From NCBI GenBank assembly GCA_039944855.1, contig JBDUXZ010000016.1, positions 62,001 through 126,000 on the forward strand: a stretch of DNA of 64,000 nt, in the 5' to 3' direction. Below the pieces are notes generated by a model that made no database searches, had not been told where the DNA came from, and saw nothing but the letters and a program-made list of their open reading frames with translations. The position numbers and the translations under genes are program-made. Below are positions 1-64,000 of the stretch, in pieces (the first letter of the stretch is position 1; every line of letters starts with the position of its first letter). This DNA is from Rhodothermales bacterium. GTDB taxonomy: Bacteria; Bacteroidota; Rhodothermia; Rhodothermales; JANQRZ01.

Positions 1-10
1 TGCTTTGAAA

Positions 11-34
11 GGGTAAAGGGTGAGGGGTAAAGGG
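11..34 (+). repeat. Heptamer array (GGGTAAA-type), left flank of four-helix gene
   Basis: Tandem heptamers GGGTAAA, GGGTGAG, GGGTAAA and a final GGG run directly into the four-helix-bundle gene. The last GGGAGG (32-37) sits where a Shine-Dalgarno sequence for the ATG at 43 would be. The same heptamer occurs in inverted orientation just after the gene (409-443), so the gene is bracketed by inverted short-tandem arrays. Confidence 0.85.
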
Positions 35-42
35 AGGTGGAA

Positions 43-405
43 ATGGAGAACCAGGCGCGAGATATTCTCAAGCGGTCGGAGGACTACGCGGTTCGAGCAG
101 TGAAGCTGTTTCAGCATTTGCAAGCCGGCGCGGATCGGGCGGGGTGGGTCCTCGGCAAGCAGTACCTCCGCTCGGCGACCTCTATCGGAGCCAACATCGA
201 GGAGGCACAGGATGCGGAGAGCCGGAAAGACTTCGTACACAAATACGGGATCGCACAGAAAGAGGCGCGGGAGAGCCGCTATTGGCTCCGCGTGATGGTT
301 CGCTCGGGTCTCGTATCCGAAGAAAGAATCGCCCCCCTCTTGCAAGAAGCGAACGAGCTTTACGCCGTCATCACCGCCATCATCCGCAACGCGAAGAGGG
401 TTTAG
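43..405 (+). CDS. Four-helix-bundle protein (S23 / 23S rRNA intervening-sequence family)
   Basis: The 120-residue product is entirely helical in character, with family-typical stretches RSATSIGANIEEAQ (about 44-57) and KEARESRYWL (about 72-81). Members are small pentameric four-helix bundles often encoded in rRNA intervening sequences or as solitary genes; their function is poorly known. I chose the ATG at 43 because a GGGAGG lies 6 bases upstream; an in-frame GTG at 37 is an alternative. No rRNA sequence surrounds it. The gene is a self-contained unit between inverted heptamer arrays, which suggests it arrived as a cassette. Confidence 0.85.
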   Translation: MENQARDILKRSEDYAVRAVKLFQHLQAGADRAGWVLGKQYLRSATSIGANIEEAQDAESRKDFVHKYGIAQKEARESRYWLRVMVRSGLVSEERIAPLLQEANELYAVITAIIRNAKRV

Positions 406-408
406 TAA

Positions 409-443
409 TTTACCCTTTACCCTTTACCCTTTACCCTTTAACC
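409..443 (-). repeat. Heptamer array (TTTACCC), right flank of four-helix gene
   Basis: Four perfect TTTACCC units followed by TTTAACC begin 4 bases after the four-helix gene's stop codon. This is the reverse complement of the GGGTAAA array at 11-34. The array lies between two convergent genes and has no other obvious role. Confidence 0.85.
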
Positions 444-447
444 TTTC

Positions 448-1173
448 TCACACGCCGACGCCGAGCGTCATCGTGGTGTACGTCTCGACGGGGCGGCCCT
501 CGTGGCGGCCGGGGCGGAAGCGCGTGCGGTTGACGGCGTCGAGGATGGCCTGCTCCACGCCGTATCCGATCTCGGCCACGCGCTCCTCGCGGTCGCGCTT
601 GTCGAGGAGGAAGCGGTCGACGATCTCGACCTCTTTGAGCCGGCCGCGCTCGTCGATGCGGAGACGGAGGCGGACGCGGGCGCGGATGCCGCGCCGCTCG
701 GCCTCGCGCGGGTAGTCCGGCAGCACGGGGCTGATCGTCTGCGGGCGCCGGTCGGCGCGCTCGACGAAGGTGGGGCGGGCGTCGGGTGAGCCTTCGGCTT
801 CGACGGGGCCGGGCGGTGCGTCGGGCAGGGCGATGTCAGCGTTCGGGCTTGTGTCGAGCGGCTCGAAGTCGATCTCGAGGTCGGGGATCGGGACGTCGTC
901 GGGGACTTCCACCGGGGGCAGGGTCGGCGGTGGGGGCGGGGCCGTGCGCGGCGACTGCGCCGTCGGCTCGATGAGTTCGAGCGGGATCTGCTCGTGAGGT
1001 GTGGCGACGTAGAGCGGGGGCGTAGCGCGCTCCTCGACAGGCCAGAGTCGGAACGCTAGAATTAAGAGCAGGAGGCTCGCCGCGAGCGTGGCGAGGATGC
1101 GCGGCCGGTAGAGCCGGTCGTGGCGCTCCGTGCGGAGGCGCGGCGGGGGGGAGGATGAGCGGGCGGAGGGCAC
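448..1173 (-). CDS. TonB family energy transducer
   Basis: The predicted protein has 241 residues: a short cytoplasmic segment, one membrane helix (ILATLAASLLLLILAF, about 27-42), a proline-rich periplasmic spacer (about 60-130) and a C-terminal TonB domain (about 150-241) with PDYPREAERRGIRARV. It would couple the inner-membrane proton-motive force to TonB-dependent outer-membrane receptors. I chose the GTG start at 1173 because a Bacteroidota-type -7 element (TATACTTG, minus strand, 1201-1208) lies just upstream. The open frame extends further, to 1566, but that part crosses the promoter and has no family similarity that I recognise. ExbB/ExbD genes are not in the window. Confidence 0.85.
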   Translation of the reverse strand: MPSARSSSPPPRLRTERHDRLYRPRILATLAASLLLLILAFRLWPVEERATPPLYVATPHEQIPLELIEPTAQSPRTAPPPPPTLPPVEVPDDVPIPDLEIDFEPLDTSPNADIALPDAPPGPVEAEGSPDARPTFVERADRRPQTISPVLPDYPREAERRGIRARVRLRLRIDERGRLKEVEIVDRFLLDKRDREERVAEIGYGVEQAILDAVNRTRFRPGRHEGRPVETYTTMTLGVGV

Positions 1174-1200
1174 GAAGAGAGAACGGGGAGGGTCGCGCCG

Positions 1201-1208
1201 CAAGTATA
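1201..1208 (-). promoter_or_regulatory. Promoter -7 element of tonB-family gene
   Basis: On the minus strand the sequence reads TATACTTG, matching 7 of 8 bases of the Bacteroidota TAnnTTTG element. Transcription would begin about 20 bases before the GTG at 1173. Confidence 0.5.
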
Positions 1209-1274
1209 GCGAGCGTCCCGGTGTGAAAAGAGGCAGAAAGGAGGGGCGCGTCGGCCCGACACGTGGCGGTGCTC

Positions 1275-1305
1275 TTGATCCGGCTGGACCTGCACGGTAG
1301 TTTTG
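1275..1305 (+). promoter_or_regulatory. Promoter reading toward carA (TTG-N20-TAGTTTTG)
   Basis: A TTG (1275-1277) is followed after 20 bases by TAGTTTTG (1298-1305), a perfect match to the Bacteroidota TAnnTTTG element. The predicted start of transcription, about 1311, lies some 300 bases upstream of carA. The transcript would cross a short arginine-rich reading frame and a terminator hairpin before reaching carA. Confidence 0.6.
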
Positions 1306-1320
1306 CCCCCGAGTCTTGCC

Positions 1321-1467
1321 ATGAGCCTCCGTGAAACTCGCGCTCGACGGAACCGCCGTTTTCGCGGCCCCGTTCATCCGCGAACCGACCGATCTTCCCC
1401 CAACCCGTGCCCGGCGTCTTCCTCCTCCTGCCCGATCCTCACGGTGCCGAGCGCTCCGCTCCGCTGA
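1321..1467 (+). CDS. Putative Arg-rich leader peptide upstream of carA
   Basis: A 48-codon frame opens with ATG about 10 bases after the predicted transcription start. Its TGA ends on the first base of the terminator stem at 1467. Nine of the first 24 residues are arginine (MSLRETRARRNRRFRG is its start). The carAB product feeds arginine synthesis, so an arginine-sensing leader is possible. There is no clear Shine-Dalgarno, and GC-rich frames are often Arg-rich by chance. I see no clear alternative pairing with the terminator arms, so this is suggestive only. Confidence 0.3.
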   Translation: MSLRETRARRNRRFRGPVHPRTDRSSPNPCPASSSSCPILTVPSAPLR

Positions 1468-1497
1468 GCCTTCCCGTTTCGGGAGGGCTTTTTTTGT
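1467..1497 (+). terminator. Intrinsic terminator/attenuator before carA
   Basis: Arms AGCCTTCCCG and CGGGAGGGCT (one G-T pair) close a 3-base loop and are followed by seven T residues. No annotated plus-strand gene ends here, so it terminates either a small leader transcript or reads as an attenuator about 110 bases before carA. Confidence 0.75.
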
Positions 1498-1606
1498 ATC
1501 AATCGGGCAACGACGCTCCCTGTTGACGCCGTCCATCACGCGGCGGAACGCCCTTTGATCTCGCACCCGACCTCTCCCTCTGCCTCCACTTCAGTCCCAC
1601 TGCTCC

Positions 1607-2758
1607 ATGAAGCCTGAGTCCACGCCTGCCCGCCGCCCCGCCAAACTCGCGCTCGAAGACGGCACCGTCGTCACCGGTCTCGCCGTCGGCTATGTCGGCG
1701 AGACGGCGGGGGAGCTGTGCTTCAACACGAGCATGGCTGGCTACCAGGAGATCATGACCGACCCGAGCTACGTCGGGCAGATCATGATGATGACGTACCC
1801 CCACATCGGCAACTACGGCGCGTCCGAGCAGGACCTCGAAGCCGACGGCCCGCGCGTCGCCGGCCTCGTCACGCGGGCGTTCGTCGATCACTACTCGAAC
1901 GAGAACGCCGACGAGAGCTTTGAGGATTGGATGCATCGGCACGGGCTCGTCGGCATCACCGGCGTCGACACGCGGCGGCTCGTGCGGCACATTCGCGAAG
2001 GCGGCGTGCAGAACGCCGTCATCTCCGCGACCGACCTCGACGACGCCAGCCTCGTCGCGAAGGCGAAGGCGCACCCGAGCATGGCCGGGCTCGAACTCGC
2101 CAGCCGCGTCACCACACCCGAGCCCTACGACTTCCACCTCGACGGGAAGACCGACCCCGACGGCCCGCGCATCGCCGTCTACGACTACGGCGTCAAGCGC
2201 AACATCCTCCGCTCGTTCGCCCGCCGCGGCTGCGCCGTCCGCGTCTTCCCCGCCGATACCCCGCTTGATGCCGTGCTCGCGTGGAACCCCGACGGCCTCT
2301 TCTTCTCGAACGGCCCCGGCGATCCCCGCGCGATGCCCGAAGCCATCGAGACGGCGAAGGAGGCGGCGGAGGGCGACGTGCCCGTCTTCGGCATCTGCCT
2401 CGGCCACCAGCTCATGGCACTCGCCTCCGGGATGGAAGTCTACAAAATGAAAGTCGGCCACCGGGGCGCGAACCAGCCCGTCAAAAACCTCGACCGCGGT
2501 CACGTCGAGATCTCGACGCAGAACCACGGCTTCGCGGTGGAAGAGGACTCGATCACTGACGGCGTGGCGCGCGTCACGCACCAGAACCTCAACGACGGGA
2601 CCGTCGAGGGCCTCCGCTTCGCCGCGTACCCCGGCCTCTCGGTGCAGTACCACCCCGAGTCCTCGCCCGGCCCCCACGATAGCGCGTACCTCTTCGACGA
2701 GTTCCTCGACCTCGTCCGCGAGACGCGAGGCATCCCCGCCCGCCCCGAAACCGCGTAA
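1607..2758 (+). CDS. carA: Carbamoyl-phosphate synthase small (glutaminase) subunit
   Basis: The 383-residue protein has the full-length small-chain layout. The N-terminal domain (about 10-145) has FNTSMAGYQEIMTDPSY. The C-terminal class I glutamine amidotransferase domain (about 185-375) has the nucleophile in GICLGHQ and the His/Glu pair in QYHPESSPGP. It hydrolyses glutamine and channels ammonia to CarB for carbamoyl phosphate, used in arginine and pyrimidine synthesis. carB follows after two small genes rather than directly. A promoter, a short frame and a terminator hairpin lie upstream. Confidence 0.97.
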   Translation: MKPESTPARRPAKLALEDGTVVTGLAVGYVGETAGELCFNTSMAGYQEIMTDPSYVGQIMMMTYPHIGNYGASEQDLEADGPRVAGLVTRAFVDHYSNENADESFEDWMHRHGLVGITGVDTRRLVRHIREGGVQNAVISATDLDDASLVAKAKAHPSMAGLELASRVTTPEPYDFHLDGKTDPDGPRIAVYDYGVKRNILRSFARRGCAVRVFPADTPLDAVLAWNPDGLFFSNGPGDPRAMPEAIETAKEAAEGDVPVFGICLGHQLMALASGMEVYKMKVGHRGANQPVKNLDRGHVEISTQNHGFAVEEDSITDGVARVTHQNLNDGTVEGLRFAAYPGLSVQYHPESSPGPHDSAYLFDEFLDLVRETRGIPARPETA

Positions 2759-2892
2759 CCCTATGGCCGAGCCCGACCCCCGCTCCCACATTCGCCGTGT
2801 CGTCGGGCGCACCACGCCGCGCTCCCCGGTCGCTGTCGTGTGGCGCCTGCGGTGCGAACTCGCCGCGCTCGGTCTCCTCCCACCCAACGCCG

Positions 2893-3348
2893 ATGGACAC
2901 GTTCGCAAGCTTGTTGGCCGCGCTCGGCCGCGCCGGGGTTGACTTCGTGGTCGTCGGCGGGCTCGCCGTGGCCTTCGTGGGCTACGCGCGCGTCACGGAC
3001 GACGTGGATATCCTCGTCGACGCCGATCCTGCCAACCTCCGCTCCATGCTCGACGTGCTCACCGGCTTCGGCGAGGGCGCAGCAGCCGAGCTATCCCCGG
3101 ACGATTTCCCCATGGAAGAGGGCTGCGTCCGCGTCGCCGAGACGTTCGACCTCGACATCTTTACCCAGATGAGCGGGCTTACCTACGCTGACTTGCTGCT
3201 CCAGACCGCTACCCAAGAAGTTGAAGGTGTGCCCATCCGTCACCTCACCGCCGAGGGGCTCCTCCGTCTCAAAACCGACTCCCTCCGCCCCAAAGATCAG
3301 CTCGACGTGGCCGCGCTCCGCGCAATCCTGCGTGGCGAGCAGCCGTAA
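2893..3348 (+). CDS. Nucleotidyltransferase-fold protein (DUF6036-like)
   Basis: The 151-residue protein resembles minimal nucleotidyltransferases that often act as antitoxins or orphan adenylyltransferases. VDFVVVGGLAVAFVG (about 16-30) is the GG-containing helix-strand, followed by the acidic pair in TDDVDILVD (about 35-43). The C-terminal LLRLKTDSLRPKDQLDV is typical of the DUF6036/AbiEii-like group. No toxin partner is adjacent; the neighbours are carA and a 78-residue protein. I chose the ATG at 2893; an upstream in-frame GTG at 2797 gives an extension without family similarity. Confidence 0.7.
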   Translation: MDTFASLLAALGRAGVDFVVVGGLAVAFVGYARVTDDVDILVDADPANLRSMLDVLTGFGEGAAAELSPDDFPMEEGCVRVAETFDLDIFTQMSGLTYADLLLQTATQEVEGVPIRHLTAEGLLRLKTDSLRPKDQLDVAALRAILRGEQP

Positions 3349-3360
3349 CCTCCCGACTCC

Positions 3361-3597
3361 ATGGCGACCGAACGCAAAGCCCACATCGTCTACTTCGACC
3401 CGAGCTGGCCCGGTGAGGGCGAGAGCATCCGTGCCCTCAACGCCCTCATGAACGACGGCTGGCTCCCGATCCATACGACCGGGATGGGCGGGGCCGCGAC
3501 CGGCGCGCCGGCCGGTGCCGACGTGCAATCCGGCTACGCCGCCCTCGTCATCCTCCAGCGCGAGCGCGAATACGCCGTCAGCGGCTTCGGTAGCTGA
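3361..3597 (+). CDS. Hypothetical protein, 78 residues
   Basis: This small soluble protein begins [20 protein letters not shown] and has a glycine/alanine-rich middle and an [12 protein letters not shown] end. I do not recognise the family. Its start lies 12 bases after the nucleotidyltransferase-like gene and its stop about 50 bases before carB, so it is probably co-transcribed with them. The strand pattern followed by the final hydrophobic [10 protein letters not shown] suggests a compact alpha/beta fold. No signal peptide or membrane segment is present. Confidence 0.6.
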
Positions 3598-3620
3598 GCG
3601 CGCGCACCCGAATGTATCTG

Positions 3621-3646
3621 TAGGGGCACGATGCATCGTGCCCCTA
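3621..3646. repeat. Intergenic palindrome, GTAGGGGC family
   Basis: Perfect 26-base palindrome with half-site TAGGGGCACGATG, immediately before carB. It belongs to the same family as the copies at 18971, 40805, 40843, 46550 and 58299. It could fold as a hairpin in the carB leader. Confidence 0.85.
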
Positions 3647-3649
3647 CCC

Positions 3650-6496
3650 ATGAACCCACCCCCGACTGTGCCCAAACGTACCGACATCCACAAGATCCTC
3701 CTCATCGGCAGCGGCCCCATCGTCATCGGGCAGGCCTGCGAATTCGACTACTCCGGCAGCCAGGCCTCGAAAGCGCTCCGCGAGGAGGGGTACGAGGTCG
3801 TCCTCGTCAACTCGAACCCGGCCACGATCATGACCGACCCGGTCATGGCGGACAAGGTCTACCTCCAAGAGCTAACGCCGAAGTCCATCAAGCGCATCGT
3901 CGAGATCGAGAAGCCCGACGCGGTCCTCCCGACGATGGGCGGGCAGACGGCGCTGAACCTCGCCGAAGTCCTCCACGAAGAGGGGTACTGGAAGAAGATG
4001 GGCGTCGACGTGATCGGCGTGGACATCGACGCGATCCGCATCACCGAAGACCGGCAGCAGTTCCGCGACCTGATGGAGCGGATCGGCATCGACCAGGCGC
4101 GGAGCAAGGTGGCGAAGAGCCTGCTCGAAGCCAAAGAGATCGCCCAGGATCTCGGGGGCGAGCCGATTGTGATCCGGCCGAGCTTCACAATGGGCGGTGC
4201 CGGCGGCGGCATCGTCTGGCGCCACGACGAGTTCGACCGCAAGGTGACGCGCGGTCTGGAGCTCTCGCCCGTCCACGAAGTCCTCATCGAAGAGTGCCTG
4301 TACGGGTGGAAGGAGTACGAGCTCGAACTGCTCCGCGACAGCGCCGAGAACGTCATCATCGTCTGCTCGATCGAGAACCTCGACCCGATGGGCGTGCACA
4401 CGGGCGATAGCGTGACCGTCGCCCCGCAGCAGACGCTCACCGACAAGCAGTTCCAGCAGATGCGCGACGCCGCCATCAAGGCGATGCGCTCGATCGGGAC
4501 CTTCGCGGGCGGCTGCAACATCCAGTTCGCGTTCCACCCGCAGACGGGGCGGATGGTCGTCATCGAGATCAACCCGCGCGTCTCGCGCTCCTCGGCCCTC
4601 GCGTCGAAGGCGACGGGCTATCCGATCGCCAAAGTCGCCGCCCGCCTCGCCGTCGGGTACACGCTCGACGAGCTGCCGAATGAGGTGACGGGCACGTCGG
4701 CCTGCTTCGAGCCGGCCATCGACTACGTCGTGACGAAGGTGCCGCGCTTCAACTTCGAGAAGTTCGAGGGCGTGGACGAGGAACTGACGACGCAGATGAA
4801 GGCCGTCGGCGAGGTGATGGCGATCGGGCGGACGTTCACCGAGTCGCTCCAGAAAGCGTGGCAGAGCATGGAGCTGGGCTATGCCGGGCTCGGCGCCGAC
4901 CGCGAGCCGGACAGCCGGGCAGCGGTCCGCGAGCGGCTCAGCAAGTCGTATTGGGACCGCACGCTCCAGATCCGCAGCGCGTTTACGCACGGCGCGAGCG
5001 TCGAAGAGATCGCCGACATCACGAAAGTCGATCCGTGGTTCCTCTACCAGATCCGCGCCCTCGTCGAAGTCGAACGCGCCCTCGCCGAGCATCCGCTGCA
5101 CGACCTCGACCGGGACCTGATGCTGCGGGCGAAGCAGCACGGCTTCTCCGACCGGCAGATCGCCTTTCTCGTGCAGGACGACGTCACCGAGCCCGACGTG
5201 CGCGACCACCGGAAGTCGCTCGGGCTGAAGCCGACGTTCCGGCTCGTCGACACGTGCGCGGGCGAGTTCGAGGCGAAGACGCCTTATTTCTACTCGACCT
5301 ACGACCTCGGCGAGAACGAGAGCCCGGTGTCGGACCGGGAGAAGATCCTCATCCTCGGCTCCGGCCCGAACCGGATCGGGCAGGGCATCGAGTTCGACTA
5401 CTCGTGCGTCCACGGCGTCCTCGCGACGAAGGAGATGGGCTACGAGGCGATCATGATCAACTGCAACCCCGAGACCGTCTCGACCGACTTCGACGTGGCC
5501 GACAAGCTCTACTTCGAGCCGGTCTTCTGGGAGCGCGTCTTCGACGTGATCGAGCACGAGCAGCCGACCGGGTGCATCGTCCAGCTCGGCGGGCAGACCG
5601 CCATCAAGCTCGCCGACGACATCGAGAAGCGTGGTATTCGCATCTTCGGGACGCAGTATTCGAAGATGGACCTCGCCGAAGACCGGGGCAAGTTCTCCGA
5701 GATCCTGAAGGAGCTGGAGATCCCGTCGCCGCCCTACGGCATGGCGCACGACGTGGACGAGGCCGTCGCCGTGGCCGAGCATATCGGCTACCCGATCCTG
5801 ATCCGGCCGAGCTACGTCCTCGGCGGGCAGGGGATGCGCATCGCCATCAACAAAGAGGAGGTGGCGGAGTACGTCGCCGACATCCTGCGGACGATGCCGG
5901 GCAACGAGATCCTGCTCGACCTCTACCTCGAGAACGCGGTCGAGGTGGACTGCGACTGCATCTACGACGGCGACGAGCTCGAAGTCTGCGGCATCCTCCA
6001 GCACATCGAGCCCGCCGGCGTCCACTCGGGCGACTCGACGGCCGTGCTCCCGCCGTACTCGCTTTCTGACACGGTGCAGGCAACGATCCGCCGCTACACC
6101 GAGGACATTGCGCGTCGGCTCGAAGTGCGCGGGCTCATCAACGTGCAGTACGCCATCAAAGACGAGACGGTGTACGTGATCGAGGCGAACCCGCGCGCGA
6201 GCCGGACCGTCCCGTTCATCGCCAAAGCCACCGGCATCGCCTACGCCAATATCGCCACGAAGGTCATGCTCGGCGAAAAGCTCGCGACGTTCCGCGCGGC
6301 CGGTCAGATGGAGAGCACGCTGACGGGCTACGCTGTGAAAGAGCCCGTCTTCTCGTGGGAGAAATTCCCCGAGGTGCGAAAGGAGCTCGGCCCCGAGATG
6401 AAGTCCACCGGCGAGTCGATTGTGTTCGTGGACGACCTCGACGACGAGCACTTTTCGAAGCCGTACGAGATGCGCAACCTCTACCTCTCGCGCTGA
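3650..6496 (+). CDS. carB: Carbamoyl-phosphate synthase large subunit, lacking the MGS domain
   Basis: The 948-residue protein contains two homologous synthetase halves. The first starts [20 protein letters not shown] (about 15-34) and the second [20 protein letters not shown], each followed by an ATP-grasp domain with paired glycine-rich loops. It uses CarA-derived ammonia, bicarbonate and two ATP to make carbamoyl phosphate. The protein ends at ...[11 protein letters not shown] and lacks the ~130-residue C-terminal methylglyoxal-synthase-like domain that binds UMP and ornithine in E. coli CarB (1073 residues). Shorter CarB proteins occur in Bacteroidota. The ATG at 3650 follows a 26-bp palindrome. 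Confidence 0.97.
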
Positions 6497-7275
6497 TGCT
6501 CTACCTCATGGCGCGCTATCTCCTCCTCTTGTTCGTCGTACTACCGCTGGCGGGGTGCGTTTCTCTCACTGGCCGCCCGCCGGACTTTGCGCCTTACTCG
6601 GTCTACGTCGAGGCCCTCGTGGCCGAACAACCAGAAGCGTTCGCCCCGTTCGTCCGTGAGGCAATGGCAGGCACCGTCATCGTAGGCGATGCACCCGCAC
6701 CGCCGGGGGCGCAGTACATCGCCCGACTCCGCTCGCATCCGGCGGGGACGCACCTCCGCATCGAGCGGCGGTTGAATGAGCCGGGGTTTTACGACGGGAC
6801 CCAGCTCTCGGAACTCTACCTCAAAGCTGTTCGCGCGTGGGAGGGGGACGACCGCTTCCCCGAGCCCCACCGGGCACGCTACATCCCACAGGCGAGCGCG
6901 CCGACGTGCATCACTGATACGACGGCGACCGGCCTCGCTCCACCACCCGATCCTCCAGAGCTCGAAGACGAGGAGGAGACGTTCATCGTCGTGGAGCAGC
7001 CCCCGGCGCTTGTGGGCGGCCTACGCGCACTGCAGAAACGTATTCGTTATCCCGAGCTTGCGCGGCGGAAAGGCATCGAAGGGATCGTGATGACCACATT
7101 CGTCGTCGACGAGCAGGGGAATGTGCCCTGCATCGACATCGTGAACGGCTTGCCTTACGGGATCAACGAAGAGGTACTTGCGGCCGTGCAGGACTTGGAG
7201 TTCCGGCCTGGTACGCAGCGGGGGGAACCGGTGAAGGTGCGGTTTTCCCTCCCGGTGAAGTTCCGCCTCCGCTAG
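6496..7275 (+). CDS. Lipoprotein with TonB C-terminal domain
   Basis: The ATG overlaps the carB stop by one base (an ATG at 6508 is also possible). The N-terminus YLLLLFVVLPLAGC is a lipoprotein signal with lipobox LAGC, so the protein is probably lipid-anchored on a membrane. Residues about 165-259 form a TonB C-terminal domain, with LVGGLRALQKRIRYPELARR and a final PGTQRGEPVKVRFSLP. It lacks the N-terminal inner-membrane helix and proline-rich spacer of true TonB, so it cannot work as a normal energy transducer. The final block is nearly identical to that of the protein at 49669-50055. Confidence 0.8.
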   Translation: MLYLMARYLLLLFVVLPLAGCVSLTGRPPDFAPYSVYVEALVAEQPEAFAPFVREAMAGTVIVGDAPAPPGAQYIARLRSHPAGTHLRIERRLNEPGFYDGTQLSELYLKAVRAWEGDDRFPEPHRARYIPQASAPTCITDTTATGLAPPPDPPELEDEEETFIVVEQPPALVGGLRALQKRIRYPELARRKGIEGIVMTTFVVDEQGNVPCIDIVNGLPYGINEEVLAAVQDLEFRPGTQRGEPVKVRFSLPVKFRLR

Positions 7276-7324
7276 GGCGCACCCACCTAGTCTTACCCTA
7301 CGTGATCCGCAACTCCCTCAGCCG

Positions 7325-7371
7325 AAAAGAAAAAAGGCGTGGAGCGAGACGATGTGTCCGCTCCACGCCTT
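7325..7371 (-). terminator. Intrinsic terminator (minus strand)
   Basis: A 13-bp perfect stem (AAGGCGTGGAGCG with its complement, 7334-7346 and 7359-7371) is followed on the minus strand by a T-rich tract (7325-7333). It ends the transcript of the small gene at 7396-7581. Confidence 0.85.
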
Positions 7372-7395
7372 CGAAATGTGGGGGAGGAGCGGGGC

Positions 7396-7581
7396 TTAGC
7401 CCGCTGCGGCGAGTTCGCCGTCGAAGAGGTGGTCGTAGACGTCGTCCTCAGTGAAGGTGAGGGCGCCGTCGAAGGAGAGGATGGGATTCCGCACGAGGCG
7501 GTAGAAGGTGTACGGCGTGGCGGCGGCGACGAGCGCCACCCAGAAAGCACGCTGGTAGATCGAGGGGATAGGCATGGTCAT
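7396..7581 (-). CDS. Small putative membrane protein, 61 residues
   Basis: The product, beginning MTMPIPSIYQRAFWVALVAA, has one hydrophobic segment (about 11-27) followed by an acidic tail (LTFTEDDVYDHLFDGELAAAG). I recognise no family. It is supported by its own strong intrinsic terminator just downstream. An internal ATG at 7575 is an alternative start. It may be an envelope micropeptide; no function can be assigned. Confidence 0.55.
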   Translation of the reverse strand: MTMPIPSIYQRAFWVALVAAATPYTFYRLVRNPILSFDGALTFTEDDVYDHLFDGELAAAG

Positions 7582-7680
7582 AGTCAGGATGATTGACACG
7601 ATGCGGCATATATTCCGCAATGCGGCATTGGTTCTGCGCGCCATGTTAAGTATGTGTGCTGTTTTCCCTCCGGTCCACCG

Positions 7681-7712
7681 TTGCGCACTGGACTCGCGGA
7701 CCGGTATTCTTG
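7681..7712 (+). promoter_or_regulatory. Promoter of SCP2-like gene
   Basis: A TTG (7681-7683) is followed after 21 bases by TATTCTTG (7705-7712), a close match to TAnnTTTG, leaving a leader of about 25 bases before the ATG at 7744. Confidence 0.6.
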
Positions 7713-7743
7713 GACTCCCTCTCACCCTTGCTCCTCGTCCCCT

Positions 7744-8181
7744 ATGGCTGCCCCTCAATATTGGACCCCCGAGTTCGTCGAGGCGTTCGTCGAAGCGATG
7801 AACGACGATGCCGACTTCCAAAAGACGGCGGGCTCGTTCTCGAACACGATCATCTTCCGCTGCCTCGATCACCCGACCGGGCAGGACATCGAAGCCGCCT
7901 ACACCTTCGAGGACGGTGAGGTGACGGATGTCCAACTCTGGATGGAAGACGCCGGCTCGGACGATTTTCGCGACGACCCGTTCGACAAATCCGCAGCCCT
8001 CGCCCGCGCGACGGCGCCGTACCGTATCTGGGTCAAGCTCGACAAAGGGGAGATGACGCCGCTCGGTGCGCTGACCTCGCCTGACTACGTGATCGAAGGC
8101 CCGAAGCTCAAAATCATGTCGAACATGGGCGTGCTCAACGGCATGGGCGACGTCGCCTCCCACGTCGAGAAGACGTATTAG
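7744..8181 (+). CDS. SCP2 sterol-binding-domain-like protein
   Basis: The 145-residue soluble protein fits a single SCP2 fold. An acidic helix (EFVEAFVEAMNDDADF) and beta strands (NTIIFRCLDHP, DIEAAYTFEDGEV) are followed by the characteristic WVKLDKGEMTPLGALTSPDY block. A C-terminal helix follows that ends with VASHVEKTY. SCP2-like domains bind lipids or acyl-CoA. The next genes encode a phasin-like protein and a wax-ester synthase, consistent with a role in neutral lipid or polyester metabolism. That link is inferred from context. Confidence 0.7.
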   Translation: MAAPQYWTPEFVEAFVEAMNDDADFQKTAGSFSNTIIFRCLDHPTGQDIEAAYTFEDGEVTDVQLWMEDAGSDDFRDDPFDKSAALARATAPYRIWVKLDKGEMTPLGALTSPDYVIEGPKLKIMSNMGVLNGMGDVASHVEKTY

Positions 8182-8227
8182 CCGCCGCACATTCTCTCAG
8201 CAGCCTCCTATCCAGCCCCCTCCCGTC

Positions 8228-9052
8228 ATGGCCGAGAAGAAGAAAGTCACGATTGTCACGAAAAAGAAGAAGAGCAGCGGCGCCGCCGATGCGTCGAGCC
8301 CAAAGCCGGGGGCGAAGGCCGCGCCCGGCACGAAGAAGAAGGCCTCGAAGAAGTCCGGCCTCCTCGGGCTGCCGAGCCTGCCCGACCTGCTGGACTTCCC
8401 CGCCGGCCTCGCCGACAGCGCGCGCGAGGTGTGGATGGCGGGCATCGGCGCGCTCTCGACCGTCGAGGAGATGGGGGCTGAACTGTTCGACCAACTCGTC
8501 AAGAAAGGGGAGAATTGGGAACAGGAGAGCCGCAAAATGCTGACGTCGGCGACGAAGCAGGCGGGGGCCGCCGTCGAAGGCGCGCGCGCTACGGCCGAGA
8601 ATCTGAGCCAGAAGCCCCTCGCGTGGAGCAGCGCCGTCGAAGCCCAAGTCGAACGCCTCGTCGAAGAGTCGATCGAGGGCGTGCTGCACCGGATGAACGT
8701 GCCGACGCACGACGAGGTGCAGGACCTGATCGGCCGCGTGAGTGCGCTCTCAGGAAAGGTGGACGCGCTCTCGGCCCGGCTCAAGCTCGAGAAAGCCGAC
8801 CGGGCGACGGCGAAGCCTGCCGCTGCGACGAAGCCCGCCGATTCCGTGAGTGCGACGACGTTCCACGTCGTCCCGCATGACGAGGGCTGGGCGGTGGAGA
8901 AGGAAGGCGCGAGCCGTGCGACGAGCGTCCACAGCGTCAAAGCCGAAGCCGTGACGGCAGGCCGCGAGCGGGCGAAGGCCGGGGCATCGGGACGCCTCAT
9001 CATTCACCGTCAGGACGGCACGATCCAGGATTCGTTCAGCTACGGCGAGTAG
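8228..9052 (+). CDS. Phasin-like (PhaF/PhaI) granule protein fused to DUF2188
   Basis: The 274-residue protein has a Lys/Ala-rich N-terminus (1-45, reminiscent of PhaF histone-like tails) and an amphipathic helical phasin-like region (about 50-190) with SAREVWMAGIGALSTVEEMG. At the C-terminus is a DUF2188 domain (about 210-274: FHVVPHDEGWAVEKEGASRA, ending DGTIQDSFSYGE). Phasins coat storage granules. DUF2188 is a small domain of unknown role found alone elsewhere. The fusion is unusual. No signal peptide is present, so it is cytoplasmic. A tandem octamer array follows the stop codon. Confidence 0.75.
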   Translation: MAEKKKVTIVTKKKKSSGAADASSPKPGAKAAPGTKKKASKKSGLLGLPSLPDLLDFPAGLADSAREVWMAGIGALSTVEEMGAELFDQLVKKGENWEQESRKMLTSATKQAGAAVEGARATAENLSQKPLAWSSAVEAQVERLVEESIEGVLHRMNVPTHDEVQDLIGRVSALSGKVDALSARLKLEKADRATAKPAAATKPADSVSATTFHVVPHDEGWAVEKEGASRATSVHSVKAEAVTAGRERAKAGASGRLIIHRQDGTIQDSFSYGE

Positions 9053-9060
9053 CGGGACGT

Positions 9061-9164
9061 GTGGACGTGTGGACGTGTGGACGTGTGGACGTGTGGACGT
9101 GTGGACGTGTGGACGTGTGGACGTGTGGACGTGTGGACGTGTGGACGTGTGGACGTGTGGACGT
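9061..9164. repeat. Octamer tandem array (GTGGACGT)x13
   Basis: Thirteen perfect copies of GTGGACGT, preceded by a 7-base partial copy (9053-9060), fill the space between two convergent genes. There is no spacer variation, so it is not a CRISPR. Perfect identity implies recent slippage. Read in frame it would encode repeated VDVWTCGR, but no initiation or termination context supports a gene. Confidence 0.95.
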
Positions 9165-9210
9165 AAGCTTGGAAAGCTACTGAGGCCGTTGCATTCTCTG
9201 TCCTCTGTCC

Positions 9211-10593
9211 TCAGCCGCCGAACTCGTCCCCGAGCGCTTCAAGCTCCGCGTGGACGCCCGCCACGATCGCGTTCGGGTCGGGCGCCATGCGGGCGTCCGT
9301 CGCGATGCCGAGGAGCACCTCGTCGGCGTAGCTGATGATGCTGACGCCGAGGCCGATGTCACCGGCGCGCGGGACCCAGAACATGAGGCGGCTGATCGGG
9401 TTGCCGAGGAAGTGGAGCCGCTCGCGCGGACCTGGCACGTTCGTCATCACCGCCGACACCTTCGAACTGAGGATGTCGACGACCTGCTCGTGGAGGAACT
9501 CCGGTCCCGCACCGATGGCCTGCAGGATGCCGAACGCCACGCCGGGCTCGGCCGAGCTCTTGAGCATGTCCATTCGGCGCTTTACTTCGAGCAGCCGCGC
9601 GCGGGCATCGACGATGCCGACGGGGAGGGAGAGGAAGGCGAGGCCGAACACGTTCCCGAGGTCGAAGGCCCGCTCGAAGGGGCGGAGGTTTACCGGGATG
9701 GCGGCACGTACCTCCACGCCCGCCGTCGGCTCGTTGTGGTCGTCGAGGTAGCGCCGGAGGCCGCCGGCGACGGCGGCGAGGAGCACGTCGTTCACCTTCG
9801 CCCCACTGCCGTGGCCGATGGCTTTGACGTGGTCGAGCGGGATCGGCTGGGACCACGCGGCGCGCTTCACGACCCCGGCGGGGGCCTTGAAGCGCGTCGG
9901 GGAGTCGCTCGACATGAGCGCGATCTTGCTGGCGGCGGCCCCGGCGCTCATCCCCTGCTTCGCCCATTCGAGGGCTTTGCCGGGGTGCTGCACGAGGTCG
10001 AGGCTCCCGGTCACGATGGAGCCCGCGGCCCGGCCCACCTGGCTGACGGCCTTCCCGACGGGCCGGACGAGGCGACTCATAAGGCTGCGATTGGAGGGGT
10101 CGCGGCCGTAGCTCGGCGTCGCGCGCGTCGGGTCGAACACCTCATCGGCGAGGGAGATGAGGACGTGGATCAGCGCGATGCCGTCGCCGATGCAGTGGTG
10201 CAAGCGGCCCACGAGGGCACTGCCGCCATCGTAGTCCTCGACGAGGTGGAACTGCCACGGCGGCTTCGAGAAGTCGAGCGGGCTCCCCATCAGGTCGCTG
10301 ACGAGCTCTTCGAGAGAGGTCTTCTTATGCGGCTCGGCGAGGCCGACGCGGTGGACGTGCGCGTCGATGTCGAAGTGGGGGTCCTCCTCCCACGTGGCCG
10401 TCCCGTCCCGGTGCACGACGCGCTGCCGGAACCGGTCGAAGATCAGCAGGCGCTCTTCGAGGAGCAGCTTGAGTTCCTCCAGCGTCATCGGCTGGCTGAA
10501 TCCGAGTAGGCCCGTGATCGTCATCGGGTTGACGGGGGTCTCCATGCGGAGCCAGGCTACGTCGGCCGCGCCGAGCTGTTGCTTCTTCGCCAT
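9211..10593 (-). CDS. Wax-ester synthase/diacylglycerol acyltransferase (WS/DGAT) family
   Basis: The 460-residue protein has the catalytic HHxxxDG motif as HHCIGDG (132-138) and the family's C-terminal block with NVPGP and LGVSIISYADEVLLGI. It would transfer acyl groups from acyl-CoA to fatty alcohols or diacylglycerol, making neutral storage lipids at the membrane/granule surface. I chose the ATG at 10593 (MAKKQQLGAADVAWLRME, as in family members). The longer frame to 10689 is untypical. It converges on the phasin-DUF2188 gene, across the octamer array. Confidence 0.92.
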   Translation of the reverse strand: MAKKQQLGAADVAWLRMETPVNPMTITGLLGFSQPMTLEELKLLLEERLLIFDRFRQRVVHRDGTATWEEDPHFDIDAHVHRVGLAEPHKKTSLEELVSDLMGSPLDFSKPPWQFHLVEDYDGGSALVGRLHHCIGDGIALIHVLISLADEVFDPTRATPSYGRDPSNRSLMSRLVRPVGKAVSQVGRAAGSIVTGSLDLVQHPGKALEWAKQGMSAGAAASKIALMSSDSPTRFKAPAGVVKRAAWSQPIPLDHVKAIGHGSGAKVNDVLLAAVAGGLRRYLDDHNEPTAGVEVRAAIPVNLRPFERAFDLGNVFGLAFLSLPVGIVDARARLLEVKRRMDMLKSSAEPGVAFGILQAIGAGPEFLHEQVVDILSSKVSAVMTNVPGPRERLHFLGNPISRLMFWVPRAGDIGLGVSIISYADEVLLGIATDARMAPDPNAIVAGVHAELEALGDEFGG

Positions 10594-10980
10594 GCGGATC
10601 GGGGAGTGGGGGCGGGTCAGTGGGAAAGGAGAAGGTAGGGCAGCGGCGGCGAGGAAGGGAGAGCGGGGACGGCCGGCATGCGGGGGCACATGTCCGGAAT
10701 AGGGACGGATTGGGTGGAAATCTCTCGTGAACGGTTACAAAAGGTAATTGTAATGACGCTGCCTCTTCGGACGATCAAAGGAGCAACGATAACTATCCGG
10801 TTTTTTCTGAACGGAATCGGGTCAGGCCATTGAAAAACAAGGCTTGGCTTACCCGTTGCTCAGGAGGATGCCAGCAGGGGCGCTCGGACATGTGACCCCA
10901 TCGCTACTGAGGGTCGCCTCGCGATCCCGATTTCCCCACCCATCGACGTGTCCTTCTCCTTACCCTACCTGAGGTTCACC
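10594..10980. other. Intergenic region between divergent genes (387 bases)
   Basis: This stretch separates the divergently read acyltransferase gene and the surface-fibre-like cluster. It is locally less GC-rich (around 10720-10860). On the plus strand TTG at 10831-10833 is followed after about 17 bases by TACCCGTTG, a weak promoter candidate for the cluster. I see no gene or RNA in it. Confidence 0.4.
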
Positions 10981-11475
10981 ATGCGCGTTACCGCTTTCTT
11001 TGCCCTCCTCGTTCTGTGCACCGGGCTCGCCACGACGGCGCAGGCCCAATCCGATGCCCAAGACGTCACGATCGTCGTGCCCTCCGTCAACGCGTTCGAA
11101 ATCCCGACCAACGCCGTGACGATCACGGTGGTAGCCCCCGCCGCCGGTCAGCAGACGGGGACCGGCAGCAATGCCAGCACGGGGTACAACCTCACGACGA
11201 ACAACTCGAGCATGAAGATCACCGGGCAACTCGACGCCCTGTACCCCACCGGGATCTCGCTCCAAGTCCTCCTCGGGACGCCGACCGCTTCGAGCGGCGG
11301 CTCGGCAGGCACGACGACGCAGACGACCCTCTCGACGTCCGCCCAGGACCTCATCACCGGCATCAGCCGGGCGTATGGCTCGAACGTCACGATCGGCTAC
11401 ACCGCCAGCGCTACGGCCGGGGCCGTCCCGAACGCCGGGGTGACGCAGACGGTGACCTATACCCTCACCAACTGA
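10981..11475 (+). CDS. Secreted beta-rich putative fibre subunit
   Basis: The 164-residue protein has a clear signal peptide (MRVTAFFALLVLCTGLATTA, then QAQ). The mature part is Ser/Thr/Gly-rich and cysteine-free, with alternating strands, and ends TVTYTLTN. The pattern resembles spore-coat-U/DUF4402-type secreted subunits of chaperone-usher systems, but no family signature is certain. The neighbouring gene's product ends in a similar TVIYTLIDQ. A GTG at 10948 gives a longer frame, but the ATG at 10981 starts the signal peptide. A hairpin with a short T-run follows the gene. Confidence 0.65.
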   Translation: MRVTAFFALLVLCTGLATTAQAQSDAQDVTIVVPSVNAFEIPTNAVTITVVAPAAGQQTGTGSNASTGYNLTTNNSSMKITGQLDALYPTGISLQVLLGTPTASSGGSAGTTTQTTLSTSAQDLITGISRAYGSNVTIGYTASATAGAVPNAGVTQTVTYTLTN

Positions 11476-11488
11476 GTGTGATGGCGGG

Positions 11489-11524
11489 GCTCGCGGGATG
11501 GTCCGCGAGCGCCGCTCCCTTTTT
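11489..11524 (+). terminator. Terminator-like hairpin after first subunit gene
   Basis: Stem GCTCGCGG / CCGCGAGC (11489-11496, 11503-11510) lies 14 bases after the stop codon and is followed, after a short spacer, by TTTTT (11520-11524). It lies inside the operon, so it may partly terminate transcription and give excess of the first subunit. Confidence 0.5.
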
Positions 11525-11548
11525 GTCGTCGCCGCCAACGACGCAGTC

Positions 11549-12013
11549 ATGGTTGACCTTAAAGGCCCGCCGCGGCCTTCGTTCTTCACCGCCGCGGCCC
11601 TTCTCCTCCTCGTCCTCGCTCCCGCTCCGCACGCGCAGTCTATGCTGCTGATCGGCGGGCCGATCGAGCTCTACGTCGACGGGTCGACGATGGAGGCGGG
11701 CCAGTCCGTCGACTCCGATGCGACGACGCTGATCTTCTGGGAAGGACGCCAGCGGCCGAAAAAAATCACGGTCGAGACGAGTGCGCCGGGACAGGTGTAC
11801 GGGCTGACCACGGAACTCGTCTTCGTCCTCGGGGAGGGGGTGCCGCAGGGCACGGTGGACCTCGTGGACGGGATGTTCCCCCAGGACTACGTGCGCAACA
11901 TCAGGAATAAGAAGGAAGGGTTCGGCCTCATCCGGTACACGGCGCGGGTCGCGCCAGGCCAGGGGGCCGGCGAAGACGTCCACACCGTCATCTACACGCT
12001 GATCGACCAATGA
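11549..12013 (+). CDS. Second secreted putative subunit of the fibre-like cluster
   Basis: The 154-residue protein begins MVDLKGPPRPSFFTAAALLL and has a signal peptide ending APHAQ. The mature part is predicted beta-rich and ends VHTVIYTLIDQ, matching the C-terminal pattern of the preceding gene's product. The two may be related subunits. I do not recognise the family. The ATG at 11549 sits closest to the signal peptide; one at 11498 would overlap the upstream hairpin. Its stop overlaps the next ATG in ATGA, so it is translationally coupled to the chaperone-like gene. Confidence 0.6.
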   Translation: MVDLKGPPRPSFFTAAALLLLVLAPAPHAQSMLLIGGPIELYVDGSTMEAGQSVDSDATTLIFWEGRQRPKKITVETSAPGQVYGLTTELVFVLGEGVPQGTVDLVDGMFPQDYVRNIRNKKEGFGLIRYTARVAPGQGAGEDVHTVIYTLIDQ

Positions 12014-12840
12014 CCGCGACGCTCCGCCCCATCGCGCTGACCGCTTTCGCCCTCGCGCTCGCGTGGTCCGCCCTCCCCGCCGCTGCCCAAGTGGTGGTGA
12101 GGAGCCCGCTCTCCGACGACCGGACCGTGCCGCCGGGCGAGGTCTACGAGGGGACGATCGTCGTGGCGAATACCACGGACGAGGTCCAACAGGCCAAGGT
12201 CTACCAGACCGACTACTCCTTCCATGCCGACGGGAGCAACCGCTACGACGCGCCGGGCTCCAGCCCGCGTTCGAACGCAGGGTGGATCGAGTTCGGCCCG
12301 CGCGCCGTGACGCTCGCGCCCGGCGAGACGATCCAGGTCCAGTACCGCGTGACGGTCCCGGCGGAGGCGGACGGTCAGGCCCCGGCCGGGACGTACTGGA
12401 GCATGCTGATGGTGGAGGGCATCCCGCGCAACTCCGCCGAGTCCACGCTCGGCGACGACACGACACCGCAGTACGGCGTGCGGCAGGTGACGCGCTACGG
12501 CGTGCAGATCGCCACGCACCTCCTCGGGAGCGAGCGGCCCACGATCGGGTTCCAGCAGGTCCGGCTCCAGACGAGCGAGAGCGGCGGGCGCGTGCTGGAG
12601 GTCGACCTCGAAAACCAGGGCGACCTCTTCACCCGGTCCACGCTGTGGGTCGAGCTGTACGCGCAGGACGGGACGGCGCAGGGCCGCCGCGACGGCACCT
12701 CGACGCGGATCTACCCCGGCACGTCCGTCCGCCAGCAGATCGACCTCTCCGACCTCACGCCGGGGCAGTACGAAGCGCTCATCGTCGTGGACTCGGGCGA
12801 GGAGAACGTCGTCGGCGCTCAGTACACCCTCGAGCTGTAG
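12010..12840 (+). CDS. Periplasmic chaperone-like protein (two Ig-like domains)
   Basis: The 276-residue exported protein (signal ALALAWSALPAAAQ) appears to have two immunoglobulin-like domains. The first (about 28-140) includes VPPGEVYEGTIVVANTTDE and WIEFGPRAVTLAPGETIQVQ, then GTYWSMLMVEG. The second (about 165-276) ends LTPGQYEALIVVDSGEENVV and QYTLEL. Domain 1 resembles the edge-strand segment of pilus chaperones and WxL-associated DUF916 proteins. Placed between the subunits and the barrel protein, it could hold subunits in the periplasm. Function is inferred from size, export and context. Confidence 0.6.
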   Translation: MTATLRPIALTAFALALAWSALPAAAQVVVRSPLSDDRTVPPGEVYEGTIVVANTTDEVQQAKVYQTDYSFHADGSNRYDAPGSSPRSNAGWIEFGPRAVTLAPGETIQVQYRVTVPAEADGQAPAGTYWSMLMVEGIPRNSAESTLGDDTTPQYGVRQVTRYGVQIATHLLGSERPTIGFQQVRLQTSESGGRVLEVDLENQGDLFTRSTLWVELYAQDGTAQGRRDGTSTRIYPGTSVRQQIDLSDLTPGQYEALIVVDSGEENVVGAQYTLEL

Positions 12841-12846
12841 CGGCCG

Positions 12847-15573
12847 ATGCAGGGAGTCCCCCGCCATAGCGCCCTGCTCCTCCCGCTAGCTTGCCGAATC
12901 GGTCTCGTCGCCCTGCTCGTGGGAGTCAGCCCGCCCGCCCGAGCGGACGGCGACACCGAGCGTCCGGTCCGCATCGAGCCGGTGGGCGCGGGCGCGGCCG
13001 AGGCGTCGCCGGGGGAGATCATATCGGCGGCGTTCCTGCTGACGAACCCCTCGCCCGAGCGACGCGCGGTGCGGATGAACGTGGAGTTGCCGGCGGGCTG
13101 GTCGCTGCTGTTCCAGGCCCCGGTGACGGCGCTGAAGCCGAACGAGCGGGTGACCCGGTTGCTGAGCTTCCGCGTGCCGAGCCAAACGGCACCGGGGCGC
13201 TACGAGGTCCGCCTGCGGGTGACGTCGGATGAGGAGGCCTTTCAACCGGGCGAGGGGGCGATGACGGTCCACGTGCGAGCGACGCGCGCCGTCGAGATCA
13301 CGGCGCTCGGCGCTCCATCGGTCATGCCGGCCGGCGGAGCCTACGACACGCGATTCTTCGTGACGAACGGGGGCAACACGCGGGTGCACCTCCGGCTGGA
13401 AGCGCGGGCGCAGGGGGACGCCCTCGAGATGGACGAGCCCTCGATCGTACTCGACGCAGGCGCCTCGCAGATCGTGACCGTGCGCGCCGAGATCCCGAGC
13501 GAGGGACGCAGCCGACGGCACCGTGTCCACCTCGTCGCCTTCGTCGGGGACGAAGAGGTGGCCGAGGTCGGGGTGAGCACCGAGGTCATGCCGTCGGGAC
13601 GGAGGCCGGAAAGCGGCGGCGGGTATCCCGTCGAAGCGACCCTGCTGCTGGGGGGGGAGCGCGGCGGGATCGGCCCGCAGCTCCAGATCGTGTCGGGGCT
13701 GCCGAAGGACCCAGAACTGGCCCGCGTCGACTTCCTGCTCCGCACGCCGAGCGCGCAGCCGTCGTCGTCCTACGTCATGCGCGACGAGTACCGGGTTCGG
13801 TACGCGAGCGAACGCCTCGGCCTCCGCTTCGGCGACAACGTCTACGCCCTCTCGGCACTGACGGAGTCGGGGCGCTACGGCTTCGGCGGCGGGGCTGAGT
13901 ACCGGACGCCGAGCCGAACAGTCGGCGCGTACTACCAGCAGAGCCGGTTACCGGGTGTCGACGAAGCACAGGCGGGGCTGCACGTCGAGCAGGCCGTGGC
14001 CGAGGGGAGCCACGTCGGGCTCAACCTGCTGAGCGCTGGGGGCTTTCGCGGTGGCGACGTGGCCTCAGTGGAGGGCCGGTACGTGCCGTACGTCAATGCG
14101 GAGGTGGAGGCGGAGGTCGGCGTGAGCACGGGTCGGGGGCGGGCCGTCGCGCTTCGGTTCGGCGGCGGCGATCCGCGCTTCCGCTACGAGACGCGCTTCG
14201 TCCGCTCCACGCCGGAATACGTCGGCACGCTTCGCGGGACGGCGCTGCACTCCGTCGCCGCGTCGGGGCAGCCGCTCGGCTGGCTCCAGGTCGAGGGGGC
14301 GTGGCGCGACCAGCGCCGGCAGTATCGCGCGTTCGACGGCGCGGCGTCGTCTGAGCGCGGCGAGGCCTACGGCCAACTCGGCGCTCGGCTCCTCGGTCGG
14401 CTCTTCGACCGGCATACGTCCCTGTTCGTCTCGGCGCACCGACGGAAGCTCGATGTCCGCTCGCCCAGCCAGCGCACCGAGCAGATGGAGCGCGGCCTCC
14501 AGGTCCGCGCGGGCTTCGACCCGCACCGCCTCCTCACCCTGCGCGGCGGGTTCGAAGCGGGGCAGACCCGGCTCAGCGAGCAGCATGAGGCGAGGCCGTA
14601 CTACCGGCTCAGCGCACAGACGCGCGTGAACGTCGAGGCATACGTCGCCAGCCTCGGCGTGGAGCACGTGCGCGGGGTGGAGATTTACACGGCGCGCGAG
14701 CAGCGGCGGTGGCAGCTGTCGACCCACATCGGCGCGCGCGTCGGCCGGACCCGCATCGGATCGGAGGTGTATTTCAACCTCGACCAGAGCCGGGGGGACT
14801 CCCGGTTCGTCGTGGCGCAGTTCCGGGCCGATCACGAGTTCGAGATCGGGCACAGGCTATCGATCTACAGCCGGTTTAGCGAAGCGGGGTCGAGGAGCGG
14901 AATCGTGCCGCAGTACGCGTTCAGCTACACCGTCCCTCTCGGCCTGCCCATAGGACGGGCCTCTCGACGGGCGCCCATCGTCGGGGAAGTGTTTGATGCG
15001 GCGACGAGAGCGCCGGTGGAGGGGGCGCTCCTCTACCTCGGCGACGCCGTGGCCGTGACCGACGCGCGCGGCGCCTTCGAACTCCCCGCGCCGGAGCCCG
15101 GCACCCACTACCTCCGCGTCGATCCTGCCAGCATCCGGTTCGACCGCACGACGGTACATGAGATGCCGATGGCGATCGACGTAGGGGAGGAGGGAGGCGG
15201 GATTCCGCTGCTGATCCCCGTCGTCGAGAGCGGCTCGATCGAGGGGCAGGTCGTGGCGCGGACGCCGGAGCGCGCGGCCTCCGACAGCGTGTCCGAGGTG
15301 CAGCTCGCGAACATGGTGCTCGAAGCATCCGACGGGAACGGCCGCTACCGGACGATCACGGACCGCGAGGGACGGTTCCTCTTCACGGATCTCCGGCCTG
15401 GCCCGTGGCGCGTCCGCGTCGTCCACGCCCAACTCCCCGAGCGGCATTATGTAGAGCGGGAGGAGGTGGAAGTCCTCGTGGTTTCGGGACGACGGTCGAC
15501 GGCCGTGTTCGAGGTACGGGAGCGGCAGCGCACGATCGATGTGATCCGCTCCGGCGTGCTCCGCGCGAACTGA
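12847..15573 (+). CDS. Outer-membrane usher-like barrel protein with NEW3-type Ig and carboxypeptidase-regulatory-like domains
   Basis: The 908-residue exported protein begins 6 bases after the chaperone-like gene. Residues about 40-245 form two NEW3/Ig-like repeats (LPAGWSLLFQAPVTALKPNE). Residues about 260-700 consist of alternating amphipathic strands with many aromatic ends, as in a large outer-membrane beta-barrel. Residues about 705-905 contain two carboxypeptidase-regulatory-like modules (IVGEVFDAATRAPVEGALLY, then IEGQVV with REGRFLFTDLRPGPWRVRVV). The overall layout recalls fimbrial ushers (~850 residues), but I see no canonical usher motif. It may be an alternative usher or surface scaffold. 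Confidence 0.6.
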   Translation: MQGVPRHSALLLPLACRIGLVALLVGVSPPARADGDTERPVRIEPVGAGAAEASPGEIISAAFLLTNPSPERRAVRMNVELPAGWSLLFQAPVTALKPNERVTRLLSFRVPSQTAPGRYEVRLRVTSDEEAFQPGEGAMTVHVRATRAVEITALGAPSVMPAGGAYDTRFFVTNGGNTRVHLRLEARAQGDALEMDEPSIVLDAGASQIVTVRAEIPSEGRSRRHRVHLVAFVGDEEVAEVGVSTEVMPSGRRPESGGGYPVEATLLLGGERGGIGPQLQIVSGLPKDPELARVDFLLRTPSAQPSSSYVMRDEYRVRYASERLGLRFGDNVYALSALTESGRYGFGGGAEYRTPSRTVGAYYQQSRLPGVDEAQAGLHVEQAVAEGSHVGLNLLSAGGFRGGDVASVEGRYVPYVNAEVEAEVGVSTGRGRAVALRFGGGDPRFRYETRFVRSTPEYVGTLRGTALHSVAASGQPLGWLQVEGAWRDQRRQYRAFDGAASSERGEAYGQLGARLLGRLFDRHTSLFVSAHRRKLDVRSPSQRTEQMERGLQVRAGFDPHRLLTLRGGFEAGQTRLSEQHEARPYYRLSAQTRVNVEAYVASLGVEHVRGVEIYTAREQRRWQLSTHIGARVGRTRIGSEVYFNLDQSRGDSRFVVAQFRADHEFEIGHRLSIYSRFSEAGSRSGIVPQYAFSYTVPLGLPIGRASRRAPIVGEVFDAATRAPVEGALLYLGDAVAVTDARGAFELPAPEPGTHYLRVDPASIRFDRTTVHEMPMAIDVGEEGGGIPLLIPVVESGSIEGQVVARTPERAASDSVSEVQLANMVLEASDGNGRYRTITDREGRFLFTDLRPGPWRVRVVHAQLPERHYVEREEVEVLVVSGRRSTAVFEVRERQRTIDVIRSGVLRAN

Positions 15574-15694
15574 CGGGGATGCGGGCGGCGGGGAGCAGGA
15601 GACCGCTGCTGTTATTGCGTGGCGGAGGAAGGGCCTCGCGTGAGTCTGTACGCACCGGCCTGCACCCGAATCTGTTATTGGGACACGGGCGGGC

Positions 15695-15725
15695 TTGACC
15701 CGCGGCGAGCGACGCCCTATCTTCG
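15695..15725 (+). promoter_or_regulatory. Promoter in gene-free region (TTG-N20-TATCTTCG)
   Basis: TTG (15695-15697) and TATCTTCG (15718-15725) are spaced by 20 bases, the same geometry as the carA-side promoter. The next signal downstream is an intrinsic terminator at 15790-15818, so the pair frames a transcript of about 90 nt. Confidence 0.55.
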
Positions 15726-15729
15726 GATC

Positions 15730-15818
15730 ACCTCATGCCGCCGGAGACGGAGCCGCGTTCGCGAGCGAGCCTCCGCAGTCGCGACAACGAAAAGCCTGGC
15801 CCTCCCGGTCGGGCTTTT
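15730..15818 (+). ncRNA. Candidate small RNA (~90 nt)
   Basis: The interval between a promoter match and a 12-bp terminator stem contains no plausible reading frame. The sequence has internal complementarity (CGCGTTCGCGAGCG-like). I recognise no known RNA family (not 6S, SRP, tmRNA or RNase P by eye). Expression is unproven. Confidence 0.35.
15790..15818 (+). terminator. Intrinsic terminator
   Basis: A 12-bp stem with arms AAAAGCCTGGCC and GGTCGGGCTTTT (two G-T pairs) closes a 5-base loop. The T-run is part of the 3' arm. It resembles the terminator at 1467-1497. Confidence 0.7.
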
Positions 15819-16580
15819 CGGTCCCACGGGTCTGGGCTGTGAGGCAGGGGAAGGCGTTGCGGATAAGGGGTTGTGGATAACGCTCTCGATATGTTGTGCA
15901 TAACTCGGTAGCACAACGACTTGACTTCCCGCTCCGGGCGCGCTTAATTGGACGTAGTGCTTTCGGGCACAGCGCCTCCGGGCGCGAAACGTTCCTTGAC
16001 GCGACTGAAGTTCTCCAGGCTGCATGAGGTCGCCGGCGCGGTCTGGCGAGGACACGGCGCCGCTCCGATTCCCGACTCTTCGTTTCTCCCGCGAGAAACG
16101 GGGCAGCTCGGACGCACGGAGTGGGCTGCCAGGTAAGTCCGCCGTCTCAACCTCACCCAACCGGGTGCCCGGTCCTACCGGGCGGAAGAGATGCGTGGCA
16201 GACGCCTCGCCGGGGTGAATTCGTTCACACCCACGTCGGAGAAAATGTGTCTGGGCAGCCGTTGATCGATCGTTGTGCACTAGCGCAGCGGACGGTTAAC
16301 GACACCACAGTTCGACTCCGTCGTTCTGTGCGTGTGCTGCAGCACGCGGAACCACGCCGGGCAGGCAGCGATGCCTCCCGACCGTGCGGTTCGGTGCAAG
16401 AACCAGCCTGCTACTCTGTCCCGTAGCGATCGGGTGCGGCCTGACGGCCCATACCCCCTGATCGATGCGGTCGCGGCCTTCGGGCCGCCATTGAGGCTTT
16501 CGAGCCGATGGGGGAAGGGCTGTCGCGTCAGGAACCCTTTTGGCGGGCCGGCACCTCGGGTGCCGGCCCGCTACTTGTTT
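15819..16580 (+). ncRNA. Gene-free, hairpin-rich region; candidate large structured RNA
   Basis: No frame here looks like a protein. The stretch holds a series of stable hairpins. GCGCC/GGCGC lies at about 15972-15985. CGTTTCTC-CCGC-GAGAAACG lies at 16080-16099. CCCGGT/ACCGGG lies at about 16168-16182. GTGAA-TTCG-TTCAC lies near 16215-16228. An extended stem with an AGGCA-GCGA-TGCCT tip lies at about 16357-16380, GCGGCC-TTCG-GGCCGC at 16473-16488, and a perfect 13-bp stem at 16543-16571. UUCG and GNRA loops are typical of functional RNA. I could not match tmRNA, RNase P or an intron. The strand and ends are uncertain. Confidence 0.35.
15872..15903 (-). promoter_or_regulatory. Pair of DnaA-box matches
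   Basis: On the minus strand TTATCCACA (15872-15880) and TTATGCACA (15895-15903) both fit TTATNCACA exactly, in the same orientation, 23 bases apart. They lie in the gene-free region. No dnaA or dnaN gene is in the window, and I see no AT-rich unwinding element, so origin function is not shown. Confidence 0.4.
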
Positions 16581-16674
16581 GTGCGACCTCCATCGAACGG
16601 GCGCGGGTGGCATGGGACCGGCGGAGGAACGTCGGCGCACCCGCGCAGGTGTCAACGGAACGCGGTACCGCCCG

Positions 16675-16682
16675 TATCTTCG
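16675..16682 (+). promoter_or_regulatory. Promoter -7 element of psd operon
   Basis: TATCTTCG, identical to the -7 element at 15718, lies 32 bases before the psd ATG. No clear TTG is seen at the expected upstream distance. Confidence 0.45.
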
Positions 16683-16713
16683 ATGCCGCTCACCTCTCCT
16701 CTCTCGCCCCGCT

Positions 16714-17415
16714 ATGGCGCTCGCTCGCGAAGGCTTCCTCATCATCGCCGCCGTCCTGGCGCTCGCGGCGCTCTGCGTGGCGGCGGGCCTGTGGGTCGGC
16801 GGCATCGTCGGCGGTGTGCTCATCGCCATCGGAGGCGTCTCGCTCGGCTTTACGCTGTGGTTCTTCCGCGATCCGAAGCGGTTTCCGCCTGAGGGGGCGA
16901 GCACGCTGATCCTCTCGCCCGCCGACGGGAAGGTGATCGAGATCGTCGAGGAAGAGGAGCCGCTCTACCTCCGCGAGAAAGCGCGCCGGCTCTCCATCTT
17001 CCTCTCACCCCTCAACGTCCACGTCAACCGGGTCCCGATCGACGGCGTCGTCGAGTACGAGAACTACTATGCGGGCGAGTACCTCGTGGCGTGGCACCCG
17101 AAGGCGAGCACGCTCAACGAGCGCTCCGAGGTCGGCATGCGGCACCCGAGCGGCGTGCCCGTTCTCTTCAAGCAGATCGCGGGCGCGGTCGCGCGGCGGA
17201 TCGTCTGCTACGCCAAAGTCGGCGAGGAGTACGAGGCCGGTGACCGCTACGGGATCGTGAAGTTCGGCTCGCGGATGGACGTGATCGCGCCGCTCGACGT
17301 CGCGTTCTCTGCCCAGATCGGCGACCGGGTGGCGGGGGGCGAGACCGTGATCGGCACGATCCCGGCGCACCGTCTCGTACCCGCATCGCCGTCCACCCCT
17401 GACTCCCAACGCTGA
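16714..17415 (+). CDS. psd: Phosphatidylserine decarboxylase (short PSD type)
   Basis: The 233-residue membrane protein has two N-terminal hydrophobic helices (about 8-50). The catalytic part has LSPADGKVIEIVEE (68-81), FLSPLNVHVNRVP (96-108) and the self-cleavage site in KFGSRMD, where Gly185-Ser186 would be cut to create the pyruvoyl group. It converts phosphatidylserine to phosphatidylethanolamine. Its stop overlaps the pssA start by one base, so substrate synthesis and use are coupled. The longer frame upstream from 16540 overlaps hairpins and is not family-like. Confidence 0.93.
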   Translation: MALAREGFLIIAAVLALAALCVAAGLWVGGIVGGVLIAIGGVSLGFTLWFFRDPKRFPPEGASTLILSPADGKVIEIVEEEEPLYLREKARRLSIFLSPLNVHVNRVPIDGVVEYENYYAGEYLVAWHPKASTLNERSEVGMRHPSGVPVLFKQIAGAVARRIVCYAKVGEEYEAGDRYGIVKFGSRMDVIAPLDVAFSAQIGDRVAGGETVIGTIPAHRLVPASPSTPDSQR

Positions 17416-18245
17416 TGGCTACGCCGCCCCCTGCCGGTTCGAGTAAGCGACTGCGTCGCCGCCGCGACCGCGTGCGCCGCCCGCGCATCTCGCGCGTGGC
17501 CGTCCCGTCGTTCTTCACGCTGATGAACCTGCTCAGCGGGTTCTTCGCCATCATCAGCACGGCCGAAGGCGAGTTCGAGAAGGCGGCGTGGCTCATCGTC
17601 GCTGCCGGGCTCTTCGACGCGCTCGACGGGATGATGGCGCGGATCGCGAACGCCGTCAGCATGTTCGGCGTCGAACTCGACTCGCTCGCCGACGTGGTCT
17701 CGTTCGGCGTGGCGCCGGCGTTCCTGCTCTACGAGTTCGGGCTCGACCGGCTCGGCCTCTTCGGCGTCGTCATCGCCTCGCTCCCCGCGCTGTGCGGGGC
17801 CGTGCGGCTCGCCCGGTTCAACGTCGAGTTCGAGGGCGAGAAGAAGGATTACTTCTCCGGCCTCCCGATCCCGGTGCAGGCCACGTTCGTCGTCGCGTTC
17901 ATCCTCGTTTTCAACGACGGCCGGTGGTTCGAGGGCTTCGAGTGGGGCCGCGCCTCCATCCTCATCCCGATGGTCGTCGTGCTCTCCGTGTTGATGGTCT
18001 CGACGGTCCCCTTCGACGCGCTCCCGACGCCGACGCCGCGCTACCTCCGGTCGCATCCGAAGAAGGCCCTCGCGCTCCTCATCGCGATCGTGCTCGTGGT
18101 GGCGCTCCAGGAAGTGGGCATCTTCATCACCCTCGCGGCGTACCTCGCCTACGGCATCGGCCGCGCGCTACGCTGGGCCTTCCGAACTGCTTACGAGGAA
18201 GACGACGACGAAGACGCATCGCACCCCGCCTCCATCGAAGCCTGA
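17415..18245 (+). CDS. pssA: CDP-diacylglycerol-serine O-phosphatidyltransferase
   Basis: The 276-residue polytopic protein has the CDP-alcohol phosphotransferase signature D-G-x2-A-R-x8-G-x3-D-x3-D starting at D71 (DGMMARIANAVSMFGVELDS, then LAD). It joins CDP-diacylglycerol and serine into phosphatidylserine, the substrate of the upstream psd product. A basic N-terminus (RLRRRRDRVRRPR) precedes the first helix. The tail is acidic (EEDDDEDA). One-base overlap with psd. Confidence 0.93.
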   Translation: MATPPPAGSSKRLRRRRDRVRRPRISRVAVPSFFTLMNLLSGFFAIISTAEGEFEKAAWLIVAAGLFDALDGMMARIANAVSMFGVELDSLADVVSFGVAPAFLLYEFGLDRLGLFGVVIASLPALCGAVRLARFNVEFEGEKKDYFSGLPIPVQATFVVAFILVFNDGRWFEGFEWGRASILIPMVVVLSVLMVSTVPFDALPTPTPRYLRSHPKKALALLIAIVLVVALQEVGIFITLAAYLAYGIGRALRWAFRTAYEEDDDEDASHPASIEA

Positions 18246-18253
18246 CGCAAACC

Positions 18254-18517
18254 ATGTTTAAAGCCACCGTCCGCATCACACTCCGCCCTTCCATCCTCGA
18301 CCCGCAAGGGAAGGCCATTCACCACGCCCTCCACAGCCTCGGCTACGCCGCCGTCGGTGACGTCCGCGCGGGCAAGCTCATCGAGCTTCAAATCGACACG
18401 GAGGATCGGGCCGAGGCCGAGCGCATCGCGGTCGAGGCGAGCCAGAAGCTGCTCGCGAACGAGGTGATGGAGGACTTCGTCGTCGAGGTCGAGCCCGTCG
18501 CGAAGGCCGTGGCGTGA
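18254..18517 (+). CDS. purS: Phosphoribosylformylglycinamidine synthase subunit PurS
   Basis: The 87-residue protein matches PurS throughout: MFKATVRITLRPSILDPQGK at the start, then ALHSLGYAAVGDVRAGKLIE and CEKLLANEV-like ASQKLLANEVMEDFVVEVE. PurS forms the FGAM synthase complex with PurL and PurQ in purine synthesis. Neither partner is in this window. It begins 8 bases after pssA and overlaps clpS. Confidence 0.93.
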   Translation: MFKATVRITLRPSILDPQGKAIHHALHSLGYAAVGDVRAGKLIELQIDTEDRAEAERIAVEASQKLLANEVMEDFVVEVEPVAKAVA

Positions 18518-18888
18518 GTCCGCCCCCCGCCCGAACCCCCGTGATGCGTTCCGCAGCCCCTATGCCTATCGCCGGCCCCGCCGCGCCGCCTCGCTCCGTG
18601 CCGACCCCGGCGGCGCCGGACGTGGCGGTGGAGGAACTCGAAGAGACGGAGGAGCGCATCACGACGCCGTGGCGCGTGATCCTCTACAACGACGAGATCC
18701 ACTCGTTCGACGAGGTCATCTTCCAACTCATCAAGGCCACAGGCTGCTCTGTCGCACAGGCGGAGGGGCACGCGTGGACGGTCCACACGAAGGGGAAGGA
18801 CCGCGTCTACGAGGGCGAGTTCGAGGACTGCTTCCGCGTGCAGGGCATCCTCCGCGAGATCCAGCTCGTCACCGAGATCGAGGGGTAG
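18514..18888 (+). CDS. clpS: ATP-dependent Clp protease adaptor ClpS
   Basis: The core (about 50-124) is typical ClpS: TPWRVILYNDEIHSFDEVIF with the substrate-binding Asn-Asp pair, then QLIKATGCSVAQAEGHAWTV and HTKGKDRVYEGEF. It delivers N-degron substrates to ClpAP. The N-terminal 40 residues are Pro/Ala-rich and variable. I list the GTG at 18514 because it overlaps the purS stop (GTGA). ATG at 18544 or 18562 would give a shorter, equally functional protein. Confidence 0.92.
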   Translation: MSPPPARTPVMRSAAPMPIAGPAAPPRSVPTPAAPDVAVEELEETEERITTPWRVILYNDEIHSFDEVIFQLIKATGCSVAQAEGHAWTVHTKGKDRVYEGEFEDCFRVQGILREIQLVTEIEG

Positions 18889-18970
18889 AGGTTGGGGGCG
18901 GTGGGTTCGAGGTCGTACGGATTTGGACTCTCAACGTCAGGGTGTCCGCCTTCGTCGAGGCGTGCCTCAT

Positions 18971-19006
18971 CGTCGTAGAGACGCAACATGTTGCGTCTCT
19001 ACGACG
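18971..19006. repeat. Intergenic palindrome, GTAGAGACGC family (36 bp)
   Basis: Perfect inverted repeat with half-site CGTCGTAGAGACGCAACA, between clpS and a convergent gene. It is the longest member of the palindrome family in this window. Confidence 0.9.
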
Positions 19007-19061
19007 GTCGAGCCCGAGGCTATCCTGACACCGATAGAACGAATCCGTTTGATCAGTTGAG

Positions 19062-19091
19062 GAAGGGCATCGCCGCCCCTCCACGCCCTTC
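19062..19091. terminator. Weak hairpin between convergent genes
   Basis: GAAGGGC and GCCCTTC pair across a 16-base loop, downstream of the DUF5916 gene on the minus strand. The T-run is poor, so termination is only a possibility. Confidence 0.3.
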
Positions 19092-19132
19092 TACCACCGG
19101 CACGAGAGGGTACGAAACCCAACCCCGAATCC

Positions 19133-21655
19133 CTACCGCATCAGCAGGTAGCTCAGCTTGACGAGGAACACGTTCTCCGGGTAGAGCCGGAACGCGTCGC
19201 CGAGCTGCGTGAATGTTGGCGTGGCGAAGGGAGAGGCAGTGCCGTCGTCGAAGAAGCGGACGGCGTTGTCCTCGCCAAGGCGGGTGTGGCTCCACACGAC
19301 GAAGAGGGTCGATCCCGGCCGGTACTCCCACCGGAGGACGGCGTTCGAGAGGAGCGACTCGACGGCGAAGTCGCGGCGCTTGGGGTAGGCGGCGAGCGGG
19401 CGGAGGTCGTCGGGGGCGGCGAGGAGCTGGAAGTCGCGGTAGCGGCCGCGCGCGGCGAAGAGCTGCGAGTAGAGCTGGAGCGAGAGGTTCGGCCGGAACG
19501 TGACGCTCGTGCGGAGGGCGAGGTCGAGCGTGCGCGTGTCGCGGGCGCCGAAGACGGGCAGATAGTATTGGCCGAGCACCCCGCCGTGCGTCGGGATGCC
19601 GTCGAAAAGCGGGTTGAGCGTCGCGTCGCCGAACGGAAGGAAGCCACGGACCTCGCCCGGCGGGCCGGTGACGTCCCCGACGCCGAGGCCGCTTTCGGTG
19701 CGGAGGAACGATTCGTTCGCCGCCCACGCGACGAATCCGTCGTTCGAGGCGTACTCCGCGTTGAGCGAGAGGTCGAGCCGGTCGCTCGCGTTCCAGTCCA
19801 CCTCAATCTCGGCCCGCCACCCGAGCCCGCCCTGCTCCTGCCACGAGAGGCCTGCCTCCTGCTCGAGCTGGAAGCGGCGGCGCGAGTCGGTCGCGTACCC
19901 CGCGTAGACGCCGCCCGAACGCCGGTTGCGGAGGAGCCCGAGCCCGCGCGTCTCCCGCACGTCGAACCCGCCGAGCCCGCCGATCTGCCCGCCCACCTCG
20001 ACTTCGCTGAACGACTTTAGCTCGGCATTCGCGGAGCCGGACGCATTGAAGCCGCGGTTGGTGAGGTCGGTGTAGCGCCACGTCTGATCGCCGAAGAGGC
20101 TGAGCCGGACGCGGCGGAACGGCCCGAGCGGCTCGCCGCCGTTGAGGTAGGTCCCGCCGCCGACGCCGAGACGGACGAGGTCGTTCTCGCGGAGGCGGCC
20201 GAGGTCGTTCGCCCGGAAGTCGTCGGAGTAGACGCGGAGCCCGGAGCCCCACGTCGTGTTGCCGCGGATCTTGTCGAGGCCGGTGTAGACGGCGAAGCCG
20301 GTCTCGCTCGGGACCGTGCTTGCCGAGGTGGCCGCGTCGCGGTAGCTGAGGGTGGCTGCGCCGTCCCACCGATACGTCCCGTTGCCGACGCGGACGTCCC
20401 AATCGCCCCCGCCGAGGAGCGCCCGCGCCCCACGGAGGGCTTGGTCGGAGCCGAGCTCGTCCGTGTACGTCAGCCCGAGGCCGACGGCGGAGCGCGCGCC
20501 GAATTCCTGCTTCGCGCGGGCGACGCCGAAGAACCGGGCGGGGGAGAAGGCGTCGCCGGTGAGCGCGGCGAGGCCGCCGCCGGAGAGGCCGCCCGACGTT
20601 CGGCCGGTCAGCTTGGCCGCGCCGATGATCGGGTCCGCCGCGCCGATCCGCCGGGTGTAGAGCAAGCGTCCGTCGCGCCCGCTGTCGATCGTGTAATCGA
20701 AGATCGCGGTGCCTTCGAGGAAGAACGGGCGGCGCTCAGAGAAGAACGTCTCGAACGTCGAGAGGTTGAGCTCGGCCGGGTCGGCGTCGACCTGGCCGAA
20801 GTCCGGGTTGATGGTGGCGTCGAGGATGAGGTTTGAGGCGAGGCCGACTTTGAGGTCAGCCCCGAGGTCGGCGCCGAGCGTGGCGTCGCCGGTGCCGGGC
20901 CGGTCGGCGCGCTCGAACGTGCGGGCGCGCGAGAGGGTGTAGGGGCGGAGCTGGAGCGTGCGGCGCGGGGCGATCCCGCGGAGCCCTTCGAGCCGGCCGG
21001 CGATAAAGCCCGTGCCCTCCTCACCGCGCGTGACGGGCTGCCAGAACACCTCTTCGCTCCGGCGCGGGATCGTCCGTTGGAACTGGATGCCCCACGTTTG
21101 CTCCGACGCCTGCGAGAACCGGAGCATCGAGTACGGGATCGCGAGCTCGGCGACCCACCCCTCAGGCGTGACGCGGACGGCCGAGTCCCACACGGCGTCC
21201 CACGAGTCGTCCGAACTCGTCTCGGTCTGGACGGCGTCGATCTGCACGCCGGCCGCCGTGACGGCAAAGCGATACGCCGACTTCTGGTCGAGGTAGCCGT
21301 CGATCCCGACGACGAAGAGGGCCGCGCCGCCGTCGGTGTCGCGGCGGCTGAGCGGGCGGCGAATCCGCTCCGGCTCCGGGTCCGCCATCACCGCGCCGAC
21401 GTAGAGCGCGTTCGGGCCGTAGAGCACGCGGACCGTGGTGCCGAACGAGGCGGGCGCGCCCTCGTTCGGCTCGAACTGGACGAAGTCCGTCGCCGTGTCC
21501 GCGCCGTCCCACGCCGGCTCGTCGAGCCGTCCGTCGATGGTGAGCGCGCCCGTCGTGGGCGCGGCGGTGAGGGTGCGCGGCTCCGTATCGGTGGAGGGAG
21601 CAGGTGTGGGCAGCGAGGCCGCGACGAGGGCGGCGAGAAGCAGGGAAAACGGCAT
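19133..21655 (-). CDS. DUF5916 outer-membrane protein with N-terminal CBM9-like domain
   Basis: The 840-residue exported protein has a signal peptide (MPFSLLLAALVAASLPTPA) and a CBM9-like sugar-binding-fold domain (about 35-215: IDGRLDEPAWDGADTATDFV, WVAELAIPYSMLRF). A long DUF5916 region follows, with the hallmark LNLSTFETFFSERRPFFLEG (about 325-344), then barrel-like strands up to a terminal VFLVKLSYLLMR. Related proteins are common in Bacteroidota and Gemmatimonadota and are probably outer-membrane proteins of unknown substrate. A TATCTTTC element (minus strand, 21659-21666) is only 3 bases from the ATG, so the mRNA is probably leaderless. Confidence 0.85.
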   Translation of the reverse strand: MPFSLLLAALVAASLPTPAPSTDTEPRTLTAAPTTGALTIDGRLDEPAWDGADTATDFVQFEPNEGAPASFGTTVRVLYGPNALYVGAVMADPEPERIRRPLSRRDTDGGAALFVVGIDGYLDQKSAYRFAVTAAGVQIDAVQTETSSDDSWDAVWDSAVRVTPEGWVAELAIPYSMLRFSQASEQTWGIQFQRTIPRRSEEVFWQPVTRGEEGTGFIAGRLEGLRGIAPRRTLQLRPYTLSRARTFERADRPGTGDATLGADLGADLKVGLASNLILDATINPDFGQVDADPAELNLSTFETFFSERRPFFLEGTAIFDYTIDSGRDGRLLYTRRIGAADPIIGAAKLTGRTSGGLSGGGLAALTGDAFSPARFFGVARAKQEFGARSAVGLGLTYTDELGSDQALRGARALLGGGDWDVRVGNGTYRWDGAATLSYRDAATSASTVPSETGFAVYTGLDKIRGNTTWGSGLRVYSDDFRANDLGRLRENDLVRLGVGGGTYLNGGEPLGPFRRVRLSLFGDQTWRYTDLTNRGFNASGSANAELKSFSEVEVGGQIGGLGGFDVRETRGLGLLRNRRSGGVYAGYATDSRRRFQLEQEAGLSWQEQGGLGWRAEIEVDWNASDRLDLSLNAEYASNDGFVAWAANESFLRTESGLGVGDVTGPPGEVRGFLPFGDATLNPLFDGIPTHGGVLGQYYLPVFGARDTRTLDLALRTSVTFRPNLSLQLYSQLFAARGRYRDFQLLAAPDDLRPLAAYPKRRDFAVESLLSNAVLRWEYRPGSTLFVVWSHTRLGEDNAVRFFDDGTASPFATPTFTQLGDAFRLYPENVFLVKLSYLLMR

Positions 21656-21658
21656 CGC

Positions 21659-21666
21659 GAAAGATA
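21659..21666 (-). promoter_or_regulatory. Promoter -7 element of DUF5916 gene (leaderless)
   Basis: On the minus strand TATCTTTC ends 3 bases before the ATG. Transcription from it would start at or near the initiation codon. A plus-strand TACCTTCG (21699-21706) may serve the divergent yigZ-like gene. Confidence 0.4.
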
Positions 21667-21726
21667 CCGGCGGGGGCACCCGACGGCCGGGCGGCGGTAC
21701 CTTCGGCGTCGTGAAATCGCCGTAGA

Positions 21727-22353
21727 ATGATCCCGCCCGATCCCGATACCTTCCGCACGATCGGCCGCCCCGCGCTCGCCGAGCCGCCAAAAACGAAGGG
21801 CTCGCGCTTCATCGGCGAGGCCTTCCCGGCCGCGACCGAAGCCGAGGCCGAAGCCCACCTCGACGCCGTCCGCAAGCGCGAGCACGCGGCGACGCACTGG
21901 TGCTGGGCGTGGCGGCTCGGGCGCGAGGGCGACACCTTCCGCTCGGGTGACGACGGCGAGCCGAGCGGGAGCGCCGGCGCCCCGATCCTCCGGCAGATCG
22001 ACGCGCGCGAGCTGACGAATACGGTCGTCGTGGTGACGCGGTACTACGGCGGGACGAAGCTCGGCGTCGGCGGGCTCGTCCGCGCCTACGGCGAGGCGGC
22101 CTCCGCCGTGCTCGACGCGGCGCGCATCGTCGAGCGCGTGATCCGCGTGGCCGTCCGCCTTCGCTTCGCCTACGACGACACCTCGCCCGCGATGCACACC
22201 GTCAGCCGGTTCGACGCCGAGATCGCCGAGCAGCATTACACCGACGACACGGAACTCGTCGTCCGTGTCCGCCGCTCCGAGGCCGAGGCGCTGCAGACCG
22301 CGTTCGTCGACGCGCTCGGCGGGCGCGGGACGGTGACGCTCGACGGCTCATGA
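21727..22353 (+). CDS. YigZ/IMPACT family protein
   Basis: The 208-residue protein has the UPF0029 N-terminal domain with DDGEPSGSAGAPIL (about 77-90) and VVVVTRYYGGTKLGVGGLVR (about 99-118). A second small ferredoxin-like domain follows. Family members are linked to translation control (eukaryotic IMPACT) and are of uncertain biochemical role in bacteria. It is divergently oriented from the DUF5916 gene. Confidence 0.92.
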   Translation: MIPPDPDTFRTIGRPALAEPPKTKGSRFIGEAFPAATEAEAEAHLDAVRKREHAATHWCWAWRLGREGDTFRSGDDGEPSGSAGAPILRQIDARELTNTVVVVTRYYGGTKLGVGGLVRAYGEAASAVLDAARIVERVIRVAVRLRFAYDDTSPAMHTVSRFDAEIAEQHYTDDTELVVRVRRSEAEALQTAFVDALGGRGTVTLDGS

Positions 22354-22421
22354 CAGGCAAGCTGTCAGCAGCGCCGCCGAACCTGCGGCATCGTTCCCCT
22401 TCCACTCGACCGGTCGAACCC

Positions 22422-22829
22422 ATGACTCCCATCCGCGGCATCGGCGGCATCTTCCTCTACGCCCGCGATCCCCAGGCCCTCGCCGCCTGGTACCAGCGCC
22501 ACCTCGGCATCGAGATCGTCACGTATGCCGAGGGCGCCAACTACGCCCACGAGTTCGCGTGGGACGAGACGCCGGAGGGCGGCACGCGCGACTTCCGGCG
22601 CAACACGACGTGGGCGATCCTGCAGGCATCGGACGAGCAGGCGAACGCCGTCCCGCGCACGGTCGTGAACTACCACGTCAACGACCTACCGGGCCTGCTC
22701 GACCGGCTGCGCGCGCAGGGCGTCGAAATCACGAAGACCGAAGACTATGACTACGGCCGGTTCGCGTATGTCACCGACCCTGAGGGGCATCGGATCGAGC
22801 TGTACGAGGCCGCGGCGGGGCCGGGCTGA
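22422..22829 (+). CDS. VOC/glyoxalase superfamily protein
   Basis: The 135-residue protein is a single vicinal-oxygen-chelate module pair. FLYARDPQALAAWYQRHLGI (about 11-30) and the closing FAYVTDPEGHRIELYE (about 112-127) carry the typical metal-ligand Glu. Substrate unknown; a dioxygenase or glyoxalase-like activity is possible. I chose the ATG at 22422. An ATG at 22350 overlapping the yigZ stop would add 24 non-family residues. Confidence 0.85.
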   Translation: MTPIRGIGGIFLYARDPQALAAWYQRHLGIEIVTYAEGANYAHEFAWDETPEGGTRDFRRNTTWAILQASDEQANAVPRTVVNYHVNDLPGLLDRLRAQGVEITKTEDYDYGRFAYVTDPEGHRIELYEAAAGPG

Positions 22830-22906
22830 ACCCGCCGCGCGTGACCGGCGGTGAGGATCAGGCCCCGGCCTGCGGGGTATGCTGAAGCGAACCCAACGCC
22901 GCTGCC

Positions 22907-23854
22907 ATGTCGCTCCGCCTGTCTGCCCTCGCGCTCGTCCTCTCCTTCGCCGCCTGCCACTCGCCGGATCAAACCGAGCCCGCCGTGCCCGTCCGCGCCG
23001 CCGCCTTCGACGACGCGGCCGACGACCTCGGTGTGCCCGCCGACTCGTTCGCCGCGTACTGGTACCAGGGCCTCGCCGAGATCACGAGCTACGACCTGGA
23101 ACAGGCGCGCTACGGTGAGGTCCACCCCGGCGAGGCCGTGCTGATCTTCGTCACCGAGCCGTTCCTCGAAGCCGAGCAGGTGAAGGCCGACGACCCGAAC
23201 GCCGACGGCGCGGTGACGGTGCTGAAGATGAACGCGACGCGGACCTTCCTCACCGGCGTCTACCCGTATTCGATGATGACGTCGGTCTTCACGCCCGTCC
23301 AGCGCAACCAGCACGGCCCGACGATGAAGGTGACGACGAGCTCGCAGGAGTGGTGCGGGCACACGTTCACCCAGCTCAACCGCATCGCCGAGGGCTACCG
23401 GCTCCAACTCTTCTCCTACTTCGAGGGCGAGGGCGATCAGGACCGCACGCTCGGCGCGCCCCTCGAAGACGGCCTCTGGACGCTCCTCCGCCTCAACCCC
23501 GACGCCCTCCCAACCGGCGCCATGACTCTCGTCCCCGGCACGATCTATCAGCGCCTGAGCCACCTCGACCTGGAGCCCCACGCCGCGACAGCGACGCTCA
23601 CCGATGCGGGCGCGGGGCTGCGGACGTACACGCTTACCTACCCTGACCTCGACCGGACGCTCGCGATTACGTTCTCCGCAGCCTTCCCGCACACGGTCGA
23701 GGGGTGGACGGAGACATATCGCTCCGGCTTCGGTGCGAACGCGCAGACGCTCACCACGACGGCGACGCGACGCGCGCGCGAGATGCTGGCGTACTGGTCG
23801 CTCAACAGCCGCGCCGACGTGCCGCGCCGCGAAGCGCTCGGGCTCGACAGCTAG
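22907..23854 (+). CDS. Lipoprotein of unknown function (often labelled 'septum formation inhibitor Maf')
   Basis: The 315-residue protein starts MSLRLSALALVLSFAAC, a lipoprotein signal with lipobox FAAC. The mature part has AAYWYQGLAEITSYDLEQAR (about 46-65), GEAVLIFVTEPF, RTFLTGVYPYSMMTSVFTPV and SSQEWCGHTF. I recall this Bacteroidota family being named after Maf in some annotations, but it shows no Maf nucleotide-pyrophosphatase motif and is exported. It is better called a lipoprotein of unknown function. It stands alone between a VOC gene and a convergent YhhN gene. Confidence 0.7.
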   Translation: MSLRLSALALVLSFAACHSPDQTEPAVPVRAAAFDDAADDLGVPADSFAAYWYQGLAEITSYDLEQARYGEVHPGEAVLIFVTEPFLEAEQVKADDPNADGAVTVLKMNATRTFLTGVYPYSMMTSVFTPVQRNQHGPTMKVTTSSQEWCGHTFTQLNRIAEGYRLQLFSYFEGEGDQDRTLGAPLEDGLWTLLRLNPDALPTGAMTLVPGTIYQRLSHLDLEPHAATATLTDAGAGLRTYTLTYPDLDRTLAITFSAAFPHTVEGWTETYRSGFGANAQTLTTTATRRAREMLAYWSLNSRADVPRREALGLDS

Positions 23855-23861
23855 CGGGGCG

Positions 23862-24506
23862 TCAGATGCTGGCGAAGCCTACCGAAAGCGCGATGAGCCA
23901 CTGCGCGGCGAAGTACGTGCTGAGCACGGCGGGCTGTGCCATGCGAAACGGCCGGACGAACCGGTTAAACGCGAGGAGGGAGTCGGAGACGACGAAGAGG
24001 GCAGCACCGGTGAGGGCGGCGAGCGTCTCCGCCGTGTGCAGCGCGAGGTGCTGCTCGGCGGCCTGCCAGCCCATGACGAGGAGCGCGGCGGCGTAGAGGA
24101 GGACCGGCCCGCCGAGCCGTCCGAGGTGCGGCCACAGCACGCGGAGCAGCACGGCGCCGTAGAGGAGGAAAGGGAGGAGCGCCCACGCCGACATCGCGGA
24201 GCCCGCCGCGGGGTGGAAAGCCGCGATGTACAACAGGTGGGCGACGAGGAAGCTGGCGAGCCCGGCGATGAACCGGTCCGACGGCAGCATGAGGAAAACG
24301 TCGCCCGCCAGCGAAAAGAGCAGCCCGAGCACCACGAAGGTTTGATAGACCGAGGAGACGGGCGACGGCGTGGCGAGCGCCAGCACCAGAATCAGCGTCG
24401 TGGCGAGTGGCTTGAAGACGTACACCTTTTGGCGGTGGCCGCGCGCCTCCGCGCGGAGCAGCAGCACGGTGGAGGCGAGCACGAGGAGGCTGAGCACGAG
24501 CGGCAT
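23862..24506 (-). CDS. YhhN family (TMEM86/lysoplasmalogenase-like) membrane protein
   Basis: The 214-residue protein has about eight hydrophobic helices. Family hallmarks are KPLATTLILVLAL (about 31-43), LLFSLAGDVFLMLPSDRF (about 61-78) with the conserved GD, and a C-terminal ALFVVSDSLLAFNRF with conserved SD. Relatives hydrolyse the vinyl-ether bond of lysoplasmalogens, but bacterial substrates are largely unproven. I chose the ATG at 24506 since the longer frame adds a basic, non-membrane stretch. Confidence 0.88.
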   Translation of the reverse strand: MPLVLSLLVLASTVLLLRAEARGHRQKVYVFKPLATTLILVLALATPSPVSSVYQTFVVLGLLFSLAGDVFLMLPSDRFIAGLASFLVAHLLYIAAFHPAAGSAMSAWALLPFLLYGAVLLRVLWPHLGRLGGPVLLYAAALLVMGWQAAEQHLALHTAETLAALTGAALFVVSDSLLAFNRFVRPFRMAQPAVLSTYFAAQWLIALSVGFASI

Positions 24507-24630
24507 GCGAGGCGGGCGGCGAAGCGGGAGGGCGGGAGCGATGCCGAGTGTACGCCCCCGCCGCGGCCAAATGAAAAGCGGGCGGCGACGCATCGCGCCA
24601 CCGCCCGCCGAACCAACACGGCCGGAGCCG

Positions 24631-25803
24631 TCAGGGTTTGAGGACGACCTTGATGCAGTTGTCCTCTTTGTCGCGGAACGTCTCGTACATCTTCGGCGCG
24701 TCGTCGAGCGGGGCCGTGTGGGTGATGACGAACGAGGGGTCGATCTCGCCGCTCTGGATCTTCTGCATGAGTGGATCGAGGTAGCGCTGGACGTGGGTCT
24801 GCCCCATCTTGAACGTGAGTCCCTTGTTCATCGCCGCGCCGAACGGGATCGTGACGGTCTGCGCGTAGACGCCGGGGACGGAGAGCGTGCCGCCCTTGCG
24901 GCAGGCCATGATCGCCTGCTGGAGCACGTAGGGGTGATCGCTCTGAAGGTGCGTCGCCTGCTTGACGTTGTCCACGAGCGCTTTGGCGTCGTTCGCCGCG
25001 TGCGCCTCGGCGCCGACGGCGTCGATGCAGCGGTCCGGGCCGCGCCCGTCGGTCATGTCGATGAGGTGCTGCACGATGTCGTCGACCTCCTCGAAATTGA
25101 CGGTCTCGGCGTTGCCGTGCTCCCGCGCCATGCGGAGCCGCTCGGGCTCGCGGTCGATCGCGATGACGCGGCCGGCGCCGAACATCCACGCGCTCTGGAT
25201 GGCGAACTGCGCCACGGGGCCGCAGCCCCAGATCGCGACGGTGTCGCCGTCCTCGATCTGCGCGTTCTCGGCGGCCATGTAGCCCGTCGGGAAGATGTCG
25301 GAGAGGAAGAGGACCTGCTCGTCGGTCATCCCCTCGGGGACCTTGATCGGGCCGACGTCGGCGTAGGGCACGCGGAGGTACTCGGCCTGCCCGCCGGGGA
25401 TGCCGCCGAGGAGGTGGGAGTAGCCGTAGACGCCGGCGGGGGAGTGGCCCATCGCCTTGCGCGCGTTCTCGGGCTTCGGGTTCGAGTTGTCGCAGAGCGA
25501 GTACATCGTCTGGTCGCAGAACCAGCAGTGCCCGCACGAGATCGTGAACGGGACGACGACGCGGTCGCCTTTCTTCAGCTTCGTCACGCCCTTGCCGACC
25601 TCCTCGACGATGCCCATCGGCTCGTGGCCGATGATGTCGCCCTCTTTCATCATCGGGACGAACCCGTCGAAGAGGTGGAGGTCGGAGCCGCAGATCGCGG
25701 TGGAAGTGACTTTGATGACGACGTCGCCGGGGTCTTCGATCTTCGGGTCGGGGACGTTGTCGATGCGCACGTCGCCTTGGCCGTGCCAGGTGAGGGCTTT
25801 CAT
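24631..25803 (-). CDS. Zinc-dependent alcohol dehydrogenase (formaldehyde-dehydrogenase-like)
   Basis: The 390-residue MDR-family enzyme has catalytic zinc ligands C38 (AICGSDLH), H60 and E61 (GHEPMG). The structural zinc site is C90-C93-C96-C104 ([15 protein letters not shown]). The Rossmann loop is [19 protein letters not shown]. The length and the NxxAE and [12 protein letters not shown] blocks match the glutathione-independent formaldehyde/threonine dehydrogenase-like group. It oxidises an alcohol or aldehyde with NAD(P); the substrate is unknown. Single-gene unit. Confidence 0.9.
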
Positions 25804-25906
25804 AAGAGGTGCGGTAAAGAGAGGAGAAGTGAGCCTGGCAAACGGCCCCGGCTCCCCCCACGTTCCGAGCCGGGTCCACGATTCCGCCTCTTTCCCATCC
25901 GCCCCG

Positions 25907-27130
25907 TCAGTCCTCGGCGAGCCAGCCGTGGAGCGCAGCGTAGACGTCGCGGCTGCTGAGGAGGTCGAAGTGGCCGAGCCCGTGGAACACGCGCTGCCGC
26001 GCGTTGGGGATCGCGAGCGCGAGCGCCGGGTCGGGATGCTCACCGAGCGCGCTGCGGACGGGCACGAGCCCGTCGCCCACGGCCGTCCACGCCTTGCCGT
26101 CGGGCTCGCGCTGCTTCGTCGCCGCGACCGCGAAGCACGGCACGTCGGGAAGGGGGACGTGCGCGCCCGGCGCGCGCGCCGCGCCCTCGCGGTCGTCGAG
26201 AATCGTCCCGTAGCGGAGGTCTTTCACGCCGGCGCTGCGGATCAGCCCGAGCCGGGCGAACGGCGCCGTGAACGGGCTAGCCCCGAGGAAGAGGTCGACG
26301 CCGTTGCCCGCGCGCTCCAGCGGCGCCCCGTGGTGCGGCGTGCCGAGAAACGCGAGCGCCCGCAGCGAGCGCAGCCACGTGTGCTCCGCCTGTCCGGCGA
26401 CGTGGCTCGCGCTGCGGGCGACGAGCCCGCCCATGCTGTGCCCGACGACGACGAGGTCGGTGACGGGAACGGGCCACGCTCCGACCAATCGCTCGAGCAC
26501 GTCGGCGAACGCGCGGCCGTTGGCTGCGATGGATCGGCCGCTGTTGTACTTGAGGTAGAGCGGGACGTAGTCCAAGTCGCGGGCGAGCGCAACCCCGTGG
26601 TCGTGCCCTTGACGCATCCACCCCCGATCGTCCATGCAGAGACCGTGGGCGAGGACGAGCAGCCGGCCATGTGGGGCAGCAGCGGCGTGCATCGGCCGGT
26701 CGAGTGCGAGCGGGTGCCCGTCGCGGCGGAGGTGCATCGGGATCGCCAGCGGGTTGTCCGTCGCCGCGAGGTGGTCGCCGACGACGCCGTTCAGGATCGC
26801 GAGGGCATCGTCGCGGCGTGGCACGTCGTAGCGGTCCAACAGCGGGGCGAAGGGGACGAGCGCCGTATCGAACCCGAAGCCGGTCGCGCGCGTGACGCGG
26901 CGGACGTTGCGGTAGACGAACCCCGAAATCCCCCGCGCCCGATTCGAACGTGGGGCGCCGAAGGGCGACGCGAGGCGGGCGATGGTGTGGTGCACCTCCT
27001 CCACGATGTCCGTCACGCCCGTCACCGCATCGACCGTCAACTGACTGACGCCGCGCGCGTCAGCCGCCGTCGGGCTGCGGCGCGGCGGGATCGGCGACCC
27101 CGGTGTCGTGTCCTCTGGCTTCTCATCCAT
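25907..27130 (-). CDS. Alpha/beta hydrolase, PGAP1/lipase-like
   Basis: The 407-residue protein has the nucleophile elbow GHSMGG in [20 protein letters not shown] (about 228-247), an oxyanion region [15 protein letters not shown] (about 157-171) and a late His in [10 protein letters not shown]. The first 90 residues are Pro-rich and helical without a signal peptide. The family includes triacylglycerol lipases and GPI-inositol-deacylase-like proteins. Probably cytoplasmic or peripheral; the lipid substrate is unknown. Confidence 0.85.
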
Positions 27131-27232
27131 CGTGTTCCTCGGCGGCTGTCGCCCCGGCCCGGATGGCGGGGGCGGCACGCAAACGCGGGAGTGGGGCTTC
27201 CGATCCGTCCGCGCCGAGGGAGCCCGAGGGGC

Positions 27233-28936
27233 CTACGCGCCGAAGTGCTCGATGAACTCCCGGCGCTGCTGCGCGTCGCCGAGCATGACGAGCTCGACCC
27301 CCGCTTCGAGCGGCATCGAGGCAGGAGGGCTCGTCACGAGGTCGCCGTTGCGCTGGACGGCGATCACGTTGAGCCCGGTGCGCGCGCCGATCCCGGTCTC
27401 GGCGAGGGTCCGGCCCCAGAGCGAGCGCGGGAGCGGGGCCGAGAACAGGTCGATGCCCTCGCCGAGGACGACGAGTTCGCGGCCGTGGAGGACGGAGTGC
27501 ACGGCCGAGGCGCCGAGCGCGTCGTAGCTCAGCACGAAGTCGGCCCCGGCGCGGTGGATCGACTCGGAGTTGCGGGCGTGCGTGATCCGGCTGACGATGC
27601 GGAGGTCGGGGTTGAGGTGGCGGCAGTACGAGGCGAGGTAGATGTTGACGGCGTCGTCGTTCGTGGTGAGGAGGACGGAGGGGGCGTCCATGATCCCCGC
27701 GCGCTTGAGGAGGTCGTAGTCGGCGGCGTCGCCGGCGAAGACGCCTTCGCAGAGCCCGCCGAGCCGCTCGCACAGCGCCTCGCTCTGCTCGACGAGGTGG
27801 ACGGGGACCTCGCGGCGCTGGAGCGCACGTGTCGCCGCGCGGCCCACGGTCCCCCCGCCGATCACGAGGACGGGGTTCGGGTTCGTGCCGTAGATCAGCA
27901 AGAGGTCGTCGAGGGTCTCGAACTGCTCCTCCGTCCCGATCAGCACGGGGACGCTCGCCTTGGTGAGCACGATGTCGGGCCGGGCGGGCCGGAGCCGGCC
28001 GCGTTCCCACACCCCGATGATGCTGACCCCGGCGATCGCGCGCAGCCGCGTCTCGCGGATCGTCTTCCCCACGAGCGGGGTGTGGTGGACGGGGAGCTCA
28101 GCGATGAGGAGGTTTTGGTAGCGCCCGATCGCGTGCGACTGCGCGTAGAGGGCGTCGACGCGGCTCGCGAGCTGCTCGCCGAGCCACGTCTTGAGCGGGA
28201 GCACGTGCGTCGCCCCGCTGAGCTCCAGCACGTCGACGGAGTCCTCCTTCCCGGCGACGGCGACGATCGGCACGTCGGGCGCGATCTCGCGCACGGTCAG
28301 CGCGATGTTCGTGTTGACGACGTCGGAGCGGTTGGCGAAGACGAGCCGCGCGCGGTCGACGCCGAGGGCCTCCCACGTCGCCGTGCTGTCGGCGTCGCCG
28401 GCGACGACGGAGACGCCTTCGAGGTGGAGCTCCGCCGCTGCGGCGGCATCGGAGAGGAGGACGAAGTACGGGATCGCCTCCTGCTCTAGCCGCGCGATGA
28501 GGTCCGGCGCGATCGTGTCGTAAGCACAGAGAATGACGTGGCCCGTCGTTCCGGCCGGCACCCGGCGCGGCGCGCGCGTGCGGATCTGCGCTTCGAGCCA
28601 CGGCGCGTAAAAGAAGCGGATGAACGCGAACGGCAGCACGATCAGGAGGAGCACGATCCCCGAGATCAGCACGACGATGCTGAAGACGCGGCCGAGGTCG
28701 CTCTGGAACGTGATGTCCCCGAAGCCGAGCGTGCTCATCACCGTCAGCGTCCAGTAGAGCCCCGTGACCCACGAGTGATCCTCGCCCTCGACGTGGACCA
28801 TGATGAGGTGGAACACCTCGGCGAATACGACGACGACGACGACGACGAAGGCGACGTACTTCAGCAGGGCCCGGACGTTGCGGCGGGCCTGCCGGTCCTG
28901 GAAGAAGTACGCGAGTTGCGTGCCGACGAGCTTCAT
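27233..28936 (-). CDS. Potassium channel protein with two RCK/TrkA-N domains
   Basis: The 567-residue protein begins with a two-helix pore. TM1 contains a run of seven valines (FVVVVVVVFAEVF, about 29-42), the selectivity filter is TVMSTLGFGDI (about 66-76), and TM2 is IVVLISGIVLLLIVLP. Two NAD-binding RCK domains follow (HVILCAYDTIAPDLIARLEQ about 133-152; NPVLVIGGGTVGRAATRAL about 358-376), with TrkA-C-like segments (about 275-345 and 490-566). It resembles MthK/Kch-type K+ channels. Tandem RCKs in one chain would form the gating ring without internal initiation. Confidence 0.92.
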   Translation of the reverse strand: MKLVGTQLAYFFQDRQARRNVRALLKYVAFVVVVVVVFAEVFHLIMVHVEGEDHSWVTGLYWTLTVMSTLGFGDITFQSDLGRVFSIVVLISGIVLLLIVLPFAFIRFFYAPWLEAQIRTRAPRRVPAGTTGHVILCAYDTIAPDLIARLEQEAIPYFVLLSDAAAAAELHLEGVSVVAGDADSTATWEALGVDRARLVFANRSDVVNTNIALTVREIAPDVPIVAVAGKEDSVDVLELSGATHVLPLKTWLGEQLASRVDALYAQSHAIGRYQNLLIAELPVHHTPLVGKTIRETRLRAIAGVSIIGVWERGRLRPARPDIVLTKASVPVLIGTEEQFETLDDLLLIYGTNPNPVLVIGGGTVGRAATRALQRREVPVHLVEQSEALCERLGGLCEGVFAGDAADYDLLKRAGIMDAPSVLLTTNDDAVNIYLASYCRHLNPDLRIVSRITHARNSESIHRAGADFVLSYDALGASAVHSVLHGRELVVLGEGIDLFSAPLPRSLWGRTLAETGIGARTGLNVIAVQRNGDLVTSPPASMPLEAGVELVMLGDAQQRREFIEHFGA

Positions 28937-29036
28937 GGGCGGGCGAGGAGCGTTGCGGGTGGGTAGGTGTTGAAGTCTACGCCCGATTGGCTATCGTCAT
29001 CGACCGTTCGTCGGCTCGCGGCGTGTCGGGTTCAGC

Positions 29037-29564
29037 TCAGCGACGATCCAACACGGGGAGGTATGCCCGCCACGGCCCGATCTCGTCGCGGTAGACCTTC
29101 GCGAGGGCGCGGCTGATCTGGGCGAGGTGCCCGAGGTCGTGGACGACCCACGTGGACAGGAGCTGCCGGAGTGTCACGGTGCCGAAGTCGGGGTGCAGTC
29201 CCTCGCGGTCGAGCGCGTCGTCGGGGAGGGCGAGGGCGTCGAGGGCGAGGAGGTTCTCGGCGCGGAGTGTGGCGAACGTGTCCAGCAACTCGTCGAGCGT
29301 GCGGCCTCGGCTCGCTTCTTCCTGCGCGAACCGGTCGAAGGGGGCGAAGCGGTGCGGGCCGCCGGGCCGGAGGATGAGGTCGGCGCGCGCCATCCAGTCC
29401 GTCTGCTCCCCGTGGATCAGGTGGCCGACGACGTCGAACGGGCTCCACGTGCCGGTGCCTTCGTTGGCGTGCACAAACGGCTCGGGGAGGTCGCGGAGGA
29501 GCGCGTCGAGCGTGGCGGGCGTGCGCGCGAGGAGGGCGCGGGCGTGGACGAGGTCGAAGGTCAT
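29037..29564 (-). CDS. DinB-like metal-binding protein
   Basis: The 175-residue four-helix-bundle protein has the DinB metal triad: a His in VGHLIHGEQTDWMAR (about 46-60) and HDLGH near the end (VVHDLGHLAQISRAL, about 140-154). Such proteins are often thiol transferases or damage-induced proteins of unclear role. Its ATG overlaps the stop of the DUF4385 gene (ATGA), so the two are co-translated. Confidence 0.88.
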   Translation of the reverse strand: MTFDLVHARALLARTPATLDALLRDLPEPFVHANEGTGTWSPFDVVGHLIHGEQTDWMARADLILRPGGPHRFAPFDRFAQEEASRGRTLDELLDTFATLRAENLLALDALALPDDALDREGLHPDFGTVTLRQLLSTWVVHDLGHLAQISRALAKVYRDEIGPWRAYLPVLDRR

Positions 29565-30013
29565 GGGCAGTCGGCCGGGCGTTCTCGCTGTCGGTGGGCG
29601 TCGCGGAGGCGCTGGTAGGTCGCGTCGGCTTTCGCCGCTTTCAGCCGTTCGTCGAAGATCAGCGCCGAAGCGCGCTTCTCGGCATCGGCCCACTGCTCGG
29701 GCTCCTTCACGGTGCCGTCGTCGGCGTACTTCCGGCCGCCGGGGTACTTCGCGTAGCGCATCGCCCGCGTGTAGCCCATCTGCAGGTACTTCCGCGCCAT
29801 GTCCATCCCCACGAAATCCTCGGCGTCGCGGTAGGCCTCGAACTTCGCCCAGATCGCGGCGGAGGATTCCTTGGCCGCCGCCTCGTCCTTGAACGACCAC
29901 AGCGGCAGCAGCTCCGACTTGTACGGCTGCACTTTGAACACGCCGCGCTCGCCGCGCCCGATCTCGTAGCACTCGGGGCGTTCGCGGAAGTCGGTAGCGT
30001 ATTCGACGGCCAT
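29561..30013 (-). CDS. DUF4385 family protein
   Basis: The 150-residue soluble protein matches DUF4385 over most of its length: FRERPECYEIGRGERGVFKV (about 9-28), PYKSELLPLWSFK, then DFVGMDMARKYLQMGYTRAM (about 66-85) and PGGRKY. Function unknown. It is followed by, and overlaps, the DinB-like gene. Confidence 0.85.
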   Translation of the reverse strand: MAVEYATDFRERPECYEIGRGERGVFKVQPYKSELLPLWSFKDEAAAKESSAAIWAKFEAYRDAEDFVGMDMARKYLQMGYTRAMRYAKYPGGRKYADDGTVKEPEQWADAEKRASALIFDERLKAAKADATYQRLRDAHRQRERPADCP

Positions 30014-30042
30014 AGGAGAGGCGCGGGGTGGGATAAATCGAA

Positions 30043-30498
30043 CTACTTCAAGCCCAACTCGATCCGGAGGTCGTCGATGGCGCTCACGGCGACGCCGTCG
30101 ACGTAGTTGTTGCGGGCGTCGTCGGCGTGGCCTTCGACTTTGACGAACGTGACCTCGTGCGTGTCGACGAGGCGGAGCAGCTCTTCCCAGAGGTCGCGGT
30201 TCTTGACCGGCTTCTTGTCGGCCGTCTTCCACCCGCGCCGCTGCCAGTTCGCGATCCAGTTCTGCTGAAAGGCATTCACGACGTACGCGCTGTCGGTGTG
30301 AACGGCGACGCGGCACGGCTCCTTCAGCGCGCGGAGCCCTTCGATCACCGCGATCATCTCCATGCGGTTGTTCGTCGTGTCGGGCTCGGCGCCCTTCAGC
30401 GTCCGCTCCTGCCCGCCGAATTGGAGGAGGGCGGCCCAGCCGCCGGGGCCGGGGTTGCCGCTGCACGCGCCGTCGGTGTAGAGAATGACGTCTTTCAA
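30043..30498 (-). CDS. rnhA: Ribonuclease HI
   Basis: The protein, about 151 residues, has all RNase HI catalytic blocks: ILYTDGACSGNPGPGGWAAL (first Asp), NNRMEMIAVIEGLRALKEP (Glu), VHTDSAYVVNAF (Asp) and VEGHADDARNNYVDG (His/Asp). It cleaves RNA in RNA-DNA hybrids. I chose the TTG at 30498 because it gives the standard length. The nearest upstream ATG, at 30588, would add 30 residues reaching to within 22 bases of the divergent obg start. Confidence 0.9.
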   Translation of the reverse strand: MKDVILYTDGACSGNPGPGGWAALLQFGGQERTLKGAEPDTTNNRMEMIAVIEGLRALKEPCRVAVHTDSAYVVNAFQQNWIANWQRRGWKTADKKPVKNRDLWEELLRLVDTHEVTFVKVEGHADDARNNYVDGVAVSAIDDLRIELGLK

Positions 30499-30609
30499 GG
30501 ATATCGGGAGGAGGGGGAGAAAACGGGAGGCGTAGAACGTAAGGGTGTCCCCAGCGCGAGGTCGGAGCCGCGCGCCCCTCCGCATCACGTTTCACGCATT
30601 ACGCATCCT

Positions 30610-31647
30610 ATGAAATTCGTCGATTACGTCACAATCAGCGTTCGCAGCGGCAAAGGCGGAGCGGGGGCGGTGACCTTCCGCCGCGCGAAGTACGAGCCGA
30701 TGGGCGGCCCGAGCGGCGGCGACGGCGGCGCGGGCGGCTCCGTCCTCCTCGAAGCCGACGACAACCTCTACACCCTCCTCGACCTCCGCTACAACCGCCA
30801 TCACTTCGCGAAGGCGGGCGAGCCCGGCCTGCGCGACCAGAAGACGGGCAAGAGCGCCGACGACATCGTAATCCGCGTCCCCCTCGGCACCGTCGTCCGC
30901 GACTCGACGACGAACGAAATCCTCGGCGACCTGATGCACGACGGCGACCGGCTCGTGCTCGCGCAGGGCGGGCGCGGCGGGCTCGGCAACGTCCACTTCA
31001 AAAGCTCGACGAACCAGGCTCCGCAGTACGCGCAGCCCGGCGAGCCCGGCGAGGAGCGTGAGGTCACGCTCGAACTCAAGCTGCTCGCCGACGTCGGCCT
31101 CGTCGGCTTCCCGAACGCGGGGAAGAGCACGCTCGTCTCGACGATCTCGGCGGCGAAGCCGAAGGTGGCGGACTACCCGTTCACCACGCTCGAACCGAAC
31201 CTCGGGATGGTCTACCTCGGTGACCACCGCTCGTTCGTCGTCGCTGACATCCCCGGTATCATCGAGGGCGCGAGCGAGGGGCGCGGCCTCGGCACGCGCT
31301 TCCTCAAGCACATCGAGCGCAACGCCGTGCTCCTCTTCGTCATCCCGTCGAACGCCGACGACGCGGGCGCGCAGTACCGTACCCTCCTCGGCGAGCTCGA
31401 GGCGTTCAACGCCGAACTGATGGACAAGCCGCGTATCGTGGCGCTCTCGAAGACCGACCTCCTCCCGCCGGACATGCTCGACGCCTTCGTGGAGGACGCG
31501 CGCAACGGCTTCCCCGAGGGCGTCGAGGTGCTGCCGATCTCGGCCGTCGCGCAGAAGGGGTTGGACGAGCTGAAGGAGACGTTGTGGCGTTACATCGAGC
31601 GCAACAAAGACGCGGAACGGGCCGAGGTAGGGGGCGATTTCCGCTAG
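30610..31647 (+). CDS. obg: GTPase Obg/CgtA
   Basis: The 345-residue protein has the glycine-rich Obg domain (about 1-158: VRSGKGGAGAVTFRRAKY, GGPSGGDGGAGG) followed by the G domain, with G1 GFPNAGKST (166-174), DIPGIIEGASEGRGLG as G3/switch II and SKTD as G4. It is an essential ribosome-associated GTPase for 50S maturation. The extra C-terminal OCT domain of some Obg proteins is absent. Confidence 0.95.
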   Translation: MKFVDYVTISVRSGKGGAGAVTFRRAKYEPMGGPSGGDGGAGGSVLLEADDNLYTLLDLRYNRHHFAKAGEPGLRDQKTGKSADDIVIRVPLGTVVRDSTTNEILGDLMHDGDRLVLAQGGRGGLGNVHFKSSTNQAPQYAQPGEPGEEREVTLELKLLADVGLVGFPNAGKSTLVSTISAAKPKVADYPFTTLEPNLGMVYLGDHRSFVVADIPGIIEGASEGRGLGTRFLKHIERNAVLLFVIPSNADDAGAQYRTLLGELEAFNAELMDKPRIVALSKTDLLPPDMLDAFVEDARNGFPEGVEVLPISAVAQKGLDELKETLWRYIERNKDAERAEVGGDFR

Positions 31648-31719
31648 CGCAGCGGCGCACGGCTTGCCATTGTGCGAGGGCGGTGCCATCTTCCGCTTCC
31701 TCCCTCGCCGCCGCTGCCC

Positions 31720-32859
31720 GTGGACCTCTTCGCCCAGCACGCTCCGACCGACGCCGACGAACTGCGGGCGCTCGTCGCGCTCTCGCTCGTGCCGGGCGTC
31801 GGGCCGGGGCGGATTCGCTCGCTCCTCGCCCATTTCGGCTCGGCGTCGGCGGTGATGGCGGCGTCGCCTCGGGCGCTCGCGCAGGTAGACCGCGTCGGCC
31901 CGCACACGGCGAAGGCGATCCGCGATTTCGACGGGGACGCCACGGTGGACGAGCAGTTCGAGCGCGCCGCCCGCGTCGGCGCCGAGCTCGTGCCGCTGTG
32001 GGACGAGCGCTACCCCCGTCTGCTCCGGCAGATCTACGACCCGCCCGCCGTGCTCTGGCTGCGCGGCGATCTGCTGCCGCAGGACGGCCGCGCGATCGCG
32101 ATCGTCGGGACGCGGCGGGCGACGGATTACGGCAAGCGCGTCGCGCACGACTTCGCGTTCGAGCTCGCGCAGCGCGGGTTCACGATCGTCAGCGGGCTGG
32201 CGTACGGGATCGACACAGCGGCGCACCGGGGCGCACTCGAAGCGGGCGGACGGACGCTCGCCGTGCTCGGCTCGGGCGTGGACCGGATTTACCCGAGCCG
32301 GAACAAGCCGCTCGCCGAGCAGATCGCCGGCGACCACGGCGCCGTGCTGAGCGAGTTCGCCCTCGGCACCGCGCCCGACGCGTCGAACTTCCCGCGCCGC
32401 AACCGGATCATCGCGGGGTGCTCGCTCGGCACGCTCGTCGCCGAGGCGCGGAAGACGGGCGGCGCGCTCATCACGGCGTGGATGGCGCTGGAGCAGAACC
32501 GCGAGGTGTGGGCCGCGCCGGCCGCCGTGTTCGGGCCGGCAGGGGAGGGGACGAACCAGCTCATCCGCAAGGGCTACGCCACGCTCGTCACGACGGTCGA
32601 CGAGCTGCTCGAAGAGATCGAGGGGCAGCTCGAGGCCGTGCCGGGGGCGGTGCCCGTCGCGCCAGAGCCCGCGCCACCGCCCGTGCTCAACGGGGCCGAG
32701 GCCAAACTCTACGACGCGCTCTCGGCCGAGCCCGTCCACCTCGATACGCTCTGCGAGCGGAGCGGGCTCGACACCTCGAACGCGCTCGTCTACCTCCTCT
32801 CGCTGGAGTTCAAGGGGCTCGTGCGCCAGCTTGCGGGCAAGCAGTTCTTCCGCGCCTGA
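31720..32859 (+). CDS. dprA: DNA-processing protein DprA
   Basis: The 379-residue protein has a helix-hairpin-helix-like N-terminus (SLVPGVGPGRIRSLLAHFGS), the Rossmann-like core with AIVGTRRATDYGKRVAHDFA, IVSGLAYGIDTAAHRGALEA, LGSGVDRIYPSRN and FPRRNRIIAG. A C-terminal winged-helix (LCERSGLDTSNALVYLLSLE) follows. It loads RecA onto incoming ssDNA in transformation. I prefer the GTG at 31720; an ATG at 31672 would add 16 proline-rich residues. Confidence 0.93.
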   Translation: MDLFAQHAPTDADELRALVALSLVPGVGPGRIRSLLAHFGSASAVMAASPRALAQVDRVGPHTAKAIRDFDGDATVDEQFERAARVGAELVPLWDERYPRLLRQIYDPPAVLWLRGDLLPQDGRAIAIVGTRRATDYGKRVAHDFAFELAQRGFTIVSGLAYGIDTAAHRGALEAGGRTLAVLGSGVDRIYPSRNKPLAEQIAGDHGAVLSEFALGTAPDASNFPRRNRIIAGCSLGTLVAEARKTGGALITAWMALEQNREVWAAPAAVFGPAGEGTNQLIRKGYATLVTTVDELLEEIEGQLEAVPGAVPVAPEPAPPPVLNGAEAKLYDALSAEPVHLDTLCERSGLDTSNALVYLLSLEFKGLVRQLAGKQFFRA

Positions 32860-32882
32860 GCGCGTGTTCGAGCCGGGGTCGG

Positions 32883-32890
32883 TATCTTGC
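32883..32890 (+). promoter_or_regulatory. Promoter -7 element of first EEP gene
   Basis: TATCTTGC lies 25 bases before the ATG at 32916, similar to the -7 elements of other genes here. Confidence 0.35.
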
Positions 32891-32915
32891 TGCGGCCCCT
32901 CCCTTCGCCCCTCCG

Positions 32916-34040
32916 ATGCTCGCTGCCCTCCAAATCGTCCTGCTCGTCCTCGCGCTCCTCGCGATCGCGGCGTCGGTGCTGTCGAGCCTGCCGTGGCCGT
33001 ACTGGTGGACGCGGATGTTCGACTTCCCGCGCCTCCAGATCGTCGCGCTCGCGAGCGTCGTGCTCGCGCTCTATGTCGTGGTCAATCTCGCGACGGGCGA
33101 TATGGACACGTTCGAGTGGATCGTGGCGGGGCTGCTTGCGCTCGTGCTCGTCTATCAGCTCGTGTGGATCGCGCAGTACTCGCCGCTGATGCCGGTCGAG
33201 AGCGAATCCGTCTCGGGCGTCCCGCGCGAGCGGCGGCTCCGCCTCCTCATCACGAACGTTTGGATGGAGAACCGCGACTTCGACAAGTGGCACGCTGTCG
33301 TCACCGCTGAGGATGCCGACGTGATCATGGGCGTCGAGACCGATCAGTGGTGGGCCGAGCAGATGCGCGTGCTCGAAGCGGACTACCCGCATAAGAAAGA
33401 AGTCCCGCAGGAGGACACGTACGGGATGGTTGTGTACTCGCGCTTCCCGCTCGAAGACCTCGAGGTCAAGCGGCTCGTCGAGGACGAGGTGCCGAGCGTG
33501 TGGGCGCGCGTGAAGCTGCCGGACGGGCCGCGCGTCCAACTCGTCTTCGTCCACCCGCGACCGCCTCGGCCGGACATCGGGCAGGACTCCCACCTCCGCG
33601 ACGCCGAGCTCGTCCTCGTCGCCCGCGCCGTCGAACCGCTGGAGCGGCCCGTCGTCGTCGCCGGCGACTTCAACGACGTGGCGTGGAGCTACACGACGAG
33701 CCTCTTCCAGAAGCTCGCCGGCCTGCTCGACCCCCGCCGGGGCCGCGGCCTCTACATGACGTTCCACGCCGACCACCCGCTCCTCCGCTACCCGCTCGAC
33801 CACATCTTCCACTCCGACGACCTCGCGCTCGTCGACCTCCGCGTCCTCGGCCACACCGGCAGCGACCACTTCCCCGTCTTCGTAGACCTCGCCTACGTCG
33901 GCGACGCCCTCGATCAGGAAGCGCCGGAGGCCGACGAGGACGACCAGGAGCAGGGCGACGACCTCGTGGAGTTCGCCGAGGAGATGAAGGCGGAGGAGAG
34001 CCCGGAGGAGGAGCGGGAGCGGAAGGAGAAAGATGTTTGA
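32916..34040 (+). CDS. Membrane-anchored endonuclease/exonuclease/phosphatase (EEP) family protein, copy 1
   Basis: The 374-residue protein has three N-terminal membrane helices (about 3-90) with the signature LPWPYWWTRMFDFPRLQ between the first two. An EEP catalytic domain follows (about 105-330), with NVWMENRDFDKW, VETDQWW (Glu), VFVHPRPPRP, VVAGDFNDVAWSYTTSLFQK (Asp/Asn) and the final GSDHFPVF (Asp/His). The tail is strongly acidic. Substrate unknown (phosphodiester or phospholipid). A second copy follows directly. Confidence 0.88.
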   Translation: MLAALQIVLLVLALLAIAASVLSSLPWPYWWTRMFDFPRLQIVALASVVLALYVVVNLATGDMDTFEWIVAGLLALVLVYQLVWIAQYSPLMPVESESVSGVPRERRLRLLITNVWMENRDFDKWHAVVTAEDADVIMGVETDQWWAEQMRVLEADYPHKKEVPQEDTYGMVVYSRFPLEDLEVKRLVEDEVPSVWARVKLPDGPRVQLVFVHPRPPRPDIGQDSHLRDAELVLVARAVEPLERPVVVAGDFNDVAWSYTTSLFQKLAGLLDPRRGRGLYMTFHADHPLLRYPLDHIFHSDDLALVDLRVLGHTGSDHFPVFVDLAYVGDALDQEAPEADEDDQEQGDDLVEFAEEMKAEESPEEERERKEKDV

Positions 34041-34192
34041 CCCGAGCCTCGTCCGGGGCTTCCCGGGGCGCGTCGAGTAAACGTGGAGAATGGGAAAGGA
34101 ATGCAGGGATCGGTGTGGCTTGCGCTCTCTCTACTCCCTCCGTCCTCTCCGCGCTATCCTTTCCCACCTACCCGCACGGGACTCGATCCACC

Positions 34193-35263
34193 TTGTCTAA
34201 ACACCCGATCCTCCGCATCGCCCTCCTCGTGCTGGCGCTCCTGTTCGTCGTTGCCACGGCGCTTCCGCTCATCCACGAGCCGTACTGGTGGATCCGCATC
34301 TTCGATTTTCCGCGCGTCCAGCTCGCCACGCTCGGGATCGTCGTGCTCGTTGCGTTCTGGTTCTTCCGTGAGCGTACGACGCGGTGGGATTGGGCGGTAC
34401 TCGCCGTGCTCGTCGTCAGCGTGGCCTATCAGCTCGTGCAGATCTGGCCGTACACGCCGCTCCACAGCGTCCAATCCGTCGAGGCCGAGGCGCCGGCCGA
34501 CGGGCAGGCCTTCCGGCTCGTCGCCTCGAACGTGCTTCAGACGAACCGCGAGAGCGAGCGCTGGCTGCGTGTGGTCCGCGAGGCCCGGCCCGATCTCGTG
34601 CTCGTGACGGAGGCGGATACGTGGTGGCAGCAGCAAATCCAACCGCTGCGCGACGAGCTGCCGCACGCCGTCGAGCGCCCGCTCGACAACACGTACGGAA
34701 TGCTCCTCTACTCGCGCTGGCCGCTCCGCGACGTCGAAGTGCGTGAGGTCGTCGAGGACAGCATCCCCTCCATCTGGGGCTCGTTCGAGCTACCCTCCGG
34801 CGAAAGCGTGGCGTTCGCCTTCATCCACCCGCGTCCGCCGCAGCCCGCCGACGACACCGACAACCGCGACGCCGAGCTCGTCCTCGTCGCCCGCGAGGTC
34901 GAGGACCACGACGGCCCCCTCATCGTCGCCGGCGACTTCAACGACGTGGCGTGGAGCTACACGACGGAGCTGTTTCAGGAGATCTCGGGCCTGCTCGACC
35001 CCCGCATCGGCCGCGGCCTCTACGCGACCTTCCACGCGGACTATCCCCCCATGCGCTGGCCGCTCGACCACGTTTTTCATTCCGAAGCCCTCGAAGTCGT
35101 CGAACTCCGGCGGCTCGATCACGTCGGCAGTGATCACTTCCCGATCCTCGTCGAGTTGGCCGCCGTGCCGGAGGCCGAAGCCGAGCAGGACAAGCCGGAA
35201 GAGGACGCCGAGGACCGCGAGGAGGCGGAGGAAATCCTCGACGAAGCCCAGGACGGGGAGTGA
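34193..35263 (+). CDS. Membrane-anchored EEP family protein, copy 2
   Basis: A 356-residue paralogue of the upstream gene, with the same three-helix anchor (HEPYWWIRIFDFPRVQLATL) and the same catalytic blocks (VTEADTWW, FIHPRPPQPA, VAGDFNDVAWSYTTELFQEI, GSDHFPIL). It also ends in an acidic tail. The likely start is TTG at 34193 (protein LSKHPILRIALLVL...), with TATCCTTTC about 30 bases upstream; no suitable ATG precedes the first helix. The pair arose by tandem duplication. Confidence 0.85.
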   Translation: MSKHPILRIALLVLALLFVVATALPLIHEPYWWIRIFDFPRVQLATLGIVVLVAFWFFRERTTRWDWAVLAVLVVSVAYQLVQIWPYTPLHSVQSVEAEAPADGQAFRLVASNVLQTNRESERWLRVVREARPDLVLVTEADTWWQQQIQPLRDELPHAVERPLDNTYGMLLYSRWPLRDVEVREVVEDSIPSIWGSFELPSGESVAFAFIHPRPPQPADDTDNRDAELVLVAREVEDHDGPLIVAGDFNDVAWSYTTELFQEISGLLDPRIGRGLYATFHADYPPMRWPLDHVFHSEALEVVELRRLDHVGSDHFPILVELAAVPEAEAEQDKPEEDAEDREEAEEILDEAQDGE

Positions 35264-35316
35264 ATGTGGGGGCCGAAGGAGGGAATGCTACCGAGGCCGT
35301 CGTGCTTCGTGACTGC

Positions 35317-35340
35317 GGGGGCGATCCCTCGTGGTCGCCC
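35317..35340. repeat. Decayed GGGCGAY...RTCGCCC inverted repeat
   Basis: GGGGGCGAT and TCGCCC flank CCCTCGTGG, an imperfect relative of the intergenic palindrome family, between an EEP gene and a convergent small membrane-protein gene. Confidence 0.4.
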
Positions 35341-35354
35341 TGGCTGGGACCGAT

Positions 35355-35603
35355 TCAGGCGCTCCCCTGCTGCGGGTGGATCGACCGGAATTGGCGGACG
35401 ATCCCATAGGAGAAGATCAGGAGCATCGCCGCGGCATAGCCGTACGCACCGTCCGCGACCGGGTAATAGAGGACCCACAGCATCAGCGGGATCCCGACGG
35501 CGAGGCGCCAACGCGCTGGGACTCGGCGGCTCAGCGTGAATGCGACCGCAGCGACAGTGAGGATCAGAAGCAGAGCCAACCAGTCCATGAGTTGTGGGGG
35601 CAT
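35355..35603 (-). CDS. Small two-to-three-helix membrane protein, 82 residues
   Basis: The product (MPPQLMDWLALLLILTVAAV at the start) has hydrophobic helices at about 7-23, 34-47 and 52-65, then a basic end. Family not recognised. It has a good promoter: on the minus strand TTG (35652-35654), 21 bases, TACGTTCG (35623-35630), leaving a leader of about 13 bases before the ATG at 35603. An ATG at 35588 is an alternative start. Confidence 0.6.
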   Translation of the reverse strand: MPPQLMDWLALLLILTVAAVAFTLSRRVPARWRLAVGIPLMLWVLYYPVADGAYGYAAAMLLIFSYGIVRQFRSIHPQQGSA

Positions 35604-35622
35604 CGGATGGTTCGTTACCCTT

Positions 35623-35654
35623 CGAACGTATAAAAATAGCCGAACGGAAGTCAA
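35623..35654 (-). promoter_or_regulatory. Promoter of small membrane-protein gene
   Basis: Minus strand TTG-N21-TACGTTCG, a good fit to the Bacteroidota pattern, in an AT-rich patch. Confidence 0.55.
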
Positions 35655-35674
35655 GAAACGATGAGCAAAAGCCT

Positions 35675-36820
35675 ATGACCCTCGACGACCTCCGCCGCCA
35701 CTTCCCGCACACCGAGACGTGGGCCTACCTCGACCACGCCTCGACCGGCCCGCTGAGTCAGCCGGTGATGGACGCCGTCGGCGCGTTCCTCGACCAGCGG
35801 CACCGGACGAAGCCGAACAACTACTTCGACGTCGAGCCGACCGTCGCCCGCGCGCGGGAGCGGCTCGGGCGACTGCTCGGCGCACCGACCGAGCGCGTCG
35901 AGTTCGCGCCGAACACGTCGGCGGCGATCAACGTGCTCGCGCAGGGGCTCGACTGGCGGCCGGGCGACCGCATCGCCGTGCCTGCCTGCGAGTTTCCGGC
36001 GAACGTCTATCCCTACCTCGGGCTCGAACACCACGGCGTCGTGCTCGACCGGATTCCGCACGAGCGGGGGACGTTCACCGTCGAAGACGTGGAGCGGACG
36101 CTGACGCCGCGGACGCGGCTCGTCTCCGTCAGTTGGGTGCAGTTCCTCTCCGGCTTTCGCGCTGACATCGAGGCGATTGGCCGGCTGTGCCGCTCGCGCG
36201 GAATCCTCTTCTGCGTCGACGCGATCCAGGGCGTCGGCGCGCTCCGGCTCGACGTGGCCGACCTGCCTGTCGACTTCCTCGCGTGTGGCGGGCAGAAGTG
36301 GGTGATGGGGATGCAGGGCACGGCGTTTTTCTACATCACCGAAGCGCTGCAAGACCGGCTCCGCCCCGTGCGCGGCTGGCTCAACGGGCCGCTCGACTGG
36401 GACGACTTCCTCGCGTACCCGACCGACTTTCACGACGACGCGCGGCGCTTCCGCATCGGCACGCTGAACCACGCGGGCGTCGTCGCGCTCGACGCCGCCG
36501 TCGGGCTCCATCTCGACGCGGGGCGCGACTGGTGCGAGGCGAATGTGCTCGCCCGCCGCAACGAACTTGCCGCCGGGCTCGACCGCCTCGACCTCCGCCG
36601 CTACGGCTCCACCGACGACGCGCACGCCTCCGGCATCGTCGCCGTAGAGCACCCCGACCCCGAGAGCGTCTTCGAGGCGATGCAGGCGCGCGGCATCGCC
36701 ATGTCCGTCCGCGACCGCAAGCTCCGCTTCTCGCCGACGTACTACAACACGCCGGAAGAAATCGAGCAGGCGCTCAACACCGTCGCCACGTTCGGGAAGA
36801 AGCGCGTCGCGGTAGGGTAG
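35675..36820 (+). CDS. PLP-dependent aminotransferase class V (cysteine-desulfurase/kynureninase fold)
   Basis: The 381-residue protein has LDHASTGPLSQPVMDAV (about 19-35), NTSAAINVLAQGL, the PLP-ring Asp in VDAIQGVGAL (181-190) and the Schiff-base lysine K208 in CGGQKWVMGMQGTAFF. No catalytic Cys loop of NifS/SufS is evident, so an isomerase, epimerase or kynureninase-like role is possible. A 5-codon frame (ATG 35661, MSKSL) ends inside the start codon region in an ATGA overlap, which could couple initiation. Confidence 0.85.
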   Translation: MTLDDLRRHFPHTETWAYLDHASTGPLSQPVMDAVGAFLDQRHRTKPNNYFDVEPTVARARERLGRLLGAPTERVEFAPNTSAAINVLAQGLDWRPGDRIAVPACEFPANVYPYLGLEHHGVVLDRIPHERGTFTVEDVERTLTPRTRLVSVSWVQFLSGFRADIEAIGRLCRSRGILFCVDAIQGVGALRLDVADLPVDFLACGGQKWVMGMQGTAFFYITEALQDRLRPVRGWLNGPLDWDDFLAYPTDFHDDARRFRIGTLNHAGVVALDAAVGLHLDAGRDWCEANVLARRNELAAGLDRLDLRRYGSTDDAHASGIVAVEHPDPESVFEAMQARGIAMSVRDRKLRFSPTYYNTPEEIEQALNTVATFGKKRVAVG

Positions 36821-36830
36821 GGGGCTCTGG

Positions 36831-37658
36831 CTATCTACGCACGACGGTAAGCGATCGCGTGCGCTGCACGTTTCCCGCTCGGAGCCGCACGAGGTAGACT
36901 CCCGCCGCCCACTCACTCGCGTCGAACGCCATGACGTGATCGCCTGCCGAGCGCAGCCCTTCGGCGAGCACCGCCACCTCCCGTCCCAGCACATCGTAGA
37001 CGGTGAGGTAGACCTCTTGTGCTGTCGGGATCGAGACCATCACGGTTGCCTCCGACGAGAGCGGATTGGGGTAAACAGGCTGTAGGACGAATGTTCCTGC
37101 CGAAGGCCCCGTCTCGGCCGCGACGGGCGGCGGCGTGATTCGGATGGGGAGGATCGTAGCGTCGACGGGGCCGGATTGCATTTCATTGCGGATATCGATC
37201 GAACTCTCATGCGTAATAAAAGCAGCAGGGATCATGCACGTAGAACATTCTCCAGGCATGACAAACGGAGGCTGTCCCCCGTCGCCCCTGGAGTCGTTGT
37301 GGACAACGACAGCTGTAGCCCCAACTGCTTGCGCGTTCATCACCTTCTGGACGAACGGACATGTGCCCCGCGAAATGAACGCGATGTTCCCGGCGACTTC
37401 ATCGCCGTTAACGAAGGGGTTGCATCCGTGTTCGGGTCTGGCTCCAGGCCACGGACCCGCATTGCTTCCCTCAACTTGGATGAGAGGAAGCGGGCCTATG
37501 GTCATCTCCGCTGGGAATTGGGGGCCGAACGCCGCCCCATAGGCGGGGTGTTCGATGCCAGCCACCTCGACGTGGACGCTGTCGGGCTCCTGCGCGAGGG
37601 CGAGCGCTGGGAGGAAGACGGCGAGCAGGACAGCCGTCGTAGCGATTCGTTGCACCAT
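36831..37658 (-). CDS. Secreted PA-domain protein with type IX secretion sorting domain
   Basis: The 275-residue protein has a signal peptide (MVQRIATTAVLLAVFLPALA, then LA). A protease-associated (PA) domain (about 45-170) includes GNIAFISRGTCPFVQKVMNA and GATAVVVHNDS. A Por/T9SS type A sorting domain (about 195-275) has VYPNPLSSEATV, VYDVLGREVAVLAEG and WAAGVYLVRLRAG. It would cross the outer membrane by T9SS and be anchored or released. No catalytic domain is present, so it is a stand-alone PA module, perhaps for binding. Confidence 0.85.
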   Translation of the reverse strand: MVQRIATTAVLLAVFLPALALAQEPDSVHVEVAGIEHPAYGAAFGPQFPAEMTIGPLPLIQVEGSNAGPWPGARPEHGCNPFVNGDEVAGNIAFISRGTCPFVQKVMNAQAVGATAVVVHNDSRGDGGQPPFVMPGECSTCMIPAAFITHESSIDIRNEMQSGPVDATILPIRITPPPVAAETGPSAGTFVLQPVYPNPLSSEATVMVSIPTAQEVYLTVYDVLGREVAVLAEGLRSAGDHVMAFDASEWAAGVYLVRLRAGNVQRTRSLTVVRR

Positions 37659-37702
37659 GAGGCCCTCCGCGTTTGTTCGTTCGCAGCGGAATTGTAACGG
37701 AA

Positions 37703-37733
37703 CCAAGGTAGGCGTGCGCGAGGCATCGGACAA
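37703..37733 (-). promoter_or_regulatory. Promoter of PA/T9SS gene
   Basis: Minus strand TTG (37731-37733), 20 bases, TACCTTGG (37703-37710). Leader about 40 bases to the ATG at 37658. Confidence 0.5.
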
Positions 37734-37774
37734 TCCCGACCCCAACGGCGTCGCGTCGTCGGGCTGTACGCCCG

Positions 37775-37782
37775 TAGCTTGT
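37775..37782 (+). promoter_or_regulatory. Promoter -7 element of rluD-like gene
   Basis: TAGCTTGT ends 4 bases before the ATG at 37787, implying a leaderless or nearly leaderless transcript. Confidence 0.4.
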
Positions 37783-37786
37783 GGGC

Positions 37787-38878
37787 ATGGCTGATTCCGA
37801 AGAAAAGCAGGAGACCCTCGTCGTCTTCGACGTGCCGCCCGGCTACACGGCCGAGCAGCGGCTCGACGTGTACATCACCGACAAGCTCGCGAACGCCTCG
37901 CGCTCGAAAGTGCAGCGGGGCATTAAAGACGGACACGTGACCGTCAACGGCGCGGTGCAGACGAAGGTGTCCACGCCCGTCGTCGCCGGGGACCACATCG
38001 AGTGCGTGCTCCAGCGCCCGCCGCCCATCGAGGCCCGGCCCGAGGCGATCCCGCTCGACATCGTGTACGAAGATGACGTCCTCCTCGTCGTCAACAAGCA
38101 GGCCGACCTCGTCGTGCACCCGGCCTACGGCAACCGGACCGGCACGCTCGTCAACGCGCTGCTGCACCACGTCGGCGGCGGGCTGCTCTCGTTCGAAGAG
38201 GAGGACGAAGAGCCCGAGGACGAAGACGTCGGCCTCTCGACCTCGACGGCCGCGCCGCGCTACGACGGTGACGTGACCGTGCGGCCGGGCATCGTCCACC
38301 GCCTCGACAAAGACACGACGGGGCTGATGGTCGTGGCGAAGAACGACGTCGCGCACGCGCACCTCGCGCGGCAGTTCATGGATCGGACGATCCGCCGCCG
38401 CTACCTCGCGCTCGTGTGGGGCGTGCCCGACCCGCCGGAGGGCACCGTCGAGACGTTCCTCGGCCGCGACCCGCGCAACCGGCGGAAGATGGCCGTCGTG
38501 CCCGAGGAGCGCGGCAAGCACGCCGTCACGCACTTCGAAACCGTCGAGACGCAGCAGTACACGTCGCTCCTGCGGTTCCGGCTGGAGACGGGGCGGACGC
38601 ACCAGATCCGCGTCCACGCCCGCCACCTCGGCCACCCCATCCTCGGCGATCCGACGTACGACGGGCAAACCATCCGCTACGGGCACGACACGGGCAAGCG
38701 GCGCGCGTTCTTCCGCAACCTGTACGAGGTGATGCCGCGGCAGGCGCTCCACGCCGCCACCCTCGGCTTCGTTCACCCGGCGACCGGCGAAGCTCTCGAT
38801 TTCGAAGCCCCGCTTCCCGACGACATGCAGCACGTGCTCGACCGGCTGCGGCGGGTGGAGGGGGCGGAGCGCCCGTGA
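37787..38878 (+). CDS. RluA/RluD family 23S rRNA pseudouridine synthase
   Basis: The 363-residue protein has an S4 RNA-binding domain (about 20-80: LDVYITDKLANASRSKVQRG) and a pseudouridine synthase domain. The catalytic Asp is in the HRLDKDTTGLMVVAKND block (171-187), and the later motifs are RRYLALVWG and ETGRTHQIRVHARHLGHP. Residues about 134-164 form an acidic, Ser/Thr-containing insertion (SFEEEDEEPEDED) just before the catalytic loop, longer than usual in the family. RluD modifies helix 69 of 23S rRNA in E. coli; the exact site here is unproven. Confidence 0.92.
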   Translation: MADSEEKQETLVVFDVPPGYTAEQRLDVYITDKLANASRSKVQRGIKDGHVTVNGAVQTKVSTPVVAGDHIECVLQRPPPIEARPEAIPLDIVYEDDVLLVVNKQADLVVHPAYGNRTGTLVNALLHHVGGGLLSFEEEDEEPEDEDVGLSTSTAAPRYDGDVTVRPGIVHRLDKDTTGLMVVAKNDVAHAHLARQFMDRTIRRRYLALVWGVPDPPEGTVETFLGRDPRNRRKMAVVPEERGKHAVTHFETVETQQYTSLLRFRLETGRTHQIRVHARHLGHPILGDPTYDGQTIRYGHDTGKRRAFFRNLYEVMPRQALHAATLGFVHPATGEALDFEAPLPDDMQHVLDRLRRVEGAERP

Positions 38879-38916
38879 AGCGTGCGCGAGGGGCGAACGC
38901 GCGGAGGGGCGGCACG

Positions 38917-38924
38917 TATATTTG
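38917..38924 (+). promoter_or_regulatory. Promoter -7 element of PTS IIA gene
   Basis: TATATTTG is a perfect match to TAnnTTTG, 24 bases before the ATG at 38949. Confidence 0.5.
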
Positions 38925-38948
38925 CGCTCTCCCCGCCGCCCCTCGCCC

Positions 38949-39434
38949 ATGTCCTCGAACGGCTCCCTTTCCATCGCCCACCTGCTCACGCCGGAGACGG
39001 TCCGCGTGAAGATGCCGGGCGGCACGAAGGACGACGTGCTCAACGCGGTGATCGACCTGTTGGAGGGGGCGGACGGGGTGATCGACCTCGCGCAGGTCCG
39101 GCACGACGTGTTCGCCCGCGAGCGGCAGATGTCGACCGGCGTCGGGATGGGGCTTGCGCTCCCGCACGCCCGCACCGCCGCCGTGGCCGATACGGTTGCC
39201 GCGTTCGCGACGACGGCCGATGGCGTCGCCTTCGCCGCCCACGACGGGCAGCCGGTGTCGATGATCTTCCTGCTCGTCGGGCCCGAGGGCGAGCGCGGCC
39301 GGCACATCCGGCTGCTCGGGCGGATCTCCCGGCTGATGAACCGCGACGAGTTCCGGCAGCGCTTGCTCGCCGCCGCCACCTCCGCCGAGGCCCTCACCCT
39401 CTTCCGCGACGCCGACGCCGAACTCGCGGCCTGA
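38949..39434 (+). CDS. PTS EIIA type-2 / PtsN-like protein
   Basis: The 161-residue protein is a mannitol/fructose-type IIA domain, with the phosphorylatable His73 in VGMGLALPHARTAAV, a VFARERQMSTGVG lead-in and the IFLLVGPEGERGRHIRLLGR block. No EIIB/EIIC permease is adjacent, so a PtsN-like regulatory role (nitrogen PTS) is more likely than sugar import. hisS follows after 53 bases. Confidence 0.88.
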   Translation: MSSNGSLSIAHLLTPETVRVKMPGGTKDDVLNAVIDLLEGADGVIDLAQVRHDVFARERQMSTGVGMGLALPHARTAAVADTVAAFATTADGVAFAAHDGQPVSMIFLLVGPEGERGRHIRLLGRISRLMNRDEFRQRLLAAATSAEALTLFRDADAELAA

Positions 39435-39487
39435 AGGCCCGCGTCGCCGTCTGCGCAGCTCCCCTCCACGGCAGCCGCACGCCCCGC

Positions 39488-40771
39488 ATGACGTTCCAGA
39501 ATATCAAAGGCACCTTCGACATCCTGCCCGACGCATACGACGTGGGCGGCAGCGCGGTCGCCGGCAGCGCGGCGTGGCGGTGGGCCGAGGGCGTCGTGCG
39601 CGACGTGATGCGGCGGTTCAACTTCGCCGAGATCCGCACGCCCATCTTCGAGCCGACGGAACTCGTCGCGCGCGGTGTGGGCGGGACGACGGACATCGTG
39701 CAGAAGGAGATGTTCGCCTTCACGAAGGGGAGCACCGACTACGTCCTCCGCCCGGAGATCACGGCGCCCGTGATGCGGGCCTACCTCCAGCACAACCTCC
39801 AGCAGCGCGGCGGCGTGCAGAAGCTCTCGTACAGCGGCCCTTGCTTCCGCGCCGAACGGCCGCAAAAAGGCCGCTTCCGCCAGTTCCATCAGTTCGGCAC
39901 GGAACTCCTCGGCAGCGACGATCCCCGCGCCGACGCCGAAACCATCGCCTGCATGGCGGCGGTCTACCGCGCCTTCGGCGTCACCGGCACGCGGCTCCGC
40001 CTCAACACGCTCGGCGACGCCGCGAGCCGCCCTCGCTACCGGCAGGCCCTCCGCGACTACCTCGAACCCCACCGCGACACGCTCGGCGAAACGAGCCGGC
40101 AGCGGCTGGAGACGAACCCACTTCGCATCCTCGATACGAAGAACCCTGCCGAGCGTGTCCTCCTCGACGACGCCCCGCTCCTCCTCGACTATATCGACGA
40201 CGAGAGCCGGACGCACTACGAAACGGTAAAGCTCCTGCTCGGCGATCTGGGCATCGCCTTCGTCGAGGACCCCCTCCTCGTGCGCGGGCTCGACTACTAC
40301 ACGCGGACGGTCTTCGAACTCGAAAGCACGGACCTCGGGGCGCAGAGCGCGCTCGCGGCGGGCGGACGCTACGACGGGCTCGCCGAGGCCGTCGGGAGCA
40401 AGCAGCCTGTACCGGCCGTCGGCTTCGCGGCGGGCTACGAGCGGCTGTTCCTCGCCCTCGCCGCGCAGGGGATCGCGGCCCCCGAACCGAACGATCCGGC
40501 CGCGTTTCTCGTCGCTCTCGGCGATGACGCCGAGCGCTGGGTCTTCACCACGGCCGACCGGCTCCGCGCCGCCGGCCTCCGCGTCGGGCTCGACGTGAAG
40601 GGCCGTTCGCTAAAGGCGCAGATGAAGGAGGCCGACCGGCAGGGCGCCCGCTACGCCGTGATCGTCGGCAAAGACGAGCTGGCCGCCGAGGCGGCGCAGC
40701 TCAAGGACATGGAGACGGGCGAGCAGCGGAGCGTCCCCTTCGCCGACCTCGCCGACGCTCTCCGCCCATGA
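39488..40771 (+). CDS. hisS: Histidyl-tRNA synthetase
   Basis: The 427-residue class II synthetase has motif 2 in GPCFRAERPQKGRFRQFHQF (about 119-138), the histidine-specific VRGLDYYTRTVFELES (about 264-279) and AAGGRYDGLAEAVG. A C-terminal anticodon-binding domain follows (about 335-427, GLDVKGRSLKAQMKEADRQG). It charges tRNA-His. The ATG at 39488 starts the family-typical FQNIKGTFDILPD. Confidence 0.95.
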   Translation: MTFQNIKGTFDILPDAYDVGGSAVAGSAAWRWAEGVVRDVMRRFNFAEIRTPIFEPTELVARGVGGTTDIVQKEMFAFTKGSTDYVLRPEITAPVMRAYLQHNLQQRGGVQKLSYSGPCFRAERPQKGRFRQFHQFGTELLGSDDPRADAETIACMAAVYRAFGVTGTRLRLNTLGDAASRPRYRQALRDYLEPHRDTLGETSRQRLETNPLRILDTKNPAERVLLDDAPLLLDYIDDESRTHYETVKLLLGDLGIAFVEDPLLVRGLDYYTRTVFELESTDLGAQSALAAGGRYDGLAEAVGSKQPVPAVGFAAGYERLFLALAAQGIAAPEPNDPAAFLVALGDDAERWVFTTADRLRAAGLRVGLDVKGRSLKAQMKEADRQGARYAVIVGKDELAAEAAQLKDMETGEQRSVPFADLADALRP

Positions 40772-40804
40772 CCTCGTGGCAATGATCTTCCGACACCGAC
40801 GTTC

Positions 40805-40830
40805 GTAGGCGCAGCACGCTGCGCCCCTAC
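40805..40830. repeat. Intergenic palindrome (GTAGG...CCTAC), slightly decayed
   Basis: GTAGGCGCAGC and GCTGCGCCCCTAC pair around AC; two bases appear lost from the left arm. It is one of two tandem family members upstream of lgt. Confidence 0.7.
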
Positions 40831-40842
40831 CTCTCGACTTCC

Positions 40843-40870
40843 GTACAGACGCGACATGTCGCGTCTCTAC
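40843..40870. repeat. Intergenic palindrome (GTAcAGACGCGACA), one mismatch
   Basis: A 28-base inverted repeat with half-sites GTACAGACGCGACA and TGTCGCGTCTCTAC (one mismatch), ending 9 bases before the lgt ATG. It contains an in-frame upstream ATG (40856) that I do not take as the start. Confidence 0.8.
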
Positions 40871-40879
40871 CCTTCCGCC

Positions 40880-41815
40880 ATGTATCCCCGCCTCTCCGAC
40901 ATTTTCAGCGACCTCTTCGGGTTCGACCTCCCGCTGCCGCTCTACTCGTTCGGGCTGATGGTGGCCGTCGCGATCCTGACGGCGACGTGGCTGGCGCGGA
41001 AGGAGCTGGATCGGATGTACGCCGCGGGCATCGTCGGGCCGGTGGAGATGAAGGAGCCGGGGAAGAATGGGCGGACGAAGATCGTCAAGACGAGCCCGTC
41101 GGCGATCATGTGGAACGTGATGCTGCTGGCGGCCTTCTTCGGCATCGTCGGCTCGAAGCTGTTCCACATCCTCGAAAACCTCGGCGACTTCGCGCGCGAC
41201 CCGGCCGGGATGCTGTTCTCCTCGGGCGGGCTGACGTTCTACGGCGGGCTCATCACGGCGGGCATCGCGATCTGGTACTACGCCCGCAGCAAAGGCGTCC
41301 GCTTCGGCGCGCTCGCCGACGCCACCGCGCCGGGGCTCATGCTGGCCTACGGCATCGGCCGGATCGGCTGCTACCTCGCCGGCGACGGCGACTGGGGCGT
41401 CTGCTCCGACCTCGCCGACAAGCCCGCGTTCGTCCCCGGCTTCCTCTGGTCCGAGACGTTCCCCCGCAACATCTTGAACCGCGACCTCCTCGCCGAGTGC
41501 GGGCCGGGCTTCGACGGCGTCTACCCGACGATGCTCTACGAGGTGGCGATGGCGACGGCGCTCTTCGGCGTGCTGTGGATGCTGCGGAAGCACGCGCACC
41601 AGCTCGGCTGGCTCTTCGCGGTCTACCTCGTGCTCAACGGGCTCGAACGGTTCCTCATCGAGCAGATCCGCGTCAACGTCGTGATGTTCGAGATCGGCGA
41701 CTGGCCGGTGACGCAGGCGATGGTGATCGCCGTCGTGCTGATGCTCGTCGGGGCCGTCGCAGTCGCGATGACGTGGAAGCGGCGCTCGCCCGAGCCCGTC
41801 CCCGTCGAAGGCTAG
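40880..41815 (+). CDS. lgt: Prolipoprotein diacylglyceryl transferase
   Basis: The 311-residue polytopic protein has the Lgt signature GRIGCYLAGDGDWG (about 156-169), GLTFYGGLITAGIAI, and the conserved YPTMLYEV near residue 214, which precedes the last helices. It transfers diacylglycerol from phosphatidylglycerol to the lipobox cysteine of prelipoproteins, several of which are encoded in this window. I chose the ATG at 40880 because the earlier one at 40856 lies inside the palindrome. Confidence 0.93.
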   Translation: MYPRLSDIFSDLFGFDLPLPLYSFGLMVAVAILTATWLARKELDRMYAAGIVGPVEMKEPGKNGRTKIVKTSPSAIMWNVMLLAAFFGIVGSKLFHILENLGDFARDPAGMLFSSGGLTFYGGLITAGIAIWYYARSKGVRFGALADATAPGLMLAYGIGRIGCYLAGDGDWGVCSDLADKPAFVPGFLWSETFPRNILNRDLLAECGPGFDGVYPTMLYEVAMATALFGVLWMLRKHAHQLGWLFAVYLVLNGLERFLIEQIRVNVVMFEIGDWPVTQAMVIAVVLMLVGAVAVAMTWKRRSPEPVPVEG

Positions 41816-41844
41816 CCCGCCTCTCTTTTCCTTTCCCTCGCTTC

Positions 41845-43521
41845 ATGCTCCGCTTCGCTCTCCTCGCGGTCGTCCCGCTGCTCTTCGCTCCGGTGACCAC
41901 AGCGCAGACCGTCACCGGTACGCTCACGAGCGCCGCCGACGCGCCGCTGCCCGCCGCCCACGCCCACGCCTTCGTGCCGGGTGGCGAAGCGCCCGTCGCC
42001 ACGGTATCGGTCGGGCCGGACGGGCGGTTCGCGCTCGCGACGGGTCGCGACGGCTTCGTCGTCCTCCGCTTCACGGGGGCGAACCACCGCCCCGTCGATC
42101 TCCCGCTCTACGTCGGCGACGGGGAAGAGGTGGACCTTACGGTGCGCCTCGCCGTGAACCCGCTCCTCGACAACCTCTCCGACCTCCGCGTGCGCGGCGA
42201 CTTCGCCGGCGCGGGCCGGACGCTCAAGCCGCAGCCCGACGGCACGTTCGCCGAGACGTTCCCCGCGAGGGCCGACACGTTCGCGTATCAACTCACGGGC
42301 GGGTTCGTCCACGGCCCCCGCGTCAACGGCACTGATTGGGACCGGCTCGTCTTCGACGGCGGCAGCGACTACATCGCCGTGCTCGACGCGCCCGGCGACA
42401 GCGTGACGGTGACGTTCGACCCGCGCCTCGTCCCGGCGGCCGAGTCGCTTCCGTCCGTCGACTTCGCCGAGCGGGGGACGCGGGCGGCGCGCTCGGCAGC
42501 CGTGCTGCGCGACCTCGACAACCGGAGCGAACTCGTCTTCGAGGCCCGACGCCGTGCGATCATGGCTACGCGGGGCGTGCCGCCGGAGGACCGACAGGCC
42601 GCGCTCGATGCCGCGATGCAGCCGTTCGATCTGAGCGCCGAAGACGCCCGCCTCGCCGCGGCCGCCGACGCGGAAACCGACCCCGCCGTGCGGCAGGCGA
42701 TCCTGCTGAACTACGTCAGCGTCGAGACCGAACCGGCGCAGAAGGACCCGGCGCTCGCGTTGCGGGCGCTCCGCGACCTCGGGCCCGATGCGCCGCTGTG
42801 GGGGCTCTACCCCGCGCTCGTGCAGCGCACACTCGACCTCGCCCGGCTCGGCGATCCCGCGGCGGCGGAGCGGTCGGCGCAGGAGTTCTACGACGTGCAC
42901 CCCGATCCCGATGTGCAAGCCTACGCCCTGCTGCACGGCCTCGACGTGGCCGACCGCGCGGGGCAGGAGGGGCGTGCGCAGGGCTATTTCGCCCTGCTGC
43001 AAGAGGAGCGTTTCGCCGAGACCGACCCCGGCCTCATCGCCGAAGCCCTCTTCGGCCGCTACGACCTCACCGGCGGCATCCACGTCGGTGCACCCGTCCC
43101 CGATTTCTCGCTCCAACTCCTCGACGCGGAGGGCACCGTCTCCCGCGCATCGCTCCTCGGCCGTCCGTACCTCATCGACTTCTGGGCCGTGTGGTGCTCG
43201 CCGTGCGTCGCCGAGATGCCGAACCTGCACGCGACGTACGACCGCTACCGCGAGCGCGGCTTCGATATCCTCTCGATCTCGATGGACGACACCCCGGCCG
43301 AGGTCCGCGCTTTCCGCGCCGAGCGGTTCCCGATGCCGTGGCTGAACGTCTTCTCTGAGGAAGGCTTCGGCGGTGATCTCGCCGAGCGGTTCGAGGTCGG
43401 CAGCCTGCCGAAGCCGATTCTCGTTGGGGCCGACGGGCGGATCGTGGCCGAAGGCTCGGACCTGCGCGGGGCGAATCTCGGCGCGGCGCTCGAACAGCTG
43501 TTCACGGAGGCCGGCCAATGA
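41845..43521 (+). CDS. Exported thioredoxin-like (TlpA/ResA-type) protein with large N-terminal region
   Basis: The 558-residue protein has a signal peptide (MLRFALLAVVPLLFAPVTTA), an N-terminal beta-rich region (about 22-190), a helical middle (about 200-410) and a C-terminal TlpA-like domain (about 420-558). The redox pair is C451/C454 in FWAVWCSPCVAEMPN, and the cis-Pro loop is SLPKPILV. It probably reduces or reshuffles disulfides in the periplasm, as in cytochrome c maturation-type proteins of Bacteroidota. The stop overlaps the following start (ATGA). Confidence 0.88.
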   Translation: MLRFALLAVVPLLFAPVTTAQTVTGTLTSAADAPLPAAHAHAFVPGGEAPVATVSVGPDGRFALATGRDGFVVLRFTGANHRPVDLPLYVGDGEEVDLTVRLAVNPLLDNLSDLRVRGDFAGAGRTLKPQPDGTFAETFPARADTFAYQLTGGFVHGPRVNGTDWDRLVFDGGSDYIAVLDAPGDSVTVTFDPRLVPAAESLPSVDFAERGTRAARSAAVLRDLDNRSELVFEARRRAIMATRGVPPEDRQAALDAAMQPFDLSAEDARLAAAADAETDPAVRQAILLNYVSVETEPAQKDPALALRALRDLGPDAPLWGLYPALVQRTLDLARLGDPAAAERSAQEFYDVHPDPDVQAYALLHGLDVADRAGQEGRAQGYFALLQEERFAETDPGLIAEALFGRYDLTGGIHVGAPVPDFSLQLLDAEGTVSRASLLGRPYLIDFWAVWCSPCVAEMPNLHATYDRYRERGFDILSISMDDTPAEVRAFRAERFPMPWLNVFSEEGFGGDLAERFEVGSLPKPILVGADGRIVAEGSDLRGANLGAALEQLFTEAGQ

Positions 43522-44930
43522 CGACGCGCGACAACGGAGAGCTCGGCCGCCTGCTTGCCCGGGTGATGGCAGGCGTGGACGATTGGGAAGCGTCGTGGGG
43601 CGCGTTCGAGCGGCACCCGGCCTTGGCCGTGGATGCGGAGCGGCTCGACGCCGCGCTCGGCGAGTACCTCGACCGGCTGCGGGGGAACTACCCGTTCTTC
43701 CACCCGCGCTACGCCGGGCAGATGCTCAAGCCGCCGCACCCCGTCGCCGTCGCCGCCTACGCCGCCGCGATGCGGATCAACCCGAACAACCACGCCCTCG
43801 ACGGTGGCCCGCCCACCGGCGAGATGGAAAAGGAGGTCGTCGCCGATCTCGCCGCCCTCTTCGGCTTTCCCGGCGACACGCTCGGCCACCTCACCGGCGG
43901 CGGGACCGTCGCAAACCTCGAAGCGCTGTGGGTGGCCCGGCACCTGCACCCCGACAAAGCCGTCGCCTTCAGCGCCGACGCGCACTACACGCACGGGCGG
44001 ATGAGCGAAGTGCTCGGGCTCGACACCGCCGTGATCCCCACCGACGGGCGCGGCCACCTCGATCTCGCCGCGCTCGAAACCGAACTGCAGACCGGCCGCA
44101 TCGGCACCGTCGTCGTCACGCCGGGCACGACCGGGCTCGGCACGGTCGATCCGATCCACGACGTGCTCGCGCTGCGCGACCGCTACGGCGTTCGCATCCA
44201 CGCCGACGCAGCGTATGGCGGCTTCTTCGCGCTCCTCGCGCAGCCCGTCAGCGCCGCGCCCGCCGACTTCCCGGCCGAGGCGTTCCGCTCGCTCGCGGCC
44301 TGCGATTCGCTCGCCGTGGACCCGCACAAGCACGGGCTGCAGCCGTACGGCTGCGGCTGCATCCTCTTCCGCGACCCCGCCGTCGGCCGGTTTTACAGCC
44401 ACGATTCGCCGTACACGTACTTCACTTCCGACGAGCTGCATCTCGGCGAGATCTCGCTCGAATGCTCGCGGCCCGGCGCCGCCGCCGGCGCGCTCTGGCT
44501 CACGCTCCGCGCCCTCCCGCTCCGCCCCGACGACGGCCTCGGCCCGATCCTCGCCGCGTGCCTCCGCGCCGCCCGTGATTGGGCAACGCGGATCGAAGCG
44601 TCTGACGTGCTCGACCTCTACCTCCCGCCCGAGCTCGACATCGTCACCTTCTTCCCACGTACGGCCGAGCCGACGCTCTCGGCCGTCGACGCCGCGAGTC
44701 AGCGGCTGTTTGACGCGGCGATGGCGGACAACGACCCCGTTTTCCTCAGCCTCTACCGTGTCCCGGCCGAGGCGTTCTGCGCGCTGCACCCGCACATCGA
44801 AGCCGATCAGCCGCACGTCCGCATCCTCCGCTCCGTCCTCATGAAGCCCGAGCACGAACGCGCCGTCGGCTGGCTGCACGGGCGCGTTGAGTCGATGGCG
44901 CAGCACTTGAGCACTTCCCCTTCAACGTGA
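43518..44930 (+). CDS. PLP-dependent group II decarboxylase family protein
   Basis: The 470-residue protein has the group II decarboxylase fold. HPRYAGQMLKPPHPVAVAAY (62-81), LTGGGTVANLEALWVARHL (125-143) and HADAAYGGFF (228-237) precede the Schiff-base lysine K271 in VDPHKHGLQPYGCG. Relatives decarboxylate glutamate, tyrosine or aromatic amino acids; the substrate is not determinable here. It is translationally coupled to the thioredoxin-like gene upstream and nearly abuts rlmB. Confidence 0.88.
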   Translation: MTTRDNGELGRLLARVMAGVDDWEASWGAFERHPALAVDAERLDAALGEYLDRLRGNYPFFHPRYAGQMLKPPHPVAVAAYAAAMRINPNNHALDGGPPTGEMEKEVVADLAALFGFPGDTLGHLTGGGTVANLEALWVARHLHPDKAVAFSADAHYTHGRMSEVLGLDTAVIPTDGRGHLDLAALETELQTGRIGTVVVTPGTTGLGTVDPIHDVLALRDRYGVRIHADAAYGGFFALLAQPVSAAPADFPAEAFRSLAACDSLAVDPHKHGLQPYGCGCILFRDPAVGRFYSHDSPYTYFTSDELHLGEISLECSRPGAAAGALWLTLRALPLRPDDGLGPILAACLRAARDWATRIEASDVLDLYLPPELDIVTFFPRTAEPTLSAVDAASQRLFDAAMADNDPVFLSLYRVPAEAFCALHPHIEADQPHVRILRSVLMKPEHERAVGWLHGRVESMAQHLSTSPST

Positions 44931-44932
44931 AT

Positions 44933-45694
44933 ATGATGGCCGATCAGACAGGAATCATCGCAGGGCGCAACCCCGTGCGCGAGGCGCTGGAGCGTGGCGA
45001 GCGGAGCATCGAGAAGGTGTACCTCGCGAAGGGCGGCGGCGGGCGACCGCTGGACGTCATCCGCTCGCTCGCATCGGCGGCGGGCGTGCCGGTGCAGTTC
45101 GTGCCGCCGCAGAAGCTGAACAGCCTCGCGCCGGGCGTGACGCACCAGGGCTGCGTCGCGATTGCTGCGGCGCTGGAGTACGCCGTGCTCGAGGAGATGC
45201 TGCACGCGATCGCCGCGACGCCGGACGACGTGCGGGACACGAAACCGGTACTCGTCGTGCTCGACGAGATCACGGACCCGCATAACTTCGGAGCGATCCT
45301 CCGGAGCGCGGTGGCGGTGGGCGCGGCGGGCGTGATCGTGCCCGAGAGCAACCAAGCCCCGCTCAACACGACGACGCTGAAGGCGAGTGCGGGCATGGCC
45401 CCGCGCATCCCCGTCGCCCGCGTGACGAACCTCTCGAACGCGCTCCTCCAACTCAAAGAGCGGGGCTACTGGGTGGCCGGCCTCGACGGTGAGGCGGAGG
45501 AGACGGTGTGGACCCTCGACTGGGACCGGCCGCTCGCGCTCGTCGTCGGGAGCGAGGGGAAGGGGCTGCGGCCGCGCGTGCGCGAGACGTGCGACTTCCT
45601 CGTGTCGATCCCGATGCGCGGCCCGGCCGAGTCGCTCAACGCGTCTGTGGCGACGGGGATCGCGCTCTTCGCGGCCGTCCGCGACCGCGTCTGA
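44933..45694 (+). CDS. rlmB: 23S rRNA 2'-O-methyltransferase RlmB (TrmH/SpoU family)
   Basis: The protein, about 253 residues, has an N-terminal L30e-like substrate-binding domain (about 8-85: IIAGRNPVREALERGERSIE) and a SPOUT knot domain. The knot has LDEITDPHNFGAILRSA, VVGSEGKGLRPRVRETCD and IPMRGPAESLNASVATGIAL. It methylates G2251 of 23S rRNA in E. coli. Initiation could be GTG 44927, ATG 44933 or ATG 44936; I list the second. Confidence 0.92.
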   Translation: MMADQTGIIAGRNPVREALERGERSIEKVYLAKGGGGRPLDVIRSLASAAGVPVQFVPPQKLNSLAPGVTHQGCVAIAAALEYAVLEEMLHAIAATPDDVRDTKPVLVVLDEITDPHNFGAILRSAVAVGAAGVIVPESNQAPLNTTTLKASAGMAPRIPVARVTNLSNALLQLKERGYWVAGLDGEAEETVWTLDWDRPLALVVGSEGKGLRPRVRETCDFLVSIPMRGPAESLNASVATGIALFAAVRDRV

Positions 45695-45719
45695 CCGCAG
45701 GGTCGGAGGACTGCGGATG

Positions 45720-45747
45720 GGCCGGACGGCACCCACTCCGTCCGGCC
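45720..45747 (+). terminator. Hairpin between convergent genes after rlmB
   Basis: GGCCGGACGG and its complement (ending 45747) form a 10-bp stem followed by CTCTTCC. The T-content is low; it may serve both rlmB and the convergent gene. Confidence 0.4.
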
Positions 45748-45779
45748 TCTTCCCGCAGGCAAATCAGCGGCGCAGAGGC

Positions 45780-46037
45780 TCAGCGCTTGTTGCGCAGGCC
45801 GTAGACGATCTTGCGGATCGTGTCGAACTGGAGGTAGGGATGCTCCTCGCGCAGCGCCTCGATGGCCTCATAGGCTGGGGTATCGCGGTGGCGCATCTGG
45901 CGAAACGCCTCGCGGATCCGGAAGTCGCGGACGCCCTTCTCGTTGAGCAGGTTGTGCTCGACGAGACGCTGGTACACGTCTTCACTGATGAGCCCTTCGA
46001 GCGGGTTTTCGGAGTCTGGTGCCGACGTATACTCCAT
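45780..46037 (-). CDS. Hypothetical helical protein, 85 residues
   Basis: The product is highly charged and helical (VYQRLVEHNLLNEKGVRDFR, then IREAFRQMRHRDTPAYEAIE), with no signal or membrane segment. I do not recognise the family. The codon pattern looks like that of surrounding genes. The RDFRIREAFRQMR and YLQFDTIRKIVY segments could form a compact DNA- or protein-binding helical bundle; this is a guess. Confidence 0.6.
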   Translation of the reverse strand: MEYTSAPDSENPLEGLISEDVYQRLVEHNLLNEKGVRDFRIREAFRQMRHRDTPAYEAIEALREEHPYLQFDTIRKIVYGLRNKR

Positions 46038-46167
46038 GAGATCGGGCGGTTGGTACCGGAGCGAGCCGTGGTGGGGCTCGGCCCCGCGGCCACAGGATGC
46101 AGCCGCAAGGAAACGGTACGGATCGCGCCCAGCGACCTCAAGCCGAACGCTCCGAACGGTCGCCGCC

Positions 46168-46536
46168 TCAGTCCGAACGGACAGAGACCGCCGTCGAGTC
46201 GTAGAGCCATTCGGCGGCGGCGAGCACGGGCCGCCCGTCCTCCTGCCGCAGCGTGCCCTGCACGAAGAGCCGCTGCCCGACGAGCATCGGCAGCGCCTCC
46301 GGCAGCTCGACGCGCACGAGCCCCGTCCCGTCGTCGAGCGTGAGCACGCGCTCGCCCGCGCGCTGGTCGCTCACACGGCCGTTGATGGACACCTGCGCGC
46401 CCGACGCGGCGAGCGAATCGAGGGCGGAAACGGTCGTGGAGGAGAGGTCGAATGCGCCGGGCTCGCCGGGCGCCGCAGGCTCGTCGCCACGGCAACCGGC
46501 GAGGAGGAAGAGGAGAAGGAGGGGAGCGAAGCGCAT
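46168..46536 (-). CDS. Lipoprotein with OB-fold-like domain
   Basis: The 122-residue protein begins MRFAPLLLLFLLAGC, a lipoprotein signal (LAGC). The mature part (VSINGRVSDQRAGERVLTLD, DGTGLVRVELPEALPMLVGQ, RLFVQGTLRQEDGRPVLAAA) reads as a five-stranded OB/NirD-like fold, as in bacterial nucleic-acid- or oligosaccharide-binding domains that follow the GRV...DGTG pattern. Function unknown. It lies downstream of the LPG-synthase-like gene. Confidence 0.7.
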   Translation of the reverse strand: MRFAPLLLLFLLAGCRGDEPAAPGEPGAFDLSSTTVSALDSLAASGAQVSINGRVSDQRAGERVLTLDDGTGLVRVELPEALPMLVGQRLFVQGTLRQEDGRPVLAAAEWLYDSTAVSVRSD

Positions 46537-46549
46537 CGGAGAGTCGGAG

Positions 46550-46577
46550 GTAGAGACGCAGCATGCTGCGTCTGCGC
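46550..46577. repeat. Intergenic palindrome (GTAGAGACGCAGCA), right arm decayed
   Basis: GTAGAGACGCAGCA is followed by TGCTGCGTCTGCGC, where the last bases depart from symmetry. A further GCGCGTCTGTAC (46583-46594) may be the remnant of a second copy. Confidence 0.6.
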
Positions 46578-46618
46578 AGGCGCGCGCGTCTGTACGGCAG
46601 TCGGTAGGAAAGGCGAAG

Positions 46619-47680
46619 CTACGCCGACGGATCAGTGTCAGTCGAGGAGCGTGCCGTCTCGGCGCGGAGGGCGCGGAAGCTCGTGCCTTGTAGGAGCAGG
46701 CACAGCGCGCCGACGGCGGCGTAGAGCACGAGCTGCGCCGCATGCGAGAACACGGCGTAGGCCGTCGCTGGGGCCGCCGCCACGCCGAAAAGGACATCGA
46801 GCGTGCGGATCGTGACGAAGTGGTACGAGCCCACGCCGCCGGGCGACGGCACGGCCATCCCCACCGTCCCCACCATCAGCAGCACCCACGTATCGACCAG
46901 CCCGAGCGCGTCGATGCCGAACATCCGCAGTGGGAGGAACGTCACGAGGAGGTACGCGGCCCAGATGCCGAGCGTCGTCGCGACGATGCCGAGCCGGCGC
47001 GGCGCGCGGATGACGGAGGCGAGCCCGTCGCGGAACGACGCGAGCGTGGCGACGACGCGGGAGGCGAGTCCTTCGGCCCGCACGCTCCGCCGCAGCAGCG
47101 CCCGGAAGAGGAGGGCGAGCCCGACGAGCACGCCGATGCCGACTGCGACCACGATCCACCACGCGACGGGCGGGTCGGCGAGCAGGTCAGCCACGGGTGC
47201 GAAGAGCGGCGCGACGACCGCCGTCCGGTCGGCCAGAATGACGAACGCGGCGACGAGCCCGACGGCCAGCACGAGCACGTCCAGCAACCGCTCCACGACG
47301 ACGGTCCCGAACACGCCGGAGAACGAGAGCCTCGACTGCGAGGCGAGGTTCGCCGTGCGCGCCACTTCGCCGAGACGGGGCGCGGCGTAGTTCACCATGT
47401 ACCCGATCATCAGCGAGTAGAACGCCGTCTTGAATGGGACGCGGCCGACGTGCCCCTCGGTATCGGGGAGTGCTTCGAGCAGCATCTGCCACCGCCACGC
47501 GCGGAGGCCGTGCGAGCCGAGGAGGAGCACGACGAGCGGGAGGAGGTACCAGTAATTCGCCGTCCGCAGCGCGTCGCCGAGCGCGCCGAAGTCCACGTTC
47601 CGCAGCGCGAGCCACAGCAGCCCGCCGCCCAGCACGAACGAGCCGACTTGCACGAGGAGGGATTTGAGGCGCTGCGGCAC
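46619..47680 (-). CDS. Lysylphosphatidylglycerol-synthase-TM-like flippase (UPF0104)
   Basis: The 353-residue protein has about eight membrane helices and the family marks GLRAWRWQMLLEA (about 58-70), YMVNYAAPRLGEVARTANLA (about 94-113), VVVERLLDVLVLAVGLVAAF and AVPSPGGVGSYHF. It is the integral membrane half of MprF, without the aminoacyltransferase domain. Stand-alone members may translocate lipids or polyisoprenoids. No partner glycosyltransferase is adjacent. Confidence 0.88.
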   Translation of the reverse strand: MPQRLKSLLVQVGSFVLGGGLLWLALRNVDFGALGDALRTANYWYLLPLVVLLLGSHGLRAWRWQMLLEALPDTEGHVGRVPFKTAFYSLMIGYMVNYAAPRLGEVARTANLASQSRLSFSGVFGTVVVERLLDVLVLAVGLVAAFVILADRTAVVAPLFAPVADLLADPPVAWWIVVAVGIGVLVGLALLFRALLRRSVRAEGLASRVVATLASFRDGLASVIRAPRRLGIVATTLGIWAAYLLVTFLPLRMFGIDALGLVDTWVLLMVGTVGMAVPSPGGVGSYHFVTIRTLDVLFGVAAAPATAYAVFSHAAQLVLYAAVGALCLLLQGTSFRALRAETARSSTDTDPSA

Positions 47681-47704
47681 GGGCGTCGGCGGATGGGGAG
47701 GCTA

Positions 47705-47736
47705 CAAAAGAAACGGGGCGACCGAAGCCGCCCCGT
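47705..47736 (-). terminator. Intrinsic terminator of lolA
   Basis: ACGGGGCG / CGCCCCGT (47713-47720, 47729-47736) with a T-rich tail on the minus strand (TTTCTTTT, 47705-47712), 33 bases after the lolA stop. Confidence 0.8.
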
Positions 47737-47768
47737 CCCAAGTCTCTGCGAATACGGCTGCGAGCCGT

Positions 47769-48407
47769 TTACGAACGGAGGTCGACGACCTCGGCCCCCT
47801 GCGGCGTGACAAACCGGAACACGTCGTTGCCCAGGCGCGGGTTGACCTCCACGTCGCGGAGGTCGAAGGCGACGCGGGTGCCGTTGCCGTCGACGATCTG
47901 CACGCGCGTCGGGAGCGCGTCGCTCGCGCGGACGAAGAGCGTGACCTCGCGGAGAAACGAGCCCGACTCCTTCGGCGTCAGCTTCAGCCGGTCGTGACGG
48001 ACGCCGCTGATGGACTCGCTGCCCTGCACGGTCACGTTGAAGCGGTCGGGGTAGTTGGTGAAGAAGTCGGCGGGGGAGAACGCCGTCTCGTCGGCGACGG
48101 CGTCGTTCACGAGGACCTGCTTCTCGGACTTCGAGTAGACCCACGCCGTCGTCCCGTCGGTGACGAGGGTCTGGTCGCCGGTCTCGATGCGGTAGGCGTC
48201 GCCGCGCAGCGTGAGCGTGCCTTCCATCGAGGCGTCGCCGATCGTCTGGACGAAGTGGGCGCGGAGGGCGTCGGTGGACTCGTAGCGCGCGCGGAGGCGG
48301 TCGAGGATGGTATCGCCCTTCTGGGCGTAGGCTTGTCCAGTCGAGAGGACAGTGGCGAAGAGGATCGCGGCGAGGAGAGCCGTAAAGCGTGATTTCTGGG
48401 TCATCAT
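47769..48407 (-). CDS. lolA: LolA-like outer-membrane lipoprotein carrier
   Basis: The 212-residue exported protein (signal MMTQKSRFTALLAAILFATV, cut after QAYA) has the LolA pattern: LRARYESTDALRAHFVQTI, MEGTLTLRGDAYRIETGDQT, WVYSKSEKQVLVND and VFRFVTPQGAEVVDLR at the end. It would shuttle lipoproteins across the periplasm to the outer membrane. Paired ATGs at 48407 and 48404 are equivalent starts. A strong terminator follows. Confidence 0.85.
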   Translation of the reverse strand: MMTQKSRFTALLAAILFATVLSTGQAYAQKGDTILDRLRARYESTDALRAHFVQTIGDASMEGTLTLRGDAYRIETGDQTLVTDGTTAWVYSKSEKQVLVNDAVADETAFSPADFFTNYPDRFNVTVQGSESISGVRHDRLKLTPKESGSFLREVTLFVRASDALPTRVQIVDGNGTRVAFDLRDVEVNPRLGNDVFRFVTPQGAEVVDLRS

Positions 48408-48495
48408 GAGCGTGCTCGGAAGAGGAAGCGTAGGGGTGGGAATCGGGCGTATCGAAGGCAAAGGGTGTGCCCGGGCGGGGGTCGAGCAAACGACG

Positions 48496-48526
48496 AGCGC
48501 CCCGCCGGACCGGCCGGCGGGGCGCT
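48496..48526. terminator. Strong hairpin downstream of hsp20
   Basis: A perfect 13-bp stem (AGCGCCCCGCCGG and complement) lies 30 bases past the hsp20 stop on the minus strand. The T-run is weak, so it may act as a terminator or 3'-end stabiliser. Confidence 0.5.
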
Positions 48527-48555
48527 TCCGAAGCGGGAGTGCAACGGCACCCCGC

Positions 48556-49026
48556 TTACGAAGTTGCCTCTAGCTCCTGACGGCTCCCGACTTCGATCCG
48601 GCGCGGCTTCCGCTCCTCGGCCTTGCCGACGCGGAGCGTCAGCACGCCGTCATCGAACGTCGCGTCGATGTTGTCGGGGTCGACGTTGGGGCCGAAGTTG
48701 AAGGAGCGGAAGAACCGGCCGTACGACCGCTCGACGCGGTGGAACTGGCCGCTCTCGTGCTCCTCCCGCATCGACCGCTCGCCGGAGATCTTGAGCGTGC
48801 CGTCCTCGACCGTGATGTCGAGGTCGTCCCGGCCGATGCCGGGCAGGTCGAGGGCGAGGACGAACGCGTCGTCGGTCTCGGAGATGTCGGCGCGGGGTGC
48901 CCACACGGCCGATTCCTGCTGCTCGCCGCCCGTCGAGCGGGTGGGGAGGAAGTCGTCGAAGAGACGGGACATTTCGCGGCGCAGCACGTCGAAGTCGCTG
49001 CCGCGATGATAGCGCATGACAGCCAT
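48556..49026 (-). CDS. Small heat-shock protein, Hsp20/alpha-crystallin family
   Basis: The 156-residue protein has an N-terminal arm (MRYHRGSDFDVLRREMSRLF) and the alpha-crystallin domain (about 42-142: WAPRADISETDDAFVLALDL, PGIGRDDLDITVEDGTLKIS, RSYGRFFRSFNFGPNVD) with the GVLTLRVGK motif near the end. It holds unfolding proteins during stress. The 100-base region upstream, before the divergent gene, is relatively AT-rich. Confidence 0.93.
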   Translation of the reverse strand: MAVMRYHRGSDFDVLRREMSRLFDDFLPTRSTGGEQQESAVWAPRADISETDDAFVLALDLPGIGRDDLDITVEDGTLKISGERSMREEHESGQFHRVERSYGRFFRSFNFGPNVDPDNIDATFDDGVLTLRVGKAEERKPRRIEVGSRQELEATS

Positions 49027-49198
49027 GGTAGGAATCGATGGTTGGTTTGAATAGAGGGTGGAACGATGGGATAGATCGCAATCTGTCCCATACACTTGAT
49101 CGAATATCACACGCTGTGCCACGCGTAATTCCTTGTCATGGTGGCAGAGTGTCTCCGGTCAGTATCCCGTTCGTCTGTCAGATTTCACGAGCCATCGC

Positions 49199-49672
49199 AT
49201 GACACGGAAGCCCCTCGTCATTCATTCTGGCGGACAGACCGGCGTGGACCGTGCCGCGCTCGACGCAGCACTCGCGGCGGGCGTCCCCGTCGGCGGGTGG
49301 TGCCCGCTCGGCCGGTGGGCGGAAGACGGACCGATCCCCTCGCGCTACCCGCTCCGCGAGACGCCGACGCCGGAGGTCGCCGAGCGCACGCGGTGGAACG
49401 TCCGCGACGCCGACGCCACGCTCATCCTCACGCGCGGCACCCCGACGGGCGGCACCGCGACGACGCTCGAAGCCGTCGACGCGCTCGGCAAACCGCGCTT
49501 CGTCGTCGATCTCGCGCAGATGGCGGACGTGGCGCCGGTGGCAGCGTGGGTACGGGCGAATGGGGCGACGGTGCTCAACGTCGCGGGGCCGCGCGAGAGC
49601 ACCGCGCCGGGCATCTACGCGGAAGCTCACCGATTCATGACGCGGCTACTCCGCGCGCTCGGCGGGCGTTAG
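49199..49672 (+). CDS. Putative molybdenum-carrier / SLOG-fold protein
   Basis: The 157-residue protein has the Rossmann-like start VIHSGGQTGVDRAALDAALA (about 7-26), GGWCPLGRWAEDGPIPSRYP (about 32-51), and RNVRDADATLILTRG-like WNVRDADATLILTRGTPTGG. This is the putative molybdenum carrier family, related to SLOG nucleotide-binding proteins. Its real ligand is uncertain. Its stop overlaps the convergent TonB-domain gene by four bases. Confidence 0.85.
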   Translation: MTRKPLVIHSGGQTGVDRAALDAALAAGVPVGGWCPLGRWAEDGPIPSRYPLRETPTPEVAERTRWNVRDADATLILTRGTPTGGTATTLEAVDALGKPRFVVDLAQMADVAPVAAWVRANGATVLNVAGPRESTAPGIYAEAHRFMTRLLRALGGR

Positions 49673-50055
49673 CCGTCGCTGCGGTCGGGGCCGAGCTTGA
49701 ACTTGATCGGGAGCGAGAACCGGACCTTGACGGGCTCACCGCGCTGCGTGCCGGGCTCGAACCGCGCCTGCCGGACGACGCGGAGCGCTTCGGCGTCGAT
49801 CTCGGGGCCGAGGCTGCGGAGGATCTTCTCGTCGATCACATTCCCCGTTTCATCGACGACGAACTGGACGAACACCGTCCCTTCGATCCCGTCCGCTTTG
49901 GCGGCTTCGGGGTAATGGATTTCCTGCTGGAGCCCTTCGAGCCCGCCGACGAGCTGGGGCGGATTCTCGACGTAGTTGAGGAGATCGTCGTCCTGCGCGC
50001 GGGCGGGGAGGGCGATGCAAAGGAGCAGCAGAATGGGCGTGAGGCGGGCAAGCAT
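49669..50055 (-). CDS. Exported protein with TonB C-terminal domain, no membrane anchor
   Basis: The 128-residue protein has a cleavable signal peptide (LTPILLLLCIALPARA) and then almost only a TonB C-terminal domain: LVGGLEGLQQEIHYPEAAKA, GTVFVQFVVDETGNVIDEKI and PGTQRGEPVKVRFSLPIKF. It lacks the membrane helix and spacer needed for energy transduction. The last 20 residues almost match the lipoprotein at 6496-7275, suggesting duplication or shared constraint. It may bind TonB-box receptors or be a periplasmic partner. Confidence 0.8.
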   Translation of the reverse strand: MLARLTPILLLLCIALPARAQDDDLLNYVENPPQLVGGLEGLQQEIHYPEAAKADGIEGTVFVQFVVDETGNVIDEKILRSLGPEIDAEALRVVRQARFEPGTQRGEPVKVRFSLPIKFKLGPDRSDG

Positions 50056-50125
50056 GGCAACGGAGCGTGAGTGAATGCAGCGAACGGGCGGCACAGGCCG
50101 CTACGTAATAGAGTCCGCTCGGCCG

Positions 50126-50455
50126 CTAACGTTGCTCGCCGTCCGTGTCGCCGCGCCGGATGCGGTCGCGGTAGCTGTTGCCGTAGAGGTCCTCGCCGTC
50201 GCGCAGCCGCCGGGCGGCGCGGGCATAGACGTAGACCACAGCCGCCGCCCCGCCGACGATCGTGAGGATGAGCGGGAGCCAGAACGGCACGTCGAACACG
50301 CCGTCGGCGAACCACCCCGGCCGCTTCGCCTTCACGTCCGGGTTCAGCACGGCCTTGTCAACGAGCCACACCGTCATCCCGATGCCGAACACGACGACGA
50401 GCGCCCCGGCGATGCGGAGCAGCTTCAGCGGGCCTTTCGGGATCGGCTCACTCAT
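50126..50455 (-). CDS. Small two-helix membrane protein downstream of hisF
   Basis: The 109-residue protein has two hydrophobic helices (about 11-31 and 57-79) separated by a short loop with [17 protein letters not shown]. The cytoplasmic tail is charged ([20 protein letters not shown]). Family not recognised. Its ATG overlaps the hisF stop (ATGA), so it is co-translated with hisF although no histidine role is evident. Confidence 0.65.
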
Positions 50456-51231
50456 GGCGCGGCGAGGGCTACGTCTTCGCGCACGGGCAACCCGGCGGCG
50501 CGGAGGTGCTGCTTGGCCTCGGGGATCGAAAACGTGCGGAAGTGGAAGATCGACGCGGCGAGGACGGCGTCGGCCACGGCGAGCCCATCGCGGAGGTGGT
50601 CGAGCGTGCCCGCGCCGCCGGAGGCGATGACGGGGACGGTGACGTGCTCGTGGAGCGCTTCGAGCATGGCGAGGTCGTAGCCGTCGCCCGTGCCGTCGCG
50701 GTCCATCGAGGTGACGAGGAACTCGCCTGCGCCGCGCGCTTCGGCCTCGGCCGCCCACGCGAGCAGGTCGATGCCCGTCGGCTTGCGCCCGCCGTGCGTG
50801 AAGACCTCCCACCCCGACGCCGTCTCGCCCGTGCGTTTCGCGTCGATGGCGACGACGATGCACTGCGCACCGAACGCGCGCGCGCCCCGCGTGATGAGGT
50901 CGGGGTCGGCGAGGGCGGCGGAGTTGACGGCGACTTTGTCCGCACCCGCGTCGAGCATCGCGCGGATGTCGTCCACGGTCCGAATCCCGCCGCCGACGGT
51001 GAGGGGGATGAACACCTGATCGGCCGTGCGGCGGACGACCTCGTGCATCGTGTCGCGGCCCTCGTGCGTCGCCGTGATGTCGAGAAATACCAGTTCGTCG
51101 GCCCCGGCCTCGTCGTAGAACCGGGCCTGCTCGACAGGGTCGCCGGCGTCCACGAGGTCGACGAACTGCACGCCTTTCACCACGCGGCCGGCGTGGACGT
51201 CGAGGCAGGGGATGATGCGTTTGGCGAGCAC
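50452..51231 (-). CDS. hisF: Imidazole glycerol phosphate synthase subunit HisF
   Basis: The 259-residue beta/alpha barrel starts [20 protein letters not shown] with the catalytic Asp in CLD. Later blocks are [55 protein letters not shown] (second catalytic Asp) and [12 protein letters not shown]. With HisH it makes imidazole-glycerol phosphate and AICAR. It is separated from hisA by a 200-base spacer that contains an inverted repeat. Confidence 0.96.
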
Positions 51232-51312
51232 GATGTTGGTGATTGGTCCCTTGTCATCGGTCAGTCACGACCGGCAACGCAAGACGTGGGAATTGGCGAT
51301 GCGCCCATCCCG

Positions 51313-51406
51313 TGTCATCCTGAGCGGAGAGCGCGTTAGCAAACGGAGCCGAGGGATCTCGACGTTGCCGCTGCCTTTCAGATCCTTCGGCGGGCTCAGG
51401 ATGACA
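51313..51406. repeat. Dispersed-type inverted repeat (TGTCATCCTGAGC...GCTCAGGATGACA)
   Basis: Perfect 13-bp terminal inverted repeats (51313-51325 and 51394-51406) enclose a second imperfect pair, GGGATCT and AGATCC (51353-51359 and 51380-51385). The CATCCTGAG...GGATC pattern is a widespread intergenic element of unknown function in several phyla. It sits between hisA and hisF within one run of genes. Confidence 0.8.
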
Positions 51407-51436
51407 AAAAGACGAGTGACAAAAGACAGAGCACGG

Positions 51437-52243
51437 TCAGTCGCAGTCGGCGTCAGGCTGCGCCATTTTCGCCGTTGAGTAGCGGTCGAGGTCGACCTCG
51501 GTCTTGCGGTGCCAGCACCAGAATTGCTGGCACGGAAACTTGTTCTCGTAGAGCGCGCGCCCGACGATCACGGAGTCAACGCCGAGCGGGCTCAGCTCTT
51601 GGAGGCGGAGGAGGTCGCGGTAGCCGGAGACGCCGCCGGACGCGGTGACGCGCGCCTTCGTGAGCGCCGTCCCGAGCGCGCGGTAGGCCTCGACGTTCGG
51701 CCCGTCGAGCATCCCGTCGCGGGCGATGTCGGTGTAGACGATGCGCCGGACGCCGCGCCGCTCCATGTCGAGCGCGAGGTCCACGGCGTCGACGCCGCTG
51801 CCTTTCTCCCAGCCCTCAACGCGGACTTCGCCGTCCTTCGCATCGATGCCCACGACGATCCGGCTGCACGAGTGCTTCGCCACGGCCTCCTCGACGAGGT
51901 CCGGGTTGCGGACGGCCGCGGTCCCGAGCACGACGCGGTACACCCCCGCGTCGATGAGAGCGTCGACATCGTCCATCGTCCGGACGCCGCCGCCGACCTG
52001 CACAGGAATGTCGAGCGCCTCGGCGATCTCGTGGATGATCGCGCGGTTGGAGGTCGCCTCGCCGTCCTTCGTGCGCGCTGCGTCGAGGTCGACAAGGTGG
52101 AGGACGCGGGCGTTCTGCACGCGCCACAGCTTCGCCATCTTGACGGGGTCGTCGAAGTAGACGGTCTCGTCTTCGTAGTTGCCCTGCCGGAGGCGGACGC
52201 AGTGGCCGCCGCGGAGGTCGATAGCGGGGATGACGAGCAGCAT
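51437..52243 (-). CDS. hisA: Phosphoribosylformimino-AICAR-phosphate isomerase HisA
   Basis: The 268-residue barrel begins MLLVIPAIDLRGGHCVRLRQ (catalytic Asp in AID). The following blocks are LHLVDLDAART, VQVGGGVRTMDDVDALIDAG, VGIDAKDGEV, YTDIARDGMLDGPNVEAY (second catalytic Asp) and TASGGVSGYRDLL. The final ~30 residues (FPCQQFWCWHRKTEVDLDRY and beyond) extend past the usual end and contain two Cys and a Trp-rich patch. This extension is atypical. Confidence 0.95.
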   Translation of the reverse strand: MLLVIPAIDLRGGHCVRLRQGNYEDETVYFDDPVKMAKLWRVQNARVLHLVDLDAARTKDGEATSNRAIIHEIAEALDIPVQVGGGVRTMDDVDALIDAGVYRVVLGTAAVRNPDLVEEAVAKHSCSRIVVGIDAKDGEVRVEGWEKGSGVDAVDLALDMERRGVRRIVYTDIARDGMLDGPNVEAYRALGTALTKARVTASGGVSGYRDLLRLQELSPLGVDSVIVGRALYENKFPCQQFWCWHRKTEVDLDRYSTAKMAQPDADCD

Positions 52244-52297
52244 GGGATCGGGAGGCGGGGGAGCGGGGGGAAGCGTGCTGTCGAGGCGTTCAACGCC

Positions 52298-52930
52298 TCA
52301 TTCCACGGCTCGGTCCGCGAAGTTCCGAAGCAGCCGGAGCCCGGCCGCCTGGCTCTTCTCGGGGTGGAACTGCACGCCGGCGACGTTCCCGCGCTGGACA
52401 ACGGCGGGGAAGCGCTCGCCGTACTCCGTCTCGCCGAGCACGTCGGCGGCGTCGGCGGGCGCGGCGTGGTACGAGTGGACGAAATAGAAGTGCGCCTCGT
52501 CGGCGAGGCCGTCGAAGAGCGGGTGGGGACGGGTGGCACGGACCGTATTCCAGCCCATGTGCGGCACCTTCAGCGGGCGGCCCTTCTCGGAACCACGCGC
52601 CCCGTCGAAGCGGACGACGCGGCCGGGCAGCAGCCCGAGGCCTGCGTGCTCGCCCATCTCCTCGCTCGCCTCGAAGAGGAGCTGCATCCCGACGCACACG
52701 CCGAGGAGCGGCGTCCCGGCCTCGGCCGCCGCGCGCACCGGCTCCCACAGCCCGCGCTGCCTCAACTCGTCCGCGCAGGCCCCGAACGCGCCGACGCCGG
52801 GGAGCACAAGCTTGTCGGCCCGTGCGATGTCGTCGGGATTCCCGCTGCGCACCGGCTCCGCGCCGACGGCCTGGAACGCCTTTTCGAGCGAGCGGATATT
52901 CCCGATCCCGTAGTCGATGAGGAGGAGCAT
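52298..52930 (-). CDS. hisH: Imidazole glycerol phosphate synthase glutaminase subunit HisH
   Basis: The 210-residue class I amidotransferase has the nucleophile C79 in LLGVCVGMQLLFE, the PGVGAFG loop (about 44-50) and the His/Glu pair in VQFHPEKSQAAGLRLLRNF. It supplies ammonia to HisF. It starts 4 bases after the proC stop on the minus strand. Confidence 0.96.
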   Translation of the reverse strand: MLLLIDYGIGNIRSLEKAFQAVGAEPVRSGNPDDIARADKLVLPGVGAFGACADELRQRGLWEPVRAAAEAGTPLLGVCVGMQLLFEASEEMGEHAGLGLLPGRVVRFDGARGSEKGRPLKVPHMGWNTVRATRPHPLFDGLADEAHFYFVHSYHAAPADAADVLGETEYGERFPAVVQRGNVAGVQFHPEKSQAAGLRLLRNFADRAVE

Positions 52931-52934
52931 CGGG

Positions 52935-53756
52935 TCAGCGGAGTTCGCTCAGCTCTTTCGAGCGGGCGGTGGCGGTGGCGACGGCGTTGATGAGCATGGT
53001 TCGCAGCCCGTGCGCTTCGAGGTCGGCGACGGCGGCGATCGCGGTGCCGCCGGGCGTCGTGACTTCGTCGCGGAGGATGGCGGGGTGCTTGCCCGTTTCT
53101 AGCACGAGCTTGGCCGCGCCGAAGACGGTCTGCGCCGCGAGGCGGAGCGAGGTCGGGCGCGGGATGCCCTGCTTCACGCCGCCGTCGGTGAGGGCTTCGA
53201 TCACCATATAAATGTAGGCCGGGCCGCTGCCGGAGAGTCCCGTCACAGCGTCCATCAGTTCCTCCGGCACCTCGTCGACCATGCCGACGGCCCCGAAGAT
53301 CTCGTGCGCGATCCCGACGTGGTGCGGCGTGGCGAAGCGCCCGGCCGCGATCGCCGTCGCGCCCTCGTCGACGAGGGCAGGCGTGTTCGGCATCGCACGG
53401 ATCACGGCGATCTCGGCTCCGAGCGTGTGGAGGATCGTCTCCGTCGTCGTTCCCGCGAGAACGGAGATGACGACGGCGTCCTCCGCGACGTGGCCCCGGA
53501 TTGTTTCGAGCACGCCGATGGCCTGGTACGGTTTGACGGCGAGGATGACGACGCTTGCGCCGTCGACGGCGGCGACGTTGTCCGTTCCGGTGTGGATGCC
53601 GGGGAACTGCTCGGCGAGGGCGTCGAGGGCCGCGGTGCTGCGGCGCGTTACGCGGACCTGGTCGGGCTCGAATTCGTCGCCGCGGAGCATCCCGCCGAGG
53701 AGCGCGCGCCCGATGTTGCCGGTCCCGAGGATGGCGACGGTCTGGTTTTTTAGCAC
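52935..53756 (-). CDS. proC: Pyrroline-5-carboxylate reductase
   Basis: The 273-residue protein has the NAD(P) loop VAILGTGNIGRALLGGML (about 6-23), the AVKPY motif and RAMPNTPALVDEGATAI. The signature MDAVTGLSGSGPAYIYMVIE (about 158-177) and the C-terminal TTPGGTAIAAV follow. It catalyses the last step of proline synthesis. GTG at 53756 is the start (VLKNQTVAIL); no ATG lies near. It is embedded among his genes. Confidence 0.94.
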   Translation of the reverse strand: MLKNQTVAILGTGNIGRALLGGMLRGDEFEPDQVRVTRRSTAALDALAEQFPGIHTGTDNVAAVDGASVVILAVKPYQAIGVLETIRGHVAEDAVVISVLAGTTTETILHTLGAEIAVIRAMPNTPALVDEGATAIAAGRFATPHHVGIAHEIFGAVGMVDEVPEELMDAVTGLSGSGPAYIYMVIEALTDGGVKQGIPRPTSLRLAAQTVFGAAKLVLETGKHPAILRDEVTTPGGTAIAAVADLEAHGLRTMLINAVATATARSKELSELR

Positions 53757-53848
53757 GGAACGAGGGGTCGGTGAAAGGGAGACGGAACGTACCGTCGCCG
53801 CGCGCGCGTGGCCCACACTCCCGGATGAAGAATCGCCCGTTTCTCGCT

Positions 53849-54463
53849 CTATCGCCCGAGTATATCGGCGACGGGGATGCCCGGCAGATCCGGCAGCGCG
53901 GCGACGGTCAGCGTGTGGCCCGGCGTCATTCGGACGATGTCGACGTAGTCCTCGTCGCCCGGTTCGCGACACACCTCGACGTAGCCGTCGGTGAGGTACA
54001 CGATCCACACTTCGGCGATACCGAATGCGGCGTAGAGCGGGCGCTTGACCCGGCGGTCCACCTCCGCCGACGAATCGGCGACCTCGATGACGAGCAGCAC
54101 GTCCTCCGGCGTCGGGACGCGGTCCTGCGGTGCATCGGGCCGGAGGAGCGCAAGGTCCGGCTCGGGCTCGTTCCGATGCCCGAGGTGGATCGAGTTCTGC
54201 ACGCTGAGACGCGCTTGGGGCTCGTCGCGGGCGTAGAGGCGGCGGGCGAAAAGCTCAGTGATGCGGTTGACGGCGTGGAGGTGCGGCGGGCCGATGGGGG
54301 ACATGGTGACGATGCGTCCGTTGATGAGTTCGACGCGGTCGTCCTCGGTGAGCACGCCGGCGCGGGCGAGGGCGTGGTATTCCTCCGCCGTGAACAGGCG
54401 CTCGCGGGGGGCGAGGGCAAGCACGGCGGCGGCCGAATCGATGAGGGCGGGCGAATCGTGCAT
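53849..54463 (-). CDS. Uma2 family putative endonuclease (DUF820)
   Basis: The 204-residue protein has the Uma2 pattern: FTAEEYHALARAGVLTEDDR, VELINGRIVTMSPIGPPHLH, HRNEPEPDLALLR and the PD-(D/E)xK-like core VLLVIEVADSSAEVDRRVKR, then LYAAFGIAEVWIVYL. Such genes are very common and mobile in cyanobacteria and some Bacteroidota; the function is unproven. It splits hisB from proC in the his run, which points to insertion. Confidence 0.88.
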   Translation of the reverse strand: MHDSPALIDSAAAVLALAPRERLFTAEEYHALARAGVLTEDDRVELINGRIVTMSPIGPPHLHAVNRITELFARRLYARDEPQARLSVQNSIHLGHRNEPEPDLALLRPDAPQDRVPTPEDVLLVIEVADSSAEVDRRVKRPLYAAFGIAEVWIVYLTDGYVEVCREPGDEDYVDIVRMTPGHTLTVAALPDLPGIPVADILGR

Positions 54464-54514
54464 GGCGACGGTCGGCGGGTTCGCAGCTACAACGCGGGGC
54501 CGGACGGGGGGTTG

Positions 54515-55111
54515 CTACAGCGTGCCCTTCGTGGACGGCATGGCGGCGTTGGCGGTGTCACGGCGAACGGCGTGGCGGAGGGCGCGGGCGGCGGCTTTGA
54601 AGAGGGCCTCGGCGCGGTGGTGGTCGTTCCCGCCGTAGAGGACCGCGAGGTGGAGGTTCATGCGGGCGTGCTCGGCGAGGCTGTAGAAGAAGTGCCGCAC
54701 CATCTCCGTCGAGAGGTCGCCGACGGTGGCGCGGTCGAAGGCGGCGTCGAACACGAGATAGAACCGGCCGGAGAGATCGACGGCGCAGCGGGCGAGCGTC
54801 TCGTCCATCGGCACGAGCGCGTCGCCGTAGCGGTTGACGTGGGCCTTGTCGCCGAGCGCTTCGGCGAACGCCTGCCCGAGCGCGATGCCGACATCCTCGA
54901 CGGTGTGGTGGTCGTCCACGTGGAGGTCGCCTTCGCAGCGGACGGTGAGGCCGAAGCCGCCGTGACGGGCGAAGAGGTCGAGCATGTGATCGAGGAAGCC
55001 AACGCCCGTGGCGTTGTCGTAGTCGCCGCCGTCGAGCGCAAGGTCGACGGAGACGCGGGTTTCGGCGGTGGCGCGCTCGACGCGGGCGGAGCGAGGGGAG
55101 AAGGGGGCCAT
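54515..55111 (-). CDS. hisB: Imidazoleglycerol-phosphate dehydratase (monofunctional)
   Basis: The 198-residue protein has the metal-binding repeats DHMLDLFARHGGFGL, HVDDHHTVEDVGIALGQAFA and GGNDHHRAEALFKAAARAL. It lacks the HisB phosphatase domain, so histidinol-phosphate phosphatase must be elsewhere. It is the first gene of the minus-strand histidine run. I chose the ATG at 55111; one at 55153 would add 14 residues. Confidence 0.95.
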   Translation of the reverse strand: MAPFSPRSARVERATAETRVSVDLALDGGDYDNATGVGFLDHMLDLFARHGGFGLTVRCEGDLHVDDHHTVEDVGIALGQAFAEALGDKAHVNRYGDALVPMDETLARCAVDLSGRFYLVFDAAFDRATVGDLSTEMVRHFFYSLAEHARMNLHLAVLYGGNDHHRAEALFKAAARALRHAVRRDTANAAMPSTKGTL

Positions 55112-55308
55112 GCGGAATCGGTCGGGTGAAGGGGGCAGAATACGTGGAGCCACGACGCCGTCGTATAAAGAGGGAGAAAATTGGGAGGCATGGCAGCAGG
55201 CGGAAACCGGACCTGCTGCGCCCGCTATGAACGAGCGCTGTCAGCCGCGTTTCGTACTCGTGTGTCCGACACCCGGGTCGCTGTCCAGTTACATTCCGTC
55301 GTTCCCGC

Positions 55309-57477
55309 GTGTCTCTCGTTTCCCCCTCGCCTGTGCCTGCCGCCGTGCCGACTGCCGCCCCCGCTTTCACGAATGCCTCCATCGACGACGCGCTCCGCGA
55401 GCACTTCGGGTTCGAGTCGCTACGGCGAGGCCAGCGCGAGGCCGTCGCCTCGGTCGTGGCGGGGAAGAACACGCTCGTCGTGATGCCGACGGGGGCGGGG
55501 AAGTCGCTCGTCTATCAGCTCTCGGCGTGCCTGCTCGACGGCGTGACGGTCGTGATCTCGCCACTCATCGCGCTGATGAAAGATCAGGTGGACGCGCTCG
55601 ACCGGCGCGGGATTCCGGCCGTCGCCCTCAACTCGTCGATGCCCGTCGAGCAGCAGCGGGCCGGGCTCGACGCGCTGCGGAGCGGGGCGGTCCGGCTCGT
55701 CTACGTCGCGCCCGAGCGGCTCCGCAACAAGTCGTTCCTCCGCGCGCTCGCCGAGGCCCGGGTCGCCCTCCTCGCCGTCGATGAAGCCCACTGCGTGAGT
55801 CAGTGGGGCCACGACTTCCGGCCCGACTACCTCCAGATCGCGAAGGCTCGTCACCACATGGGCGACCCGCCGACCGTCGCCCTCACGGCTACGGCGACGC
55901 CGCTCGTGCAGGACGACATCCTCGCCACGCTCGACGTCGATCACGCCGAGCGCGTCGTCACCGGCTTCAACCGGCCGAACCTCACGTTCTCCGTCCAGTC
56001 CACGCCGTCGGCGAACGACAAGCGCCGCGCGCTGAAGGCCGTGCTCGACGAGCAGACCGGGCCGGGCCTCGTCTACGTCAGCACGCGGAAGCAGTGCGAC
56101 GACGTGACGCGGTTCATCCGCGACGAGGTCGGTCGCGAGGTGCGTGCGTACCACGCCGGCCTCTCCGACGCCGAGCGGACCGACGTGCAGGACGCGTTTA
56201 TGACAGGCGGGCTCGACCTCGTCGTCGCGACGAACGCCTTCGGGATGGGCGTGGACCGGGCGGACGTGCGCTTCGTCGTCCACTGGGGGATCCCGTCCAC
56301 GCTCGAAGCCTACTACCAAGAGGCCGGCCGTGCGGGCCGCGACGACAACCCTTCCGAGGCGCTGCTTCTGTACGCGACGCAGGACGCTTCGCTGCGCGAG
56401 TGGTTCATCGACCAGAACGCCCCGTCCGAACGCGACCTCCGCGCGCTCCACCGTCACCTCGCTCGCGAAGCCGGCGGTGGCCTCGCCACCGTCGATCAGG
56501 ACGCCGTGGCGAGCCGCGTCGATCAGCACCCCGTCGGCGTGCGCGTGGCGATGAGCCTGCTGGAGCGGATGGGCGTGCTGGAGCGCGGCGACGACCAGGG
56601 GCCGCTCCGTCAGTACGGTGTCGGGGAGTGGAATGCGGAGCAGGCCGCGCGCGTGCTCGCCTCCTCCGAGAAGCGGCAGAAGGCGAAGCGGCAGGCGCTC
56701 TACCGGATGATCCGCTACGCCGAAGCCGACGCCTGCCGCCGTCAGATGGTGCTCGACCACTTCGGCGATCCCGAGCCGCCCGAGGCCGCGCGCTGCTGCG
56801 ACAACTGCCTCGTCGCTGCCGAGATCGCCGCCGCGCCGAGCGAGGGCGAACTCCCGCCGTTCGCGAGCCTGCCGATGGGGTCGCGCATCGCGCTCGGCCT
56901 GCTCGATGCGGCTCAGCGGCTGAAGTGGAGCGTCGGGCGGAAGACGCTCGTGAAGCTGCTCTCGGGCTCCAACGCGAAGGGGATGGACCGCCGCGAGTAC
57001 ACGGAGTCGCCGTACTACGGTCGCCTCGGCTTCATGTCGCAGGACGATATCGACGGGCTCTACAAACAGCTCATCGCGGCGGGCTACCTCAAAGTCGTCG
57101 GGGCCGAGTACCCCGTCGTCGAGCTGACGGCGACGGGGCGGCGCGCGCTCGCCCATCGCGAGGCGATTCCGATCGAGATGCCGGTGACGGGGCGCAGCGC
57201 GTCCCCCGGCTCCCGGGTCGAGACAGCGGTGCAGGCCCGGCCGCTCGACGAGATCGGCGTGGACCTCCTCGGCGCGCTCAAGGCGTGGCGGACGGAGCAG
57301 GCCCACGCGCAGGACGTGCCGCCGTACGTCGTATTCAACGACCGCACGCTCGACGCGATCGCCCGCGCCCGGCCCGACAGCGACGACGCGCTCCTCGCCA
57401 TCAAAGGCATCGGCCCGGCGAAGCTGGAACGCTACGGCGCGGACGTGCTGCGTCTCGTCGCGGAGGCGGCGGGGTAG
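55309..57477 (+). CDS. recQ: ATP-dependent DNA helicase RecQ
   Basis: The 722-residue protein has Walker A MPTGAGKS (59-66), the DEAH box in LLAVDEAHCVSQWGHDFRPD (154-173), VVATNAFGMGVDRADVRFVV, the RQC zinc cluster (DACRRQMVLDHFGD, ARCCDNC) with winged helix, and a C-terminal HRDC domain (about 640-722, ending KGIGPAKLERYGADVLRLVA). It unwinds recombination intermediates. The start is a GTG at 55309; the N-terminal 20 residues are Pro/Ala-rich and uncertain. Confidence 0.94.
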   Translation: MSLVSPSPVPAAVPTAAPAFTNASIDDALREHFGFESLRRGQREAVASVVAGKNTLVVMPTGAGKSLVYQLSACLLDGVTVVISPLIALMKDQVDALDRRGIPAVALNSSMPVEQQRAGLDALRSGAVRLVYVAPERLRNKSFLRALAEARVALLAVDEAHCVSQWGHDFRPDYLQIAKARHHMGDPPTVALTATATPLVQDDILATLDVDHAERVVTGFNRPNLTFSVQSTPSANDKRRALKAVLDEQTGPGLVYVSTRKQCDDVTRFIRDEVGREVRAYHAGLSDAERTDVQDAFMTGGLDLVVATNAFGMGVDRADVRFVVHWGIPSTLEAYYQEAGRAGRDDNPSEALLLYATQDASLREWFIDQNAPSERDLRALHRHLAREAGGGLATVDQDAVASRVDQHPVGVRVAMSLLERMGVLERGDDQGPLRQYGVGEWNAEQAARVLASSEKRQKAKRQALYRMIRYAEADACRRQMVLDHFGDPEPPEAARCCDNCLVAAEIAAAPSEGELPPFASLPMGSRIALGLLDAAQRLKWSVGRKTLVKLLSGSNAKGMDRREYTESPYYGRLGFMSQDDIDGLYKQLIAAGYLKVVGAEYPVVELTATGRRALAHREAIPIEMPVTGRSASPGSRVETAVQARPLDEIGVDLLGALKAWRTEQAHAQDVPPYVVFNDRTLDAIARARPDSDDALLAIKGIGPAKLERYGADVLRLVAEAAG

Positions 57478-57495
57478 CAGGTCCTCGCTTCCGGT

Positions 57496-58290
57496 TCAGA
57501 CCAGCAATTCCGCCGGGTGCTCGTGGCCGTAGGCGCCGGAGCCGAAGAGGGCGAAGTCGTAGCGGCACGGGTCCGCCGGGTCGAAGGCGCGGCAGCGCAT
57601 CGTGAGTTCGAGGGCCGCGCGCCAGTCGTCCTGCTTACGGTCGAGGAGCCCGAGGGCTCGGGCCTGGCGACCGGAATGCACGTCGAGCGGGAGGACGAGC
57701 TGGGCCGGGGTGATGCGGGTCCAGAGCCCGAAGTCGACGGGCCCGGGGCGGACCATCCAGCGGAGGTACATGCAGAGCCGCTTGGCGGCGCTGCCGGTGT
57801 CGGGGCGGGCGAGGTGCTTGCGGAGTCGAGGCGGCGTGTCCGGCCGGGCGGTCAGCACGCGCTCGCTGAAACCCTGGATGGCGGGGCCGACGTTACGAGC
57901 GTCGGGGGGGAGGCGCTCGGCGAACACGGCTTCGAGCGATCCGTGCTCGCGCAGCAAGACGGAAAGCGCGTGCGTCAGCGCGACGGCGTCCGCTGGCTGG
58001 AATGTGCGGTGTTTGAACCCGGCGAGCCGAGGGCCATCGCGGTCCGGGTCGAAGTCGCGGACGAACGTGTAGGGGCGGAACCGCATCCGTTCGCAGAGGT
58101 CGGCCAGCTTCGCCATGATCGTCACGCGGCGGCCCCACGCGAGGAGGGCGGCGTAGAGCCCGATCACCTCGCGGTCGCGCGCGTCGTCGAAGCCATGCGG
58201 GATCGCGATGGGGTCGTCGGCGATGAACGCCCGCCGCTCGTAGCGGTCGACGAGGCCATCGAGGTAGGATTTGAGTGCAGCGTCGGCCAT
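57496..58290 (-). CDS. TIGR02757/DUF2400 family protein
   Basis: The 264-residue protein begins LKSYLDGLVDRYERRAFIAD and contains DPIAIPHGFDDARDREVIGL (about 26-45), AKRLCMYLRWMVR (about 168-180) and VLPLDVHSGRQARALGLLDR (about 198-217). These are the defining stretches of TIGR02757, a helical family with DNA-glycosylase-like helix-hairpin-helix features. Its role is unknown. It converges on recQ with an 18-base gap, and a perfect palindrome lies just upstream of its start. Confidence 0.88.
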   Translation of the reverse strand: MADAALKSYLDGLVDRYERRAFIADDPIAIPHGFDDARDREVIGLYAALLAWGRRVTIMAKLADLCERMRFRPYTFVRDFDPDRDGPRLAGFKHRTFQPADAVALTHALSVLLREHGSLEAVFAERLPPDARNVGPAIQGFSERVLTARPDTPPRLRKHLARPDTGSAAKRLCMYLRWMVRPGPVDFGLWTRITPAQLVLPLDVHSGRQARALGLLDRKQDDWRAALELTMRCRAFDPADPCRYDFALFGSGAYGHEHPAELLV

Positions 58291-58298
58291 AGAAACGA

Positions 58299-58328
58299 CG
58301 TAGGGGCGACCGGCCGGTCGCCCCTACG
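58299..58328. repeat. Intergenic palindrome, GTAGGGGCGAC family (30 bp)
   Basis: Perfect inverted repeat with half-site CGTAGGGGCGACCGG, between the DUF4342 gene and the TIGR02757 gene. On the minus strand it could double as a hairpin after the DUF4342 gene. Confidence 0.9.
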
Positions 58329-58351
58329 GGGTCGGGAGGTGGACGGGGGGA

Positions 58352-58723
58352 TCAGCCGATGGTCTTGTCCGGCCCGTCCTTCGGCGTCACGGGCTTCGAC
58401 GCCGGCGTCTCGGTCGGCTTCCCGGAGACGTGGTCGGCATCGGGGTCGCGCTCGACGACGATCGTCACGTCGGTCAGGAGGGCGGCGAGGGCGCCGAGGG
58501 CCGCGAGCACGGGGGAGAGCAGGACGGCGGCCGCGCCGGCCCCGACACCCACCGTCATCGGGACTTCGAGGAGGACGCGGTCCTCCTTCTTAATGCGGAT
58601 GTGGCGGACGTTACCCTCTTCGATCAGGTCGCGCACGCGGTCCACGAGCTGGTTGCCCGCGAGCTTGATCTCTTCAATGGCCTCGCTAGCTTTCTTCGAG
58701 GGGGAGTTAGGGTTCTTGCTCAT
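58352..58723 (-). CDS. DUF4342 domain protein
   Basis: The 123-residue protein has the DUF4342 core: IEEIKLAGNQLVDRVRDLIE, GNVRHIRIKKEDRVLLEVPM and a hydrophobic segment with VLLSPVLAALGALAALLTDV followed by VERD. It probably associates with the membrane through this segment. The C-terminal 30 residues are Lys/Pro-rich and disordered. Function unknown. Confidence 0.85.
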   Translation of the reverse strand: MSKNPNSPSKKASEAIEEIKLAGNQLVDRVRDLIEEGNVRHIRIKKEDRVLLEVPMTVGVGAGAAAVLLSPVLAALGALAALLTDVTIVVERDPDADHVSGKPTETPASKPVTPKDGPDKTIG

Positions 58724-59185
58724 GATAGGATGTCGAGTAGATGGGGAGAGGTCCCGCCGCGCACCCGGGCGGAGAGGAGAAGGTGGTGCGAGAAGCACGG
58801 CGGGACGCGCCGAATGGTTCCGAGTAACTCCGCTGCCGGTGCGGTCGAAACCGTATCAAGTCATTACAAAAAGGAACCGGGCCGGGCGACTTTTCCGGTT
58901 CGGACGAGCGGGCGGGGCACCGAGAGAAGGGCGTCGAATCAGATTAGCGAGTCGGATCGGAGCGAAAATGCGCGCTAAACGGAGAGGTGGAGGGGGAGAG
59001 GCCGAGGTTCCGGTGTGGCGCGGACGGTTCGGGCACGGCCCATGCTAAAGGGAAGGCAGAGCGCGAATGGGAGCACGCCGTATCGGTCGCCATCCGCAAC
59101 ACTCACTCCACATAACCCGGAGCGCCAGTCGTACAGCGGCGTGCTCCAGCAGGAACCAACCAACCAACTTTAAGAGGTATCCCCC
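58724..59185. other. Intergenic region between divergent genes (462 bases)
   Basis: It separates the DUF4342 gene and the first pilin-like gene. The middle (58855-58880) is AT-richer and could hold the minus-strand promoter. A 7-bp stem (GAACCGG/CCGGTTC) lies at about 58880-58908. The end holds AAGAGG (59171-59176), a good Shine-Dalgarno for the ATG at 59186. I see no gene in it. Confidence 0.5.
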
Positions 59186-59632
59186 ATGGGTCAGCAGCAA
59201 CTCCTCCTCCTCGTCCTCGGCATCGTCATCGTCGGCCTCGCGGTCGTCGTCGGCATCCAGGCCTTCGGCGAGAACCAGAAGAAAGCCAACTCCGATGCCA
59301 TCGTCAACGACGCCGTCCGCATCGCCTCCGACGCGCAGGCGTGGAAGCTGAAGCCCGCCGCCTTCGGTGGCGGTTCCAATGAGACGGGCATGGAGAACTT
59401 CTCGCTCGCCCAGGTCGGCTACACGGTGTCGAGCGGTGTCTACTCCAACCTCAATGGCGACTTCGAAGTCACCGCGTCCACGACGAGCCTGATCATCGAA
59501 GGCACGAACGATGACAACGACAACGAGGTCCAGGTCGGTGTCTTCGGTACCACTCCTGAGTGCATCGCCACCGCAGTCGGCGCGATCGGCAGCGTGACCT
59601 CGCCTACCGCCCCCAGCGGGTGTGCGTTCTAA
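59186..59632 (+). CDS. Pilin-like protein with MGQQQ N-terminus, copy 1
   Basis: The 148-residue protein starts MGQQQLLLLVLGIVIVGLAV, a short polar leader of five residues followed by a 20-residue hydrophobic helix. The rest is an amphipathic helix (GENQKKANSDAIVNDAVRIA) and a beta-rich C-terminal half with two cysteines. This is the layout of type IV pilins and pseudopilins, but the canonical G-F-T-L-x-E cleavage site is missing. It shares its first residues with the gene at 62177 and lies in the same region as a PilC/GspF gene. It has one of the best ribosome-binding sites in the window. Confidence 0.7.
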   Translation: MGQQQLLLLVLGIVIVGLAVVVGIQAFGENQKKANSDAIVNDAVRIASDAQAWKLKPAAFGGGSNETGMENFSLAQVGYTVSSGVYSNLNGDFEVTASTTSLIIEGTNDDNDNEVQVGVFGTTPECIATAVGAIGSVTSPTAPSGCAF

Positions 59633-59655
59633 GGCCCAGGATGCTGCATGAACTT

Positions 59656-59710
59656 GGCGGCATCTCTGTCGGGCTTCGGTCCGATGGGGATGCCGCCTTC
59701 GCATTTTACC
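59656..59710 (+). terminator. Terminator-like hairpin after first pilin-like gene
   Basis: GGCGGCATC and GATGCCGCC form a 9-bp stem (59656-59664, 59689-59697), followed by a T-rich ATTTTA at 59703-59708. It would limit read-through into the sulfatase gene and favour pilin expression. Confidence 0.55.
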
Positions 59711-59732
59711 CCGCTTAGTACTTCTGCCGCTC

Positions 59733-61958
59733 ATGTCTGTGCGTCCTCGTCTCCCCGTTTCTCCGTGCTCTGCGCGCAACGCGCTGTGTCCAACGCTGCG
59801 GCAGCGCGAAGTAGCGTACCAACTCCGGCTCCTGTTCGTCCCTGTCGCGCTGGTCGTCATGGTGGGTCGCCTGATTGAATACACATTCGTGGTCAACCTG
59901 GCACCCCACGATGTTGCGACGTTGCTGGTCAATAATCTTCCTGCCTTGACGCTGCTGATCGCCGTCTTCGTGACCGGGTTCATTGCGCTCAGTGTGCGGC
60001 TTCAGGGCCGCCATCCCCTCGTCACCGGGATAGCGGGAGTTGCATTTGCGGTGGCCGTGTTCGTCGGGGGGGCGTTCCTGCTTCCGTGGTGGGTCAAGGG
60101 ATGGGTGTCAGGGAGGACGTTTAGCTATCTCCGCTGGGACTTGCTGGCGGTGCTGGCGGCGTTCTTGTTCAGCACAGCGATTCTTACGTATGTCCGCGGG
60201 GTGGGGCAGAGAGTGGCTCAAGGGGCGATAGGCTTGGCGGCGTTGGTCTGGGTGCTCTTCTACCTCGTTGAAGCTAGCGTCCTCGCCACAACGGGGATCG
60301 CGGGGAGCTATTTCATGCTGCAGGATCTCGTGGTGCGGCCGTTCGAAGTACTCCCCCTACTCGTCAGCGAGCTCGAATGGGTGCATGTTGCCATCCTCGG
60401 AGGCCCGCTCGTGACGGTGCTCTCCGCTCCGCATGTGGCGCGGCTATGCTCCCAAGCGAGCGCTCCGGGTAGGCAGAGAGCCGTGATTCAGGACCGCTAC
60501 GGCATGAGGCGTATGTGGTGGGTAGGAGGGGCGTTTGCCGCCCTCGTGGCGTTCGCCCCCGTCTCGTCCGAGATCCCCGTCGAGACCTCGATGAGCCGCT
60601 TCGTCCAGATGGCATCCTATGAGATCGCGGGCGAGGAGGCCGCCCTCTCGCCGAACGGCGTAGAGGGATTCGATACGCGAAGCCTCTACCTCGCTGCGAC
60701 GGACAGCACCCGGGCGAAGAACGTAGTCGTCATCGTGATGGAATCGATCCGCAGCCGATCGATGAGCCTCTACAACGACGAACTCGATACGACTCCGTTT
60801 CTGGACTCGCTCGCCCGCTACAGCCTCGTGGCCGAGCGCTTCTACACACCCGTGTCCTACACGAACAAGTCGATTGTGAGCCTGTTTGGGGGGATTTATC
60901 CCGGCCCGGAAGGCTACCTGCTCGAGGGCGAAGCCTTGCCCGGAGGCATTCCAGCGCGGGGTCTCCCATCTCTCCTCGACGATCACGGGTACCGCAGCGC
61001 GTTCTTCACCCCCGCCATCATGGCGTTCGAGCGCAAAGACGTCATCTTAGCCAACCTCGGATTCGACGAGATGTACGGGGACAGCAGCTACCCCAAAGCG
61101 GGGTTCGCCCAGAAAGCGTACTTCGGATACGAAGACCGAGTCGCGCTCGACGCCACCCTCGACTGGGTCGAGGACGCCGACGTTTCGGGCGAGCCGTTCT
61201 TGCTCGGGCTCCTGACCCTTTCTTCGCATCACCCCTATGACTTGCCGCCATCTTTCGAGACGCGTCCATACGGGACCGGCGACCCGGATCTTGAGGCGTA
61301 CCTCAACTCCATTCGTTACACGGATAGCTTCGTCCGAGATCTGATGGCCGGGTTCGAGAAGCGCGGACTCCTCGACAAAACGGTATTCATCGTGGTCGGC
61401 GATCATGGCGAGGCCTTCGGCGAGCACAGCCAGCGGATGCACGGCGATGTGTTGTGGGACGAGGCGCTTCAGATCCCCGCGCTCGTGTACGCTCCGGGGA
61501 TCGTCCCAGCCGGACGCATCTCCGGCGCCCGATCCAGCATCGATATCGTACCGACCGTCTTGGACGTGCTCAACCTCGATGCACAGGGGGCGACTCTGCC
61601 TGGCGTGTCTCTCCTCGAACCCAATCCGGCTGACCGCACGCTCTTCCACGCCTGCCGAAATGCGAGAGCCGGGCTGGCTGTCAGGAAGGATTCGCTGAAG
61701 TACGTCTACTGGATTCGCAGGCCGACTCAGGTCTTCAACACGGCACAGGACCCGGAAGAACGGTTCGACATCGCTGCAGATATCCCGCACGAGCAGGTCA
61801 GGCGGGTGGAGTCCGAGGCCCGCACGTGGTACTTCTACAACGAGCAGGCATACGAAGCGGCGCGGGTGGATGCCGCGTTCAGAAAGGAAGACCGGCTGGC
61901 ATGGCGTTCGGAAAACGAGGCGCGCTACGAGCGGGCGAAGTATTGGCAGGAAGAGTGA
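59733..61958 (+). CDS. LTA-synthase-like membrane sulfatase/phosphoglycerol transferase
   Basis: The 741-residue protein has about six N-terminal membrane helices (about 28-240) and a large extracytoplasmic sulfatase-fold domain (about 325-700). The predicted nucleophile Thr lies in FYTPVSYTNKSIVSLFGGIY, with VVVIVMESIRSRSMSLYND at its start, and LTLSSHHPYDLP and FIVVGDHGEAFGEHSQRMHG supply metal ligands. It is of the LtaS/MdoB type and would transfer phosphoglycerol- or phosphoethanolamine-like groups onto a glycan or protein outside the cytoplasm. It lies between two pilin-like genes, so a pilin-modifying role is possible but unproven. Confidence 0.85.
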   Translation: MSVRPRLPVSPCSARNALCPTLRQREVAYQLRLLFVPVALVVMVGRLIEYTFVVNLAPHDVATLLVNNLPALTLLIAVFVTGFIALSVRLQGRHPLVTGIAGVAFAVAVFVGGAFLLPWWVKGWVSGRTFSYLRWDLLAVLAAFLFSTAILTYVRGVGQRVAQGAIGLAALVWVLFYLVEASVLATTGIAGSYFMLQDLVVRPFEVLPLLVSELEWVHVAILGGPLVTVLSAPHVARLCSQASAPGRQRAVIQDRYGMRRMWWVGGAFAALVAFAPVSSEIPVETSMSRFVQMASYEIAGEEAALSPNGVEGFDTRSLYLAATDSTRAKNVVVIVMESIRSRSMSLYNDELDTTPFLDSLARYSLVAERFYTPVSYTNKSIVSLFGGIYPGPEGYLLEGEALPGGIPARGLPSLLDDHGYRSAFFTPAIMAFERKDVILANLGFDEMYGDSSYPKAGFAQKAYFGYEDRVALDATLDWVEDADVSGEPFLLGLLTLSSHHPYDLPPSFETRPYGTGDPDLEAYLNSIRYTDSFVRDLMAGFEKRGLLDKTVFIVVGDHGEAFGEHSQRMHGDVLWDEALQIPALVYAPGIVPAGRISGARSSIDIVPTVLDVLNLDAQGATLPGVSLLEPNPADRTLFHACRNARAGLAVRKDSLKYVYWIRRPTQVFNTAQDPEERFDIAADIPHEQVRRVESEARTWYFYNEQAYEAARVDAAFRKEDRLAWRSENEARYERAKYWQEE

Positions 61959-62176
61959 CGGCGGCGTCAACGCAGGGCGGTTGGTGCGGTTCGAGGGCGG
62001 GGTAGGGCAGGCCGGCGCAGCTTCACTGCCGGGCGTTGAGTCAGTCGCTTTGGCAATGAACTTGCCCTATGGTCGATATCCCTGCTCCCAGGCCCTGAAA
62101 GGGGGATTCGAGCGGGACTTCATCACGAAAGGAACCGCCGCCGGTCGATTCTTTCCACTAGCATCCAACACACCTT

Positions 62177-62587
62177 ATGGGCCAGCAACAACTCCTCCTC
62201 CTCGTCATAGGGGTCATCCTCGTCGGGCTCGCCGTCATGGCCGGGCTAACAGCGATTCAGACGCACATCCGGCAGGATGAGGCCGACGGCCTCGTGGACC
62301 GCTCCCTCGCGATCGCGACGTACGCCTACTACTGGAAGTCACGGAATGACCCGTTCGCCGGCGGCGACCAGTCGTACGAGAACCTCGCAACGAACGGGAT
62401 GGGCACGCTCTCGCTCGATACGGCGACGGTCCGGGGTCGCTTCGACATCACGAATGCGTGGCCGGACTCCGTCGAGATCACGGCCGTCAGCTCGCGCTAC
62501 CCCGACATCGGTGTGCGCATCGTCGTCGACCAGTACAACATCAAGCGGACGACGGTCCGTTTCGACGGCACGTTTGCACTGAACTAG
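62177..62587 (+). CDS. Pilin-like protein with MGQQQ N-terminus, copy 2
   Basis: The 136-residue protein starts MGQQQLLLLVIGVILVGLAV, nearly identical over the first 20 residues to the protein at 59186, and then diverges (AYYWKSRNDPFAGGDQSYEN, VRGRFDITNAWPDSVEITAV). The central AYYWK...FAGG matches AQAWK...FGGG of copy 1. It has no cysteine. It is probably a minor or alternative pilin-like subunit of the same machine. The leader has no clear Shine-Dalgarno, unlike copy 1. Confidence 0.7.
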   Translation: MGQQQLLLLVIGVILVGLAVMAGLTAIQTHIRQDEADGLVDRSLAIATYAYYWKSRNDPFAGGDQSYENLATNGMGTLSLDTATVRGRFDITNAWPDSVEITAVSSRYPDIGVRIVVDQYNIKRTTVRFDGTFALN

Positions 62588-62653
62588 CCCGCGCCGTCTT
62601 GGCTCTCACATGGAGCCGCCCCCCTTTCCGCCAGAACCACACGACACACCGCC

Positions 62654-64000
62654 ATGGGAGAGTTTCGATTCAGCGGGCTGAGCACGGCCGGGCAACCGGT
62701 GCAGGGCACCGTGTTTGCCCCCAACAAGCGGACGGCGCACAAGAAGGTCGCCGACCTCGCCGACCGCCACAAGTTCACGCTCCGCGACCTCGACGAGCGC
62801 GTGTTCTTCCGCTACAAGATCAAGCACCCGAGCGGGAAGGTCGTCACCGGGGAGCAGAAGGCGTTCTCGTCGGAGGAGATCGAGTCGGCGCTCTCGCGGA
62901 TGGGGATGGAGGTGCTCTCCGTCCAGAAGAAGCTCTTCAACACGCAGCGGCCCCCGCCGAACCAGGACGTCATCATGTTCGTCCGCCTCGCGGCCAACCT
63001 CCTCTCGGAGAAGATGCCGTTCAACGAGGTGCTCAACCTCCTCACGGCCGACATCTCTTCGGCGGCGCTGAAGCAGACGATCCGTGACATCAACTCTGAC
63101 CTCAAGGGCGGCATCGAGGCCAAGCAGGCCTTCATGAAGCACCAGGACAAGCTCGGCAAGTTCACGGCCTACATGCTCGGCGTGGCGTCGCAGTCCGGCA
63201 ACATGAGCGAGATCTACGAGGCTACGGCCAAATTCCTCGAGCGGCGCGACGAGTTCAAGAAGAGCATCCGCTCGTCGATGATCATGCCGGCGGTGACGAT
63301 CCTCGCGACGCTCGGCGTGTTCATCTGGTACATCTGGTACATCGTCCCCGCTACCGCCGGCCTCTTCGCCGACTTCAAAGGCATCGAGCTCCCGCCGCTG
63401 ACTGCGGCCTCGCTCGTGCTCGCGGACTGGCTCGACCACAACATGATGTGGCTCCTGCTCGGGATCGCGGCCGTCGTGGGCGGTATCGTCGCCTTCCTGC
63501 GGAGCCCGAAGGGGACGTTCCTCGCGCACAAGCACATGATTCGGATGCCCATCATGGGCAGCCTCCTGCACAAACTCAACATCGAGGTGTTCAGCCGCGT
63601 CTTCGCGATCCTCTACTCGGGGAGTGGGCAGAACATCGAGGTCATCAAGGTGGCCGCCGAGGCATGCGGTAACTCATACATCGAGCACCGCGTGAAGACG
63701 GTGACGATCCCGATGATGGTGGCGCAGGGTGCCGACCTCGTCCGCGGGATGGAGGCCGCCGGCGTCTTCACCCCGATGGCGATTGCCCGCTTCCGCACGG
63801 GCTCCGAGACCGGGGCCGTGCGCAAGAGCGCGCAGCAGATGGCCGACTACTACGAGAAGGAGACGACGATGAAGCTGGAGGTGGCGCTCCAGTCGATCCA
63901 GACCGTCGTGTCGCTCTTCATTGGCATCATCGTGGCCGGCCTCACCGTGCTCTCGGCCGAAACGGCGCTGATCCGCCCCGGCGCGCAGGACCTCATGGGC
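62654..64000 (+). CDS. Type IV pilus/type II secretion platform protein (PilC/GspF family), partial
   Basis: The frame is open to the window end (449 codons). After a basic N-terminal region (RFSGLSTAGQPVQGTVFAPN, GKVVTGEQKAFSSEEIESAL) come two T2SSF domains. The first (about 97-225) has FVRLAANLLSEKMPFNEVLN and GVASQSGNMSEIYEATAKFL. Membrane helices lie near 215-235 and 260-285. The second (about 300-430) has FSRVFAILYSGSGQNIEVIK and FRTGSETGAVRKSAQQMADY. It is the inner-membrane assembly platform of a pilus-like machine. With the pilin-like genes upstream it marks an appendage or secretion locus continuing to the right. Confidence 0.93.
   Translation, partial: MGEFRFSGLSTAGQPVQGTVFAPNKRTAHKKVADLADRHKFTLRDLDERVFFRYKIKHPSGKVVTGEQKAFSSEEIESALSRMGMEVLSVQKKLFNTQRPPPNQDVIMFVRLAANLLSEKMPFNEVLNLLTADISSAALKQTIRDINSDLKGGIEAKQAFMKHQDKLGKFTAYMLGVASQSGNMSEIYEATAKFLERRDEFKKSIRSSMIMPAVTILATLGVFIWYIWYIVPATAGLFADFKGIELPPLTAASLVLADWLDHNMMWLLLGIAAVVGGIVAFLRSPKGTFLAHKHMIRMPIMGSLLHKLNIEVFSRVFAILYSGSGQNIEVIKVAAEACGNSYIEHRVKTVTIPMMVAQGADLVRGMEAAGVFTPMAIARFRTGSETGAVRKSAQQMADYYEKETTMKLEVALQSIQTVVSLFIGIIVAGLTVLSAETALIRPGAQDLMG

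Follow-up and report, generated by a model that had tools for sequence, protein, structure and literature searches.

Does a compact set of four genes for exported proteins in a Rhodothermales bacterium encode a machine for the assembly of surface fibres? The genes occupy positions 10981-15573 of the window (the whole 64,000-nucleotide stretch of DNA analysed). A preliminary description, made from the sequence, had read them as following the logic of subunit, chaperone and usher. No earlier description of the operon was found in the open-licence literature. We analysed the four proteins, their relatives and their gene neighbourhoods, and compared them with the systems they most resemble.

Gene organisation of the cassette

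Gene A (10981-11475, + strand, 164 aa), defined by its reading frame, homologues and family alignment, encodes an exported subunit that we propose to be the polymerising unit of a fibre. It is followed by gene B (11549-12013, +, 154 aa), encoding a second exported subunit, homologous to A and without the N-terminal extension of the latter, which is proposed to be a tip subunit. Gene C (12010-12840, +, 276 aa) encodes a soluble periplasmic protein of two Ig domains and putative chaperone function, while gene D (12847-15573, +, 908 aa) encodes an outer-membrane protein, proposed from its domains and predicted barrel to be an usher-like assembly platform. The tight packing of the genes noted in the preliminary description was recovered in full, with all four frames present, an ATGA overlap between B and C (12010-12013) and a gap of 6 bases between C and D (12841-12846). 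The start of B is ambiguous (11498 or 11549); 11549 was adopted in agreement with the signal peptide and with the homologues. A, B, C and D each have a plausible Sec signal peptide at the N-terminus. Neither a consensus promoter at A nor a terminator after D was found, to which little weight is given as this group of organisms uses other promoter signals.

Searches of Pfam, NCBIfam and PHROGs gave no match above the curated cut-off for A, B or C of the window, and D exceeded the cut-offs only for the Pfam families CarboxypepD_reg and NEW3. The earlier remark that no classical PapD or FimD motif can be seen is thus right at the Pfam level, with no usher, PapD or pilin family at cut-off. Elsewhere in the window, positions 19133-21790 of the minus strand encode a protein of outer-membrane type (DUF5916), which has an N-terminal CBM9-like domain and is unrelated to the cassette.

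Protein C has a predicted pilus-chaperone fold and is related to WxLIP

The structure of C was predicted with AlphaFold2 on a B-C fusion from a relative locus (L055), in which the stop codon was read through as a linker. C is modelled at a pLDDT of about 95-98 within this fusion, the pTM of the whole being only 0.59, too low for the model to count as a confident complex of subunit and chaperone. The top PDB match of the C fold in Foldseek is WxLIP (E=2e-12). The remaining top 50 matches are mostly pilus chaperones (CfaA, CsuC, DraB, FimC, Caf1M, SafB, CupB2 and PapD), with E of 1e-9 to 1e-7 and TM of about 0.45-0.58 when normalised by the chaperones, and these cover all three known chaperone classes. 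Hence, the predicted fold is of the two-Ig pilus-chaperone type, in line with the two-Ig periplasmic protein claimed in the preliminary description.

A 46-row profile of C matched Enterococcus faecium WxLIP1 (PDB 9i25 and 9i1y) with E=5e-4 across both Ig domains (positions 92-260), and no other credible PDB chain. HHalign of C with E. coli-type chaperones gave 72% over 164 columns and aligned strands of C with the region of chaperone strands F1 and G1. This value is to be read cautiously, as with all HHalign values for Ig proteins, because C also matches the N-terminal Ig domains of D at 86%. The candidate donor (G1) strand of C, QVTRYGVQIATHL (12484-12522, +), contains the invariant residues R162 and Q166 and aligns in HHalign onto the G1 region of FimC-type chaperones, suggesting a role in strand donation.

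Only sub-threshold Ig families are seen in the C of the window, in which neither WxLIP family (PF06030, PF11797) reaches its curated cut-off. Among 46 C homologues, PF06030 is found in 3 and PF11797 in 2 (best E 4e-4 and 6e-4), and a single one matches PF00345 (PapD_N), with E=0.007 only. In the C homologues, no C-terminal transmembrane helix follows the last Ig strand, which is where the proteins end. WxLIP has been predicted to complete the beta-sandwich of its WxL partner by strand insertion, in a report that does not mention chaperones (PMC10599100). Judged by sequence, WxLIP is a nearer relative of C than any pilus chaperone, which makes the operon a plausible link between pilus chaperones and the WxL system; this connection is not drawn in the open-licence literature found.

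Protein D is predicted to form a barrel with flanking periplasmic domains

D was modelled with AlphaFold2 as part of the C-D fusion of the window (1187 aa, 34 sequences; overall pLDDT 82.7). Two N-terminal Ig/NEW3 domains (12970-13590, +; residues about 42-248), recognised by Pfam and in the model, precede a predicted beta-barrel of about 26 strands (13630-14937, +; residues about 262-697). Two carboxypeptidase-regulatory-like (transthyretin-like) domains follow at the C-terminus (14977-15561, +), as indicated by Pfam, homologues and model. The CarboxypepD_reg match has E=2e-13, and NEW3 is above the Pfam cut-off. The barrel strands are long, with pLDDT of about 85-97, and the model shows no domain inserted in the barrel and hence no classical plug. 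The modular architecture anticipated for D (NEW3/Ig repeats, a probable barrel and carboxypeptidase-regulatory-like modules) was therefore observed, and the view of D as an outer-membrane barrel, on which the preliminary description had staked its reading, agrees with a barrel-type model of high local confidence.

The best outer-membrane barrel match of D in Foldseek is FimD (E down to 1e-11), followed by LptD (8e-9) and PapC (3e-8), FimD and PapC being the best usher matches in the PDB. Against FimD, the whole fused C-D model reaches TM-scores of only 0.20 and 0.31. Low values are to be expected where domains joined by flexible linkers are superposed as a single chain, but they also leave the barrel match unproven. 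The top Foldseek matches of the C-D model were ciliary Ig arrays, which were dismissed as a trivial effect of tandem Ig domains. HHalign was run against a set of E. coli K-12 operons with TonB-receptor, LptD and BamA controls. The D profile scored 59-85% with ushers, modestly above the TonB-receptor control (34%), and no signal was obtained with single-sequence ushers. PF00577 was listed for none of 36 D homologues. Three D homologues end in a SPOR domain and one in LysM; these are probably peptidoglycan anchors on the periplasmic side, which places the C-terminal end of D in the periplasm.

Subunits A and B differ in an N-terminal extension

A terminates in ...TVTYTLTN and B in ...TVIYTLIDQ, the two ends confirming the shared C-terminal T-V-x-Y-T-L pattern of the preliminary description. 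The C-terminal strand of A (TVTYTLTN, 11449-11472, +), in which T159 and T161 are invariant in 39 homologues, is proposed to be the last strand of an incomplete Ig-like fold. Its equivalent in B is TVIYTL (11984-12001, +). The two families are homologous (HHalign of their profiles 99.8%, E=3e-29), the similarity extending from the first strand of the core to the C-terminus, and a search of the window's genome with the A profile detects B at E=2e-9. By sequence, no credible PDB match was obtained for the A or B profiles, and Pfam detects nothing in A or B of the window. A WxL domain (PF13731) was found in none of 39 A-type and 27 B-type members, nor in the window's genome.

In the established view of the chaperone-usher pathway, tip subunits donate no N-terminal strand. 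A-type proteins carry ~15 additional residues after the signal peptide, with alternating hydrophobic positions and a consensus of roughly xHTVTVxVxAINEI, and B-type proteins are without them. The median number of residues before the core is 28 in A-type and 13 in B-type proteins (length test, p about 1e-11). The proposed N-terminal donor strand of A is QDVTIVVPSVNAFEI (11059-11103, +; residues about 27-41), absent from B. An alternating N-terminal segment of this kind serves as the donor strand in known chaperone-usher pili, as demonstrated for CsuA/B (PMC4654587). Because A possesses and B lacks the alternating extension, as with the donor strands of known pili, we infer from these sequences that A would polymerise and that B would sit at the tip.

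The operon is conserved across diderm bacteria

To place the cassette among other genomes, the C alignment was scanned against 84,980 species genomes, in which 204 relatives were confirmed. Among the best 80 of these 204, chosen by C alone, D lies directly downstream of C in 79. Where more than 1.5 kb is available upstream of C (69 loci), that stretch contains at least one subunit gene in 68 cases. The arrangement is far from a chance one. Within the same best 80, the subunit models give 168 matches upstream, compared with 9 that lie downstream of D and 7 on the opposite strand. Individual loci contain one to eight subunit genes, as expected if these are interchangeable polymer units. The distances among C and among D proteins are correlated (r=0.74), the maximum of 2000 shuffles being 0.17. 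The co-occurrence of the four genes elsewhere, which the preliminary description had left to a neighbourhood survey, is thus found in many phyla.

The 80 loci fall into about 15 phylum-level diderm groups, many of them represented by MAGs for which single labels may be wrong. These are Rhodothermota/Bacteroidota, Ignavibacteriota, Desulfobacterota, Gammaproteobacteria, Spirochaetota, Planctomycetota, Verrucomicrobiota and Acidobacteriota/Aminicenantes, together with Armatimonadota, Gemmatimonadota, KSB1, Zixibacteria, Krumholzibacteriota, Synergistota and Halanaerobiales/Clostridia. Six doubtful carriers were tested (three with Clostridia/Orenia labels and one each from Synergistota, Armatimonadota and Treponema; Acetomicrobium is among them). 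Omp85-like proteins are encoded in all six, and in five of them the match exceeds the curated cut-off, which is consistent with a requirement for an outer membrane. A PF00577 usher was detected neither in the window's genome nor in six other carriers, with the E. coli control positive.

Within 60 genomes of the same order, relatives of D occur in 21 and of C in 17, nearly always side by side and with A and B relatives just upstream of the C-D pairs. The operon is patchy in this sample, D being found in neither other genome of the same family. Beside the operon of some Rhodothermales are large secreted proteins with a type IX sorting tail (Por_Secre_tail), one above the cut-off (L035:1608-4685) and one just below (L042:9036-13190).

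A proposed model for donor-strand fibre assembly

C and D are neighbours, and in terms of function each is independently best matched by a chaperone-usher component, C by the pilus-chaperone fold and D by an usher among barrels. Taking together the fold of C, the barrel match of D, the size and strands of the subunits and the gene order, we consider it likely that the cassette is a chaperone/usher-like donor-strand fibre system. It lies outside the known chaperone-usher pathway by the defining families of the latter, and probably works like one. The subunit-chaperone-usher logic of the preliminary description is supported by the C fold, D barrel and gene order, with fibre assembly still the inferred function. 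Its reading of the architecture stands, whereas it overlooked both the spread of the operon and the kinship of C to the Gram-positive WxLIP.

The model starts from what was computed, namely the genes, their homology, operon conservation, the fold class of C, the barrel architecture of D and the A/B extension difference. To these it would add that subunits are joined by donor-strand exchange in a set order, pass through D and form a fibre, and that this fibre serves adhesion. Sec would export A and B across the inner membrane, as incomplete Ig-like subunits with the TVxYTL strand at their end. C would bind each subunit and lend it a strand, probably the conserved RYGVQIATH, before handing it to D, the barrel with N-terminal Ig and C-terminal transthyretin-like domains in the periplasm. 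Once at D, an incoming A may use its N-terminal strand to displace the C strand from the preceding subunit. A would in this way polymerise into a surface fibre, with B, which has no N-terminal strand, placed first and hence at the tip.

In comparison with the classical, archaic and alternative chaperone-usher systems (Fim, Csu, CFA/I), the cassette has the same order of subunit, chaperone and usher, matching the E. coli fim, sfm, elf and yra operons. Shared too, as predicted for the cassette, are a two-Ig fold of the periplasmic chaperone and a large barrel in the outer membrane that bears periplasmic domains at both its N- and C-terminus. The subunits end in a conserved strand and mostly bear an N-terminal extension, missing in the proposed tip subunit. 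In contrast to these systems, no protein of the cassette reaches the cut-off for PF00577, PF00345 or a pilin family, and the operon is spread over many phyla, in which the members tested have no PF00577 usher. Furthermore, D has about 26 predicted strands compared to 24 in ushers, with no inserted plug seen; its N-terminal domains are NEW3/Ig instead of the usher N-terminal fold, and its C-terminal domains are carboxypeptidase-regulatory-like. The Type V (FimA/Mfa1) fimbriae of Bacteroidales are surface fibres of the wider Bacteroidetes built by strand complementation, as proposed for the cassette. However, A and B have no fimbrillin Pfam match and no apparent lipoprotein-type signal, and the cassette contains a putative chaperone and a predicted usher-like barrel.

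The cassette could simply be a known chaperone-usher operon, of the classical, archaic or alternative class, that has diverged too far for Pfam to detect, which would account for the shared order and fold classes as well as the HHalign values of 72% to chaperones and 59-85% to ushers. We consider this very improbable, given that PF00577 is listed for none of the 36 D members and absent from the six carrier genomes tested, that PapD_N touches 1 of 46 C members (E=0.007), that C has a closer relative in WxLIP than in any pilus chaperone, and that the strand count and flanking domains of the barrel differ. D might instead be a secretion pore or porin for A and B as separate exported proteins, C acting as an ordinary holding chaperone in the absence of donor-strand polymerisation. 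The barrel is indeed large and without an inserted plug, and the overall usher similarity of D is weak, yet the fold of C matches donor-strand chaperones specifically and a conserved, strand-like N-terminal extension is present in A-type proteins and absent from B, rendering this explanation improbable.

The kinship of C to WxLIP, both its clearest sequence relative (E=5e-4) and its top structural match, raises a further option. C could permanently cap or anchor A and B by strand insertion, as predicted for WxLIP and WxL, with D holding the complex in the outer membrane as a diderm WxL-like coat or adhesin that does not polymerise. The Gram-positive WxL/WxLIP (DUF916-DUF3324) clusters resemble the cassette in that C is related to WxLIP by sequence, in both domains, and by fold, and in that a two-Ig protein is encoded with small secreted beta-rich proteins. 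C however lacks the C-terminal transmembrane helix of WxLIP, no WxL domain is detectable in A, B or the genome, D has no counterpart among the WxL clusters, which contain no usher-like barrel, and the host of the cassette has an outer membrane. One to eight subunit genes per C and the A/B extension difference also fit polymerisation better. We therefore regard a static WxL-like complex as unlikely.

In our reading, the proposed donor-strand fibre system represents a fourth chaperone/usher-like kind, which is divergent in sequence and connects the pilus chaperones with the WxL system. It is possible, on a wider and more tentative view that we would rate at somewhat below an even chance, that it constitutes a fourth major chaperone/usher pathway across most diderm phyla. 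Pilus chaperones and WxLIP would then derive from one strand-donating two-Ig ancestor, with the operon as the intermediate and the WxL clusters as a remnant without outer membrane and usher. If the fibre model is right, an unannotated fibre-assembly machine is present in many bacteria of phyla not known for chaperone-usher pili, including the cultured carriers Orenia metallireducens, Thiohalocapsa marina, Thiococcus pfennigii and Salinivenus, and surface-adhesion biology gains a new protein family to name. Gram-negative pilus chaperones and Gram-positive WxL surface proteins would be joined via a common strand-donation mechanism, the evolution of which becomes a testable question.

Additional subunit-like genes

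A second A-type subunit gene (E=2e-31) is located in the same genome on contig 5 (148291-148779), away from any C or D, and possibly encodes an extra fibre subunit served by the operon. At loci outside Bacteroidota, another subunit type (GSWSETIDANDL... to YSTTVTYTVVDI) is the last before C, replacing B (for example L089:6479-6970, L103:6201-6692 and L105:6474-6965). The two examples tested have no Pfam match, and the end of this type resembles the GxYxxTVxVxY end of archaic pilins. Downstream of D, a further small secreted protein with a final strand such as YVTVTR is encoded at L031 (reverse strand), L032, L039, L042 (reverse strand) and L048, and is perhaps an additional or terminating subunit.
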